Origin: Hydractinia symbiolongicarpus
Taxonomy: Eukaryota > Cnidaria > Hydrozoa > Anthoathecata > Hydractiniidae
NCBI RefSeq assembly: GCF_029227915.1
Contig: NC_079876.1
Location: 30,911,828 to 30,975,827, forward strand
Direction: 5' to 3'
Length of the DNA: 64,000 nt
Shown: positions 1 to 64,000 of the stretch, piece after piece
How the letters are laid out: the number at the start of each line of letters is the position of its first letter
How positions within the stretch are numbered: the first letter of the stretch is position 1
Notes under the pieces: model-generated
Seen by the model: the letters and a program-made list of their open reading frames with translations, nothing else
What the model was told of the DNA's origin: nothing
Database searches by the model: none
Position numbers and translations under genes: made by a program

Positions 1-1394
1 TTTTTAATAAAGTTGTACTGTTGTTTTTGTGTGCACATTCCATTATTTACAAACCTGTTTTGTTTTGATTTATATATAAAAAGTTTTAGTTCAATGCATC
101 ATTTTAATTGGATGTCTAAATTTTCCACCAATCAAAGTGGTTTATTTCACTAGTCAAGCTAGCCAATCAAACTGTTTTGTTATTTCCACTCTGAGTAATC
201 CATTTAGGAGGAAGTTGACATAGTGAGTAGGCAAAACATATAAGACCCACCTTAAAAGGCAACAATTTGCATGGATTAAATTGAGGAAAAAACATCTGTT
301 ACTTTTCCTTATTATTAATAATCTCCATCTAATCAAATCACTTAATTTTATCACATGATTTTTTTCTAACCAATCAAAAATGTGGACAAGGTTTTGTAAA
401 ATACAGAATATAGTTTTTAAAGTTTAATCAACTTCGCCTGTTACAGACAAACAGACACAGTTTTTGTATTATTGTATCGTTTAGTTTAATCTTCTAAAAC
501 GCTACAGAATAAATTAAATCTAAGAACAAAAAATCTGTCCAAAGACTTTTTTGAGTGTGTCTACTGTATAGAATTTATTTTTTAGAATAATTTGAAATAG
601 TTCAGATGTTGAACACTACACAGGTCGGGGGAGAGGGTGCTAATGAAGTCCCCTCTCCCTTTCAATCCTTTTGTAATAAGTTGTCTTAGGAGTTCAAATT
701 TAGTGACTTTTTATCATTTTCAGTTAGCTTGTGGGTAGTCAAAAAAACAATCTGTTGTTATGGTGATGTTTACCAGGTGCTCACAAAAAAGTTAAAAAAA
801 TTTTTTTTTCTTCCTTAAATATTCTTATCAACCATGTGTATGCCTTTTTTTACACATCAAAACGTTTGTAACCGTCTAAAGTTTTAGTCCACCTTTCTAA
901 TCTTTTTTCAGGTTTAGAAATATAAAATGACGTCGTCTATTTTTTATTCCAATCTTCCTCCAATGTGCTAATAAACATTTGCACTATGTCTATTTTGTCA
1001 ATTTCAGAAGAGGTTTATCACATCGACCAATGTATGTCCCTAAGATAAATTATTTTTGTGTTGAATAATTTATAACAGAAATATTTTACCTAAGTGATTT
1101 CGAAGTTATCTAACTGTTAGAAATCTGTTTAAGAATTGATCCTAGCCAAATCTTGGTACAGATCTATCTATGCAGTATTATTAATGGAAATGAAACAGAG
1201 AACTAGCTACTCTGTAACTGCATATAATAATGTCATATGGCTAAAACTTCACATTAAGGCGTAGCGCAAAAATGTTTTTCTTAATTTCTTAATTTCATAC
1301 TATGTAAATTAGTCGGTGGCCCGTTGATAAATTCACAGGTTCATCTGCATAGTCAATTGGTTCAAATACAAAATGTGACCACTGTAAACTAGAC
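1..1394. other. AT-rich non-coding stretch
   Basis: I see no convincing exon here. Short open frames lack coding character. If the SCP2 gene model is right, this is part of its long upstream intron or lies between genes. No transposon ends were recognised. Confidence 0.4.
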
Positions 1395-1715
1395 ATGGTT
1401 GTTTCATTTTTATACGCAATTATATATTCATCTTTTTTGATGCAATTTTTATGCAGTAGCTCTAAATTTGGAGTACATTTTACAGTATTTCAAAAAATTT
1501 CTTCTCCCCTCAGTAACCCCAACTATGATGCAGTGGGTCACTCAATAGAAATAAATTCTATAAATTTACAACCTTGCCTTCCCAACTGGAAATCTGTAGC
1601 CACTCCTCTGCTATTGAAATTAAAAAGACTCAAATCAGTTGAAATGCAAGTCATGGATATTCTAGAAATTATGAAAAACCTACGAGATCTCTTTTTGTCT
1701 GTAAAAAGTCAATGA
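1395..1715 (+). CDS. possible terminal exon of an unidentified gene
   Basis: An open frame of up to 106 codons whose second half looks coding: a hydrophilic stretch followed by a leucine/lysine-rich, helix-forming end (LLLKLKRLKSVEMQ, then DILEIMKNLRDLFL) and a stop. Internal splice-acceptor-like sites (tatgcag near 1459, ttttacag near 1485) could start an exon in this frame, and ATTAAA lies at about 1777 downstream. It would run tail to tail with the receptor gene ending at 2077. I do not recognise a family. It could equally be a chance frame; transcript evidence would decide. Confidence 0.22.
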   Translation: MVVSFLYAIIYSSFLMQFLCSSSKFGVHFTVFQKISSPLSNPNYDAVGHSIEINSINLQPCLPNWKSVATPLLLKLKRLKSVEMQVMDILEIMKNLRDLFLSVKSQ

Positions 1716-2076
1716 AACAGTTGAAAATTTTAGGGTCTTTTTATATTTTTTATAATTCGATGTTTTTTATGTAATAATTAAAATTTTGTGGCTCTCATAG
1801 ATGACTTTTTGTACTTGATTTTTGTTGTTTGCATGTCATTAGAATGGCAGGAATTATTATTTAATTTATAACTATGGAAATTTTATTTTTAATTTATTTG
1901 GAAGATTCTTAAGCAATCCTAAAGATTTGCACTTGGTAAAATAGGGTTAACTGAAATTAACATACACTCGTCCCAAATACACATTAAAACGAGTGTACAT
2001 TTGCAGACTCACAAAGCTGTATACAATATATACAATATGTTACAAAATAAAAATTATAAGTAGTCAGGCAGACATA

Positions 2077-3165
2077 TCACGACAAACTTTTGATTCTTTC
2101 GACACTGTATGTTTCATCCATGGTGTAGTCATCTGTGTATGTATCGGAATACCAGTCCACTTCACTTACATTTGGAGCATACACATAATCATCGTTTGTA
2201 TCAACAAAAACTTCATCTATGTCATCATCAATTACAAGTTCTTTGCTTTGATATATTTCTTCATATATATTTTGAATCTCTTCATAAATAGGCTCATTAG
2301 CTTGTTTTAAGTCTTTTTTAAGAAAAACACTCTTGTGATTAACAATTTCTTCTCTTTCTTGTGCTGGCACTAAATCTAATTTAAGTTTTGATTTTCTTCG
2401 GATTTTCAGTATAACAGCAATCATGCTTAAAGTGATAGCAGATATTCCAGCTAGTGTTCCTAATGTTAATTTAACCTCTGTCGTCATTTTTCTTTGATAT
2501 TTTTGAATTGTGTGTGGGCATAGCGTTTTGGCGGGGACACAACTCTGTATATTTCGGATGTTGTCGCGAGCCTTGAGACAAAATGTGTATTGAGTACATG
2601 GCTTTAAATATGTAACAATTTTACTACACGTCCCGCAACCCCAGCCTGTTTGAAAGTTTTCAGTTATAGTTTTCTTGCCTGATGTTTTAATCAACTTGTA
2701 GTTATTCTTTAAGATTTCCCACTTAGAAACATTCCATTTTAGGGTAATTCGTGTCCTTTCTATACCGGTCACATGGAAATTCCGAATAACATGACAGTTA
2801 CTGCAATCTTTGCAGACATCAAATTTATGATATCTTTCCCAAATCTGCGAATTATTTGGCGTAGTAATACGAAATGTATAATTCTCACTATATAATTCTT
2901 GTATATTTGAAGTGCTGTGAAATAAACAGTGAAGGTTATATTTTAATTTCCTCCTGCTGACTTTGCATTTATTTGTGTAATTTTTAAATTTGCTTTGATG
3001 TTGCAGAAATAAATCTGATCCAGGTAACCTTTGACTTGTGTTTATTTGGATATCAAGAAAAATATGTTTATGGTCATTACTAAAACCACATTGCCAATCT
3101 TGCTTCAGTGATGCTGAAGGTACCGTGCAACTCATGAAGAGCAAAACCAGGATAGCCGTCTTCAT
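2077..3165 (-). CDS. type I membrane receptor, FN3-like ectodomain and tandem YEEI tail
   Basis: A 362-residue protein in one uninterrupted exon. Residues 1-19 are a signal peptide (start MKTAILVLLF, end PSAS). Residues 20-230 are a cysteine-rich ectodomain with sequons at N42, N62, N95, N104 and N145. Its second half (about 122-217) has a fibronectin-III look: TLKW at 141-144 and a YLKPCTQYTFCLKA strand, with extra cysteines. Residues 233-254 form one membrane helix, followed by basic KIRRKSK. The cytoplasmic tail of about 105 residues has nine tyrosines, including YEEI at 294 and 301, the optimal Src-family SH2 ligand once phosphorylated, and an acidic DDDIDE segment. This suggests a tyrosine-phosphorylated signalling or adhesion receptor. 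The two-part ectodomain weakly recalls cytokine receptors, but no WSxWS is present. The ATG follows tgtcttttag by 6 nt, so a 5'UTR intron or spliced leader precedes it. AATAAA on this strand lies near 1885-1900. Ligand unknown. Confidence 0.8.
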   Translation of the reverse strand: MKTAILVLLFMSCTVPSASLKQDWQCGFSNDHKHIFLDIQINTSQRLPGSDLFLQHQSKFKNYTNKCKVSRRKLKYNLHCLFHSTSNIQELYSENYTFRITTPNNSQIWERYHKFDVCKDCSNCHVIRNFHVTGIERTRITLKWNVSKWEILKNNYKLIKTSGKKTITENFQTGWGCGTCSKIVTYLKPCTQYTFCLKARDNIRNIQSCVPAKTLCPHTIQKYQRKMTTEVKLTLGTLAGISAITLSMIAVILKIRRKSKLKLDLVPAQEREEIVNHKSVFLKKDLKQANEPIYEEIQNIYEEIYQSKELVIDDDIDEVFVDTNDDYVYAPNVSEVDWYSDTYTDDYTMDETYSVERIKSLS

Positions 3166-4300
3166 TTTTGCTAAAAGACAATTAAAACATAATTTAAATT
3201 CACAGTAGACAACTCATTTAAATGTTGTCTATTCTCGCTTTGTGTTGATTGTGAAAGTTTAAAAAAATGTAGCATCTCATTTTTTTTGTACAGCACTTGA
3301 CATTTCTTTAAAAGTTCTATTGTTTAACTGTTGGGATCAGTGTGTAGTTAGTTCACAAAAAATCCCATCCTGGATATTCCAGGCTTAACTATTTTGTGCA
3401 ATGTTAGCATCAAATCAAGCCATGTGACAAACAGACAATGGGTAGCACTAAAAAACAAATTCTTAACAGTTGTCGAATCTGAAGTGAGTATTGTTGTCAT
3501 GTTGACTTTGTTCTAAAAAACTTTCCCTTATTCGTATTATTTCCTTACCTTGCTTTTTTGATAACATCATTTAGACAACATCGTGTGTCTGTACACATTG
3601 TAAGATTCAGTTATGATTTAAATGATTTGATTAATTACAACTGGATGTGTTCTTAATTGCAAATGGTTAAATAAATAATAGCATTTCTTTTATTTTACAA
3701 ATAACTTCTACTTAACAAATACTTGTGACGTAGGTGTGCGTTTTGCTTATTTTGCCAGTTTAGTTTATCAAAGTCGGTATCATAAAGAAATTATTATGAA
3801 AGGATGTAACAAGATTTAAATAATCTATGATTTGTTGACAGATGTATTCTCTATGGTTGTGTTAGGATTTCAACGCCTGCTTAAAACTGAGCATCATAAT
3901 AATCAAGTCTCTTGCAAATTGAAAAATCTTAGTTCTTATTAAAAAGACCAAAAAATAGGGATTTTTCTTATTTTTCTTAAAAAAAATTGTGATGTATATT
4001 CAAATTTTTAAAATTGTATAGGACTTAACATTTGATTAGAGTATTTTTTATCTATCTATGCAACAAAGGATGAAATATACGCATTTAGTAGCTTTATTAT
4101 AGTTTGTAACAAATTTGCTTTTTCATAACTAACCAAAAAGAAAATTATAAATGAAAATCTCTTGTGATCTCACTTAATTATCAGTGTGTGGCAGTTGCAA
4201 TCTCCATGGCAATTGTAATCTCTGTGATGGTTGTAGCATTTGTGACAGTTTTAGGATCTGTGACATTTAAAATTAGTTAAATAAAAGTTTTAATAGTGTA

Positions 4301-4336
4301 TGACGTCATAACGTGATATGATATTATATGACGTCA
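4301..4336. promoter_or_regulatory. two palindromic TGACGTCA (CRE-like) sites in a direct repeat
   Basis: The octamer TGACGTCA occurs at 4301-4308 and 4329-4336, each followed by A/G then ACGTGATATG, so the whole stretch is a 28 bp direct repeat. TGACGTCA is the classic CREB/ATF binding site. Location about 1.1 kb upstream of the receptor start on the opposite strand would fit an enhancer, but function is inference; other TGACGTCA-like words occur nearby by chance in AT-rich DNA only rarely. Confidence 0.35.
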
Positions 4337-4539
4337 TGACGTGATATGCTATTGATATTAAAATTAAGATGTTATGGGCATGGAGGTATCATTACAATCA
4401 AATTTTCGTCGCCATCTTAAAACCATTTTTTTTATTTTTAGCTCTTCTCACTAATTGCTACCTGTCATTCAAATTGAACAATTACTGCAACAAAGAAAAT
4501 GTCTATAAATTCTTTCTCATATGTCTGCTTTTAAACTCA

Positions 4540-4627
4540 AATTTCTTGTGTTTTTCACTCGAATTTTGGGTACTTTTCACTAGAATTTCTTGTGTTTTTC
4601 ACTCGAATTTTGGGTACTTTTCACAGG
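4540..4627 (+). repeat. 44 bp direct repeat, two copies
   Basis: Two adjacent near-identical units beginning aatttcttgtgtttttcac at 4540 and 4584, each ending in gggtacttttcac. A third, degenerate unit may follow. Non-coding. Confidence 0.7.
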
Positions 4628-5079
4628 AATTTTTGTTATTTTTTACTCATGTTTCTGATATGTAATACACTCGAATGTCTGATAACTCTAATATTCTGAA
4701 TGTCTGTTGCACTCGAAGTTTACTTTCCAATTGTAATTGTAATTTCTTTATAAATAAAAAAGCGCGAAAAATAAAATCTTCACTCACCCAGTTTTTGTAA
4801 AATTTACTTTTTTCCAAAAATTTTTTTTCGACTAATGCTTTTAGCTTTTTACTTTTCGAAATAAGGGAAGGGTATATGTAGATGCGGGTGGAGACAAAGA
4901 GCAGGCCAAACTCTCTTTTTCCACTCCAAAGATTAACTTTTAATCTGATCTCAGAAATCTCTATTAAAAGGATTAACGCTGGGACTCCTAGTTCAGTGGG
5001 GACTTTTATATTACACGCTTTTTCTTATTTCAAAATATGCTCTATAAGAATATCAGGCGGAGATTTCAGGTTAAAAACA

Positions 5080-5152
5080 ATAGGTCAATTGTTTAAAACA
5101 ATGGATCTATTGTTTTTAACAATAGATCTATTGTTTAAAACAATACAGTAAT
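5080..5152. repeat. palindromic AACAATAGATCTATTGTT cluster
   Basis: Alternating AACAAT and ATTGTT words around GGATCTATTG and AGATCTATTG give several overlapping inverted repeats that could form hairpins or cruciforms. No known element was recognised. Confidence 0.5.
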
Positions 5153-5651
5153 TAGAATAGCCTGGTTAGAATTTTGATGTTCTTATGAAAAAAGCATGTG
5201 CAGTATTCTGTCTAATTAACGGACACAACTTTAAAAGTTGATATTTTTAGAATTATTTTCTATAACTTCGTTTTTTTTTGGTTTCTTTCTTTTTTTCAAG
5301 CCTAGTAGTTAGGCTTGAACGAGTCTGGTAGGTAGGAGGATAAACAGCTGCCGAAGTTTTTTATCTCTTCATTTTCCGACCTATCGTTTTCCGCAATCAT
5401 TTTTAGAACTCTCCTTTAATGTAATAGCTGTTATTTTTTAAATGGAGGATAAATGCGACTGCCATGGTTATATACACTTAATTTGATTGACAATAAATTA
5501 AAGAATTAATTTTGTGTTGTAAATTAAATTTTTTAAATATGCCATATCTGTGTTTCTGTGTTTCTTCATTTGTACTCGAGAAAGGCCTGTAATGTTTTGA
5601 TAAACATTTCAATATTTACACTATCTGAGTAACATTGGCACCTAATTTCAG

Positions 5652-8600
5652 GATTAGCTCAATGTTATGAGCTTTGTCGTCAGTTACGTGGTGAATGTGG
5701 CCCTAGACAAGTGCCGAACGCTCAAGTTGGTCTGCAGCATAATCTTGGACTTGGTGGCGCATGCGTAGTAGGCTTGTATAGGAAAATGATTCCGCTGACC
5801 GTTACCAAGTGAGTATATTTGTCTGTGCACATATTTTTTTGATGGCGTGACCATGGATATTTGTTTTATAATTTTTGCTGGAATAGAGCATGCTGTGCTT
5901 CTGATGCATCTCATGCTGGCCGGGATATTTTTTATTACATTCACAAGATGTCACAGTATGATAATTTCGACCAGCGAGCTACCAATGTGCAGTGATTTAG
6001 TCTGTATAAGAAGTCACGTACGATTGATGTTATCAGTTGTAACATATGAAGTGTTTATATTCGTATGGAAATTTTTAAATTTGTGGATGAATCTTGACGT
6101 CGATTCTGATTGATAACATCTGTCAATTACCTTGATTTTGTCGTCGCTTATGGATTCAACTCACGTACAGTTTGCTCGACCTAACTTAATTAAAACTGTC
6201 TTTCCATACGACGTTTCCAACGTAATGTAAAGCGATACGACGTTATTCAACAGGACGTTATTCCACATGACATCCGACATTTTAATACTAACAATACAAA
6301 AGAACAAACAGAGTATACTATTCTTGTTTGAGTAATTCGTATGGAATGATCTCCCTCTCTATGCAAATTGTTTTTTTTATCATTACTTTTTGAAAATACA
6401 AAATTTTCTATCGTTTCCTCGACCCTTTAAAACCAATCTGTTGCACCAATTTTATTGAACTCCAATCTGTTTGCCGGCAATCCAGAAGTGCTAATTTTTT
6501 ATTCCCACCCCTAAAAATCAAAAAGTTTGCTTTTTCTGTTTCTTGTCAGGAGAAAAACTTCTGTTTATCTGTAAAACCAAAATTACTTTACGTTACTTGA
6601 GAGATACCAATGTCAGTCCTCTTACACCAGTATTTGTGCAAATTTATATTTTTGTCTAATAACCTGTATTTTTTACGACAGAATTAGCGATACGTCATCT
6701 ACAGTTTTGACGACGTCATTGGAATCAACATTCAAATCGGATATATTATTCACACAGCTAGAAGAGCAGTTACAGAAGGTATTGAATGTTTTTTGTTTTT
6801 AAAAAACACACGAGAATAGAAGATGTATGTGGCAGTTCACATCATTCACAAAGCTAGGGAGCCACGAGGAACTCTTTCAGGCGCGTGTAATGCATCATTT
6901 TCCACTGTTTGCGTTTAATAATACTACCGTAAAACGTCCAAGTGTAGTCACTGCAAAAAGCAACTTCTGAAAATTTAAAAAGTAATCTAAGCAATTGTAG
7001 TTACTAATCTTTCTCTATATAAAGCATTTGAGCTACAGCCACTTTGTGCATCGGTAACAACGCCTGAAAGTTAGAGGGGTTCGATCCGCAGACTCCTAAA
7101 TTCAAACCTACACACGATCTGCATTCCCCTAAATTCAAACCTACAGACCATCCGCGGCCCCTCAAACTCTAACCTAAAGACGATCCGAGGTCCCCATTTA
7201 ACCTACCGTCAATCTGCAGTCCCTAAAACTCGAACCCACTAAACCACGTGTGGGATGGTGTAAAAAATAAGGTTAGGCATGGAACATTTGTGTATACATT
7301 ATGTACTGAGTTCATCCGATCGGATCAGATCGGATCGGATCGAATCGGATCATGACCGGATGATCTTTGATAAAACCAAGCTTCTGAAAGAATACAAGTT
7401 CGTAGAAAACAACTTTCATAATGTTGAAAGAGTTTTTTTTTTGTATGATTTCGACTTTTTTAGTTTTTGTGGAAGAGATCCTTTAAATCTCATAGCTATC
7501 GATACTCTCGCAGATGATATCAGTTTAGCTCAACTCCTCGTCTCCAATCCACTTTTTTCAACACGTTTAATTAAGAAAAAAAAAGAAATAAAAATGTAAA
7601 ATAATTGAAATTAATTTTGTCTGCAAACCCTTTTAAAGAAACCTTATTCACAAAATAATGATAGACCTACAAGCTTATTTTTTATTTTGGTTTTATAAAA
7701 CACAGTAGAAAATGACACTTGCAAATTTTAAACGCTTTTTACCTGACCTAGGTGTGCGTAACGTAGCGAAAAAAGTAGCATTGAACATTTTACCCCCGTG
7801 TTTAAAAACTGTGTTTGTTTGTTTTATCAATATTATGCATGATTGTGGAAGTCAAACGACTTTTAGAAATGACGTCTCCGTCCAAACTATATAGGTCCGA
7901 AGTGATGACATTTTGAGGTGACGAAAATTAGGACGGAGAAAAAAGCCAACAAAAATGCGTTTATTTTGTATTTTTTAATATTGATTCGCAGAAAACCGTG
8001 TAGTTAGTAAGTTGATGAGCGAGTTTCAACAGATGTCAAGAATTTCAATATTCCATAAGTGGCGATAATATGGGCCAGGAAATAATTAGGATCAATGAAA
8101 TGTGGACTGAACTTAGGTCGATAAAACTTGGACCAGTATAACTTGGGCCGATAAAACTTGGGCTGATAAAACTTGGACCGGTATAACTTGGGCCGATAAA
8201 ACTTGGGCAGATAAAACTTGGACCGGTATAACTTGGGCCGATAAAACTTGGGCAGATAAAACTTAGGCCGATAAAACTTGGACCTGTATAACTTGAGCCG
8301 ATAAAACTTGGGCCGATAAAACTTGGACCGGTATAACTTGGGCCGATAAAACTTGGGCAGATAAAACTTGGGCCGATGAAACTTGGACCGGTATAACTTG
8401 GGCCGATAAAGCTTGGGCCGATAAAACTTGGACCGGTATAACTTGGGCCGATAAAACTTGGGCAGATAAAACTTGGGCCGATGAAATTGGGCAGGTAAGG
8501 GATGCTAACAAAGTGGTAAAAAAGTAAAAGCCTATCTTAATCTCACACGATCAAGAATCTTAAAGTGAATTTTTGTGGCTTTCCAAACAGCAAAACAAGG

Positions 8601-11600
8601 CAGCTAAGTATTGCGAAATGTTTAGCCTCTAGGCCGCCCAAAAGTACAAATTCACCTTTAAACAATTAAAGGTTAATTCGAATTTCCTTGACAACAACTT
8701 ATTCGCTGCGCTTAACCGGTAATCTCTTTTATTTTCTAATTTCTGAGACAGGAAAGACTCAAGAACTTTGACTAGTTGTAAAGTCTATTATCTTCGTTTC
8801 GAGAACACATTATAACACATCTACATAATAAATAACAGCAAGAGGTTTGCTCACTTCGCCCTCGGTGCTAACAATCACACTGCATCTGAGTTTTTATAAG
8901 AAGCATAGCAGTGGAGTTTGGCTTTTATGCTTTGTCTTTGTGAATTTACACTCCCAATTTCTAACCCTAGTTTATAGATTTTGACATTGGTCTATATAAA
9001 CACTGTTTTAAATAAACACTGATTATAACAACACAAACTAGTGAAAATAAAATCGTTTATTTTAAAGAAAGACTAACGGTTTTAACGTGTACGGTTCGAC
9101 TAATTGACATGTGAGCGCTTGCATACCTTGCGCGTTCTTTAAAAAGCCTAAAACCACGTGACTTGTGTTGGCCATATAGCCATGCAAACATTTCGATGCT
9201 TTACTGTCATACTGTCTTTAAATTTTACTTTGGTTGGTAATGCCTGGTTTACATCTATAAAGCAGACGCAGAAGTAAAATTTGACGCAGAAGCAGACGCA
9301 AGCACTGTGTGAACTCATGAACGAAGTGAAGTAGATGTGAAGCATGCGTTAAAACATTAAAAAACTATATATTCTTATTCAACTATTGCTTCAGCTTTGT
9401 TCTTGCTGCGTACTTGCTTCATGAATTTCGTAGTGTAAACTTAAAACAAAACGGACGCGAGAAATATTTTTCGAAGACGCCAGTGTAAAATGCATAAGGC
9501 GAGCGAAATAAATGATAATTACAATATTTTTTGTAAGCGTTTATGGAAAAAGTATTTGCTTGTTGTTGCTAAAAAAAACTTTGAAAACGTGTATTTGTAA
9601 AGGTCAAACATATTTCATTACGTATAACTTTATGATTGTTGATTGACACATAGTTTATTGGAAAGTTGGACGCTTTTGGATGCACATATAGTCTTCCATT
9701 TCCTTCTTACATATTGGATTGGGTCAGAGAGGAACACGGACATGTACTTTGAAAAGTAAATCAAAGAAGAGTAGATTTGATATTAATAAATCGATTGAAA
9801 AATTTATACTAACGCGTAAAAAATATCAGGATTTTCTCTTTGTACAAAAATTCCTCAAATTTTAAAATCGTTAGTGTTTATTTTTTCTTTTTGTCGAGAA
9901 GTTTTGCATTTTTATAGAATAAAACTAGAAATGTAGCATGTTTTTTTCTTTGTTTATTTCCAAACTGTCCTTAAAATCACTTGCTTCAATTGCGCAAGTG
10001 TAAACAGCTTGTTTTACATTCTGCGTCACACTTCACTCTAGAACTAATGCGCATGCGTAATTTATTTTCTTCTACGTCGACTCTATAGATGTGAACCAAG
10101 CTTAAACTGACTAAAATGGTCATACACACATGGAATCTTATATAGTATAAATATTAAAGAGGTCATTTAGCTTGTGTGGAAAATAAAACGACTGAACGCA
10201 GGTCTATATTTCGTTTAGTGTTTCTGCAGCATTTAGATCTGACGTAATAATCACTGTGTTTTCTAACTAAAGAAAATTGTTGTGATTGTGAGAAAACTTG
10301 TGGCGTTTTATAACATGTTCACACTTACTATGAATCGCTTAAACTAACTTGAACTTGCGATTTAGGATAAAGAAAACCTGATGAAGAAAGTGAATGCTGT
10401 GTTTAGTTTTGAACTTACCCGCGACGGAAAAAATGGGGTGTGGTTTGTGGATGCGAAGAGAGAGGGAAAGTTATTCAGAGGGGCGCAAGAAAGTAAGTAT
10501 GAAACTTTAGGGTATGTCTTCAAATTATATATTTAGTTGGGGTAGGGGGAGCGGTTAGGTGGGGTGATAATATATGTTTGGTTGCTAAGATGTGGATGGA
10601 AAGAATATCTGTTATGACCGCACCTTCTCCCTATAAGCTAAATGACGTCTATATCAGTTTTTAACGGCGCCGCGGTATCAAAGTACATAAGGTCTAAATT
10701 CCCCATTTTTGAACCACCCATCACTTCGGTATGGCCATTTTGTAAGCACCCACCACTTCTGTATCGCCATCTTTTGAGCTCCCACCACTTCTGTATCGCC
10801 ATCTTTTAAGCACCCACCACTTCTTTATCGCCATCTTTTGAGCACCCACCACTTTTGTATCGCCATCCTTTAAGCACTCACCTCTTCTGTATCGCCATCT
10901 TTTAAGCACCCACCACTTCTGTATCGCCATCTTTTAAGCACTGACCTCTTCTGTATCGCCATCTTTTAAGCACCCACCACTTCTGTATAAAATGTTACCA
11001 CCCGTTTGTTGGGAAACATTTCAAATTTTTTATTTGCCTTTCCAACCGTTATAGTGGTTTCACAGAAGTTTTTATTCACAAAAGTAATAACAATTTGACA
11101 CTAATTGCGAAGTGTTTTCATTGGTCAAGTTTAATACACTTCTCTGTTACGTTGGATTTTGTCTTATCAACTTTTTCTTTTTTATTCGATAAATAAATCA
11201 ATAAGTTCAAAAGGACCGATCACTTGATTGTGGTAGCAATTGTAAGGAAAATCATCATACCAGGTGATCGGATGGTAGTCCCGCCGAAATTTTAGGCAGG
11301 AAAGTAAAACTTTTTATTTTCTGAAGGACTGTTGTGTAGGTTGCTTGTTAGATTGTTTAGATAAGGCTTGCTTGGCTACTCAAACCTTTACACCTTATGT
11401 TTAGCCAGGTGCCCAGTTATTCAATTTTTAAGCCAGATCTCAGCTGCAGTTCTTATCAACATATTTGTCTAAAAGACTAGCCTTTGCAATAGCATGTTTC
11501 TTTCTACCTTATTATCTTTTGTTATTTGATTCTCTCATCTGTCAACGATCATATATGCAATTTTGCAGCTTCATTTTTTAGACTTGAAAGCAGATTGTAC

Positions 11601-12683
11601 GATCAAGATGAAAGACGTTGATTGCTTCGACATGATGAGTGGAAAGCTCAACCCACAAACGGTGAGATATCTTTTGGAAATCGTCCTAAACCACCTTTTT
11701 GCTATGTAGCTTTTCTAGGTTTGGCGGTTTTTATGATTTTGGTGAGATCTTTTATCGTGCAAAAATCAAATTATATATTTTCAAATTGGTGAGGTCTATT
11801 TGAAATTTTTCTTTGCACTTCTGCTAAAACATTTCAAACATATTTTAGCTGAAAAACTTTATGTATGCGTTTAACTAGTGCGTTCTTATAATTTATCATT
11901 ATGGTTGGTTAAACCAGCTCCGCCATTATTGGCGTTATTAAAAAATATCTGTGGGCAAATTCTTATAAAAAGTATTTACCGCGCCTTTTTTCTACCTCCG
12001 CCCATATTGGCGTTCTATAAATATTTTCGTGGGCAAACTCTCATAAAAAGCATTAAATGCGATTTTTCTCTACATCCGCCCATATTGGCGTTATTTAAAA
12101 ATGTTCGTGGTCAAACTCTCATTAAAAATATTTAACGCGCCTTTTTTCTACCTCCGCCCATATTGATGTTATTAAAAAATGTTCGTGGTCAAACTATAAA
12201 AAACATTAAATGCGATTTTATTCTGCCTCCGTCCATATTGGCGTTATTTAAAAATGTTCGTGGCAAACTCTCATAAAAACATTAAATGCGATTTTTTTTC
12301 TACCTTCGCCCATATTGGCGTTATTTAAGAATATTCGTGGGCAAACTCAGATAAACAACATTTAACGCGCCTTTTAAGGTCACTTTGGAACAAAGTAACG
12401 CCATTTACTACGTCATGTACTATATCTCCCACAAAATCATCAAGTCTTTTCAGTAGAATCTGGGCAAGCAAGACCACAAATGTTTTCCTCGTTTATACTA
12501 GACCTCACTATGATTGATCCTTCATAAAAAAGTATAAGTTTTCTTGTCTCAACTAAAACTTCCTTATGCATTCTTTTCTTTTTGTAGGCGTTTTTGCAAG
12601 GCAAAATCAAAATCTCTGGAAACATGGGCCTAGCTATGAAAATCCAACAACTGCAGAAAACTCTCTTAAAATCAAAATTGTAA
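5652..12683 (+). CDS. SCP2: sterol carrier protein 2 / SCPx, 3' part (five exons)
   Basis: Spliced gene, partial at the 5' side. Exons: 5652-5808, 6682-6778, 10366-10492, 11582-11661, 12588-12683, all with AG/GT borders and matching phases. The first exon encodes the C-terminal end of the SCPx thiolase (starts [17 protein letters not shown], then [13 protein letters not shown]), the second a linker (ending QLEEQLQK), the rest the SCP2 lipid-binding domain ([58 protein letters not shown]). The protein ends in SKL, a type 1 peroxisomal targeting signal. In animals SCPx is a peroxisomal 3-ketoacyl-CoA thiolase for branched chains and bile-acid precursors, and the SCP2 domain carries sterols and fatty acyl-CoA. 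The thiolase core and its catalytic residues are not in the window. Introns of 3.6 kb (6779-10365) and about 1 kb carry three minisatellite-type arrays. Identity is certain from the collinear match; exon borders rest on splice consensus and frame. Confidence 0.93.
7040..7240 (+). repeat. degenerate ~40 bp tandem repeat
   Basis: About five imperfect units carrying cctaaattcaaacctac then gatccgcagtcccc-like text. Lies in an SCP2 intron. A GGTTCGATCC word at about 7079 resembles a tRNA B box but no cloverleaf can be built around it. Confidence 0.5.
7317..7367. repeat. GATCG simple repeat
   Basis: Run of GATCGGATCAGATCGGATC-type pentamers, diverging at the edges. Intronic microsatellite. Confidence 0.7.
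8108..8497 (+). repeat. 15 bp minisatellite with 45 bp higher-order period
   Basis: About 26 units of 15 bp. Three unit types, ggccgataaaacttg, ggcagataaaacttg and gaccggtataacttg, recur in order, giving a 45 bp higher-order repeat. Lies in the 3.6 kb SCP2 intron. The open frame on the opposite strand reads as VQVLSAQ repeats and is a by-product of the array, since 15 is a multiple of three. Confidence 0.9.
10727..10988 (+). repeat. 32 bp minisatellite, about eight copies
   Basis: Units of 32 bp with the core agcacccaccacttctgt then atcgccatctttt, starting at 10745, 10777, 10809 and onward, most differing at one or two bases. Located just after the third SCP2 exon seen, inside the intron. 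Confidence 0.9.
11915..12376 (+). repeat. 75-78 bp tandem repeat, about six copies
   Basis: Units share ctccgcccatattggcgtta, then a gttcgtggtcaaactctc-type core and attaaatgcgat. Starts of the cccatattgg word fall at 12001, 12079, 12157 and 12232, a period of 75-78 bp. Lies in the last SCP2 intron, about 200 bp before the final exon. The array is large enough to affect intron length between alleles. Confidence 0.88.
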
Positions 12684-14074
12684 ACTAACAACGACACTAG
12701 TTTTGAATCTGATTTTTATCATCATCAAAGGTGGCGAGTAAACTCTCCGTCGCGAATATGTAATTTATAATGTCGAAATATAAATACTGTTATTTTTTAT
12801 TTTTATTTTTTTATCAAAAGATTTTATTCATAATAATACGCCATATCTTGGGGCTGTCTTGTCCGGTTTTTTGTCAAGATACCTGAAGCATAAATTTTTA
12901 GATTGTTTCTTGAAAAATTGATGGAACATCTTTTTCTCCTACTTGGGATCGTGTCTGTTGACGCAAAATGTTGACGGAATTAAAAAGTCACTTAGGAAGT
13001 GCTTAGCTTGAAATTAGTTATTAAAATTATGAGTTTTCACAGGAGAAAATTGAGTAAAGCGTATATTTGATTTTGATTGGAACAATATCCTAACAGAGAA
13101 AGTAAACACGTGAATTTGGTGGTCTCAAGTAGATAATCAACACACAACATGTAAACAACACTTGAGCCTATCAAAAACAGAAATTTAAACAACATTGAGC
13201 TCCAGTAAAAATGTTGTGTTGTTTTGTAAAAACATCTTATTACAGTACTCTTCAGTTCTCTGTGTTCCGTATTCCGTAAAAGTCTGAGCAATAAAGCTAT
13301 TTTTTTAACCTGGAATCTTAGCCTGATGTTCTTCTAAAGTAACATCTTATAAAAGAAAAAGTGTGTAGTGTGTTAGCCTATAGTAAATCCACATCAATTT
13401 GCCGTCGATACTAGCTATCATCCTTGGCTCACAGGCGGAAAGTTTGAAGTTATAATATGAACCAGTCGGTAACCCGCTCTAGGAGATAAAGCCTCCCGAC
13501 ATCGAACGTCAGGTGCCTAGGCGCAAATAAAAAGCTGTGCACATTCAGATGGATTGTTGTAGTACCTATATATGCTATGTCGCAAAATAGTAAAGCGCAC
13601 AACGTGTTTTCGCCTGCTAAGTGTTATTGTTTATAAAAACAAACAAACAAACCTCCCAACAACTTTAGATGAAATAAGAACACAGTGTACGTTGTTAACC
13701 TTTCATACTAAAACAGTCAGCCCTCTTTTTGTCAACCCTCTTTTTGTTATATTGCGTTTCCATAAAAGTTTAAACTTAAATCAAGAGAGACCCAAGTTGA
13801 GCACTCTTTATAGGTAACCCATGGCGCACAACCATAGACAGTATTTGATGTGCTTATATGTTCTCTGTTAGGCGCAATACCCTTTTTAAACAACTTCATT
13901 GCAACTTTCATTAAAATAAAAACACCGGCAACAATCTGTTGTTACAAAATTAATTGCAGTAAACAAAGCAGCCTCAAGTATCACAGGTTAATCGATACTG
14001 TTCTCTCATAAAAAAACTTTGGACTTTTGCCAAAAGTTTATATTACAGTTAGAGGTGTTTCATTAAAAAGTTTA
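12684..14074. other. SCP2 3' flank and intergenic DNA
   Basis: Follows the SCP2 stop. AT-rich sequence with no exon that I can support; the short frames at 13037-13291 and 13572-13817 lack family signatures. No clear AATAAA close to the stop was found; AATATAAATA at about 12777 is the nearest candidate. Confidence 0.4.
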
Positions 14075-14391
14075 CCGTAATAATCCGAACAAGCGCACTG
14101 TTATTGCGCTTATTAAATTTTTGGATTTTTTGCATGGGCGCTTAATCGAGGGCGGGGGCGCTTAAAAATGTTGTACAAAAGACGTTACAAAATGAAGTTT
14201 AGTTTAAATATGTTTTTTTATTCTCAATATAAGAAAGTAAATTTTTTTAATGACCGCCCAGTTTCTCAAGGTAGTTTTCGATTAAGCGCCCCTTTTATCA
14301 GGTGGGCGCTTATTGAACTTTAAGAAAATTACCTGGGCGCTTATTCAAGAGGGGCGCTTAAAATATGCTGGGCGCTTTCGGATCATTACAG
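14075..14391. mobile_element. TA-flanked MITE (317 bp)
   Basis: Ends are CCGTAATAATCCGAA on the left and, reverse-complemented from the right, CTGTAATGATCCGAA. TA dinucleotides flank at 14073-14074 and 14392-14393, the target duplication of Tc1/mariner-class elements. Inside, the hexamer-rich word gggcgctta repeats several times in both orientations. No coding capacity. Its end sequence resembles that of the MITE at 40778, so both may use a related transposase. Confidence 0.8.
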
Positions 14392-15521
14392 TATTAGAAA
14401 ATTTTTCTGCAGCGAACTGTATTCGGCTACTTTCAATTTTTAGCCAGAAGCAGCTAAGGAGCTAGCTAAATAGCCACAACAATCCACCGCTGCAGCTGAG
14501 TAAAAAATCAGATTAGTGAAGATAAAAAGAAAATAAATGATGTTGGCTAGGATAAAGAGCTTTTATACCCACCGGAATAATAAGGCTAGCTGGCTGACTT
14601 TCTACGTTTGTAGTCAAAATCTCAAAATTGGTTTGCTTAAGATTTATAAATGGTTAGAAAACGTGTTGATATATTTATCTTAACATGTGAAAACATATAA
14701 AAACAGAAAATACAAAAATAATAAGCTTTCAGAAGACAAAAAACGTCAACAAAAGGAATTCATCAGCATGTTGAAGCCGCGAAAAACTTCCTAATTGGTT
14801 GTCCATGAAAATCGGCTTCGTGATTGGTTTATTACACGCGAGCGATCACAACAAAGTCTGTACAAAATATATCGCATTTGTTATTTGTAGCTTAAAGGTA
14901 CTGTCCGATTAAAAATCAACTAAAATTTTGACAAAAAATTCTTATTTGGAACTAATTTCTATAAAATAATTAAATAATTATTTGTTTTCTTTCCTAACAC
15001 CAACTGAACAACATCTCATTCTTGTTTACAAAAAAGCATGCGCTCTCTCACTTCGATTGTTTATATGGATGGCGGATGATAGGCACTAAAGCGAGGCTGA
15101 AATAATATGTCGCGTGTGACGTATTTACCTGGAGCGCGCCGAACTGACCAAAATAGATAAAACGTGGGCCAGGGCTGATATTTTATTATATGTTTAAAAA
15201 TTTTGGTAATTTTACCCCCTGAATTGTGAAAGACCGCTTTTTATGAATTATTCATATGGAATTAAAAAATCGAAGGCGAGAGATGTGTCTAGACCTTAAG
15301 GTAAACACACACTGTGCTAATTCTGTACGAACCTAAGTAAGAAGCTTTCGCTAATAAAACTTGAAGTTCAATATGACTTTAGCCTTAGGGTTGCATAGTT
15401 GTTTCAGCTACTCTAAAGACAACCAATCAATAATTAAAAATTAGTTTCCTCTTCACTAGATGTCCCGCCACAGAGAGATTAGACTCAGATCGCACATTCA
15501 GTAAGGTTGAGAGGCAGAATA

Positions 15522-15840
15522 ATGTCGTGGTGCGCTGTTGTGAATTGCACTAACAACAGTCGAAAAAAACAGGATAAAATTTTTTTTTCGCTGCTCAAGG
15601 ATCCAAAAAAAAATCTTCCGTATAAGGAAAAACCAAAAGTCAGAGAAATATCTGAACGGAGGAAAGAAAAGGATGTTAAGGAGGTGAGTGGGGGCTGGTA
15701 ACTAGGTGGTCGTTCGAAACTCTCTGTCATGGAGTACCACCAAAGATGTTCACAGCGTACTCTTCAATAAAACCACCGCTCGGAATTCTTCGTGTTCCGT
15801 AATACATTTCTTATCTGAAAAATATTACAATATTACTCAA
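15522..15840 (+). pseudogene. THAP zinc-finger domain remnant
   Basis: An ATG at 15522 opens with MSWCAVVNCTNNSRKKQ and then IFFSLLKDPK, the typical THAP start with the first Cys pair (C4, C9) of the C2CH zinc site followed by the aromatic strand. The frame closes at 15701, near a GTGAGT donor at about 15684. A second frame 15706-15900 contains CSVIHFLSEKYY, matching the C-x2-H plus F part of THAP but with one extra residue. So the domain is broken by a frame change or an intron. THAP domains bind transposon ends or promoters; here it most likely belonged to the Kolobok transposase. Confidence 0.6.
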
Positions 15841-15917
15841 TCACACTCGCATCTAAGAATTACTCATGAAGGAGTAGAAACTTTTATACCATGTAATTGA
15901 AAATATTTAATAGAGTC

Positions 15918-16879
15918 CAGTCTTTTTCAGGAGAGGCGTGCGATCGCACACGCACGCCTTGGCACACGCCTAAATCGTTTCAGGCGTGTGATTAATCGCA
16001 CGCCTGAAAAATAAATATTGAGTTTTCAAAATCAACCTATAAAATCCATAGATCTCAGAAATTATTGAATAGTCCTGGTCCTTTTAATCCACGAGCAAGC
16101 CTATTCATAGCCACCCTGACCATCCTAGCTAATTCACCGACTCCTGACTTAGTTAAAAGAACTACGTAGACATAAATCTCTTTTGCCTGGCCCCTTCGTC
16201 GTTGGTAACCAGGTCTTACACAAGAAATCCAGCCATGCGGTTCTTAACTAATGCGGAGGTGAACGCCGACGGAGCACGGATGAAGCAAGTCTGCAAAACT
16301 GCACTTACAGGCGGAATAGACATTTTATCATGGATTTAATTGTAGATAATTTCTTCATTTGACAAAATAATTGGAAACCATAGCAGGTCCGAATTTAATG
16401 GATTTTTTCTTTATGCCTGTAAAACCGAAACCCATGGGCGGTATAAATTTTTTTCTGTAAAAATTTTGTTAAAGTGTAGCTGAACTTTTTGAATGAATTT
16501 TGAAGTTTTATTTAAGCCACGTGGATAAAGATTTTTTTTAATTTGAAAACAAAGCATATTTTTGCCTATTTGCTTGTGAAAAATAAACAATAAATATAAA
16601 AATGACAGTATAGTCATGCATACTATTTAGGACATGTAGAAAAGGAAGTTAAGATTGAGAGAGTCGCTATACCAGTAGACGCTTGATCATCGTGTTTGGG
16701 GTTCACGATTTAAAACGTCCCCCACTTTTCTACCGCAAAATGAATGCGCAACAAAAATAACCTCGGAGCCCGTATCGCAGGCGTAACATTCTTTGCACGT
16801 GCGTTTTACATCGCACGCGTTACTTGATTTACACGTGCGAATCATCGCACACCTACTCAAATATTCCTGAAAAAGACTG
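15918..16879. mobile_element. nested MITE with 15 bp perfect TIRs (962 bp)
   Basis: Begins CAGTCTTTTTCAGGA and ends with its exact reverse complement. The hexamer AGAGTC flanks both sides (15912-15917 and 16880-16885) as a target duplication. Subterminal regions are packed with GCGTGCGA / TCGCACGC words in both orientations, able to form hairpins and perhaps serving as transposase binding sites. No coding frame. A 6 bp target duplication is unusual; the superfamily is not assigned. Confidence 0.85.
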
Positions 16880-16908
16880 AGAGTCTGTCTCGTGACAGCA
16901 AAAACATT

Positions 16909-17079
16909 CTACACTTCAGAGGGCATCCTCTCACATTTAGGAGTAGAAGCAACAAGGTTTCCAATATTATGTTCGTCTACGTCTTGAAAAGTCGGAACTA
17001 GCTCATCATTCGCTGTTCTTTCCGGCTCGAATTGAAATCCTAGAACCTGCGAATTATTTTCATTCATTGCTATCTTCAT
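16909..17079 (-). CDS. short ORF with LGFQFEP motif inside the Kolobok element
   Basis: A 56-codon frame on the strand opposite the THAP remnant: acidic, with QVLGFQFEPERTANDE and then DEHNIGNLV. The LxFxFEP-plus-acidic-stretch pattern recalls the start of small transposon-associated proteins with a P2X7-C-terminal-like zinc domain, but the cysteine cluster is absent here. It may be the 5' exon of such an accessory protein or a remnant. This assignment is from memory of motif shape only. Confidence 0.3.
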   Translation of the reverse strand: MKIAMNENNSQVLGFQFEPERTANDELVPTFQDVDEHNIGNLVASTPKCERMPSEV

Positions 17080-17402
17080 GAAGAACTTTTTTAAACAAAG
17101 GAAAAAAATTATAAATAAACATTTAGTCGTTCGATGCGCAAGTCGGGGGGGTTCGCCTAATAAGAAGCCAGGTAACTACGTCACAAGCAAAAATGTGCTG
17201 AAAAATGAATTGACCCAGTCCTTTTGCCGCGTTCGAAAGTTCGTGAAGATGGTAGGCTAGAGTGCAGCAAGATTAAAACAAACAAACGATGGTGCTAAGT
17301 ATTGGATAAATTTTTGTTGTTTAAGAGTGCAATCTTCGTTATTTTTGATACTTAATAAAACAAAAGAAAAGATATTGTTTTTTAATCGGACAGTACCTTT
17401 AA

Positions 17403-19109
17403 AGATTTCGTGCTTGGTTTGTACGACCCGCTTCTCGTCGACAAACAGAAAGAACACAGTTACTATTAATATAGAAAAGTATTTCTGTTTTCTAAAACAA
17501 GTGCTATTGCAATGGACTAATTTTTTTTCCTTTAACTTTATTGAATTTCCGCGTCCGAAGGCGTAGGAAATTCTTTAAAACCGTCGTTTTTTTCTTTCGG
17601 AGCATTTTTTGTGAAAAAATCGACCCTGGGATTTCACGTTCCTCTGAGAGGAGGATAGTATTGGTATAACTGACTGACTAACCCTGTGCCAAATGGTCAA
17701 TTGCAACGTCACAGATTTAAACTTCGTACCCAAGCTCCCTAAGTACTGGGAAGTCATTTTAGTGACGTTTCAGGCCAAATTGGTATTTGTTTTCGAAAAA
17801 ATTTGGCACAGTTAACAAAAAAGTATGCTGAACATAATGGTGACATTATAATTTTGATTTTTGTCACCTGAATGTCTATTTCCGTCAAAATTGGTCCAAA
17901 AATTAAAACTACTTTATTTTCGACAAAATTTGGCACAGTTAACAAAAAAGTATGCTGAACATGATGGTCACATCAAAATTTTTGATTTTTAGGCTGTATT
18001 TTTTGTTAGCAATTTCTTTTAAAATGTGAGTTTATTATGACACGTTTCGTTTTGTTTGCGTTTGTTGTAAGATATATTGTCACTTGTGTGCTTTATCTTC
18101 AGAGCTTCATGTACCAAAACTCTTCGAATGTTTGGCACGATAACACAACGAATTAGCAAGTTGTCATCTAATGTTTTGGTAGCGAGTGGAAATTCTTAGA
18201 GCCCCCAGGGCTTCTTGTTTTCTTTGCGAAGCAATTCCATCAAAAATGTGAATTGAAAATATCTAAACTTTGCATCCTTTTATTTTTTGATGCAGTGCTT
18301 GATTAGTTAGAACAAGCCGGTGAAAAAGTCCGTAAGAAATTTTTGTTCCGAATTTTACCGCCATTACATAGATAAAAAACAAGTTAAACGTCGGATAGAA
18401 AGTTTCTAAAGGGATTTATAAACCTCCTGGTAGTGAAAAGTGTTCTGTTTTGTAACACGGGAGTATTTAGAAAAAATTGTGCTGCTTCATGAATCTTCAC
18501 TGGACTTCAAACCCCATTTCTCATTTTTGAAGAGAGTCATTGGGAATGAGGTCGCTAAGACAAGAGACACCGGGGACGATATTGCCGTGAAGCAGAAGAG
18601 ACTTAATACGTTATAAACGTGCTACACGGACGAGTTTGCAACTTTGTCCCCAGGACTTGTTATTTTTTTACATCAATCTGTCTCCTGAGTAAGGGGGCGA
18701 GGTTCCTTCTTTTTTGTTTGCGAAGGACGGAAAAGTGTTCACACGGGATGGACGAATCAAAACAGCCCTTTTAATGTAAATATTCTATGAATGAAAAATG
18801 CTTAAAAATTATAGCTACAAAAAAACAATTTAATATTTTGAAAAAATATGGAAAAGAATGAAAAGAAGAATAATTATTTTTGGAAAAATTACACGATTCT
18901 GTTTAAAAATTTCGAAAATCCAGCAATGAAACTGAGCATCAAATTATGTTTTGTCATTCTCAGACATGGTATGCTAAAAAATGTGTATGGTGTTAAAATT
19001 ATGAAAACTGTGCGAAGGTTAAGTAATAAATTGGGTCAAATTAAATAACAATCGTACTCGATATTAATTTTATCGTTTGTGCTTGATGTATCGTATCGAT
19101 TTTGCAGTA
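17403..19109. other. repeat-rich stretch downstream of the peptide gene
   Basis: Includes the direct repeat aaatttggcacagttaac followed by aaaaaagtatgctgaacat at about 17801-17842 and again at 17929-17962, and a hairpin near 17545-17572, which look like an unclassified interspersed repeat. The portion 18815-19109 is the probable 3'UTR of the basic-peptide gene on the other strand, with ATTAAA on that strand near 18832. Confidence 0.45.
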
Positions 19110-22080
19110 TTACTCCGTTGTTTCTACGTAAGAAAGGAAAATTTAACACAACGAGAACACAATATACTGATATAAAAAAAGACTAAATTTACAAACCTGC
19201 ATTTTGTGGTCGATAATACCGTTTCTTGTAATATCTCCAAACCTTTCTCCTATCCAAACGTCTAGGTGATCTTCTTCTTTTTCGTATAGGATCGTTTATT
19301 TCTGTTAACAAAAACATAAGTTTTCTCAAATAAAGGAACCTCCTTTCAATTCCGATTTTTCGGGGCCATTCAAAGGTTATTTGCCAAGCGATCAATTCCC
19401 CCCATATCCCCATCCCCACTTATATGTCACCTCTTAACACCAGTATACTTAGTACTGCAAGTACAGTATAAATGGAGTGTGATGAGGCGTTCTTCCAGCT
19501 ATGATCATAGAGCTTGAAGCCCAGGTGAAATCAGTGGAATGAAAAAAGCATTTATCTTATATCATCGCAAACAACAAAAAAGCTTTATAATACATAGAAT
19601 GCAACGTTTCTAGAAGTCCTTTGTTTTGGCCAACCAGGGTAGCCCTCGAGCTTTACCTTGTATTATTATCACAGATCTGCAAGAACAATTTACAAACCTG
19701 CATTTTTTGGTCGATAGTATCGTTTTTTGTAATATGCAAAAACTTTTCTTCCGTTCAAGCGTCTAGGCGATCTTCTCCTTTTTCGTATAGGATCGTTCAT
19801 TTCTATTAACAAAAACATAAGTTTTCTCAAAGAAAGGAACCTCCTTTCAATTCCGATTTTTCTGAGCCATTTAAAGGTGTTTTGACAAGCGGTCAATTCA
19901 CCCCATTTCCCCATCCCCACTTATATGTCACCTCTCAAAACGAACATACTTGATACTGCAAATCCCAGTGTAAATGGAGTGTAATGAGGCCCACTTTATC
20001 ATAGAGCTTGAAGCCCAGGTGAAATCAGCGGAATGAAAAAAGCATTTATCTTATATCATCGCAAACAGCAAAAAAGCTACGTTTCTAGAAGTCCTTTGTT
20101 TTGGCCAACCAGGGTAGCCCTCGAGGTTTACCTTGTATTATTATCACAGATCTGCAAGAACAATTTACAAACCTGCATTTTTTGGTCGATAGTATCGTTT
20201 TTTGTAATATGCAAAAACTTTTCTTCCGTCCAAGCGTCTAGGCGATCTTCTCCTTTTTCGTATAGGATCGTTCATTTCTATTAACAAAAACATAAGCTTT
20301 CTCAAAGAAAGGAACCTCCTTTCAATTCCGATTTTTCTGAGCCATTTAAAGGTGTTTTGACAAGCGGTCAATTCACCCCATTTCCCCACCCCCACTTATA
20401 TGTCACCTCTCAAAACGAACATACTTAATACTGCAAATCCCAGTGTAAATGGAGTGTAATAAGGCCCACTTTATCATAGAGCTTGAAGCCCAGGTGAAAT
20501 CAGCGGAATGAAAAAAGCATTTATCTTATATCATCGCAAACAGCAAAAAAGCTACGTTTCTAGAAGTCCTTTGTTTTGGCCAACCAGGGTAGCCCTCGAG
20601 CTTTACCTTGTATTATTATCACAGATCTGCAAGAACAATTTACAAACCTGCATTTTTTGGTCGATAGTATCGTTTTTTGTAATATGCAAAAACTTTTCTT
20701 CCGTCCAAGCGTCTAGGCGATCTTCTTCTTTTTCGTATAGGATCGTTCATGCTAACTTCATCAACATCAACATCAACATCATTATCAACTTCATCATTAC
20801 CATCTTCATTATCCATGCTGTCAGTGTTCTCATCTTCTTCTATCGCGTTTTCATCGTCTGTGGTATCTTTGTTTTGTTCCATGACATCTTCATCTTCATC
20901 AATTTCGTTCAAATCTATAAATTTTAGAAATTATTAAGAATTTGACTTTAGTTTTGAAACAAAGTACTTTAAAATGACCATATTTTGTTGAAAAATTTAA
21001 AACTATTTTTTACAGACCCATATAAGTATATATTTATATAACCATACAACTAAGACACTGGCATGCGAAAAGTAACTTAACAGAAGTCTATAAACATTAT
21101 CACAAGACTCACGTGACTTCCTACCTGATGTACTTTTCACATCATTCTTATCTTCTGTTCTTTCCAAACATGTTGCTAAACAAAAAAGATCTTTATCGTA
21201 ATGACCGTGTCGTGTGTGTGTTTGTGTGTGGATAAATGCAGCTGTATTTCGAAAAAATCATACCGATAATACACGCAATATCTCCCGTGAATTTTCCACG
21301 GTTCAACAACTAGTTAGTTATATATTTTTCACGGTCCAACAACTAATTAGTCATATATTTTTCACGGTCCAACAACTAATTAGTCATATATTTTTCACGG
21401 TCCAACAACTAATTAGTCATATATTTTTCACGGTCCAACAACTAATTAGTCATATATTTTTTAGTTATATATTTTTTACAGTCCAACAACTGGTTAATAA
21501 TACATTTTTTATAGGTCAACAGCTAATTAGTTATATATTTTTCACGGGTTAAGAACTAGTTAGTTATATATTTTATCATGATCACTAGTCACACGCAATA
21601 CGGAATCTGCAATATCATTGCACTATTTAGCTTCTTTCTTCTTTTTGCGTCGTCCTATTTTTACATGAAGCTTTAAAAGGGTGGAATTATCCAGTAGTGA
21701 ACTAAAACGAGTGGTTAATTTTCCATCAAAAGACACTTTTTATTCTTCCTATCCTTTTACATACAGATTCTTGCCCGATCCTGCGGAAACTTGTTCATGG
21801 TTTTTATAAATATCTATTTTTAGAGTGTTTGACTAGATATACGTTCGACTGCTATTGGAATCTCTTACAGATTGACCCCAGAATGGTGCCACTCTAAATT
21901 TAATCGAAAATCAATGGAAATGTCAAGAAAACGTTTTGAGCACTAAACATTAAAATTCTAGAAATCTTACACACAAATTTCAACTCCTAGAAACGTATTA
22001 AAGATTTGCTTTTAATAATTGGAATACATACCAGTGAGAATTAGACATGCACCCAACACGATAATGGCCCGTATCTTCAT
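19110..22080 (-). CDS. secreted precursor with four tandem basic Arg/Lys/Tyr modules
   Basis: Seven coding exons, 231 codons: 22080-22032, 21175-21125, 20914-20648, 20277-20173, 19802-19698, 19301-19197, 19123-19110. Every border is AG/GT and every junction is phase 1. Exon 1 is a signal peptide (MKIRAIIVLGACLILT). Exon 3 starts with a 53-residue acidic pro-region (27 Asp/Glu, one Lys), then the first module. Exons 4-6 are each 105 nt and encode one more module: NDPIRKRRRSPRRL, then a DGRKVFAYY centre, then KKRYYRPKNA. Each has 14 Arg/Lys in 34 residues plus four Tyr. RKRRR and KKR are furin/prohormone-convertase-like sites, so the precursor may be cut into repeated peptides. The last exon encodes four residues and the stop. 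Acidic propiece plus cationic C-terminus is the layout of Hydra arminin antimicrobial peptides; I know no sequence match. A neuropeptide or structural nucleation role is possible instead. A TATA box and 5'UTR donor lie upstream. Confidence 0.82.
19190..20760 (-). repeat. tandem exon-containing repeat, ~475-500 bp units
   Basis: Four genomic copies, each carrying one basic-module exon. Exon 3' ends fall at 19197, 19698, 20173 and 20648, a spacing of 501, 475 and 475 bp. The middle copies are nearly identical including intron DNA, while the 19197 copy is the most diverged (for example Trp-Arg in place of Phe-Ala, Gln for Lys). This gives a gradient from older to very recent duplication. Confidence 0.9.
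21290..21565 (+). repeat. 33 bp minisatellite in intron 1 of the peptide gene
   Basis: About eight units of 33 bp with the core cacggtccaacaactaatta, followed by gtcatatatttt. Central copies are identical. Lies between the coding exons at 21175 and 22032, on the strand opposite transcription. Confidence 0.88.
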
Positions 22081-22229
22081 TCTGTAAAAAATTTTGAAAA
22101 GAAATATTAAAACACAAAGAGTTAATATTTTAGAAAATCGCATAAAAATACTTTGTTTTGAAGTATACATCCACATAAACCATTCCTTAACTTCAGTGTC
22201 ATAGAAAGAATTAATGAAAAATAACTTAC

Positions 22230-22284
22230 GTAACAAGTAAGCCGTGTGTTGAGATATGTTTCAAACAATTTTATTGCTTTTATA
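22230..22284 (-). promoter_or_regulatory. TATA box and 5'UTR exon of the basic-peptide gene
   Basis: Read on the - strand, TATAAAAGC lies at 22284-22276. About 30 nt downstream a short untranslated exon would begin (near 22250) and end at 22230, where a perfect GTAAGT donor follows. The matching acceptor (ttttttacag) sits one base before the ATG at 22080. This makes an ordinary cis-spliced 5'UTR more likely than spliced-leader addition for this gene. Confidence 0.6.
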
Positions 22285-24660
22285 CTGTATACCGAAACTG
22301 ATTATCGTAGCAGCTTTTCGGTAATTAAGACAGCGGTTGAGAAAAATAATAAGCTTAAAGGTGCTTAAATAAGTGAGATGATTACGAAGGCTATTCAAAT
22401 GACGTAAATTAACAATTATAAAGTATTGCTTGAGTGATTAGAACAAAAATTACGAAATGATGATTACAAAAAATGTTCCTCTTTCGTGTGGGAGGGCCAA
22501 TATTTACTGTTAAACTTTAAGCTTTCACTCTGTTGATGTAACGCGGATCTCTGAATTACAGAATCTTTTTTTTAATTATAATTTGGTAACATGACCAAAA
22601 TTTTTATAATCGGAATAAATTTTTATTATATTATTAAACCTTTTTGTAAGAATTTTTTCATTTTCCTGAAATTTTAAAAATATTGCAAGTTTAATTTCGG
22701 GACTCAACCATCAGGACACAAAAAATATTAAAATTAATATTTAACAAATAGTGGAATAAAAATACTTTGGTAATTTAATAAGCGGGTCAGTTACTCTCCT
22801 CCCATTTCTTGCTGAATAAAAATTTTAAGCTTAATTGTTGGAAAGTGTTAATAACAACATTTTTATGCTCCAACTTTTCACGGTTTGTTATTGCCGGCCT
22901 TGTATTTAAAACCAGATTTGTCTCAGCAAAACATTTAGACCAAACCAAGGAGTTAATTAATTAGGAAACATATCAAGCGAGAGTTCAAAAGTCGGTAATT
23001 AAATCCTAACCACGTAGATAAGATTTCAAATGCTCCTCTGATTATCAAAGTGATATCAAACCTATTCTCAAAGGCTCTATTTGTAAAGGTAATTACCTGC
23101 CTAATTAAGAAACATGCTTTACATTTAGGTCAGGTTAAGATTGTAATTTATGCAAAAAAATGTTCCTCTTTTAAGTGGTTTCAATTTAAATGTTTTTAAA
23201 ATGCATTTCTGGTATAGTATACCAACCATTATGTATGGCCGACAAACTTTGCGTTAAACTGAAAGTCACATTAAATTACAATGTATCTAGGTGTCTTCAA
23301 ATCGTTACAAATGAGTCGCTTTTATGTGCTAAAAACGGTGCTTCTTTGCAAGCTGTTGCCCGTGATTGGTATTAGGCGAGTAAAATTAGGGTTTATAACT
23401 AACATTTTTTTCGTCTTTTTTTATCAACAATTTTTATGCCAGTGAGGGGCTTGGCAGTTTTAGCCAACTTTGCTTGAACAAAGTTTTCAGCAATAAAGTA
23501 TTATAGATATGTAACAATCCTTGGTCACCGTGACTTGCTTAAAGTGGATAAAAAGTTAAAGAAAAATTTGAAAAAGGTGAAGCACCAAATAAAATGGATG
23601 CCGAAATTTTATGTTAAAACAGAGTGTTTTGAAAAGCAACATTTTAAGTTCACAAGTCTGCATTAAAATATCTTTTTTGATACTCAAAGAGTAAAAAAAT
23701 AGTCCTGAATGTTTTTATCATTGAAACTACATTCCTTCAGTCTTCGGTCTTCAGCGTTCTCCAGTTCTAATCTGCGAAACAAAAGGTTTAATTAAAAAAA
23801 AAAAAAAATTCTTTATTATTATGTCAAAATGAGATATTGAGTTTAGATGAAATTAATTTCAGATTACTGGAGATAAAAGAACATGCGAAAGCACATTACC
23901 TCATCAGAACTAAACTGCAAAAAGGAACATTTTTGTCCCCCCTCAAACCGAGTACTTTTTTTTTCACCTTCTTACAAACAATATCACGAACATAAGTTGT
24001 TTCTAAAGTCCTTAAATTCGAGCACAAGATTAAAGAAAGAATTACATTTTGAATTACATTTTTGTCGAATCTAACTTTGGGACCTACTTTTTCAAAGGAA
24101 AAAATCTGCAACAAAACGGGTAAAGTAAGATCTCTGTCTGAAAGATTATGGCAGATCCAGATCAGTCGAGGGAAGAGAAAATGCACCAATTTGCTTTGTG
24201 CTTGCAGCAGTTAAATATATTCGAACTAAAAAAGATACATTACATAATTTAGTTGATTAAAAAAGATCCTGAGCACGAACTGCATAAATTATCACAAGTT
24301 GAATAGAGAGCATAAATAATTACTAGCTTGCTACAAGTATGCGCGAAGTTTGCTACAAGTATGCGCGAAGTTGAGAAATTGGGTTAAAAAAGTGAAGAAT
24401 TTGAGTTAAGAAATGGAGTTAAAAAAATGAGGCACAATTTGAATGAGGTGGAAACTTGAAAACTTGAATTTGACTTCCGACTGATATAAGAAGATGATAA
24501 AAAAAAGTCTAAATTTATATAAAATATAACTCGTGAAAAAAAATCGTGAATAAACGTCTTCGTGCAATGCACAGGTAACTACATCTGGGAATTCGTCTTA
24601 TGGTATGACAGTTCAAAGTTCAACATAATCGGCTGACGTTAAATTGGAATTTTACTAGTC
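22285..24660. other. intergenic, AT-rich
   Basis: Upstream region of the peptide gene. I see no supportable exon. A 21 bp direct repeat (gctacaagtatgcgcgaagtt) occurs twice at about 24331-24372. Short frames around 23883-24190 overlap on both strands without family signatures. Confidence 0.4.
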
Positions 24661-24970
24661 GTTAGCCCGTGGAAAATCCACGGGTTCGCCCGTCCTTTTT
24701 ATACCGCATTGCGTGCGTCTTGCTACTGGCGGTACCATTTTGCGTGAGGACAGACGTATACGGGTATTATCCAAATACGGAAATATATATACGGGAAAAA
24801 TCCACGGGGTCGCTCGTCGCGTCCTTTAAATTTACCCGTCGCAACAAAGTGGATAAAAATATATCGCATTTTGTATTGGTGCGCATTTTAAAAATTTCGT
24901 GTTTCCGTTACGGGACACGGCTTTCGCGGACACACAGACAGACAGACGACGGCTATTATTAAACAGATTG
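24661..24970 (+). repeat. SINE-like interspersed repeat
   Basis: Opens with a hairpin, cccgtggaaaatccacggg, and is GC-richer than its surroundings. The end, cacacagacagacagacgac then ggctattatta, looks like the 3' tail of a retroposed element. No coding frame. Call rests on appearance only; other copies elsewhere in the genome would prove it. Confidence 0.4.
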
Positions 24971-26064
24971 TTTGAAATCGTTACACCGTCATTGATGATG
25001 CTCTCCAGCTTATTAGATGCTGAAAAACAGTGTGTAATAAACAGACCACACGAAAGGTTAAATACAGACTTTACCACTATATAGACAACCTGTCTACGGA
25101 TTCATACTTTTTTATGATAAATATGCTACTATTTTGTTGTTATCTTCTCAAAATAACAACATCTTTTAATATTTTTAGTATTCTTTTTCACGGTACAATA
25201 AGTTAAGGTTATATATTACATATCAGTAAAATTGAAATTATTTTGACAAGTAAACGAAGACAACACAAATAGTGATTACTAGCTTTAAAAAGGTAATTTA
25301 AAAAGATTCAAAGTTGTTGTTGTTTTTTACTAACTTTATGTTGAATAATCTTGTTTGTTTTTGTGCAAAACTTAGAAAAATGTAGTTCAAAAAAGGAAAG
25401 TTTGATTTCATAGCAAGGTAAGTGCTTATATCAAATAAATTATGGATACCAAATACACATAGAAAGCTTTCCTGTCACCTTCAGATATAATTAGAAGTCC
25501 AATGTGAAAATTAGGGTGATTTTAGATGTTGTTTTTCTTCTCAGTGATCATAATCTTCTTTAAGCGCTATTACCAGTACTTTTGTGAAAGCCTCTGAGAC
25601 CCAATTCATATCGGCCCGTCGTCAAGAGCACCTAGCCAATTAGAATGGCCAAAAACCCGTATTACCCACTTATGAAATCCAGACGGTTAACAATAATACA
25701 ATGTAAACAGTTTTGACTATCTACACCAAGAAATATTACTCCAGGTCAAAAGTGGGGGTAGTATATCTCGGAAAAGATGGATAAAACAGTTTATATTGTC
25801 TTTATTAACTGATAGCTATAGCTTTTGTTTGGGTTTGTAAAAACAGAATCTCTAAAGATTTACTTATGACAAGGTCGTAAAAATCAGGCTTTGATAAAGA
25901 AAGAAAACGTTTGGTTTTTAATTTTATTGCATTAATTTTTCACATACAAAGAAAAAACAACATCCGCATATCTATATATGGATTTTTTTTATACGTTTTT
26001 TGGACTAAAATTTATTCTTCGTCAGAAGTCTATTACACAAATTTGATGCTTTTTTGCTTGTTAT

Positions 26065-26445
26065 CAGGGGCGGCGCCACAATTTTCAAAATGTGTGTGTG
26101 TGTGTGTGTTTAAGGGGGGGGGAGGGGTGGGCTTAGCCATAGATGGAGATTTTGAGATTTTAGTGACAATCAACGAGCGAGCGAAGCGAGATGCTGATAC
26201 AGCGAGGCTCTGGGGTGTGGTGTAAGCCCCCCCCCCCCTGGTGGGGTCTGGAATCCAAAGCATTTTTAGAGTCCTAAAACATGTAGATCGCATTATTTAG
26301 TGAAATAGCCTGCAGGTTCTCTGGTTGGATAACATCAATTATCATGCAGTGATAGAAACACTTATTGACAGAAAATAAAATATTATTACTTAGCAAAAAA
26401 GTGGGGGGACTGAAGCCCCCTGGCCCCCTAGTGGCGCCGCCCCTG
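26065..26445. mobile_element. hAT-like MITE (381 bp)
   Basis: Terminal inverted repeats are CAGGGGCGGCGCCAC on the left and its exact reverse complement on the right, a pattern common at hAT-superfamily ends. The 8 bp flanks (cttgttat and gtcattga) do not match, so the target duplication has decayed or the ends are not exact. The interior has a (GT)n run, poly-G and poly-C tracts. No transposase. Confidence 0.7.
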
Positions 26446-27531
26446 GTCATTGATTAACTATGTTGCGATAAATGTCGAGATTAAAGACGCAGTGAATTTA
26501 AAGTTATATACATTCCTTGATGTTTTTCTGGCGGACTTATGCGAGGTTGTGGATTACTGTAAGTAGATATTTGAGTCTGTATTTAGCTGGCTATGTTACC
26601 AATCCTCTGCTGAAGTTGCTATGATGTTAAACGTTTTACGGTGCTGTATAAAGCCCGTAATGTGAAGTCTTTTTAGCCAATCAGCGCAGCGAATTTCACG
26701 TATAAACCAGTTGAAAATGGCTATCAGTTTATAACGTCAAAAGAGACTTGCCAAAAAAAGCCTATCACATTTGACCTTACTGAGTTTATCAATGGAATTT
26801 TTCTGGCTTCCCAGACTTTTTCCAAAGGTACCGTTATATAGAAGAACAGAATATGTATGTGCATTTTCTCTTATACTGACAGTGAAATAAAAACTACAAA
26901 AATTTACAAATCATACCACTCTGATAAAAAGTCCTATTTTAACCACTAAACACAACCCTGGAGGTCAAAGTTATTATGTCAAACCGCAAACTAAATTAAA
27001 CTTTTGTATAACAACTATTAGCATGTCCGGTGGTTGTTGTGAGAAGATTGATAAAATTTAGAGTTAGTTAAAATTGGAACTTTCCAAGCAAAAAAAATTC
27101 GTTTATTATGGCACAAAAAAATGTTGTCCTTGAATAAAAACAATTCGTCTACTTGCTAACTATAAAATATATCAACAGCCACTTATATATAATATACATG
27201 TGTTATAATACAGTTCCTTTCAGGAATTTTCTCCGCATCATACCCTGATTATGATGATTATTGAGAAAAATATAAAAATTATTTTTGAAAATGTTTAGTA
27301 ATTATATGTTAATGTTTGTTTATTTAAATTCTGGTTTTCTAACAAATCGATTGTAATTTTTCTCACAATGTTTTACTGAATTCTAGACACTACAACCCAG
27401 GTTGGTGACATCCAAAATGGCGGAGTTCACGATGGTCGGACAAAAAATTATGGCCAGTCATTGTATTGTTCCTGATTGGAAATTAAGCGTTATTTAAAAG
27501 CTATTAAACCTTATAAGGAAACAAATAAACC
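26446..27531. other. 3' flank of the large - strand gene
   Basis: No exon recognised. On the - strand AATAAA occurs at about 27319-27324, roughly 210 nt after the stop at 27532, and is the likely polyadenylation signal of the 1448-codon gene. Confidence 0.45.
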
Positions 27532-30500
27532 TTATTTGGATATATGATTTGAAACAGCTGGTTGATATTGGTGTTTTAGTCTGCGACCAGCTTTGTATCC
27601 AATGCTTCGTATATCCAAACTGTTAAAAGCAATTTCATTCTTTTCCAAATCAATCACCGTCTCTTTTTCTTCCTCCTGTTTTTGTTTAGGCGGCGCCCGG
27701 ACATATCTTGTGTTGAATGTTAAAGGCGTCATATTATTACCTTCATTACTGGAAAACACATCCGGAACAACAATTTTACCGATACCATATTTGGTATTGT
27801 TTTTTAACGAATGTTTTGTGTTGTGGGAGTTTGGTAACAGGGGTGCTTTAATTTTAGGCGCCGAGCCATTTCGAGTTGCAGAATTTGGATTGGCTGAGTG
27901 GTTGTATTCATTGTTTATATTCTTAGTCTGACTAGTTAGCCATTCATCATTCGTTATGAAATCAACATCTATGCTATCGTCATCTTCATCAAAATGATTG
28001 CTACCATTTATCGAGATGACGTCATCATAACTCCATGACGTCACGTTAATGTTTTTGCGTCGCGTAATGTCTTCGTCGCTTCTTGGTGAAGCAAAAAGTT
28101 GCGTGGATAAAGTCTCGTTTGAATCACGTTTTTGTAGTTTTCTTTTAGAGCTTGGTGAGAATAACATCCTTAACTTACTTCCTATCTTGGATGGTGTGCT
28201 TGGTCTGGACAATTCTTGTTTGTTGCTTGAAGAGCTAACCTTTCTTGATTTTTTTGGAGTACTTGGTCTGGGAGATATGCTTGGAGTGGTACTTGAGGTC
28301 GAGAAAATAACACTATCGTTGGGTAAGAAGCTAGATGGAATGTTTATCTTGCCAACGTTGGTATGTGTGTAAGTCTGGTCAGCCCATTTTTCGTTTGGCG
28401 TTTTAGGCAAATATTCTGGTATGGCATTTGTACCCTCCAACGTGTAATCTTTCACTTCAACATCCATTGCTTCAAGTTGCTCACCATTAAGTTCGTTACT
28501 GACGACATTTTGTTCAACAGGTGCAACTTCTATGTGGTTCTTGATTTGTTTTGCTTTTTGCTTCCTTGGTGACTGCCTTTTGTTATGTAAATTTGACGTT
28601 TTAAAGTCCTTGATATTTGACGTGTCCAAGGTCACGGACATGTGGTTTCTTTGTGTTTGCTGGGATTGAGGACTTTGGTATTTTGTTCTGTCAGAAAACT
28701 TATGGACTTGATATTCACTTGGTTTTATCACTCTCTCTTGGTTATGTTCTGGTAAATAATAATGTGTTATTGCATTGTTCTTATTATCGTTGACTTGAGT
28801 TGCAGGTACCTCTTTCCTTGTATAGAACGTTCTTGTGTCTTCTTCTTTTTGTGGCTGTTGCTGCTGCTGCTGTCTTCTGTTTGATACATCAACATTCACA
28901 TTGGCCTCATTAAATGAATTGCTCCTCTTCATTTCTTCATAACTACCATTAAAATGTCTGCTTTTTACTGATTGAGTGTTTATCGGCGATTGTTTTGGGA
29001 CCTGTTCCAGTGTCTCATGATCTGAAAATATTTGAACAGGATTTGCAGGAGTACGTGACAGTACTATTGTTTCCACTGATGCAACATCCTTAGTTACCTG
29101 CTGATTGGATGTCGAGGCGTTCTGTTTTGCTATGATTGGCTCCTTTGATTTAAATTCATTTCTGCCATTTTTGTCGTCATGAAATGATGGTAAATCCTTG
29201 TTTGTTGGGTTAGCTACCTTGTGTGGGTAGGTCCTGACACCTTCCAATTCCGACTCTGTCAAACTTAGTCGATGCGCGTGTGATGCTCCAATCCGATTTG
29301 AAGGGTTATCGCTTCCAATTGAAGTAGATAAACCATATTCTGTGTTCACACTCTCCAAACTCAATCTGCGCTGATTTGACTCTAAATTGGTTGTTGGTAA
29401 TTCAGAAACGGACGGCTTATTCTCCACATCTGCATCAAGTGAAGTAAAGGAAAAGGATTTCATTTTTGGACGTATCATTCTGTATGATTTTTCTTCTCGT
29501 TTTAGACTATCTAAGCCAGTCTTGTCTTTAAGATGCGATTTTAGCATTGCCATCACTTCAGATTTATTGATCGGGCGCTGGTCGGTATAAATCTCTGGCG
29601 ACTGTGCCTGACTATCCGCTGACATATTATTTAAAGTGCTAAAGGGATCATCTCCTAAAGTTATGTGCCGGGTAGGCGAGGGTTGTAACGGAAACATTTC
29701 AAATAAATTTTCTGTATCCGGTGCTTGGTCCCACGAGTTAGATTCATTAGATTCTCCTAAGAGAGATTGATTTCGGAATGCATAATCTGAACCCTGAGTT
29801 CCCTTATCGTAATTTGTCAAATTAAAACTTTCCATTTCCATCCGATCATCTGGACGAGGAGATCTACTTTTTATTGTGCTTCTGAGCTCGTTTAAAAGTG
29901 TTTCTTTTTTCTCAACATGGATGGAGTCTCCTTTAATCAGTGACAAATGACGTTGTCCATAGCGTGATGAAGGTGTCTCTGATTGTTCTATAGAAGAGCT
30001 CCTTCCTTGATGGTAAGAAGCATCAGCTTGTTTAGAATGAGCACGGAATGACTCTTCATCCACATTGTCGTAAGTATTTGATGAAGTGTAGTTATAATTT
30101 TGGGTATTTAAACCATTTGGTAACGATTTTGTTCGTTCAGCTAATAACGGATCAGGAAACTTATATTGAGTTGTAGCCTGGTGAGGATTTTTTGAGCGTT
30201 CCAGTGTCTTTGCTTTGGCTTTCAATATATTCTCTAGTTTATTATGTATACCGTTTCGTTTTTCATTTTCTTCCTCACGACTACTTCTTCTTTGGGTTTC
30301 TCTTTCATCTTCTTCGTTTAGTAATTCATGTAAGTTTGATAACGATCGTGTAATTTTAGCGTAGCCGTTATTATCACCGCTATCTTGACTGGTAAAGTTA
30401 ACTTGATCTGTCAAAGATATGATAAGATCATTGTTGGATCTATTTGTGGTTGGTGTCTCGCTAGCACTGCTGTGATTGGTACGATTACTACCACTACCGT

Positions 30501-31878
30501 AGCCATCATCATACGCACTATAATCCATCGAGCTGATTTTCTTAATATTATGCTCAAATATAGGATCAGTTTCAATTGAATTCATATCAGCTAAAACTTT
30601 GTTGTTTTTGATTAAAATCTTTTTCTGTAATGTTTCTTTCTCGTGTTTTTGCTTCTTTATGTTGTTGCCATATAGTTGTGTTGTATGAATAAGCCTATTT
30701 TCGTTCATATTTAATTTTTTTATTTTCGTTTCAATTGGAGATGAAACAGCTAACTGGTGATTGTATTCAAGCCATGAATTCGTTCGATTTTCTCTTTCAT
30801 TGGCCAAACCATTTTCACAATTTTGACTCATATTAAAATACTCCGACTGCGATTTTTTTTGAAAGTGCTTTGGGTGTTTATTCTTTAATTTAAATTCTTT
30901 TTCACTACGGACATCAAACGATAATATATCATCTACCTCAGAGTTAGAAATATTTATAACTCTCTCCGAATGTTCTTCTACAATATCTTTCTCATTAAAT
31001 ATTAAAGCATCATAGCTCGAGTTAGTTAAAATTTGATGACTTTTTCCTTCCAATGGATCCCAAGGTAAAACCTCCATTTTGTCATTCTCAATTGATTCAT
31101 CTTGAATAGGATTTTTGTTGAAATTATTATTTTCAATCTTTGTATTCATCCAATCATCAATAACCATGATATCACCTTTGTCAACGTTCGTTTGATTTTT
31201 GGGAAATCTTTCAGAACCATACTGACCTAAGAACTGATCTTCCCTTTGTTGTTCTTTGCTTATATTCGACATGCTTCGAATATCAAAACTATTTTTAGAC
31301 AAATATGCTTTGGCTGCAGCGCTTTTTGGGATCCAGCCCTCACTTTTACGTCTTCTTGGCTCATTCTGAAACTCTTCTACGGAGTGGTGTTTTGGCATCC
31401 ATGCCGTACGCTCTCCTCCGTTCTGAGATTCATTAAAAGTTAAACCAGCAAGGGATTTCGCATTCAGGTTAGCTGGGCGTGTCTCGTCATTCCTATGTCT
31501 TGAATTAAATGTATTTACTTCTTCGTGACTTTTATTGCTGATAGTGTCAAGCAGAAGTGTCTCTTGTGAAGAATTGATTCTCTGTTCATCCCAATATAAA
31601 CCTATGTGGTTAACGAACAAGTGTTCGCTGACGTCATCTTGCATCGGCTCCGTGCTATACTTGATTTGGTTTTCTGTTTCGTTGCCAAGTCGTTCTATGT
31701 GTTCAGTACTTCTAGCGCGAGTGAACAAATTTTGCAAATTATTTTCGTCTGCGATAATTTTTTTATTTGGATTTTCAGGACTAACCGTGATGATGTCTTC
31801 TTTTGGAGAAGTTACAGATGAGTTGCGCATTGCGTTGCGAAAGGAAAATGTTAAGTTGCCCAATCTTTTTTCACCCAT
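27532..31878 (-). CDS. large low-complexity protein of unknown function (1448 aa)
   Basis: One open exon of 1448 codons. The ATG follows ttttacttag by 3 nt, so an untranslated 5' exon or spliced leader precedes it. I recognise no folded domain. The protein is rich in Ser, Asn, Glu and Lys. It holds a Gln run (RRQQQQQQPQ), several basophilic kinase-type sites built on R-x-L-S-L (QRRLSLES, HRLSLTES, QRHLSLIK), a proline-directed Ser/Thr block (SISPRPSTPKKSRK, then ELSRPSTPSKIGSKL) followed by a strongly basic SPSSKRKLQKR, two WxPK motifs near the N-terminus (AWMPKHH, GWIPKSA), and a conserved-looking C-terminal end (SLDIRSIGYKAGRRLKHQ). No signal peptide or membrane helix. A cytoskeletal or scaffold adaptor regulated by phosphorylation is plausible but unproven. 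Coding reality is supported by length and by synonymous-looking composition across the frame. Confidence 0.88.
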   Translation of the reverse strand: MGEKRLGNLTFSFRNAMRNSSVTSPKEDIITVSPENPNKKIIADENNLQNLFTRARSTEHIERLGNETENQIKYSTEPMQDDVSEHLFVNHIGLYWDEQRINSSQETLLLDTISNKSHEEVNTFNSRHRNDETRPANLNAKSLAGLTFNESQNGGERTAWMPKHHSVEEFQNEPRRRKSEGWIPKSAAAKAYLSKNSFDIRSMSNISKEQQREDQFLGQYGSERFPKNQTNVDKGDIMVIDDWMNTKIENNNFNKNPIQDESIENDKMEVLPWDPLEGKSHQILTNSSYDALIFNEKDIVEEHSERVINISNSEVDDILSFDVRSEKEFKLKNKHPKHFQKKSQSEYFNMSQNCENGLANERENRTNSWLEYNHQLAVSSPIETKIKKLNMNENRLIHTTQLYGNNIKKQKHEKETLQKKILIKNNKVLADMNSIETDPIFEHNIKKISSMDYSAYDDGYGSGSNRTNHSSASETPTTNRSNNDLIISLTDQVNFTSQDSGDNNGYAKITRSLSNLHELLNEEDERETQRRSSREEENEKRNGIHNKLENILKAKAKTLERSKNPHQATTQYKFPDPLLAERTKSLPNGLNTQNYNYTSSNTYDNVDEESFRAHSKQADASYHQGRSSSIEQSETPSSRYGQRHLSLIKGDSIHVEKKETLLNELRSTIKSRSPRPDDRMEMESFNLTNYDKGTQGSDYAFRNQSLLGESNESNSWDQAPDTENLFEMFPLQPSPTRHITLGDDPFSTLNNMSADSQAQSPEIYTDQRPINKSEVMAMLKSHLKDKTGLDSLKREEKSYRMIRPKMKSFSFTSLDADVENKPSVSELPTTNLESNQRRLSLESVNTEYGLSTSIGSDNPSNRIGASHAHRLSLTESELEGVRTYPHKVANPTNKDLPSFHDDKNGRNEFKSKEPIIAKQNASTSNQQVTKDVASVETIVLSRTPANPVQIFSDHETLEQVPKQSPINTQSVKSRHFNGSYEEMKRSNSFNEANVNVDVSNRRQQQQQQPQKEEDTRTFYTRKEVPATQVNDNKNNAITHYYLPEHNQERVIKPSEYQVHKFSDRTKYQSPQSQQTQRNHMSVTLDTSNIKDFKTSNLHNKRQSPRKQKAKQIKNHIEVAPVEQNVVSNELNGEQLEAMDVEVKDYTLEGTNAIPEYLPKTPNEKWADQTYTHTNVGKINIPSSFLPNDSVIFSTSSTTPSISPRPSTPKKSRKVSSSSNKQELSRPSTPSKIGSKLRMLFSPSSKRKLQKRDSNETLSTQLFASPRSDEDITRRKNINVTSWSYDDVISINGSNHFDEDDDSIDVDFITNDEWLTSQTKNINNEYNHSANPNSATRNGSAPKIKAPLLPNSHNTKHSLKNNTKYGIGKIVVPDVFSSNEGNNMTPLTFNTRYVRAPPKQKQEEEKETVIDLEKNEIAFNSLDIRSIGYKAGRRLKHQYQPAVSNHISK

Positions 31879-34800
31879 TATCTAAGTAAAAAGAGGAATA
31901 AGAATTGTAATTGATTTTAAAGAAAGGTTTTTATTAAGAAGATTATACAAATATAACATTTCGATCAAGATGCGAGAAGAATAGAATTCTTCTCGTTACA
32001 TTTTAACACAATCCTTAAAAAAATCGGGAAATTGGCCTATCAAAATTTTTGAAATTTCAATTTTATCTAAAATGTTTTCTAAAATTAAATTTTAGAACTC
32101 ATGATTTTTATGGAAATAAAACTTTCACCAATTTTAAAAACTTTAACATTCTTCGTTTTTTGATTTTGTTGGTTTTTTTTCAGAAGAAAAATTACTAGAA
32201 AAATAATTGTTTAAAGACAAAATATGACCGACACGGTGTACACTTCTGCTGAAAAAACATTTTTGGCATAAGATTTTAACCGCGGGAGAGGAAATTTAAA
32301 TCCAGTGATATGCACAGTAACACGGATTCTAACCTTTTTATGAAAAATTCATGAAAATAAAAATATTACAGTTCTTCACAAAGCAACTGCATTATTTACA
32401 TACAAAATTCTTTTCATAAAGGCGGAACTTAAAATCATCATTTTGATGAACAACCTAACAACTGAGGGATAACGAAGGAAAGTGAGATTAAAAATTTATT
32501 GAGTATTTCAGAATCAATTTCGTTACCATAAAGAATAACCAATTTTTTTCTCACTCCCATGTAATCAAAGCCATAGCTAAGCTGCCATGTTTTCTATGGT
32601 TACCTTGTGGTTAGTGTAGCTAGGTCTTTTAAAAAAGTGTTGCTGTTTAAAAAAAACAAATTTGAAGAGACTTGAGGTCACTGATAAGTAGTAAATCAAG
32701 CTCGAAAATAAATGTTCTAAAATAATGGATTGAAACTCCTTAAGGGGGGGGGGGGGGGGGGTTCACGAAGCGAATTGAACGGCAAATTCGACGGCGAATT
32801 GAACTATAAAATAAATTAGGCGCTAAATTTATTGCTTACATTAGTTATATTCTTGTACTTGAGACGTGATTAACGATCCTCATTCCCATGCCCAGTGTTG
32901 TTCTCGTCTTACCTGAAGCCGTCATATCAAGGAAAAAGAGCAAAGACTCTACCGCAGCTCAGTTAACTCACAGAAATGAAGAGCAAGTCGGCGTTTCCCT
33001 CACCTTTTTTAATAAACATATCACTTTTGAATAAAGAAATATTTTATATTATTATTCAGATGTGAAATGTTGTCGGGGTTAATTTATGGGCCGCTGTTAA
33101 AGTCTAATTTTTTTAAAAAAAATACAAATTCATTGTCTAATATTTATCTACCTTTGTGGATTTTCTAGAACCAAATTTATAAATAAATTTAAAAGTGGCT
33201 AACTAGCGACATGTTTTTCCAACAAAATGTATTTTCTGACTATCTGATTAGCTTGCTACTTATGTATGGCATGCCGTTAATTTAACATTAAGTAAAGTTC
33301 TGCAAAATTATAACTTATTGATCTATTCATACATGGCGAGTTAGTCAGCTATACCATTATTTCTTTTAAATATACGAAGAGTGTGTCTGTCTCATCTACA
33401 TATATAACGTTTTTTAATCAGCGTTTACGACTAAGGAAATGAATATAAAATTTTTTTGTAGATCAGGGGCACTTGGCTGAAATCAGCAAAATGTTTGAAC
33501 CTTTATATTTCCTTAACCTTCTTTAAAAGCACATGATCCTCATGATCATCAAATTCAAATGACGGTTCTTTTTCATTGATATTCTGCCTAAGTGGATTTT
33601 TAACGGCCTGTATCGACTAGTCTTATGTAATAATACGAAATGTGTGTGACAGGAATAGTGTATGCGTTCATTTTGAAGTTGCCCAAAAAGTATGTCCTAT
33701 TTGTAAAATGCCTAAACGTTACGGCACGCATTTAGACTAACGTCAAATTATTAAATAAGAATAGTAAAGCCATTGCATTGCGTTTTCAAGTTTAAGGCTT
33801 CAATAACTGCGTTCGTAACTAGGGGCCTCCTGAGACCAAAATAGGATCAATTTCCTAAACCTCAACCCGCCTGTTTCAAAAAAAGGGGAAAACGTTACCA
33901 TAAAAATATCTCTGTAACTGTTTGTTAAAAAGGCATGATCCCATACACTTTCTTCATCAGCGTATTAAGCTCTATACAATGATTGCTAAAAATTTTTTTT
34001 GTACATTGGTGTGAAAATTTTTTAAAACTTATACACCTCTTCAACAGCTGATCAATACCGCGCGATCCTATACATTATTTTTATCAGCGTTTCAAGCTCC
34101 ACACAATTCAGATTTCCTTTTTGCATAATTCAACCAATAATCATAAACAATTTCTCAGAGCAAACCCGAATTAAAATAACTCAATGAGCACAAAGGCAGA
34201 GTGACCACATCTTACTTCCTAAATGGTAGCAGATTAAATTATGTTTGCTCCGGTGAGTGAAAATGCTTTCACTGACAATGATCATGAGGACCACAGAAAA
34301 TTCGTTTTTTGAGTGGCTTTATGTCTGTCTGTCTCCTGGCTACAGAAAAGACGGCACAAACATCCTCGCAGTAAATCAACACTTTACAGATCAGTCAGAC
34401 ATTTAACAAAACACCGGCTAACTTTCATCGTTTTGTATGTTGCATTGCCATAGAAATTTGGTACCAACTGCGTGGTTACCAACTGATAGACAATATCTCA
34501 GACAACCTCGATCCCAGGACATGTTGTCTCTTTTTGCATATCGGACGGCGAGACAAGCATGGCCCTGGTGGAGGCTGGTCAAAAATCTTTAATTTTCGCA
34601 GATTTTTAATTAATGCACTCGTGTCTTGTTTATCCAGAATTTTTTACTTCCTAGTCCTTGGTAAGCGAGATTCAATTTAATTATCACGGTCTGGATTTTA
34701 TCGTTATCCTTAAAAATGGAACTTTTTAGTGAAGACTGCACTGTGAAGACTAAGTAGTTGTGGAGGTGGCTCTAAAGTACATATTGTTGTTTTAAAGCAA

Positions 34801-36655
34801 GTACATGGTTTTTAATATTGCCTGAAAACAACGCAAATCATATATTTTGTCGCTTTGTTAAAGGCAGTTTTGCCTATGTATTTGGAAAATTATCAATGTT
34901 TTATTTACTTGCTGATCTCTTCCCAGTTAAAAATAAAAAGAATATTGTTTTGGCCATCACTTCTAAGCTTCCTTTGTAAATGATCGTTGTTGTTTTTTCC
35001 GCTGCTGTATTAAACTTGGAACATGGGAAAGTTGAATCAGATGAGAGCTTGCTTGGAAGTAGTGATTCAGTGGAAGGAAAGCAAAGGAAAAGTTAAGATT
35101 TTATTTGACCATCCAGAATCCTCTTTATCTATTCCAGTTAACTCCGTTAACGTTAAGTTGAAAATAGAGGTGATGCGTTCGGGAACTTCATAGAGAATTG
35201 CAGCTCATCCGCGTGTTCTCCCCGGAGAATGGTAGCTACAGAAATCGTTAATAACACTTAGATAGATAGCATATTTTACATGGACACACCTATTACATTG
35301 GATACATGCTCAACAAAACTTGGACTCTAAATAATGAATTTGATGCATCATACAAAAAAAAATGCATTTATATAATGGTAAAACTTGTTCTTATTTCTCC
35401 CAGGTTGCAGCTATTCGAAATCTACGTATTTCCAATCCTTCCAATATTGACGTATATATACAAACATGGTAAAGCTGCACCTCACAAGAACACAGTTGTC
35501 CAAAATGAGATCATTGGAACAATGTGTATATTCTTGCGGTCAGAATGCGTTGCTCTCCGATTGGGGTACAAAGTGGACTTTTCACGGTCAAACCTTCACA
35601 GTAGCAACCTTAATTAGACAGAATTTACAATTAAAACGGCGTTTAAATGTTGGAAAATGACAAAAATTAAGCAGTGTATATCTAAAACATATTAAAGATT
35701 TGACTAAAAAAAAAAGAATTCCTTGAAAAATCCAGTATTGTATTTATGAAGGTTTTATCACAAAAACATTACGATTACGGCATTTGTACACCATTTCATA
35801 ATGGCTGTGTAATGTGAATACTGGCCCGTGATTGGTTTAACCAGTATTATGACGTGAATCCGACCACAAGAATAGAGCAGATTATCACCTCCATCTACCG
35901 AAAACATCATCTAGAAGAAAACAATCATTTTGGTACGAAAGTGCTTAGATGGTGACGTTTGTTGAAACATGGTTGTTGTGAGACGCGTCCTCTCCAGCGT
36001 TACAAATCTGCTCCGCTTGGACGTTAGGTTACTTTGCAAATACAACAGTTATTTCCAGGAGTCACACAATGAATGCATTGGATAATCTTGTTTTTATAAT
36101 GATGTTCCTATCAAGGTTATTATACATTTTCAGTTTTATAGTTTCAATTTTCTGTGCTGTCCATTTAGTTCTTTTTAGTTTTTCTGCAACTTTTTCAACT
36201 TTTGTCTTTGTGTCTAATTTTTGTTTTCATGCAGGCATATACACTTAAAGAGAACACATTGATAGCAATAATTTTTGTATCTCTTAGAACTTCAACTAAT
36301 AATAATTGCTTTCTAGATTTTATTATTCTCCTTTTAAATATGTTGATTTTCCTTGTGTATGCCACGTTTGACAAACACATTTTGTCGTAGCTGAATTTTA
36401 TTCTATTTTCAGAAACTAAATTCTCGATAAATGTGATACAAGACTGACATATAACAGTTGGAAGAGGATCCAGTTCTGTTGTCTTTAACCAACATGTTTG
36501 TCTAGTTTTATTCTCAATGTTTTTCTTTCTTCCAATATTGCTAAATACTTTTTATGAACATAAATTTGTGTTATAATATAGCTAGCTTTTATGTGTGTAT
36601 AAAATATAGCTTTACGTTTTTATTTTACTTTCTTAGAAGTAACACTATCAGAATT
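31879..36655. other. intergenic stretch with scattered repeats
   Basis: Presumed upstream region of the 1448-codon gene. Contains a run of about 20 G (32744-32761), an imperfect direct repeat (about 33930-34010 and 34055-34115: atcagcgt then aagctc-type text), and a fragment resembling the Mutator-like terminal repeat (34503-34584). A 39-codon frame at 34980 (start MIVVVFSAAV) and frames at 35306-35660 are too weak to call as genes. Confidence 0.4.
34503..34584 (+). mobile_element. relict single end of a Mutator-like element
   Basis: Reads CAACCTCGATCCCAGGAC and later GACGGCGAGACAAGCATG then GCCCTGGTGGAGGCTGGTC, a diverged version of the 74 bp ends of the element at 47195. No partner end was found nearby, so this is a solo or truncated remnant. 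Confidence 0.55.
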
Positions 36656-36699
36656 TTTGCAACATGTAAAATCTGTGAAATTAGCATGGCAAACTGAAA

Positions 36700-37449
36700 T
36701 GGATTTCAGTTTCAGTGTATTGTAAACCAACACACACTGACCAGTACCTTAACTTCGAATCAAACGATCAGAAATCTTGCAAAGAAAGTGTCATATCTTC
36801 ATTAATGAATCGTGCCAACAGCGTAGTCAGTGACAAACAGGAGAGGAAAGAAGAAATTCGACGTGTAAGAAATGCATTAATCGCAAATGGATACAGTCAT
36901 GAAGTCATCACGCAAGTAGAAAATAAAATGAAGAGAAGATGCAACGGAGACAACAAGGAAACATCAGAGGAATTTATCGCATCAGCATTCCTACCCTTCG
37001 TACCAGGTACCAGCGAGATCCTTCGCCGAGTTTTAAATCAACACAAGATCAAATGCATTCTTAACTCTAAAGACACCCTAAGAAGCACTTTGTCTAAACC
37101 AAAAGACAAAATAATCCTGGAAGAACAAAGCAATGTTGTTTACGAAATCTTGTGTAAAGATTGTGATGCAGTGTATATAGGCGAAGCAAAAAGAAAGTTT
37201 AAGCAACAAGTTTAAGAACATATGCGCGCAGTGAGAAATGGAGATGTGAAGAAAAACGAAATTGCGGACCACAACTGGAGCAGAAGTCATCAGTTTAATT
37301 GGGATGAGAAGAAAATCATTGACAGAGAATCCAGAACAACGGCCAGGAAGATTAAAGAAACCATCAACAGTGTAGAATGTAACAAACACATAAACAGCAT
37401 CTCGTATCAACTTCCTGAGATTTGGTTACCAGCCCTACAGAAGAAGTAG
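36700..37449 (+). pseudogene. Penelope-like retroelement fragment (RT end + GIY-YIG)
   Basis: The frame opens at the end of a reverse transcriptase (SVYCKPTHTDQYLNFESN, a hallmark of Penelope-like RT thumb-adjacent sequence), continues through a linker (RRVRNALIANGYS) and reaches a GIY-YIG endonuclease core (VVYEILCKDCDAVYIGEAKR). An in-frame TAA at 37213-37215 interrupts it; the same frame continues to 37449 with EHMRAVRNGDVKKNEIADH and ends SYQLPEIWLPALQKK. So the copy is 5'-truncated and carries one nonsense change. The tail just downstream (37590-37625, gatgggagaaggatctccc then gaaacgtcg) is typical of 3' ends of such elements. No function retained. Confidence 0.88.
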
Positions 37450-39858
37450 GTACCTACATCTTGGTCCGAAAATGTTAATTACCGTAATTAACTGTAATTA
37501 TCAGGTCGTTTCTGATTGGTTAATTTTTATGAATTTCGATCCTCTACAATTATATAAATACATGTTCAACATCATTTTACTTTGCCCGATGATGGGAGAA
37601 GGATCTCCCGAAACGTCGCCTACTAAACTATCATGTTCAAGAAATGATAAACTTCCCACAGTAATAGTAAATTTATCATACAGAAATAATTATCCATAAA
37701 CAAGTTACCTAGACGTCTATATGGTTGGAGTGTTTGGTTGTAAAGTGTAAATTTCTTGCATCTTGTGTTATTTGGTGGTCTGTTTATTTACAGACCATTC
37801 TTCAGATAATGTGAGAATAGTACATTAATGAGAAGCTAACAAATACAATTTCGGATGGGTAGAAAAACATAAAAACCTGCTGTTCAGGAAAATTCTGGAT
37901 GAGAATCATCCATGAAATTTCCAGACTATATCCTGGCCATTGAATCATACCTTGGCCTTAGGATTATGCTTTGTAAATTCAGTTCTTACGTGCAAATGTA
38001 ATTTCATTTACGGTCTACATATTATTTTTATCATATATTGAAGTGGTATAATTAGGACTATTGATAGGTACGTCTCTTGGCCGCCTACTTCACACTACCA
38101 AATCAATATACACTCTGGTTTTCTAACCTCTAGCCGTTTAGAACGCGCTTTTGAAAAGTGGCAGGAAGCAAATCAACTTCTTTCCCAGGAAATTTTGTTT
38201 TAGGAAATAGACCGTAGGGTCTAGTATCACGGATAGTTTTAAACATTTCGTTAATTTTAAACTAAGCTTTTATTTTTGTCAATCCCTTTTATTATTCTTT
38301 AAGACGAATTCAACTAACAGAATTTGTTGCTCCTGAATTATGACGTCATAGGAGATTTTTTAGTCCATTGATAATACATATCAAACGAAACAAAGTCACT
38401 TTGAAACGTGTCTCATCGATAGATTCGTTGACAAAACTTTATCCCGTTTAATCTTAAACGTACAGTGTCTTACTCTGTACAAAACTTTTTAAGTAATTTA
38501 ATAACATAACTTACTTTTTAAAGTTTGAAATTAAACACTCTGCCGAACATTCTTAATCATATGCGATATATCTGTATGTTTTCCTCCTTTGTTCGGAATA
38601 TGGAAGCAAAATTTAATTTTTTTTCTTTAATTTTACCTCGTCAAATCTAACAAATTTATCTGCAACTTTTTATTTGACATAAATGATTTAAAGACACAGA
38701 ATAATTTGCTACGACACTTTAGGATGCATTATTTATAAAATTTCTATAAAAAGTTACTGCCTTAACGTTTCAAATTTTAAATATTAAAAAAAGATGCATT
38801 GAGTAAGTTGGTGAATCATTAAATCTGCGGCGAAAGTAAAATAACGTAAAAATTCACAAACGCTAAACAGAGAAGAAAATTAGTTTTTCATTCTTTTTAA
38901 AGTGTATAGAAAAAATAACAGTTCAAAGTATAAAAATATGAGTTATTTAAAAAAAATCAATTCATGTACAGGAGACATGGCGTCACTTTGAAGTGAAGAG
39001 GTTTTTAGTTCAACAAAAAATTTTTAAATAAAAAAATTTTATTTTAAGGAAAGTATCGGCAAAAAAAAAAGATAGCTGATACAAAGATCGGCTATTGTGA
39101 AAAATTCATATAACAAATAATTTCTAACATGAACACTCATAAGACTTATACGTACATACCTCATCATATCATATCAATATTGGTACAAACTGTTTGGTAC
39201 CTTCCATAGCACTGCACAAAGCCGGCGATTGCAAATTTTTTGTTGAATTCAAAAAGTCACGGTTATTTGCAAATATTAAAGTATTTCTGTGCCATTTCTA
39301 TAATTTAATATGGAAAAGCCCCTAAAATATAGAAATATAAGACCATTTTAGAAGGTCTGAAATCCAAAAATTATTTGTGGTCTTTTACTTCAAAATTTTG
39401 TCGCCGGCCTACCTTTCGCCTCTGCTGCCAGTTTACCCTCTTTCAGACAATAATTTCATTGTCAAACCATAGTCATAAGTAAGAAAAGAAAAAGGCAGCG
39501 ACCACCGACATTGTTTACGCAATCTACTCTTAGCTTTTATGAGACCACCCATCCATACTACGCGGGATTTAATAATGGCGGGAAATAGGAAAACATTACT
39601 TTGCTGGAGATGACCTAGATTATTTATTTGAGTTGATTGATGGTGATTTATTGGAAAAAAATTTGGAATTTAACACAGGACCAGAAGGTTTTTAAATCAC
39701 AACTTCATCTAAGTAGAGATTGGAATGTTAAGTTCTAGCTCTTCCATGTCCGTACCAAAAAAATTCTGAGATGTGTTTTTCGGATACAGATCTTTGACTG
39801 AATTAGCTAGGTGTATATTTTCAGAGGAACGGTTTAAACTTTCAACTGATAAATTTAA
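37450..39858. other. intergenic, AT-rich
   Basis: Starts with the probable 3'UTR of the Penelope fragment. A + strand frame near 39600-39690 (FAGDDLDYLFELIDGDLLEKN) has an acidic, coding-like look and may be a transposon-protein relic, but no partner exon is visible. Otherwise nothing recognised. Confidence 0.35.
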
Positions 39859-40173
39859 AGGGGCTACGAACCAGTTAAGATGCTCACATTCCGTACATCC
39901 CGAGCACGTATTAAAAATCCGGCAAACAAACCAGTGAACTTTGCTCGCTGGTTCAATATTTTTTTCCGAAAAGTATATTACAAAGAAATATTTCAGCAAG
40001 ACTCATTCTGGATGAAAACATGACCAAGGCTGGAGAAGATAAAAATTCTATATGTTGGAGTCTGTAAATTACATACATGCTGGAAAAATAGCCATTTTAG
40101 ATTTTCGCCGCCTCCAGCTCAACTTTTGTGTAAGTCACTAAAGTCAAAAACCAACAGCCGTTCCGTAGCCCCT
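39859..40173. mobile_element. TTAA-flanked MITE (315 bp)
   Basis: Ends read AGGGGCTACGAAC on the left and AGGGGCTACGGAAC (reverse complement of the right). TTAA flanks at 39855-39858 and 40174-40177. TTAA duplication fits Kolobok or piggyBac families; no transposase inside. Its ends differ from those of the 14896 element, so a different source element is implied. Confidence 0.72.
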
Positions 40174-40777
40174 TTAAACTTTGGAACACAATAAAGCCAC
40201 TGATAGAAATTATTATGGTAATTTTGAGGATGTTTATTGCTTTTAAAGTCTTACTAGGAGATATCTACCAATACTTTAATCTACAACTTAAATCTGAAGA
40301 TGAAACTTTAAGAAACATTTTATTTCCACAGTTGATAATCCTATTTTACTTCATCTTTCAGGAACTAAAAAAATGTGGCATCTCTTTCTGAAAATGTTTA
40401 CCGATTTACTGAAACGAACTAAAAAGTTTACAATACATAACTGAACTTATGGTAGACAGTGTGCCAATTGCAACAAGAAGGCTTTTTTAATCTTACATGC
40501 GTGCAAAGTTGACTGTGACAAATCGCAGACACTGAACGATATACGGGACAGAGGCGGATTTTGGAGAGTGGATAAACAAAATCAGGGTGTTTCTTAAAAA
40601 TTATTTCGATTGAAAACTTCAAATTTCAATACAACTTTGCTATGTCATGAACTCTTCGAAAATATGCTCCAAAGATTTCCTGTATTGTCAAAAGTGTTAG
40701 ACTGTGAATTCAAAAGTGAACAAAGAGGTCAGTATGAACCTATTATTAATATGGAGATGTGAACAAAAAAGAAGTTA

Positions 40778-41302
40778 CCCTAATTCCTCTTTTTAGCCCC
40801 CTCCTTTTATTTAGCCCCCCTTCTAATAAGCGCTCCCCCTCCAGGGACTAAAAAAGTTATTTATCCCCTCCCTTTATTAAGCCCATCCCCCCAAAAAATG
40901 AAAAAATTAAAAATTAAAAATAAAATAAAAAAGTAAAAGTAGTCAAAGAAATTCGATATTATTCGTTGATTTAACGTCATATACAACGATATGAATATGC
41001 TGCAGTTTTAATTTTTTCTCCCTAAGTTTCGTTTTGCAAAATATCTTTTTTTTCACAACAGGCTGTGTATGTTCCAGCCACTACAAGCCCATCTTCCAAT
41101 TTTGCCATATGATTATGAAACAGATGAAGTTAACATTATGTATTAATTTGAAAAATAGAGATTGTGTTTAAAATTCCATTATTATTTAGCCCCCTCCCTT
41201 AATTTAGCCCCCCTTCTATTAAGCCCACCCGTTTAAAACCTCCAAAATGCAATACCCCTCCCCCCGGGGGGAGGGGGGGGAGGCTAAAAAGAGGAATTAC
41301 GG
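40778..41302. mobile_element. TA-flanked MITE with long TIRs (525 bp)
   Basis: Left end CCCTAATTCCTCTTTTTAG then cccc; right end reverse-complemented CCGTAATTCCTCTTTTTAG then cctcc. TA flanks at 40776-40777 and 41303-41304. Subterminal text repeats tttagccccc and ttctattaagccc in the same relation on both sides. No coding frame. End sequence is related to the 14075 MITE. Confidence 0.78.
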
Positions 41303-43326
41303 TATAAGCAATATTAAGTTATTCATTCAAAGCAAAGAACTGTGAGTTTGCTTCAACTTTTCGTCGTCGCAAGAAATATTAGCTTATTCCTGCATTTATA
41401 ACACGAAGCTTGCTCTGTTTTTGTTCTCGTGGATTTACGTTGTTGAAACTTTTATTTTATTTATTGACTATTGATGCATTGCTTGCTTTCAGGTTAAGGT
41501 TATTTTGTCCGAAAGGAACATTGTTAATTCCTGGCAAAGAAGGAAAAGACAGTTCAAGCAAGATTGAATTGTTGTTAGCGGAGAATATGCTCCATTTTAG
41601 ATTCTTCATACTTAGACGCAGCTAGCTACTAGTGACCAAATCACCATGTTGATATCAAAGCACGAATCAATTCAACATCAACTGCTTAACTTTAATAACG
41701 TGTTTCATCTTGTGTTAAAGGAGTCCACTTTATTTTGGCAAAAAAAATATTAAAACTTGGACATTATAAATAAATAATGCCGTTTAGTTCGTGTATTGCA
41801 TGTTTTGTAAACATCAATAAAAACTGGTGTTAATAGTGGCCTTACCTCCACCAGAAGTATGTGTTTTTAATAATCCAAACCCTATCTTACTAGCAAGATG
41901 CCGAGCCCTGGCTAATAACTAATAGAATAAAATCCTTGGGTCATCTAGTTTGGCAAAATACATATACGAAAAATGTTTCTCGATAGTATCGAGTAAGTCG
42001 GATAGTGTGAAACATGGCGCCAAAACACGAAGCCGGGTATTAAAATGAGCTAATGGGTGGTCGGGTGTTACGGCGCAGGAATGGCATTAAATAAAAGTTC
42101 TAACCCAACAGCGAACTCCGACCTAACTTTAGACACGGGACTAGTCCGTCTTTAGGTAGGACGACCTGTACATAAGGGTAACTTGATGAAATTACCTTTG
42201 CATTTCAGTTTTCCAATTACAAGATATCAATCGTATAGGTACCATAAACGAAATTCTTTTTAAAAGAAATGTAGACTTCAATAATGACCAAAAAGATGAA
42301 TCTGGGAACGTGATAAGGCTCTTGGATGGATGACCTTCGGAAAGTTGGCTGCCGTTCGTTTGCAGGTAACAGACCATCCAATTATGCTACTGCGATACAG
42401 CAAGAGTTCACAGATTGTTTTATAAACAAAAGCAACGTAAGCTAGCAGTGGTGTGCAGGGGCGGATATATAGAAAACTGGGAGGAAAATTTAAGGACAAA
42501 TTGATTGTTATACTAATGTAACAATTTTACATGTATCCAAACAATAATAAATATTAAACTGTAAGAATTGTAAGAATAATAGCTTTTCTTAGTTTTTTTC
42601 TTTTGAGATTGCCTACTGCATTGAACACAGCCCGTAGTTTAAACCGAGTCATTCGAGAAAGGGCTATCCGCTGGTGGAAATTGCTCTGATTGACTGCAAC
42701 AATTTCACATATGAGCCTTCATGAGGTATGCGTTGAGTTGGAACTTTGTAGTTAAGATGAGAAAAAGGAGGAAGAATCTGCCGTTGTTAATATTTAAAAA
42801 AGGTTTACCACCTTTCTAGTAACGGCCAAACTTTTAGGACGCACTTACAAAGACCATCGGCCACCATATTACTAAATAACTAATCTATTCTCTCCAGAGA
42901 CGACGGGTTTTGTGAACTTGATGACTTTGACTAAACATAGCCTTGCCAACTAGTCAGTGAAGAAACCTATGCCTGGGACACAATGGGACTTTCACATGCT
43001 CGTACAATGCAACATGTTCAATTTTTTAGAATCGTACAGCAGTAAAGTAGAAACATCAAAAAACGCTGGAGATCAGAATGAAGAACTTAAAAATTACTGT
43101 TGAATGACAGTTGGTTCGCCTACACCCTTACAGCATTAAGTGCGGAAATTTCCATGTGTTTGGGTATAAAAAGATTAAAAGGCAGATGAATTTTATACTT
43201 TATGAGGTTAGCCTCACTAACTCTTCGAGGTAAATTGTTTCTAGAAGGGACGACAAAGGTGGATCTAGTGTGTTTAAAGCACTTCAGTGAGCCAAAGAGA
43301 CCTGGAAATTTCTACTGAAATAGACA

Positions 43327-43410
43327 ATGGCCTAATGTATAGACCGATCATTTGACCTCTGGCAAATGGGTCGAGCGCTTTACCGATTGAGCTACCAATT
43401 GCCATCATAA
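43327..43410 (-). repeat. tRNA-derived SINE-like segment, copy 1
   Basis: On the - strand it reads ttggtagctcaatcggtaaa then gcgctcgac, a good polymerase III A box, followed by gaggtcaaatgatcggtc, a degraded B box. It cannot fold as a functional tRNA. Equivalent copies lie at 52597-52672 (-) and 61640-61712 (+). Confidence 0.55.
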
Positions 43411-43569
43411 GCATAATATAGGCATGGTACACAAGGCTGTACCACAGAAAGTTCAGTAAATGTTTTTTAGAATAAAATATGTTCTTAGAATTAATTTGGA
43501 ACGGCAAAGCGGTAAATAAGAATTCATCAGTTTATAAATAAACATTAAACGCTTCTGTGCAATCATATA

Positions 43570-44479
43570 CAGTACGACCTGACTATAGCGGACCCAAACG
43601 GGTCCTAAAACGTGTCCGCTATAACCATATTTCACTCGTTCACTTTAGCCATTTGTACAAAACCTCATTGATGACATGGTACGCCAATGACAGCGCTTTG
43701 TGAAAAGTGCTTTGAAAAACTCAAAGTCCTTTCGCAAGTTAGTACCATTCTTCATAATTCAGCATTTCCATTTAAGTCTATTTAACTGGTGCTTTGAAAG
43801 AAGCATGGCTAATCAAACGTTTATTGCCAACAAATGTATGTTAAAAACAAAGTCACAGAGCAAAACCTGATTTCAAAGTTAAAAGCTATGAATTTAAAAA
43901 TCAAATAAGTGTTCGATAGAAATTAAATGTTTCGGACGATGCTTGCTTTGATAGGAGAGGTTTAAATCAGAACAAATTAGATTTGTACATGCACTGACAA
44001 CTAGTAAAAAGATAAATATCTCTTTCGACATTCTATTACTACTCGAGAAACATTTCACAGTTTTCAATACAACTCTTACAGCAGGGGCTATCACGCATAT
44101 AAAAGACATACAGAATCCACCTGTCATCCTATTAAAATTTAGTCTTTGGTGATTGCCTTTCGAAAGAGGTGGTTGCACATGTCCTGCTTTATTGGAGTTA
44201 ATTATCATTTAAATTTCTAAAATTTCCAAATCATTGCATTGGCGTGGGTGTCACAGGCAAGACGGTAAACTGAGGAGCTGGTCTCGGTCTTAAAATACTT
44301 GTGGATTACCCGTTTCATGGAGACAGTAAAGTCACAGAATGGTTTAAAAAAGCAATTGATGTGAAAGTACGCAAATGTTATGTGTCACATAAATACAAGC
44401 AATTTATTTTTTATGCTTTATAATCTCCCCGAAAAATTGGCCGCTACAACAAGGTGTCCGTTACAGCTAGGCTGGACTT
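43570..44479 (+). mobile_element. pogo/Tigger-like element, copy 1
   Basis: Left end CAGTACGACCTGACTATAGC then ggaccc; right end, reverse-complemented, AAGTCCAGCCTAGCTGTAAC then ggacacc. These CAG...CTATAACGGAC ends are typical of pogo/Tigger elements. TA flanks on both sides (43568-43569, 44480-44481). Copies: 52841-54099 and, inverted, about 60150-61471. Only the third keeps recognisable protein traces. Confidence 0.7.
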
Positions 44480-45215
44480 TACTTTACATCATGCTTAACC
44501 ATATTTTTACCAGCATAAATTGGAATATTGACTCTAAACTTGGAAAATCATTTTAGACCTTAATTGACTCATTTCAACCAAATAAATTATTTAAAATAAT
44601 GTTTGCTGCACATTCTATCCATTTGAAAACAAACCGCATAGCGATAATTGCCTTGAAAATTCTCATTATTTTCTCTACTAAACTAAGAACATATTTCCCA
44701 ATACTAAAAAAGTTACAAAACATGCTTGAAACTGACATAATATAGATGTAATAATCCGTGCAAACATAAAGAGTGTCATATACAGTATACACAGTGCTGA
44801 ACTAAATGTTCTTTTCACGTAAACTGCCCTTATTTTTTTGTATAACAAACGATTGCTTGAAATATGGCATGACGGTTGTGTAAAATCATCACACTTGATT
44901 CATTTGATGCATAAAAAACAGCAGCCTGTTATGTTCTCTATTGCTGGTCCAACATTCTTATTGTTGCTTTTTTTGGGTTAGTGGTGGGTCACCAATAACG
45001 AGCTCAATTTTTCCATTCACTTGGTTGGTGAGCTTGGATGTATGCTGAAGTGCCATATATAGCTTTATAAGTTGATATGACATTAAATAAAAGTTGATAT
45101 GAGAAGTTTACACCGAGCTTAAATGAAATGAATCTAGAACCTTGCTGAAGACAAAGATTGTGGAGGAATGTACTCTTAACATATCCAAAATGTAGCTAAA
45201 AACGCACTATGTCTT

Positions 45216-47185
45216 TCAACGAACATCGCAACTGTACTCGCTTAACCAATGCTTTACCATGTTCTCGTTCCAGTAACAATTTACCACATAAAGAGAAGAA
45301 ATAAATGTAAGTGGATACCTCGTAACATTCATGGATTTGAATAGCGGTCCATAATTTTCTGGTTGTGATAAAGGATAATCTTAAGGACAAAACAACAATT
45401 TCTAGTTGAATTTCTTCATAGAATTCTTGAATGGCTGCAAAGCGTTCCAGATTTCATCTTTCTTCTGTACTGTCATTGTCAAATTACATATACCTCAAGT
45501 GGAAATAAAACCAGTTTTGTGACATTGTTGCTGGTAGTCTATTCACTTTCAGAAATGATTATGACCTTGTAATTCAAAAACTGCTACGGGTTTTTAATTT
45601 GTACATTGTCCTGCGTGTAAACAAACCCGTGAAAGCTTTTATTTCAATAACATTGCTTGCTTTGAAATAAGGATATTTTCTTCGATCAAATTACTCGTTA
45701 AAATTTACAAAAAGTTTATTTATCTTGCGATTAGTGTCACTAAGAACAATACTGTTAGCAATGAACAGCTTAAGAGCATCTGTAATTTCCTCAGATTTAT
45801 TGCTTTTAACACCCTGCGAGTCAGTAAAAACATCATCTCTATTACGGCGGCCGCTGTTTTTAGTTGGCGGCTGATTAGGAAATTTCATAGTAAATTTCAT
45901 CTTTCACAATTGACGATAATGTCAATTAACTTTTAGGAATGATGATGCCCTTGTAATTTAAAGATCAAGAGTCCTATCAATCCTTGAGACCAAACAATTT
46001 CTTGTTAATCGTCACAGCTGAATTGGTTTTGCCAATGTTGCTGTTAGATCAATACTGTCCCTTTCCATCTGTGTGTCATTTTCATTACCAGCCTTTCTAG
46101 TTCGTCAAATTTATCTGGAACATCTGAAACATCTGCAGTAACTGAATAACCAAAAGAAGTAGTTTTTTATGTTATATATGTATTATTAGCATATTGTTAA
46201 GTAAGAAAGTATTTAAATACCATGTCAGTACAACTCATCAATATCTGATTTGTCATACAACAGCTTGTTCATCAGCTTCTTCATTTTCGATGAAGGTGAA
46301 AATGTTTGCAATTACACAGCTGCAAATATTCTTTGCTTTCTGTTTGGAGACATTATTCTTCTGACTATTATTTAAACAGTCTAGTAGACAGCCATGCGAA
46401 ATATACCGATGAGTCGAAACATGTGAAGCCGCTTTTTTATTGTATCATTAACTAATAATATCACCATCATCAACATTACAGTGCTTTATGACAATGTAAC
46501 ACATTAGAACACATCACTAATTCCAAACAACAAACAAGTCAGAGTATTAGAGAGAATAATAGGATAGTCCGGGCTTAGTTTTCCGATTTGGATAGTCCTT
46601 TTGCCTGTAGCTAGTGCGCAAAAACCTCAAAGGGAACGGTTGTGCATTCTAAGGCTTTAAAAAATATTTTAATTGTTATGTGTTATGTGACTATATCAGT
46701 TGTACCAAATTTTCTGTTTCAGACACCACACAATACTAGTTATCTTCGTAGGGTATTTTGCCAAGTTCCTCAACAACCCGACCCAACCATTTTTGCGCCT
46801 GCCCCCCCCCCCCCCGCCCCTCTTACTCCAACAAGATTGGGGTTATTGGCGTTGCGTTTTATGTGCTGCTTTCTTTAAAAATTGTTTTTTCGTCAAATGA
46901 TGTTTACTGGCAATTCCAAGTAAGAAACGTGTAACATATACAATTTAATTCGCACTCTTAACTTTTTTTCGGAAAAGATTTGTCACTTGTTTTTAGAATT
47001 AAATTTATATATTTATCAAAGAGATCAGACACAAAACATTTGATCCAGATGCATTGAAAACACTCCTTTGTATCATTTAATTTCATCAAATACGTGCGAT
47101 AATTTCCATTTATTTCCTATAAGCTTAATTTAATCTCCCGTTGCTAGTTGCATAAAAAAACTTTTTCAGATTTGTCAGCTGTAAC
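45216..47185. other. non-coding flank between block A1 and the Mutator-like element
   Basis: The - strand frame 45691-45900 (KNSGRRNRDDVFTDSQGV...) is hydrophilic but unassigned. From about 46660 onward the sequence matches the reverse complement of 59060-59620, i.e. the upstream flank shared by the two GPCR copies; it includes a ttttctgtttcag acceptor-like site near 46732 also present (ttttgctttag) in the other copy. A poly-C tract lies at 46802-46815. Confidence 0.45.
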
Positions 47186-47194
47186 ACTGACAAC

Positions 47195-49662
47195 CAACCT
47201 CGTCCCCAGGGCATCTTGTATCTTTTCTGACCCCGGGACGGCGATACGAACATGGCCCTGGAGGAGGCCTCGTCACGTGACCCTCCAATACACAGTATTT
47301 CTGTGTGTAATATTTAATGAGATTTGTCTCAATGTACCAAAGTTTTAATATAACCTTGCAGAGCTAAGCGAGATCGGCCTTTTACGTCACAGATGCGTGC
47401 GGCGAGTTTGTTTTGATTCCTCTCATCGCAACACACAAACTTCTCGCATATTGCCCTTGATTGTTTTGTGTAAATGTATAAATATACAATAATGTTATTT
47501 AGGCTGCTGTTTACTTGAAGAAATTCAAGCAATTTAGTTATGTGTATTTCACTGAATTGGTTGACTAGCAAGCACTGGGTTGCAAAACTTGTAGCTAGGG
47601 GAAACTTGGAAATTAGTAAATGATTTGCCCATCTGAACATAGCACTTCGTTGGTTCTCTAAGGTGCAAATATGGCTACATAATTTTCAAATGTTCGTATC
47701 ATTCTAGGTGCCTGACTGAAAGTAGCTAGGGAGAAATTTAACCTCATATTAACATTTACATTTTTTATTCATTTTGGCTGAACTTTAGAATTCTCATTTA
47801 CCGTGAGTTCATATCTGTGTCTGCATTACTGCTTTTATATGATGACAAAGATTTTGCTGTATTTAAACAATACTTAGCTGAAACTGAATTCAACTATGGT
47901 GGACTCACTGCTTGCAGTTATATTGGGTGAAAAAGGCTTCAGAAGAGTATTTACTTTAGAAGTATTTTTTTCTTTTACATTTGTGGCCTTAACATTTCCA
48001 AAAAGCCACCCATTACTGATAAATTCTGCTTTTTCTTTTCTTAATGACATGTTTTAAAACGCCTTGCAGCTTTTTTATTTTTTACTCAGCAAGCTCACAT
48101 TTATTTTGTATATACACTTAATTTGCATCTAATTTATACAAAAACAAGGTTTTTTTCTGTTTAAAACATAAATAATTCAAAAATTTTATCAAAAGCATTA
48201 TGCTGGTTTGAAAATCGAGAACGACAAGTCTGCGTGTGATCTGTTTTCTCGATTTAATGTATCACTGCCTTAATAGTTTAGAAAGAATTGATATACGACT
48301 TTACGAACAGCAAAGTATTGCTACCTTGAGAAAAAAATGTTTCGGGAATAATTTTTTGAGGAAATTATTTTGGGGATTTTGGACCAAAATTAGTTTCATA
48401 AATTCGCACTTTTTAGAGCTCATCAAAATTCTGCTGCTGTTCAAAAATCGATTTTTATTGATATATACATCTATTTATTGTTATCATTCTGCTTGGAAAA
48501 TATTTAAAATGCCAAACTAGCTAACCGTGAAGATTAATTCAGTATTCTCATAAGAGCATCCTATCACAAAAAGATGTCAGCAAAGAGACATTCCTTGCAA
48601 CTAAATTTTTTGTTTACTAGCATAATTTTAGGTTGAATCTTATCTGACATTTCTGAGGTTAGCTGTTAAATATCTACCACCATCTTCAATACATCCTGGA
48701 TTTAACCATATGCCTAATTGAGCGCTCAATAAAATTTGATTGAGTTCGATTTTCTGAAATTTCTTCATAGCGTGTTAAAAAAGGCCTAGCAAGAATCAGT
48801 TTAAGAAAATCTTCCTACCTTTTTCTCTTCCTCAAAATGGCTTTTTAAATTTTTCATGCCTGGTGTAATTTTATATTTTATCAGATAGGTTTAAAGGTAC
48901 TCCTTAACAAGTTTCAAGTCAATAACTTTATTTTTTTACTGAAGCTTTTGCAATTTGAATTTTCTTAAATTAGGCCGGATAAATGTGCATTCAATGATAA
49001 AATGGCTCCGACGGTTAACCTATTGGCTTTTTATATCTTTTATAGTAACCAAAGCATATAAGGTAATAAAACATGCCCACTAATAACAACCTGATATAAT
49101 TTAAAACGTAATGTATATATATTTTGTAAAAAAAAAACATTTTCGATATTTTGTGCAAAATTATTTTGTCTATAAAGGACATGGGCGGCAATTTTATGCA
49201 ACGTCAGTCTTTGCAAAAAGCTGCAAATCAAACCTGGCCACTTGGAAACAAATTGAGTTTCTTTCTTTTGTTCTTACCTTGATAGTGTGTTAGGTATAGT
49301 GTGCTAGCTAACAACTTTTCTAGCTTTATTAAACATTCCCAGCTATTGAAATATTGTCATGTAAGCAGTATTACTTTATGATGTCTTATTTTATACTCTC
49401 ATTGCTTAGTAATGCTTTTTATTAAATTTTTCACTTTAAAAAAAACTTGATACTGCTGATACACCTCCGCCATTTTAAAACGAACAGCTTCCTCCTGTTG
49501 GTCACAGACTCGCCGCCTCGCCAAAATGTTTTGTATGACGCAATAATTATTTGACATATCCGCGCCAATCAGGTTTCATATCGGACCAGCCTCCTCCAGG
49601 GCCATGTTCGTATCGCCGTCCCGGGGTCAGAAAAGATACAAGATGCCCTGGGGACGAGGTTG
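47195..49662. mobile_element. Mutator-like DNA transposon, non-autonomous (2468 bp)
   Basis: The two ends are identical over 74 bp (47195-47268 and the reverse complement of 49589-49662), starting CAACCTCGTCCCCAGGGC. The 9 bp word ACTGACAAC flanks both sides (47186-47194 and 49663-49671). Long TIRs with 9 bp target duplications are the hallmark of the Mutator/MuDR superfamily. The 2.3 kb interior is AT-rich; I recognise no transposase, so it was moved in trans. Perfect ends mean a young insertion. The homologous flank at about 59040 on the other strand lacks it. Confidence 0.88.
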
Positions 49663-49876
49663 ACTGACAACAAATCTATTCACAAATTATAATATTTTGA
49701 TTTATAAATTTTAAAAAAAATCCATAACAAACGTTTCAAATATGTTAATAAAAGAATGCCATTGAAAATTTAAAAGATTTTTATGATTTAAAATTTTTAG
49801 ACATTACATGAAAATTCCGGGTTGGTTTGCCGTCTGATAGAAAAATGTGTTTACATAAAAGAAAGTGAAAAAAAAA

Positions 49877-50812
49877 ATGTCAACAACTTTCGCGTACAAT
49901 TCATCAAACCAAAACATATCACACGAAGATGTTTGCATTACAGCCTTTGGGGCGTTTTACAGTAACAAAGATATCGCGAAGATAATATTTTACGCCGTTA
50001 TTATGGCCTTAATATTATCTGTAAATTCTATTTTAATCCGAGCTTTGTTAAAGAAGAAACGCACGAGGATTGATGTTTATTTTTTAATTCTTAGTGTATC
50101 AGATCTTTTTGTTGGCTTGTTAAGTGTACCAGCCGAGATTATTATTCATATTGGATTAAGTGTGGAGACTCTATGTCTAATATCGCCGTATTTTAATACT
50201 TTTATGGTCTTTCCTTATTCGTTTTCATCTGCAATGACAATGATTATATCCACGGATAGATGTGTCCTGGTTACAAATCCAAATTTTCATTCTAAATTTG
50301 GTCAACGTTTTCTGACGTACTTTATTCCATTTGCATTCGTTTTTTCTGCAACAATTAGTTTTCTTAATGGTCCTTTTGACGACAAGAATAAAAACAAGCT
50401 TGTAAAAAGCGCTGAAGAAAATGATTTTAAAAATAATTGGACAATCGTTCCTTTAGTGGTAATTGCATGTGAATTAGTAATAACTATTTTAGTGACTGCG
50501 TCTCAAATTTATCTAGTTTGTTACGTTACAAACCGGCTATCAAAAATGAAAAACAATCGCCAGTCTGAAGTTGACTACAATAAAAGAATGTCTTTAACTG
50601 TTGCAATCATGTTTGCTTGTAGTATTGCATGCAACGTACCTCACACGATAACATATTGTTTGTTCATTATCAGAAAACACGATTTGAAAACACATTTATA
50701 CACGACCAGTTTATTGCACTGGGCTAATATGACAATATATTCAAGTTGTTTCTTAAACGCTCTGATTATATTAGGAAGAAGTACGAAATTGAGGAAACGA
50801 TGTTTCACATAA
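49877..50812 (+). CDS. rhodopsin-like (class A) orphan GPCR
   Basis: A single-exon 311-residue receptor. Short glycosylatable N-terminus (N8, N13). Seven hydrophobic helices at about 35-58, 67-91, 105-131, 147-165, 189-215, 239-264 and 276-300. Family markers: N50 in helix 1 (LSVNSI), D76 in helix 2 (LSVSDLF), C100 before helix 3, DRC in place of DRY at 127-129, NVP at 253-255 in helix 6, and NALII at 294-298 where NPxxY is usual. The missing Pro and Tyr and the short tail (STKLRKRCFT) are common in cnidarian lineage-specific class A receptors. Ligand unknown. The start used is the ATG at 49877; an A-run precedes it. AATAAA lies at 51125. It lies 215 bp after a Mutator-like insertion, which now separates it from the upstream DNA conserved in its paralogue at 57923-58873. 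Confidence 0.9.
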   Translation: MSTTFAYNSSNQNISHEDVCITAFGAFYSNKDIAKIIFYAVIMALILSVNSILIRALLKKKRTRIDVYFLILSVSDLFVGLLSVPAEIIIHIGLSVETLCLISPYFNTFMVFPYSFSSAMTMIISTDRCVLVTNPNFHSKFGQRFLTYFIPFAFVFSATISFLNGPFDDKNKNKLVKSAEENDFKNNWTIVPLVVIACELVITILVTASQIYLVCYVTNRLSKMKNNRQSEVDYNKRMSLTVAIMFACSIACNVPHTITYCLFIIRKHDLKTHLYTTSLLHWANMTIYSSCFLNALIILGRSTKLRKRCFT

Positions 50813-52596
50813 TCCAGTCCAATGAAAAGTGCACCAATATTTTTTAACATATTGCAAAAGAAGCAAGTATAGTATAAACAAGTCAAATCAACATCCAATT
50901 TGCCAATCACGTGAAGCGTTTGCATCTTTAAGTAAATACCGCTTACCAAACCACCATGGTGATATTAAAACACAAAACAATTCAACATCTGCTGCCGTAC
51001 TTTAAGAATGTGTTTCATCTTGTAGTAAAGGATTGCACATTATTTTTGTAAAAAATATAATAAAATTTAGACATGATAAATAAATAATGGTGTTTAGTTC
51101 GTGTATTGTATGTTTTGTAAACATCAATAAAAACGGGGGTTAGTGGTAACGTTAACTCCACCAGCAGTAAGTATTTTTAATAATCCAAACCCTATTTTAC
51201 TAGCAAGATGCCGAGCCCTGGCTAATAACTAATAGGATGCAAAGTCCTTGGCTATCTAGTTCCGTAAAATACATATACAACAATGTTCCTCAATAGTATT
51301 GTGTATGTCGGATTAAAAAATAGCGTGAAACATGGCGGCTACAAACACGAAGTCGGGTATTAAATTGGGCGTATTAACCCAACATTGAACGCCAGCCTAA
51401 CTTTAGACACGTGGCTATTCCGTCTTTAGGTAGGACGGCTCGCATGTAAAAGTACCGTGATGATAATGCCTTTGCATTTCAGTTTTCCAAGTCCAAGATA
51501 TCAATTGCATCGGTTCCATTAATGAAATTCTCTGTAGAGGAAAAATACACTTTAATCATGACCAAGAAGATGAATCTGGAAACCTGATATAAGAAAATTG
51601 GGTGCCGTTAAGTATTTCGCCGGCAGGTAACAGACCATCCAATTATGCTACTGCAATACGAGAATAGGTCACAGATTGTTTTATAAACGTAAGCTAGCAG
51701 TGGTGTGCAGGGGTAGGTATATAGAAAACTGGGAGGAACATTTAAGGAAAAGTAAATTGTTACTTTTTTATGATAATTTATATACTAATGTAACTACTTT
51801 ACATGTAACCAAACGATAATAAATATGACACTGTAAGAATAATAATTTTTCCTAGTTTTTTTTCCTTTTGAGATTGCCTGCGCATTGATCACCTCTTGTA
51901 GTTTACATCGAGTCAGTCGAAAAAGGGCTATCCGCTAGTGGAAAGTACTTCATTGAACAACTGCTTTGGTTGACTGCAACAAATTCACACATGAGCCTCC
52001 ATGAGGTATGCGATGAGTTGGAACTTTGTAGTTAAGATGAGAGGAAGGGGAGAGAACCTGCCGTTGTTGATATTTAAAAAAGGTCCATCACCTTTTTTAG
52101 TAACGGCCAAACTATGGGTCGCACTCAAGAAGACTATCAGCCACCATACTACTAAATAACTGATCTCTTTTTTCCAGAGGCAATGTGTTTTGGGAACTTG
52201 ATGGCGTTGACTGAACATTGCATTGCAAACTAGTCAATGAAGAAACAATGCCTGGGAGAACATGTGACTTTCACATGCTCGTACAATGCAACATGTCTTA
52301 CTGCATGCACGTAAAAACGTTCCTCGTGTCGCCCAAGCGTTTTGTTTTTAGACTCATACAGCCGTAAAATAAAAACATTAAATAACAGAGCACTATGAAG
52401 AATCTAAAAGATGCTGTAGACTGACAGTCGGAGAGTTCGCCTACACTTTTTCAGCATTAAGTGCGGAAATCCCCATGTGTTTGGGTAAAAAAAGATTAAA
52501 ATGCAGATTGGTTTTATATCTTATGAGGTTAGCCTCACTCTTCTGTGAGCCAAAGATACCTGGAAATTTCTGGCCAACTAGAAAACGGCCTAATTT

Positions 52597-52672
52597 GTGG
52601 ATCGACCATTTGACCTCTTGAAAATAGGTCAAGGGCTTTACCAACTAAGCTACCAATCCCCATCATAAGCAT
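52597..52672 (-). repeat. tRNA-derived SINE-like segment, copy 2
   Basis: Reads ttggtagcttagttggtaaa then gcccttgacc on the - strand: an A-box-like stretch with more decay than copies 1 and 3. Same place in the duplicated block. Confidence 0.5.
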
Positions 52673-52840
52673 AATAGGGGCATTGTACACAAGTCTGGAA
52701 CACAGAAACTTCAGTAAACAATTTTTAGAACAAAATATGTTACCTAAAGTCGTTCTTAGAAATAATTTGAAACAGCAAAGCTGTAAATAAGAATTCATCA
52801 GTTTATAAATAAACATTAATTGTTTCTGTGCAATCACGTA

Positions 52841-54099
52841 CATTCTAACATAACTATAGAGGACACAAACAGGTCCCCGAAAAAGTGTCCACTATAACCA
52901 AGTGTTCGTTATATGAAGGTCCAGCCATTTTCAGAGAAAAGACATAGATGTAATCTGAGTATTCTACATCTGATCTTATTCTTCCTTACGCTGTATGTTC
53001 GATTCTAGGTTTTTAGCCAGCCTTTCAGGGATGTGAAGCCAGCAAACTTTTCTTATACTTTTCATATCTCCATACTTCTTTTTTAAGAAGGGATCCGGCA
53101 AGATAAACATTTGCACTCGTGCAATTTCACCATTAAAAAAACCACTAAGAAAAGCTAAACTGCCGGCAACACATCTTAGGATACTCCTTTGTGTTAGAAT
53201 GGCGACATTTTCTTCAAGATTCAGCATTTCCTTTTAAGTTCAGTATATAACTGGTGCTTTAACAGTAGCTTGACTAGCCAAACGTTTATTGTCAACAAAT
53301 GTATGTGAAAAACAAAGTCACAGAGCAAAACCTACTGTAAACAATTTCAAAGCTATAAAAGCGTTCGAAATTATAATTTAAAATCAAATAAACGTTTGAT
53401 AGAAATTAAATGTTGCGGAGGATGCTTGCTGTGATACGAGAGTTTAAAAAAAAAACAAATTCGATTTTTGCATGCAATGACAACTACTAAAAGACGATAA
53501 ATATCTCTTACAAAATTCCGTTACCAACTCCACTCAAGAAAAGTTTCACAGTTTTCAAGTATAGTTCTTACAACAGGGGTTATCACGCATATAAAGACAT
53601 ATAAAATCCACCTGTCAATGATGATTCGTTCATCTGTGATTAGGATGAAAGCAATGAGCACGATAAATTTGCAGTTGCAACAGTCTTTGATGATTGCCTT
53701 TCGAAGGTGGTTGAACATATCCTGCTTTATTGGAGATAATTATCATTTAAATTTCCTCAATTTCCAAATCGTTGTATTAGAGTTGCTGTCACAGGCAGGA
53801 GGTTACCGGAGGAGCTGGTCTTGGCCTTGAGATACCTGTGAATAACCCGTTTCATGGAGACAGTAAAGTTGAAGAATGGCTTCAAAAAGCCATTAATAAA
53901 GATGACCGATGCATTGATGTGAAAGCAAGAAAATGTGTCACATAATTACAATAATTTACTTTTTATGATTTATAATCTCCTCAAAAAATGATGTGTTCGC
54001 CATTTAGAGGTTTTTCTATGAGACTTTGACCATGATTCGGACTGCACCTGGAAAAATTGATCGCAATAACAAGGTGTCCGTTACAGCCAGGTTCGACTT
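52841..54099 (+). mobile_element. pogo/Tigger-like element, copy 2
   Basis: Longer than copy 1. On the - strand 52976-53227 an 83-codon frame (NLEENVAILTQRS..., then FFNGEIARVQMF) aligns with the HTH-type region of the third copy at 60150-61471, so it is a decayed transposase segment. Ends are degraded (CATTCTAACATAACTATAG). Confidence 0.6.
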
Positions 54100-54768
54100 T
54101 ATTTAAATCATGCCCTTAGCTGTATTTTCACTGCTATCAATTGGAATATTGTCTCTAAACTTAGCACATGCTTTTTAAATTAAATTATTTAAAATAATGT
54201 TTGCTGCATTCTATCCATTTTAAAACAAACCGCATATAATTACTTTGAAACGTCTTATTAATTCCTCTAGTAAACTAAAAACATATTTCCCAATATTGAA
54301 AAACTTACCAAAAGTGTTCAAAGGTGACATATGTAGATGTAATGATCTGTGCAAACATATGCAGTGTCATATACAGAATACACAGTGCTGAACTTACAGT
54401 GCTTTACACGTAAGCCGCGTTCCTTTTTGGTAAAACAAAAAATAGCTTGAAATATGACATGATCGTTGTGTAAAAGCATCACAATTGATTCGTTCGATGC
54501 ATAAAGAACAGAGCAATGGTCCAATATTCTCATTGAAGCTTTTTTGGGGGTAGTGTTGGATCACCAATAACGCGCTTAATTGTTCTATTCACTTGGTTGG
54601 TAAGCTTGAATGTATACCGACGCGCCATGTAGGGCTTTATAAGTTGATATGAGAAGTCCACACCAAGCTTAAATGAAGTGAATCTAGACCCTTGTTTAAG
54701 ACAAAAATTGTGGCAGAATGTACTCTTGACATACAAAATGTAGCTAAACACGCACTGTGTCTTGATTT

Positions 54769-55462
54769 GGTTAAAGTTGTAAAGCGGCCCATGTATTTAT
54801 TCAATTATGTTTGTGCCACGTTTTGTAAAATCATATAATTTGTACAGTCCTAGTTTTCCTTTTGGCCATCTTCAATTATGCCTGCAATGTATGCGTTGCG
54901 GCAAGGAGCACATATTTCTTCCCAGTCGATGTTGTGATGATATATGATGACAACGATAGCGAGTCATCGTTTTGCTAGTATGTTAGAGTGCAATGTTTTA
55001 TCTCTTTCATACATTTATTGTACCAATAAGAGTGGTATCTCTTGTTTCCAAATGGAGTGAAGTATACCCAAAATCAGAAGATATCTCAACCCTTTCGACG
55101 AACTTCGCAACTCTGCAAAGAATGACGTTTATGGAACGTATGCAATTGATATCTTGCAATCGGAAAACTGAAATGCAAAGGAAATTTCATCAAGTTACCT
55201 TTATATACAAGTCGTCTTACCTAAAGACGGACTATTGTAATACTCGGATTCGTAATTTACCCCGGCATACACGATAAGCGAGTTTAAGCAATGGTGCGTT
55301 ATATGAGGTGGCTGTAATACAAAGTGATCGCATGATCCTTACCGCCTTCAATTTTAAAAACATTAGAATTTCGCTGAATCAAAAGAGACGTTTTGCTGAT
55401 TAATTATTTATAGAAGCTTTATTTCTACAAAATTACTCGATAATAAAGGAAGAAAAAACAAA
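54769..55462. other. junction DNA between block A2 and the Harbinger remnant
   Basis: Positions about 55090-55240 are a reverse-complement copy of 42130-42270 and of 51400-51540 (marker: tgcatttcagttttcc on one strand, cggaaaactgaaatgca on the other, next to gtctttaggtaggacg). No gene seen. Confidence 0.5.
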
Positions 55463-56402
55463 ATGGTTGGGTTAAGAGATACCAGAGATCATCTTTTGTT
55501 AGCTTACGATGACAATTTAATCGACGACGTGGAATTCCAAATTTTATATTTCATCAATTACTCCCGAAATAACTGTACCTATTGGACTTATGCAAGGTTC
55601 GAAGATTTGACAGATGCTAAAACAGAATTCAGGTTTTTAAAAAAATGATACAATTACCCGACATATTACAGACATACAACCGTCTGTCAGTAAGTAGGAT
55701 AGAAGCATTGTGCATTTTTTTAAAGCGCTTACCCATGCAGATATTCTGATTTTATTACTCGATTTGGTTGAGCAGTTCCCGATTATAGCATTTTCTTCGA
55801 ACGAGATTATGAATATAGTATACCCGCTTTAGCTATTTGAAGATTTTAATCTTCCATTTCTATCTCCCAATAAACCAGAGGAATATTGCCTGGAAATAAA
55901 AGGGACCGCTTTGGATAATTGGGTCGGCTTTTTTGGCGGTACTGTTTGCCAAATATAGAGATCTAAGGTAAACCAAAGGATTGTATGTAATGGTCACAAG
56001 TGCATGCACTTGAGTTTCAAAGCGTATTTTACCTAATGGGATGATTGGAACTATATATGGTTTCTTTAGGGGAAACGTCATGACTACAGCTTACTTAGAA
56101 TGTGAAATGATAACTAACTCTGGAGATCCGGCATACAAAGGAGATAGAATAACACCTCCACAAACAGCAATTAATAAATCTATGAGTCAAGTAAGATTGG
56201 CCGTTGAATGCCTTTTTAGTGATATAACGAGATGGTGGGCGTTCATGGAATTTAAGAAAAACCTTTAAAATTAATTTAAGTGCTATAGGAAAGATGTACC
56301 TCATATGTGCTTTGCTGAAAAGTGCTTAAACCTGCTTGCATGGGAATACGACATCTACTTTTTGAATTGTGAACCACCATTATTAGAAGACTCCTTTATG
56401 TA
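55463..56402 (+). pseudogene. PIF/Harbinger transposase remnant
   Basis: Across several frames the order of HARBI1-type transposase motifs is kept: an N-terminal DNLIDDVEFQILY, then FEDLTDAKTEFRFLKK (55463-55648), later GTALDNWVGFFGGTVC and NQRIVCNGHKCMHLSFKAY, corresponding to the D-containing GFIDGT and YNGHKRxH motifs, and finally MSQVRLAVECLFSDI, FKKNLKINL and GKMYLICALLKSA. The catalytic Asp of GFIDGT is replaced by Gly, and there are several stops and frameshifts. Dead copy. Confidence 0.82.
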
Positions 56403-56519
56403 AATTTTAAAGTTGCATTTTTTGCTGATTGATACAAATGGTATATAAAGTGACGAAAAGTTATTTCCAAATAACATAATATTTCTAAATAATATAAAGT
56501 TATTTATTTATATTTTCAA

Positions 56520-57249
56520 TCAAAGCTGCAAACATTTGTGTTTGTTGTTACTTTTTGTTGTCGTTGCATTTAAAACTGCTGATTCATTTTCCTGCTGTTG
56601 CAATTGCATTTGCACTTGCATCTGCATATCTTGTAAGAATGAGTTTGTTGTGTTTTTAGAATTCTTCACTTCTTGCTGTTTAATTAGCACTTCTTTCTTT
56701 CCAAATTTCAGTTCTTCTGCATGCTGCTCCCTCGCTAGTTCAATTTTTTCAGTGAGAAATTTCATTGTATCCGTTCCTGAACGTCTTTTTTTGCGTGGTG
56801 ATGTCATACCATCGTCATTTTCGTCCTTTCTTTTTTTTGGAGACACTGCACGTCTCCATTGCAAATTTTCGTATATCTTCTGCCTTTTCTTTTTCCTCCA
56901 AATTTGCTAAACTTTTTGCTTCGCTTTGAGAGTTTGATAGTTCTTTACAAATTTCCAAATCGTTTAAAATTTCATTAAGAAGAACATCTATTTCCTTTTC
57001 CCCGACATCTATTCCAGCGGCCTTCTCTTCTGCGCTCTTTTGAGTTTTTGTTTAATTATCAAGTAGTTGAAGTGGTATCGTACTGCTTTCACAGTAACCA
57101 CAAAACCTTCTCTTGTATTAAGAGTCACCGTAATTTTTGCCCAACTACTCGCAATTTCTTTTCGAACCTTTCGAAAACTGGTAAGGATGAATCACCAAAA
57201 CTTCTCTGTAAAGCATAACATCCTGCTCAATGTTCCAGTTTTGCCATGA
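56520..57249 (-). pseudogene. Harbinger Myb-like accessory protein remnant
   Basis: Convergent with the transposase remnant, the normal arrangement of two-gene Harbinger elements. The - strand frame just below 57249 reads a Myb/trihelix-like domain (DVMLYREVLVIHPYQFSKGS, then ASSWAKITVTLN and VTVKAVRYHFNYLI). Lower down, a coiled, Gln-rich C-terminus (RKKRRSGTDTMKFL, then QMQVQMQLQQQENE) ends at 56520. A frame change lies between the two parts near 56860-57050. In living elements this protein helps import the transposase and bind the ends. Confidence 0.75.
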
Positions 57250-57922
57250 CTTTTTAGACATTACTTTATTTATTTTTCTGTTCGCCAGGGTTTTTCTTAA
57301 AATGAAACCACTTATTTGGAAGTTTCATGTTATTTCATGCTTCAAATTATTCATATTTACAAGTGGCAGTAAGAAACGACATTTCTAACGCCAATTTATA
57401 TTTAGACGATATAAGATGGGGTTTCGTCCGTGCCTAATTAATTATGTATTAAGAAATCAATTGTTTTCTTATCACCACCTCTCGATAAAGCTTCATTGCT
57501 TAAACTCACTACTATCAAGAAAAACTTGCCGTTTATGTACTTTACCGAGCTAGATAAATAAACCAAGGATTTTGCATCATATTAGTTATTATCCAGGGCT
57601 CGGCATCTTGCTAGTAAAATAGGGTTTGGATTATTGAAAGCACTTACTGCTGGTGAAGTTAACGTCACCATTAACCCCCGTTTTTATTGATGTTTACAAA
57701 ACATACAATACACGAACTAAACACCATTATTTATTTATAATGTGTAATAAAGTAGAATCCATTACTACAAGACGAAACACTTTTTTAAAGTACGGCAGCA
57801 GATGATGAATTTTTTTGTGTACTTTGATATCACTATGGTGATGTGGAAAAGGGAGTTTACTTAAAGATGCAACCAAACCATCGCATAGCCATCTTCATTT
57901 GTTATACGCTTCTCGTGATCGA
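57250..57922 (-). repeat. 3' flank of the second GPCR copy (block A3)
   Basis: Positions 57540-57850 match the reverse complement of 50950-51260, the 3'UTR and polyadenylation region of the intact GPCR gene. 57250-57540 shows nothing recognisable. Confidence 0.65.
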
Positions 57923-58873
57923 TTATCTCAAACATCTTTTCCTCAATTTCGTGCTTCTTCCTAATATAATCAGAGCGTTCAAGAAACAATTTGAATATAC
58001 TATCATGTCAGCCCAATGGACTAAACTGGTCGTGTATAAATGAGCTTTAAAATCGTGTTTTCTGATAATGAACAGAGAATATAATACCGCGTGAGGTACG
58101 TTGCATGTGATGATACAGGCAAACATGATTGCAACAGTTAAAGACATTCCTTTATTGTAGTCAACCTGAGAGTGGCGATTGGTTTTCATTTTTGTTAACC
58201 GTTTTGTAACGTACCAAACCAGATAAATTTGAGATGTAGTCACTAAAATAGTTATTACTGATTCAAATGCAATTAGCACTAAAGGGAGGATTGTTTAATT
58301 ATTTCTAAAATTAATTTCGTCGGAGCTTTTTACAAGCTTGTTTTTATTCTTATCGTCAAAGAAACCACTAAGAAAACTAATTGTTGCCGACAAAACGAAT
58401 GCAAATGGAATAAAGTACGTCAAAAAACGTTGACCAAATTTAGAATGAAAATTTGGATTTGTAACCAGGACACATCTATCCGTGGATATAATCATTGTCA
58501 TTAGAGCTGAAAACGAATAAGGAAAGACCATAAAAGTAATTAAATACGGCGATATTAGACATAGAGTCTCCACACTTAATCCAATATAAATAATAATCTC
58601 GGCTGGCACACTTAACAAGCCAACAAAAAGATCTGATACACTAAGAATTAAAAAATAAATATCAATCCTCGTGCATTTCTCTTTTAGCAAAGCTCGGATT
58701 AAAATAGAATTTAAAGATAATATTAACATCATAACAACGGCATAGGATACTACTTTCGCGATATATTTATTACTGTAAAACGCACCAATGGCTGAGACGC
58801 AAGCATCTTCGTGTGATATGTTTTGGTTTGATAAATTGTACGCAAAAGTATTTGACATTTTTTTTTCACTCAT
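57923..58873 (-). pseudogene. GPCR paralogue with one in-frame stop
   Basis: Inverted paralogue of the receptor at 49877-50812, alignable end to end at high identity. The frame is open from 58873 (start MSEKKMSNTFAYN; the ATG matching the other copy is at 58858) except for TAA at 58295-58297, where the intact gene has the Trp188 codon TGG at the start of helix 5. After the stop the same frame resumes (TILPLVLIAFES...) and runs to 57923 with all later helices. DRC, D2.50 and NALII are kept, and most changes are conservative, so inactivation may be recent. The truncated product would have four helices. A sequencing error or a polymorphic null allele is possible. Confidence 0.85.
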
Positions 58874-59620
58874 GTAAATACCTTTCTTCTACCAGACGAC
58901 AATCCAACCAGAACTTTTTTGTAATGTGTTAAGATTTTAAATCATAACCATTTTTTATTTGCATTCTGTTATTGGCACGTTTAAAATATTTGTTATGAAT
59001 TCTTTTGGCAATTTATAAATCAAAATATTATAATTTGTCAATAGGACGGACAAATCTAAAAAGTTTTTTATGCAACTAGCAACGGGACATTGAATTAATT
59101 TAATCTAAGTTACCAAACCTATCTATCAGAAAATAACACCCGGGCAATAAATAAGGAATTTAACGCACGTAGTTGATGAAACTGAATGTTACAAAGGAAT
59201 ATTTTCAATGCACCTGGATCAAATGTTTTGCGTATGACCTCTTTAATATATGTATATGGGTTTAATTCTAAAAACATGTGACAAATCGATCACAAATCTT
59301 CTCTGGGACAAGAAATTGATATTGCGAAGTGAATTGTATATTATACACGCTTCTTCCTTAGAATAGCTAGTAAACATCATGTGACGAAAAAACAATTTTT
59401 TAAAAAAGTTGCACATAAAACGTAACAGCATTAACCCCAATATACATGGAGTAAGATGGGCGAGTAGACAAGCGCAGGAGGGGTTGGGTAGGGTAGGTCG
59501 TGTTGGGGAAGTGAAAAAATGCCCTACAAAAATAACTACCATTTTGCTGGCGTCTAAAGCAAAAAAACTTAGTGAAATGATATAGTCTCATAACAATTAC
59601 AGTCATGCCTCAAATATTGT
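58874..59620 (-). repeat. shared upstream flank of the GPCR copies, with empty Mutator site
   Basis: Reverse complement matches 46660-47185 and then, without a break, 49672-49860. At about 59040-59075 the sequence passes directly from agatttgtc to gacaaattataatattttg, where the other copy has the 2468 bp element. Thus the flank here is the pre-insertion arrangement. Confidence 0.75.
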
Positions 59621-59850
59621 CAGCAATAATTTTTGCAGATGTCAACTTACTTTTATTTTGGAGGAAGCTTTTATTAAAATTTTAATTATTAAAGATCTAG
59701 TAGTTAACATGATTCGGTTACATGCAGTCACGTGCGATGCGACTCAAATCTCCCTTGAAGCTAGTCTTTTATGTTTTCTATTGTGTACAAAAAAACATTA
59801 TGTAATATCCTACTAGTCTTAGATATTTCAAGATAAAAAGGACTCAGACC

Positions 59851-60042
59851 TTAACATTTAGTGTAGTTATTTGTTCTGTACCTTTTTACATGATGTCTTT
59901 TCTTATAATGATGTTTTTTCTTAAGAGCACCAACTTCGTTATATCTTTGAGTATCTATCGTCTTAATAATGCTGATATTGGATGACTGCAGTGGTTTAGA
60001 TGGCACTGTAGCAACGAAAGTAACATTGACTTGACCCCGCAC
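59851..60042 (-). CDS. weak ORF with very basic C-terminus
   Basis: The frame lacks an ATG start; it could extend upstream to about 60090. The end is strongly cationic (KKKHHYKKRHHVKRYR then TNNYTKC). It overlaps the edge of the inverted pogo-like copy. I list it because the basic tail is unusual, not because a gene is shown. Confidence 0.15.
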   Translation of the reverse strand: MRGQVNVTFVATVPSKPLQSSNISIIKTIDTQRYNEVGALKKKHHYKKRHHVKRYRTNNYTKC

Positions 60043-60149
60043 ATGTTTCCGAAACTCTAAGCCGCACCGGTGATTTACGGAGATTAAGAACCAGCCAAAT
60101 TAGAACTTTGGGTTATTCTCAAAGTCTCATAGAAAAACTTCTTTTCATT

Positions 60150-61471
60150 GCGGACAGTTTATAACGACTTCTTGGTATAGCGGAGACAAATTTTCGGCAC
60201 CATGTGAACATTTCCTTTGAAAATCACCTCTCTATAGTGGACACATTAAATTTTCAGGGAAATTATAAAACATAAAAAACAAATGACTTGTATTTATGTA
60301 ACACATTTTCCTTCTTTAACATCAATGCATCGATCAAGTTTATCAATGGTTTTTTTAAATCATTCCATGACTTTAATGTGTCCATAAAACAGGTCCTCCG
60401 TTCACCCTCTTGCCTCTTACAGCAACATTAATATAATGATTTGGAATTTTCAGAAATTTAATTGGTAATTAACTCCAATATAGCAGGAATTGTGCAACCA
60501 TCTTTTTCAAAAGGCAATCATCGAAGACTACTGTAATAGCAAATTTATCGTTGTCAGTGCTTTTATCCTGTTCACAGATAAACGAATTATCGCCTACAAG
60601 TGCATTCCATATGTCTCTATATGCTTCCCCTGCTGTAAGAACTGTACTTGAAAACTGTTAAACGTTTCTCAAGTACAATTTGTAATGGAATGTCGAAAGC
60701 GATATTTATCATATTCTTCCACCAGTCATTGCAAGTAAAAATATCTAATTTCTTTTGATTTAAATCTCTTCTATCACAGCAAGGATCGTCCGCAGCATCT
60801 AACTTCTATCGAACGGGTATTTGATTTTAGAATTTTAATTTCAAACGTTTTTAAAACTTTCAACTTTGAAATTGTTAACCCCATGCATTTGTTCACAATA
60901 AACGTTTGGTTATCCATGCTACTCTCAAACCACCACCAGTATGCCGCACATAAAAGGAAATGCTGAATCTTGACGAAAATGTCGCCATTCTAACACGAAG
61001 GTGTATCCTGAGATGAGTCGCCGGTAGTTAGCTTTTCAATAAGAAAAACGGTAATTTCTGACATTTTGAAGAACGGTACTAACTAGCAACAGGACATTGA
61101 GTTTTCCAAAGGCATTTAAAAAAAGCGTCGTCATGGAAAGTACAACGGCATCAATGAAGTTTTGTGCAAATGGTGAAAGTGCACGTGTATCTTGCTGAGC
61201 CTCTTCTTCAAGAAGAAGCTGCTAAGGTAAAAAGAAAGGCTGGACAAAGAAGAGTTTGCTGGTTTTACAGCCCCAAATAAATGGTTAGTGAGCTGATAAC
61301 GAACATACGGGAGAGGTAGAAAAGGTTGTTCGAAAATGTTTCGGTTATAGAATATTCGGATAACATCTATGTCTTTTCTGCAAAAAAGTCTAAATCTTTA
61401 CATAACGGACACCTGGTTATAACAAACACCTTTTAGGACCCGCTTGGGTCCGCTATAACCAGATTGGACTG
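60150..61471 (-). mobile_element. pogo/Tigger-like element, copy 3 (inverted)
   Basis: Outer end at 61471 reads, reverse-complemented, CAGTCCAATCTGGTTATAGC then ggaccc. The other end lies near 60150 and is blurred. On the + strand at 61170-61290 a CENP-B/Tc5-type helix-turn-helix trace is readable across one frameshift: PLLQEEAAKVKRKAG followed by KEEFAGFTAPNKWLVS. This motif belongs to pogo/Tigger transposases and supports the family call. Confidence 0.65.
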
Positions 61472-61639
61472 TGGATGATGGCACAGAACATTTAATGTTT
61501 ATCTATAAACTGATGAATTTTTATTTACCACTTTGCTGTTTCAAATTATATCTAAGAACGACGTAACATATTTTATTCTAAAGATCATTTACTGAATCTT
61601 CTGTGTTCCGGACTTATGTATAATGTCTCTATGGTTATG

Positions 61640-61712
61640 ATGGTGATTGGTAGCTCAGTCGGTCAAGCGCTCGACCCATTTGCAAGAGAACAAATCAATT
61701 CAGTTGTCTAGT
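61640..61712 (+). repeat. tRNA-derived SINE-like segment, copy 3
   Basis: attggtagctcagtcggtca then agcgctcgaccc is a near-consensus polymerase III A box; the B box position (gagaacaaatcaattcag) is degraded. Same order relative to the pogo-like element as in blocks A1 and A2, but inverted. Confidence 0.6.
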
Positions 61713-61761
61713 TTGACAGAACTTTCCAGGTCTCTATTGCTCACAGGAGAGCTTAAAAACT

Positions 61762-62130
61762 CTAGATCCACCTTTGTTGTCCTTTATGGAAACAATTTAC
61801 CTTAATTTTCGTAAGGCTAACCTCATAAAATATAAAATCCATTTGCCATTTAATCTTTTTGCACCCGCACACATGAGAATTTTCTAAAAGAAAAGGCTTC
61901 AAAAGAAATGCATTGTCACCAGTAATAACAAATCGATCACAATACTTACGATTAGGGAGTTTCTGCTTTCCAGGCAAATTAAGGGCTTCTCTCAGTTTAG
62001 ATTCGTACCATACTCCACCGCCAGCGTTTCGTCCATTATCCCTAGCTTCAACGTAAAGAAACTCGTATTACGGATCAACAAGACCCATCAAGACTATGGT
62101 ATGAGTACCTCTGTACTTTCAGTAATGGGA
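61762..62130 (-). pseudogene. DDE_Tnp_4 (Harbinger-type) transposase fragment
   Basis: On the - strand: VGLVDP, FLYVEARDNGRNAGGGVW, ESKLREALNLPGKQKLP, then DRFVITGDNAFLLKPFLLE. This matches the second catalytic region of PIF/Harbinger DDE_Tnp_4 transposases (a D-x-G-x-x-G-x-x-x-D/G-G-G-V stretch and a xxDDAFPLxxxLM-like block, here GDNAFLLKPFLL). Stops and frame changes interrupt it. It is separate from the remnant at 55463 and of a different subtype. Confidence 0.75.
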
Positions 62131-62199
62131 CCCAGAATTCTTGGAAGCTGCATAACCTTACATTTATCATTAAGAGCCCCAGAACTATTTAAAATGTTC

Positions 62200-64000
62200 A
62201 AACACTAATAAAACTTTTGAGATATTTTTTTCCATTTCGTTTCAGCTCTTATTGTAGATAACAATTCCCTTTGCATTTTCTTAACAATTGCATTGCACAT
62301 TCTCATGATTATTTCTGAAATTGCTTTTCTGAGAATACGACATTGAAGTTACAGCGGTCTAAATGTCTCTCCAGTGGCTAAATAACGCAGTGTTAAACTT
62401 ATCATTTCCTCTAGAGCAATGCATTTTCTCATCGCAGTTTCTTGTTTTACAAGGCATCCGATAAACGTTTTACTAGGTATACAAATTGAGTATTGTCCAT
62501 CCTTTTATGTGGATCATGTCGAACTTCTTGAAACATACAGTGAAATGTTCCATACATTTCTCTGTTACTCAACCACTTTCTTCTTCTTCTTTTTCTGCAA
62601 GCACAACTTCCTTCTGTGCCATAGCTTTCGCTATTTACTGCAAAAGTTCCTTGTTCTTCTTTGCAGAGATTTTTCGTTAGTTTTTGCGGTGGCTATACGT
62701 GCAACATTTCCGGGCGCATGCAATGCACCATGTTCCATTACACGCGCGTGAAGACGTATCTCGTGTCGCCCTAGCTTTGAACTTGCGTTTTAGGAAAGCC
62801 CTTTTAGAAAAATCGGATAACTTTCTGATACGGTTGTTGATGTATAGTTTGTATTTTAATCTTTACTGTCATTAAAAAATGTGAAGTTTATAGCCACAAC
62901 TTTTTTAAGTCTCTTGTGACATTCCAACAGCATTTTTTTATTGTTCATACTTAGTTATAAGTATATACGTTTGTGTATACTTTTGTTTATAAAAAAGCTG
63001 GATCAGAGAGAATCATCAAGGAGAGTGGAACAATATTGCCTCTCCATGTTTTACGTCTCTTATATGCCTTAGTCTTTTATATTTTCAGATCATTGTTGCA
63101 AATAGTAGCTTGGTTTTCCATAGCATCCATAAAAACGCATTTAAAAAACACAAGATAGAGCAGCGTTTGCTAATAAAAGCCCACGGATCGTAATAAAAAA
63201 GGCACAGTATTTCTTCATTATGAATTTTTACCCTACATAGATCAATAAAAAGGACAAAATCGATGCTCCCATATTAAAGATGTACAGCAGCTAATAAAGT
63301 TTTTGATATAACTAATAGCAGATTGAAACATATCCTGATACATCAATTTAACGTTATTTAACGGCGAATTTGTATTGTAGTACTTCAAAACGGGGTTGTT
63401 AGCCACCCAGCGCACTACGGCACTGAAACCATTTGCGAATTACCCCTGTCTGTAGAATCACTAGTAAAATGTTCGAGATGTGTTCATTTTGTTATCATCA
63501 TAGAATTTGGGGGTGAAAAACAAATGGAAAAGCGTGCAATAAACGTCAATTCGACGGATGTCGTGAAGCAGAAATTACTAATTAATTTGTCGTGTACAGG
63601 TTCTACAAGAGCTAATTTCAGGTCAGATCGAAGTTAAACGTACACTTGAAACATGATTATAAATTGGCCCGTCCTTGTTTGTGACATACGTTTTACTCAA
63701 TTTTATCAATAATATATAGTGTAATTTGTGTTTTTGATGATCACGTTTTCTGGTACATTCAAAAGGCATTCAAAAACGAACACATCAGTGGTAACCGTTA
63801 AAGTTATATTTTACATATTGTGTTTACTGATGTCTTCTTTATGGGACGATGTAGTATAAAAAAGATATAGTTAGTGGTAAATTATCACATGATTCAGTTA
63901 TTATTTGTATAATCAAGTCTAAGTATTACTTTCACTTGTTAGCAGCAAGTACTACAACAACAATTGGACTTCTTCATCAGCTAAGAACGATTTCAGTTGG
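62200..64000. other. window end, AT-rich, no gene seen
   Basis: On the - strand 62400-62680 there is a hydrophilic, glutamate-rich trace (AKAMAQKEVVLAEKEEEES) that may be more of the decayed Harbinger-type element. 62900-64000 holds nothing I can name. Confidence 0.35.

Follow-up and report, generated by a model that had tools for sequence, protein, structure and literature searches.

An array of strongly basic, repeated exons on the minus strand of a 64,000-nt stretch of DNA (the window) raises the questions of whether these exons belong to a gene that is maintained as protein, how the array came about, and what the product would do. A sequence-only reading had described the locus as a gene for a secreted precursor with cationic modules, built by symmetric exon duplication. 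Here, we present a computational analysis of the gene model, of the divergence among the repeated exons, and of the possible processing and relatives of the encoded protein.

Gene structure and splice sites

The coding exons of the predicted gene extend from 22080 down to 19110 of the window, on its minus strand (Table 1); the sequence-only reading had named no strand. Joining the seven predicted coding exons at their GT-AG borders yields a 696-nt frame of 231 residues with a lone stop at the end, whereas the two other frames of the same joined DNA contain 10 and 26 stops. All six junctions between the predicted coding exons are in phase 1, in full agreement with the seven-exon, all-phase-1 structure proposed in the sequence-only reading. 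This model is predicted to encode one secreted-type precursor with multiple modules.

Table 1. Predicted features of the locus, with positions in the window.
Feature	Position	Strand	Remarks
TATA box TATAAAAG, probable core promoter	22277..22284	-	55 nt before GTAAGT donor
Exon 0, probable non-coding	22230..22258	-	5' end tentative, placed by means of the TATA box
Exon 1, coding part: signal peptide MKIRAIIVLGACLILT	22032..22080	-	donor CTG/GTATGT, phase 1
Exon 2: signal peptide end and short linker ATCLERTEDKNDVKSTS	21125..21175	-	both ends phase 1
Exon 3: acidic piece (28/55 Asp/Glu) fused with module 1, type A	20648..20914	-	
Exon 4: module 2, type A, 105 nt	20173..20277	-	phase 1-1
Exon 5: module 3, type A with one residue changed, 105 nt	19698..19802	-	phase 1-1
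Exon 6: module 4, type B (diverged), 105 nt	19197..19301	-	phase 1-1
Exon 7: tail ETTE and stop, 14 nt	19110..19123	-	rests on acceptor alone
Duplicated introns i34, i45 and i56, with exons 4 and 5 between	19302..20647	-	

Upstream of the coding part, the donor of exon 0 reads TAC/GTAAGT (slashes mark splice borders), and the intron starts at 22229. This intron spans 148 nt and runs up to TTTTTTACAG/AATG, ending one base 5' of the ATG. The TATA box, the GTAAGT donor and an intron of this length reaching to the ATG together make a non-coding first exon upstream of exon 1 likely. The upper limit that the sequence-only reading had set for the locus, 22284, coincides with the TATA box.

The strength of the splice sites is mixed across the gene, as judged by percentiles among all GT or AG dinucleotides in the window under an approximate splice matrix. 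By this approximate measure, the exon 1 and exon 2 donors rank in the top 2%, as does the exon 7 acceptor (99.7 percentile for the exon 2 donor and 99.2 for the exon 7 acceptor), and the module donors, CAG/GTTTGT, are at the 94th percentile among GT. Acceptors are at the 92nd to 93rd percentile in exons 1, 2 and 6 (93.4 for exon 2), and at the 81st to 84th in exons 3 to 5. At a mere 14 nt, exon 7 is the least secure part of the model. A start of exon 7 at a closer acceptor, TATATCAG (98.9 percentile), was rejected, as the intron would then be 30 nt.

Protein-level constraint on the modules

The 102-nt modules of exons 3, 4 and 5 are nearly identical (101/102 for exons 3 and 4, 100/102 for exons 3 and 5, and 101/102 for exons 4 and 5), so that their shared open frame says little, and exon 6, to which exons 3, 4 and 5 are identical at 87, 86 and 85 of the 102 positions, respectively, is the actual test. 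Silent changes between exons 4 and 6 number 9 (22.2 sites), compared to 7 replacement changes (79.8 sites; Fisher p 0.0009 with counts rounded); third positions take 11 of the 16 changes, and five residues differ. Three of these residue changes (G to R, F to W and A to R) keep or add aromatic or basic character, and the other two (M to I and K to Q) do not. The corresponding numbers of silent and replacement changes are 8 and 7 for exons 3 and 6 (Fisher p 0.003), and 9 and 8 for exons 5 and 6 (counts only); exons 3 to 5 are recent copies, and the three comparisons to exon 6 are non-independent. In 20,000 neutral simulations, a stop was gained in 49%, and a stop-free outcome with at most five residue changes was reached in 0.09%. 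Taken together, the silent-site bias and the simulations show that the modules have been kept as protein. The recent copies differ in the same direction, with 2 of 102 positions changed in the modules of exons 3 and 5 compared to 27 of 369 in introns, a difference that is not significant (p 0.06).

These results also bear on the possibility that the locus is a former coding gene, decayed or unexpressed, in which the exon array is now a mere tandem repeat. The gene model is indeed a prediction, and three of the modules are near-identical recent copies and thus uninformative on their own. However, all four modules are open, all coding junctions have GT-AG borders, the TATA box is accompanied by a good first donor, and the bias toward silent sites holds between the two module types, so that we consider decay highly improbable. 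The locus is most likely a real animal gene, perhaps restricted to its lineage.

Origin of the exon array

At the DNA level, the module copies are repeats spaced by 501, 475 and 475 nt, and their flanks differ in ancestry along exon 4. Upstream of this exon, 37 of 40 positions match the flank of exon 6 and only 10 of 40 that of exon 3. In the module itself, the relationship is reversed, with 101/102 matches to exon 3 and 86/102 to exon 6, and the same holds downstream, where 60 of 61 positions match exon 3 and 25 of 61 match exon 6. Exons 3 and 6 themselves match at 10 of 40 upstream and 25 of 61 downstream positions. Exon 4 is chimeric: its 5' flank is of the exon 6 type, whereas its body and the intron downstream are of the exon 3 type, a combination of the kind that unequal crossing-over leaves behind. 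A single unequal crossover between the module 5' edges of exons 6 and 3 would produce exactly such a new exon, in which an exon 6 acceptor precedes an exon 3 body. Together with the phase-1 exons, this recombination signature in the flanks bears out the symmetric exon duplication that had been proposed.

The introns provide a relative order of events. Introns i34 and i45 are identical at 365 of 370 positions, whereas they match i56 at only 342 and 343 of 369 positions, with 28 additional gap columns. The near-identity of i34 and i45, set against the diverged i56, suggests that a second, younger duplication probably followed the first. Module types A and B differ at 9 of 22 silent sites, compared to 26 of 369 positions in introns (p 3e-5). 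With silent sites far more diverged than introns, the ancestor probably already contained two modules of old age, type A in exon 3 and type B in exon 6, although some of this pattern could also be produced by gene conversion. On the crossover interpretation, the locus is a readable record of the birth of a peptide exon, in which one recombination point at the module 5' edge gives rise to an exon that keeps the phase and comes with an existing splice acceptor.

Composition and predicted processing of the precursor

The predicted protein starts with a basic n-region followed by a hydrophobic core (mean hydropathy 2.94 over residues 6–16), as expected from the signal peptide exon of the sequence-only reading. 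Cleavage was assumed to occur after Cys19; the A-X-C motif is a signal peptide cleavage site. A nuclear protamine-like protein was ruled out by the signal peptide.

The remainder of the protein is polarized in charge. Exon 3 is acidic ahead of its module, as claimed earlier, although the count is 28 Asp/Glu in 55 residues instead of 27 in 53. Likewise, the earlier count of 14 Arg/Lys per module applies to the first three, but the last module contains 15; each module is 35 residues long. The acidic piece has a net charge of −29 and the four basic modules one of +46. These charges weaken the proposed masking of the modules by the acidic part: because −29 against +46 leaves the precursor without its signal peptide at a net charge of +17, the four modules cannot be fully masked. 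In a two-module ancestor, the charges would be close to balance (−29+11+12). Part of the acidic stretch is encoded by a hexamer-like simple repeat (20759–20797). A single-sequence AlphaFold model of exon 3 was poor (pLDDT 65, pTM 0.17), with one 12-residue helix in GRKVFAYYKKRYY.

Two motifs, RKRRR and YYKKRYY, occur in each of the four modules, the latter confirming the paired tyrosine pattern around KKR that had been noted before. The protein has four matches to R-X-[KR]-R, the furin and convertase cleavage consensus, one in each module and always as NDPI-RKRRR. We tentatively propose a secreted precursor that would be cut at RKRRR, releasing peptides that act outside the cell, most likely in host defense. 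Such a role is our first guess, quite plausible if somewhat short of an even chance, with structural use and signaling ranked after it. In every module, a furin-like convertase would cleave at RKRRR and the basic run would be trimmed, resulting in an acidic propiece (74 residues with a net charge of −29, given the signal peptide end after Cys19) and four cationic peptides. These peptides are predicted to be 30, 30, 30 and 28 residues long, with net charges of +6, +6, +7 and +7; the first three would cross an exon junction, and a predicted product is SPRRLDGRKVFAYYKKRYYRPKNAEMNDPI. Outside the cell, the freed peptides would most likely serve defense by binding anionic microbial or glycan surfaces, with the acidic part probably functioning as a partial mask or folding aid, and extra module exons would provide more peptide per transcript.

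Several findings speak against the host defense reading. The precursor retains its net charge of +17, simple repeat codes for part of the acidic stretch, and the only two cysteines, residues 12 and 19, both belong to the signal region. Furthermore, the best helical moments of the released peptide are no better than those of shuffles (p 0.60 for type A and 0.21 for type B), and the same applies to the strand moments (p 0.61 and 0.92, respectively). An amphipathic helix as a case for antimicrobial activity was accordingly dropped, as shuffled peptides score equally. The poor AlphaFold model of exon 3 also counts against this reading, as does the outcome of the protein searches, which gave no homologue to support conservation past this one gene. 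The concept of disordered cationic antimicrobials, as far as the source outlines it, requires a net charge of +4 or more, with few of the order-promoting residues Tyr, Phe and Trp (PMC6399351); the charge of the modules agrees with this description, whereas their aromatic content does not.

The choice of cleavage sites is a further difficulty, because convertase cutting at the internal KKR, RR or RK could destroy the long peptide. The sequence-only reading had both RKRRR and KKR cleaved to free copies of a peptide. The motifs are indeed present in every module, but complete cleavage at both would not leave one long basic peptide, because cutting at all basic runs leaves module fragments of 2–13 residues.

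If KKR as well as RKRRR were cut, the protein would instead be a signaling precursor, giving three copies of the 13-mer YYRPKNAE(M/I)NDPI, each across an exon junction, and a terminal YYRPQNAETTE. Cuts at all basic runs would yield SP, LDG or LNG, VFAYY and YYRPKNAE(M/I)NDPI, and the predicted signal would be YYRPKNAEMNDPI or an amidated short peptide. The plan is the same as that given for Hydra preprohormone C in the available part of the source, in which repeated exons encode a non-amidated peptide that the start of the following exon completes (PMC8638164). GRK follows LD or LN in three of the four modules (LDGRK, LDGRK and LNGRK in modules 1–3) and could add short peptides that terminate in an amidated ...RRLD or ...RRLN; GR is among the processing and amidation signals of cnidarian precursors listed there (PMC8638164), and the GRK motifs slightly raise the probability of signaling. 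However, GRK is missing from module 4, which reads DRRK, and the 13-mer lacks a Gly for amidation. In cnidarian precursors of amidated neuropeptides, the copies are followed by GR, GRR or GKR; in the modules, neither KKR nor RKRRR is preceded by a G. Moreover, the supposed spacer SPRRLDGRKVFAYY is as faithfully repeated as the 13-mer among modules 1–3, and the strings KKRYYRP and YYKKRYY were unmatched in the papers searched by text. On balance, we regard a signaling precursor as unlikely.

The tyrosines raise a different possibility, namely, that the protein is a structural polyampholyte that remains uncut or is cut once, so that its halves condense and its tyrosines cross-link in an extracellular coat, an adhesive or a stinging capsule. 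All 16 Tyr are found in eight YY pairs, two per module, and the protein combines acidic and basic blocks. In addition, Hydra has lineage-restricted, splice-rich nematocyte genes with alternative stops, according to the part of the report available (PMC2687796). Against such a role, every module has R-X-[KR]-R at the same position, there are no cysteines past the signal region and no collagen-like repeat, and a Pfam search gave no adhesive or matrix relative. A structural protein thus appears doubtful, although it deserves consideration next to the preferred reading as a host defense precursor.

Stop codons behind the module donors

The module donors G/GTTTGTAA (G/GT TTG TAA) also encode Gly-Leu-stop, so that an unspliced module ends in NAGL-stop in all four cases. 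The net charge of products ending unspliced after one, two, three or four modules would be −16, −5, +7 and +19, respectively, compared to +17 for the fully spliced product. In the accounts available, one exon of Hydra preprohormone C carries a stop (PMC8638164), and alternative stops are known from several nematocyte genes of Hydra (PMC2687796). The copy number of the peptide might, in principle, be tunable both in evolution, by unequal crossing-over, and in the cell, by intron retention or early polyadenylation, although we deem such a two-level system improbable. If true, this would be a new peptide family, and the precursors made from one gene would range from acidic and masked to strongly basic.

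Searches for relatives

No relative of the protein was detected in the collections searched. A protein search with a 161-residue precursor, shortened to exons 1, 2, 3, 6 and 7 and thus without modules 2 and 3, returned 28 candidates, none with E <= 1, and a search with exon 3 extended to the intron stop, module part only, returned no candidate. In the same protein collection, a GPCR encoded in the window matched only its own protein, and spliced animal genes seem to be poorly covered. The contig that carries this protein has 39,956,072 bases, which makes the source a eukaryotic assembly at chromosome scale. A pattern scan with exon 3, in which four of the six patterns came from the acidic part, found 161 stretches in prokaryotic contigs and 14 in viral contigs, none of which was confirmed. 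As the contigs are those of prokaryotes and viruses, and as spliced animal genes seem underrepresented among the proteins, these negative results say little. Among solved structures, modules 2–4 with the tail had no match at E <= 1, and nothing in Pfam exceeded the curated cut-off, either with the shortened precursor or with the same modules and tail (best scores of 11.7 and 11.0 bits, compared to cut-offs of 34 and 28.4). A literature text search with four module strings gave no match, and a general literature search returned analogues, with the gene itself undescribed there. Within the 64-kb window, tblastn with four pieces recovered the known exons and otherwise nothing under E 0.11, that is, no paralogue.

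Comparison with known precursor genes

The peptide is unrecognized within the collections and the literature searched, whereas the plan of the gene is already known. The claim of an undescribed gene unlike known families is consistent with the searches of Pfam, proteins and structures, but does not extend to the architecture, which, in the same or a closely similar form, is that of preprohormone C, apidaecin, magainin/caerulein and Baramicin. If the gene is expressed, a peptide without known relatives joins the class of tandem-exon precursors, which spans neuropeptide and defense-peptide genes, here with an acidic propiece. Otherwise, this is probably one of the many lineage-restricted secreted peptide genes of invertebrates.

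With regard to charge, the arminins of Hydra offer a comparison, their precursor having one basic part. Hydra antimicrobial peptides usually combine a signal peptide, a bipartite charge and a complex cysteine pattern, and the arminin and periculin genes are found in Hydra only, as stated in the available part of a survey (PMC10945409). Arminins occur as paralogous copies and have a C-terminal Gly for amidation (PMC10945409, PMC12013895, each available in part). Unlike most Hydra antimicrobial peptides as characterized there (PMC10945409), the present protein has no Cys beyond the signal region. Compared by description, it resembles the arminins in its signal peptide, acidic front (−29) and basic back (+46), and differs from them in its four modules, the ETTE tail and the absence of a C-terminal Gly.

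Among insects, the proline-rich apidaecin is made from a precursor with EAEP spacers and RR sites. The honeybee apidaecin gene has several exons with one antimicrobial peptide each, and the multipeptide precursor is thought to amplify output; the ant hymenoptaecin precursor is similar, with EAEP spacers and RR sites (both from the accessible part of PMC3415428). Compared by description with ant hymenoptaecin, the gene analyzed here has RKRRR and no EAEP. Drosophila Baramicin A, in the excerpts available, is a precursor from which tandem peptides are released by furin at RXRR (PMC8423362, PMC9246212); by description, these RXRR-cut repeats correspond to the present modules, but Baramicin A has the additional domains IM24 and IM22.

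A counterpart in exon organization is described for Hydra. The gene for the GRFamide preprohormone C has ten exons, seven of which are repeated, and each peptide copy is completed by the next exon; non-amidated copies occur, splice variants arise en bloc, and one exon carries a stop, as reported in the part of the source at hand (PMC8638164). By description, both genes have a signal-peptide exon followed by repeated peptide exons. Unlike here, the preprohormone C peptide is a pQW(L/F)SGRFGL-type neuropeptide, and no combination of acidic and cationic parts is described in that part of the source (PMC8638164). As to the origin of the copies, the magainin and caerulein genes of X. laevis contain tandem peptide exons with near-zero divergence, for which unequal crossing-over is named as a source of copies in the section available (PMC3731216). 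Magainin and caerulein are frog skin peptides, and compared by description, their genes share with the present locus the tandem arrangement of near-identical exons.

Open intron tails before the module exons

The introns preceding exons 4, 5 and 6 of the predicted peptide precursor gene, each of which encodes one basic 35-residue module, have tails that are open for about 40 codons in the module frame, in all three copies. A transcript begun within such an intron would thus still read the module.

Other features of the window

Features are listed by position.

Window positions of the open frames and repeats
Feature	Position	Strand	Remarks
378-residue ORF, single-exon	2077-3213	-	fn3 weak match
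Minisatellite, 15/105-nt	8004-8550	-	long ORFs in three frames
Intron tails + modules, 76-residue ORFs	19189-20395	-	in all three copies
Tandem repeat array, 33-nt unit	21291-21574		within first coding intron of peptide precursor gene
1449-residue open frame	27532-31881	-	same strand as peptide precursor gene, upstream of it
ORF with end CKDCDAVYIGEAKRKF	36685-37215	+	
Class-A GPCR ORF	49859-50812	+	Pfam 7tm_1
GPCR ORF near-copy	57923-58888	- (opposite to GPCR ORF)	likeness judged by eye

The GPCR ORF scored 50.4 bits against the 7tm_1 cut-off of 30.5 in the Pfam profile search. Its near-copy is broken into two ORFs around 58295, and the piece 57923-58294, scanned alone, scored 19.3 bits, under that cut-off. 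One of the three open frames of the minisatellite reads as peptide repeats; the locus is probably a plain minisatellite.

Pfam searches gave no match above cut-off for either the 1449-residue frame or the ORF ending in CKDCDAVYIGEAKRKF, an end that we take to resemble a retroelement GIY-YIG motif. The fn3 match of the 378-residue ORF (E 1.2e-4, 22.7 bits) lies below the cut-off of 25. This ORF has a signal-like start and a hydrophobic segment, and its tail carries, by eye, several YEEI-like tyrosines; it may encode a cytokine-receptor-like protein.
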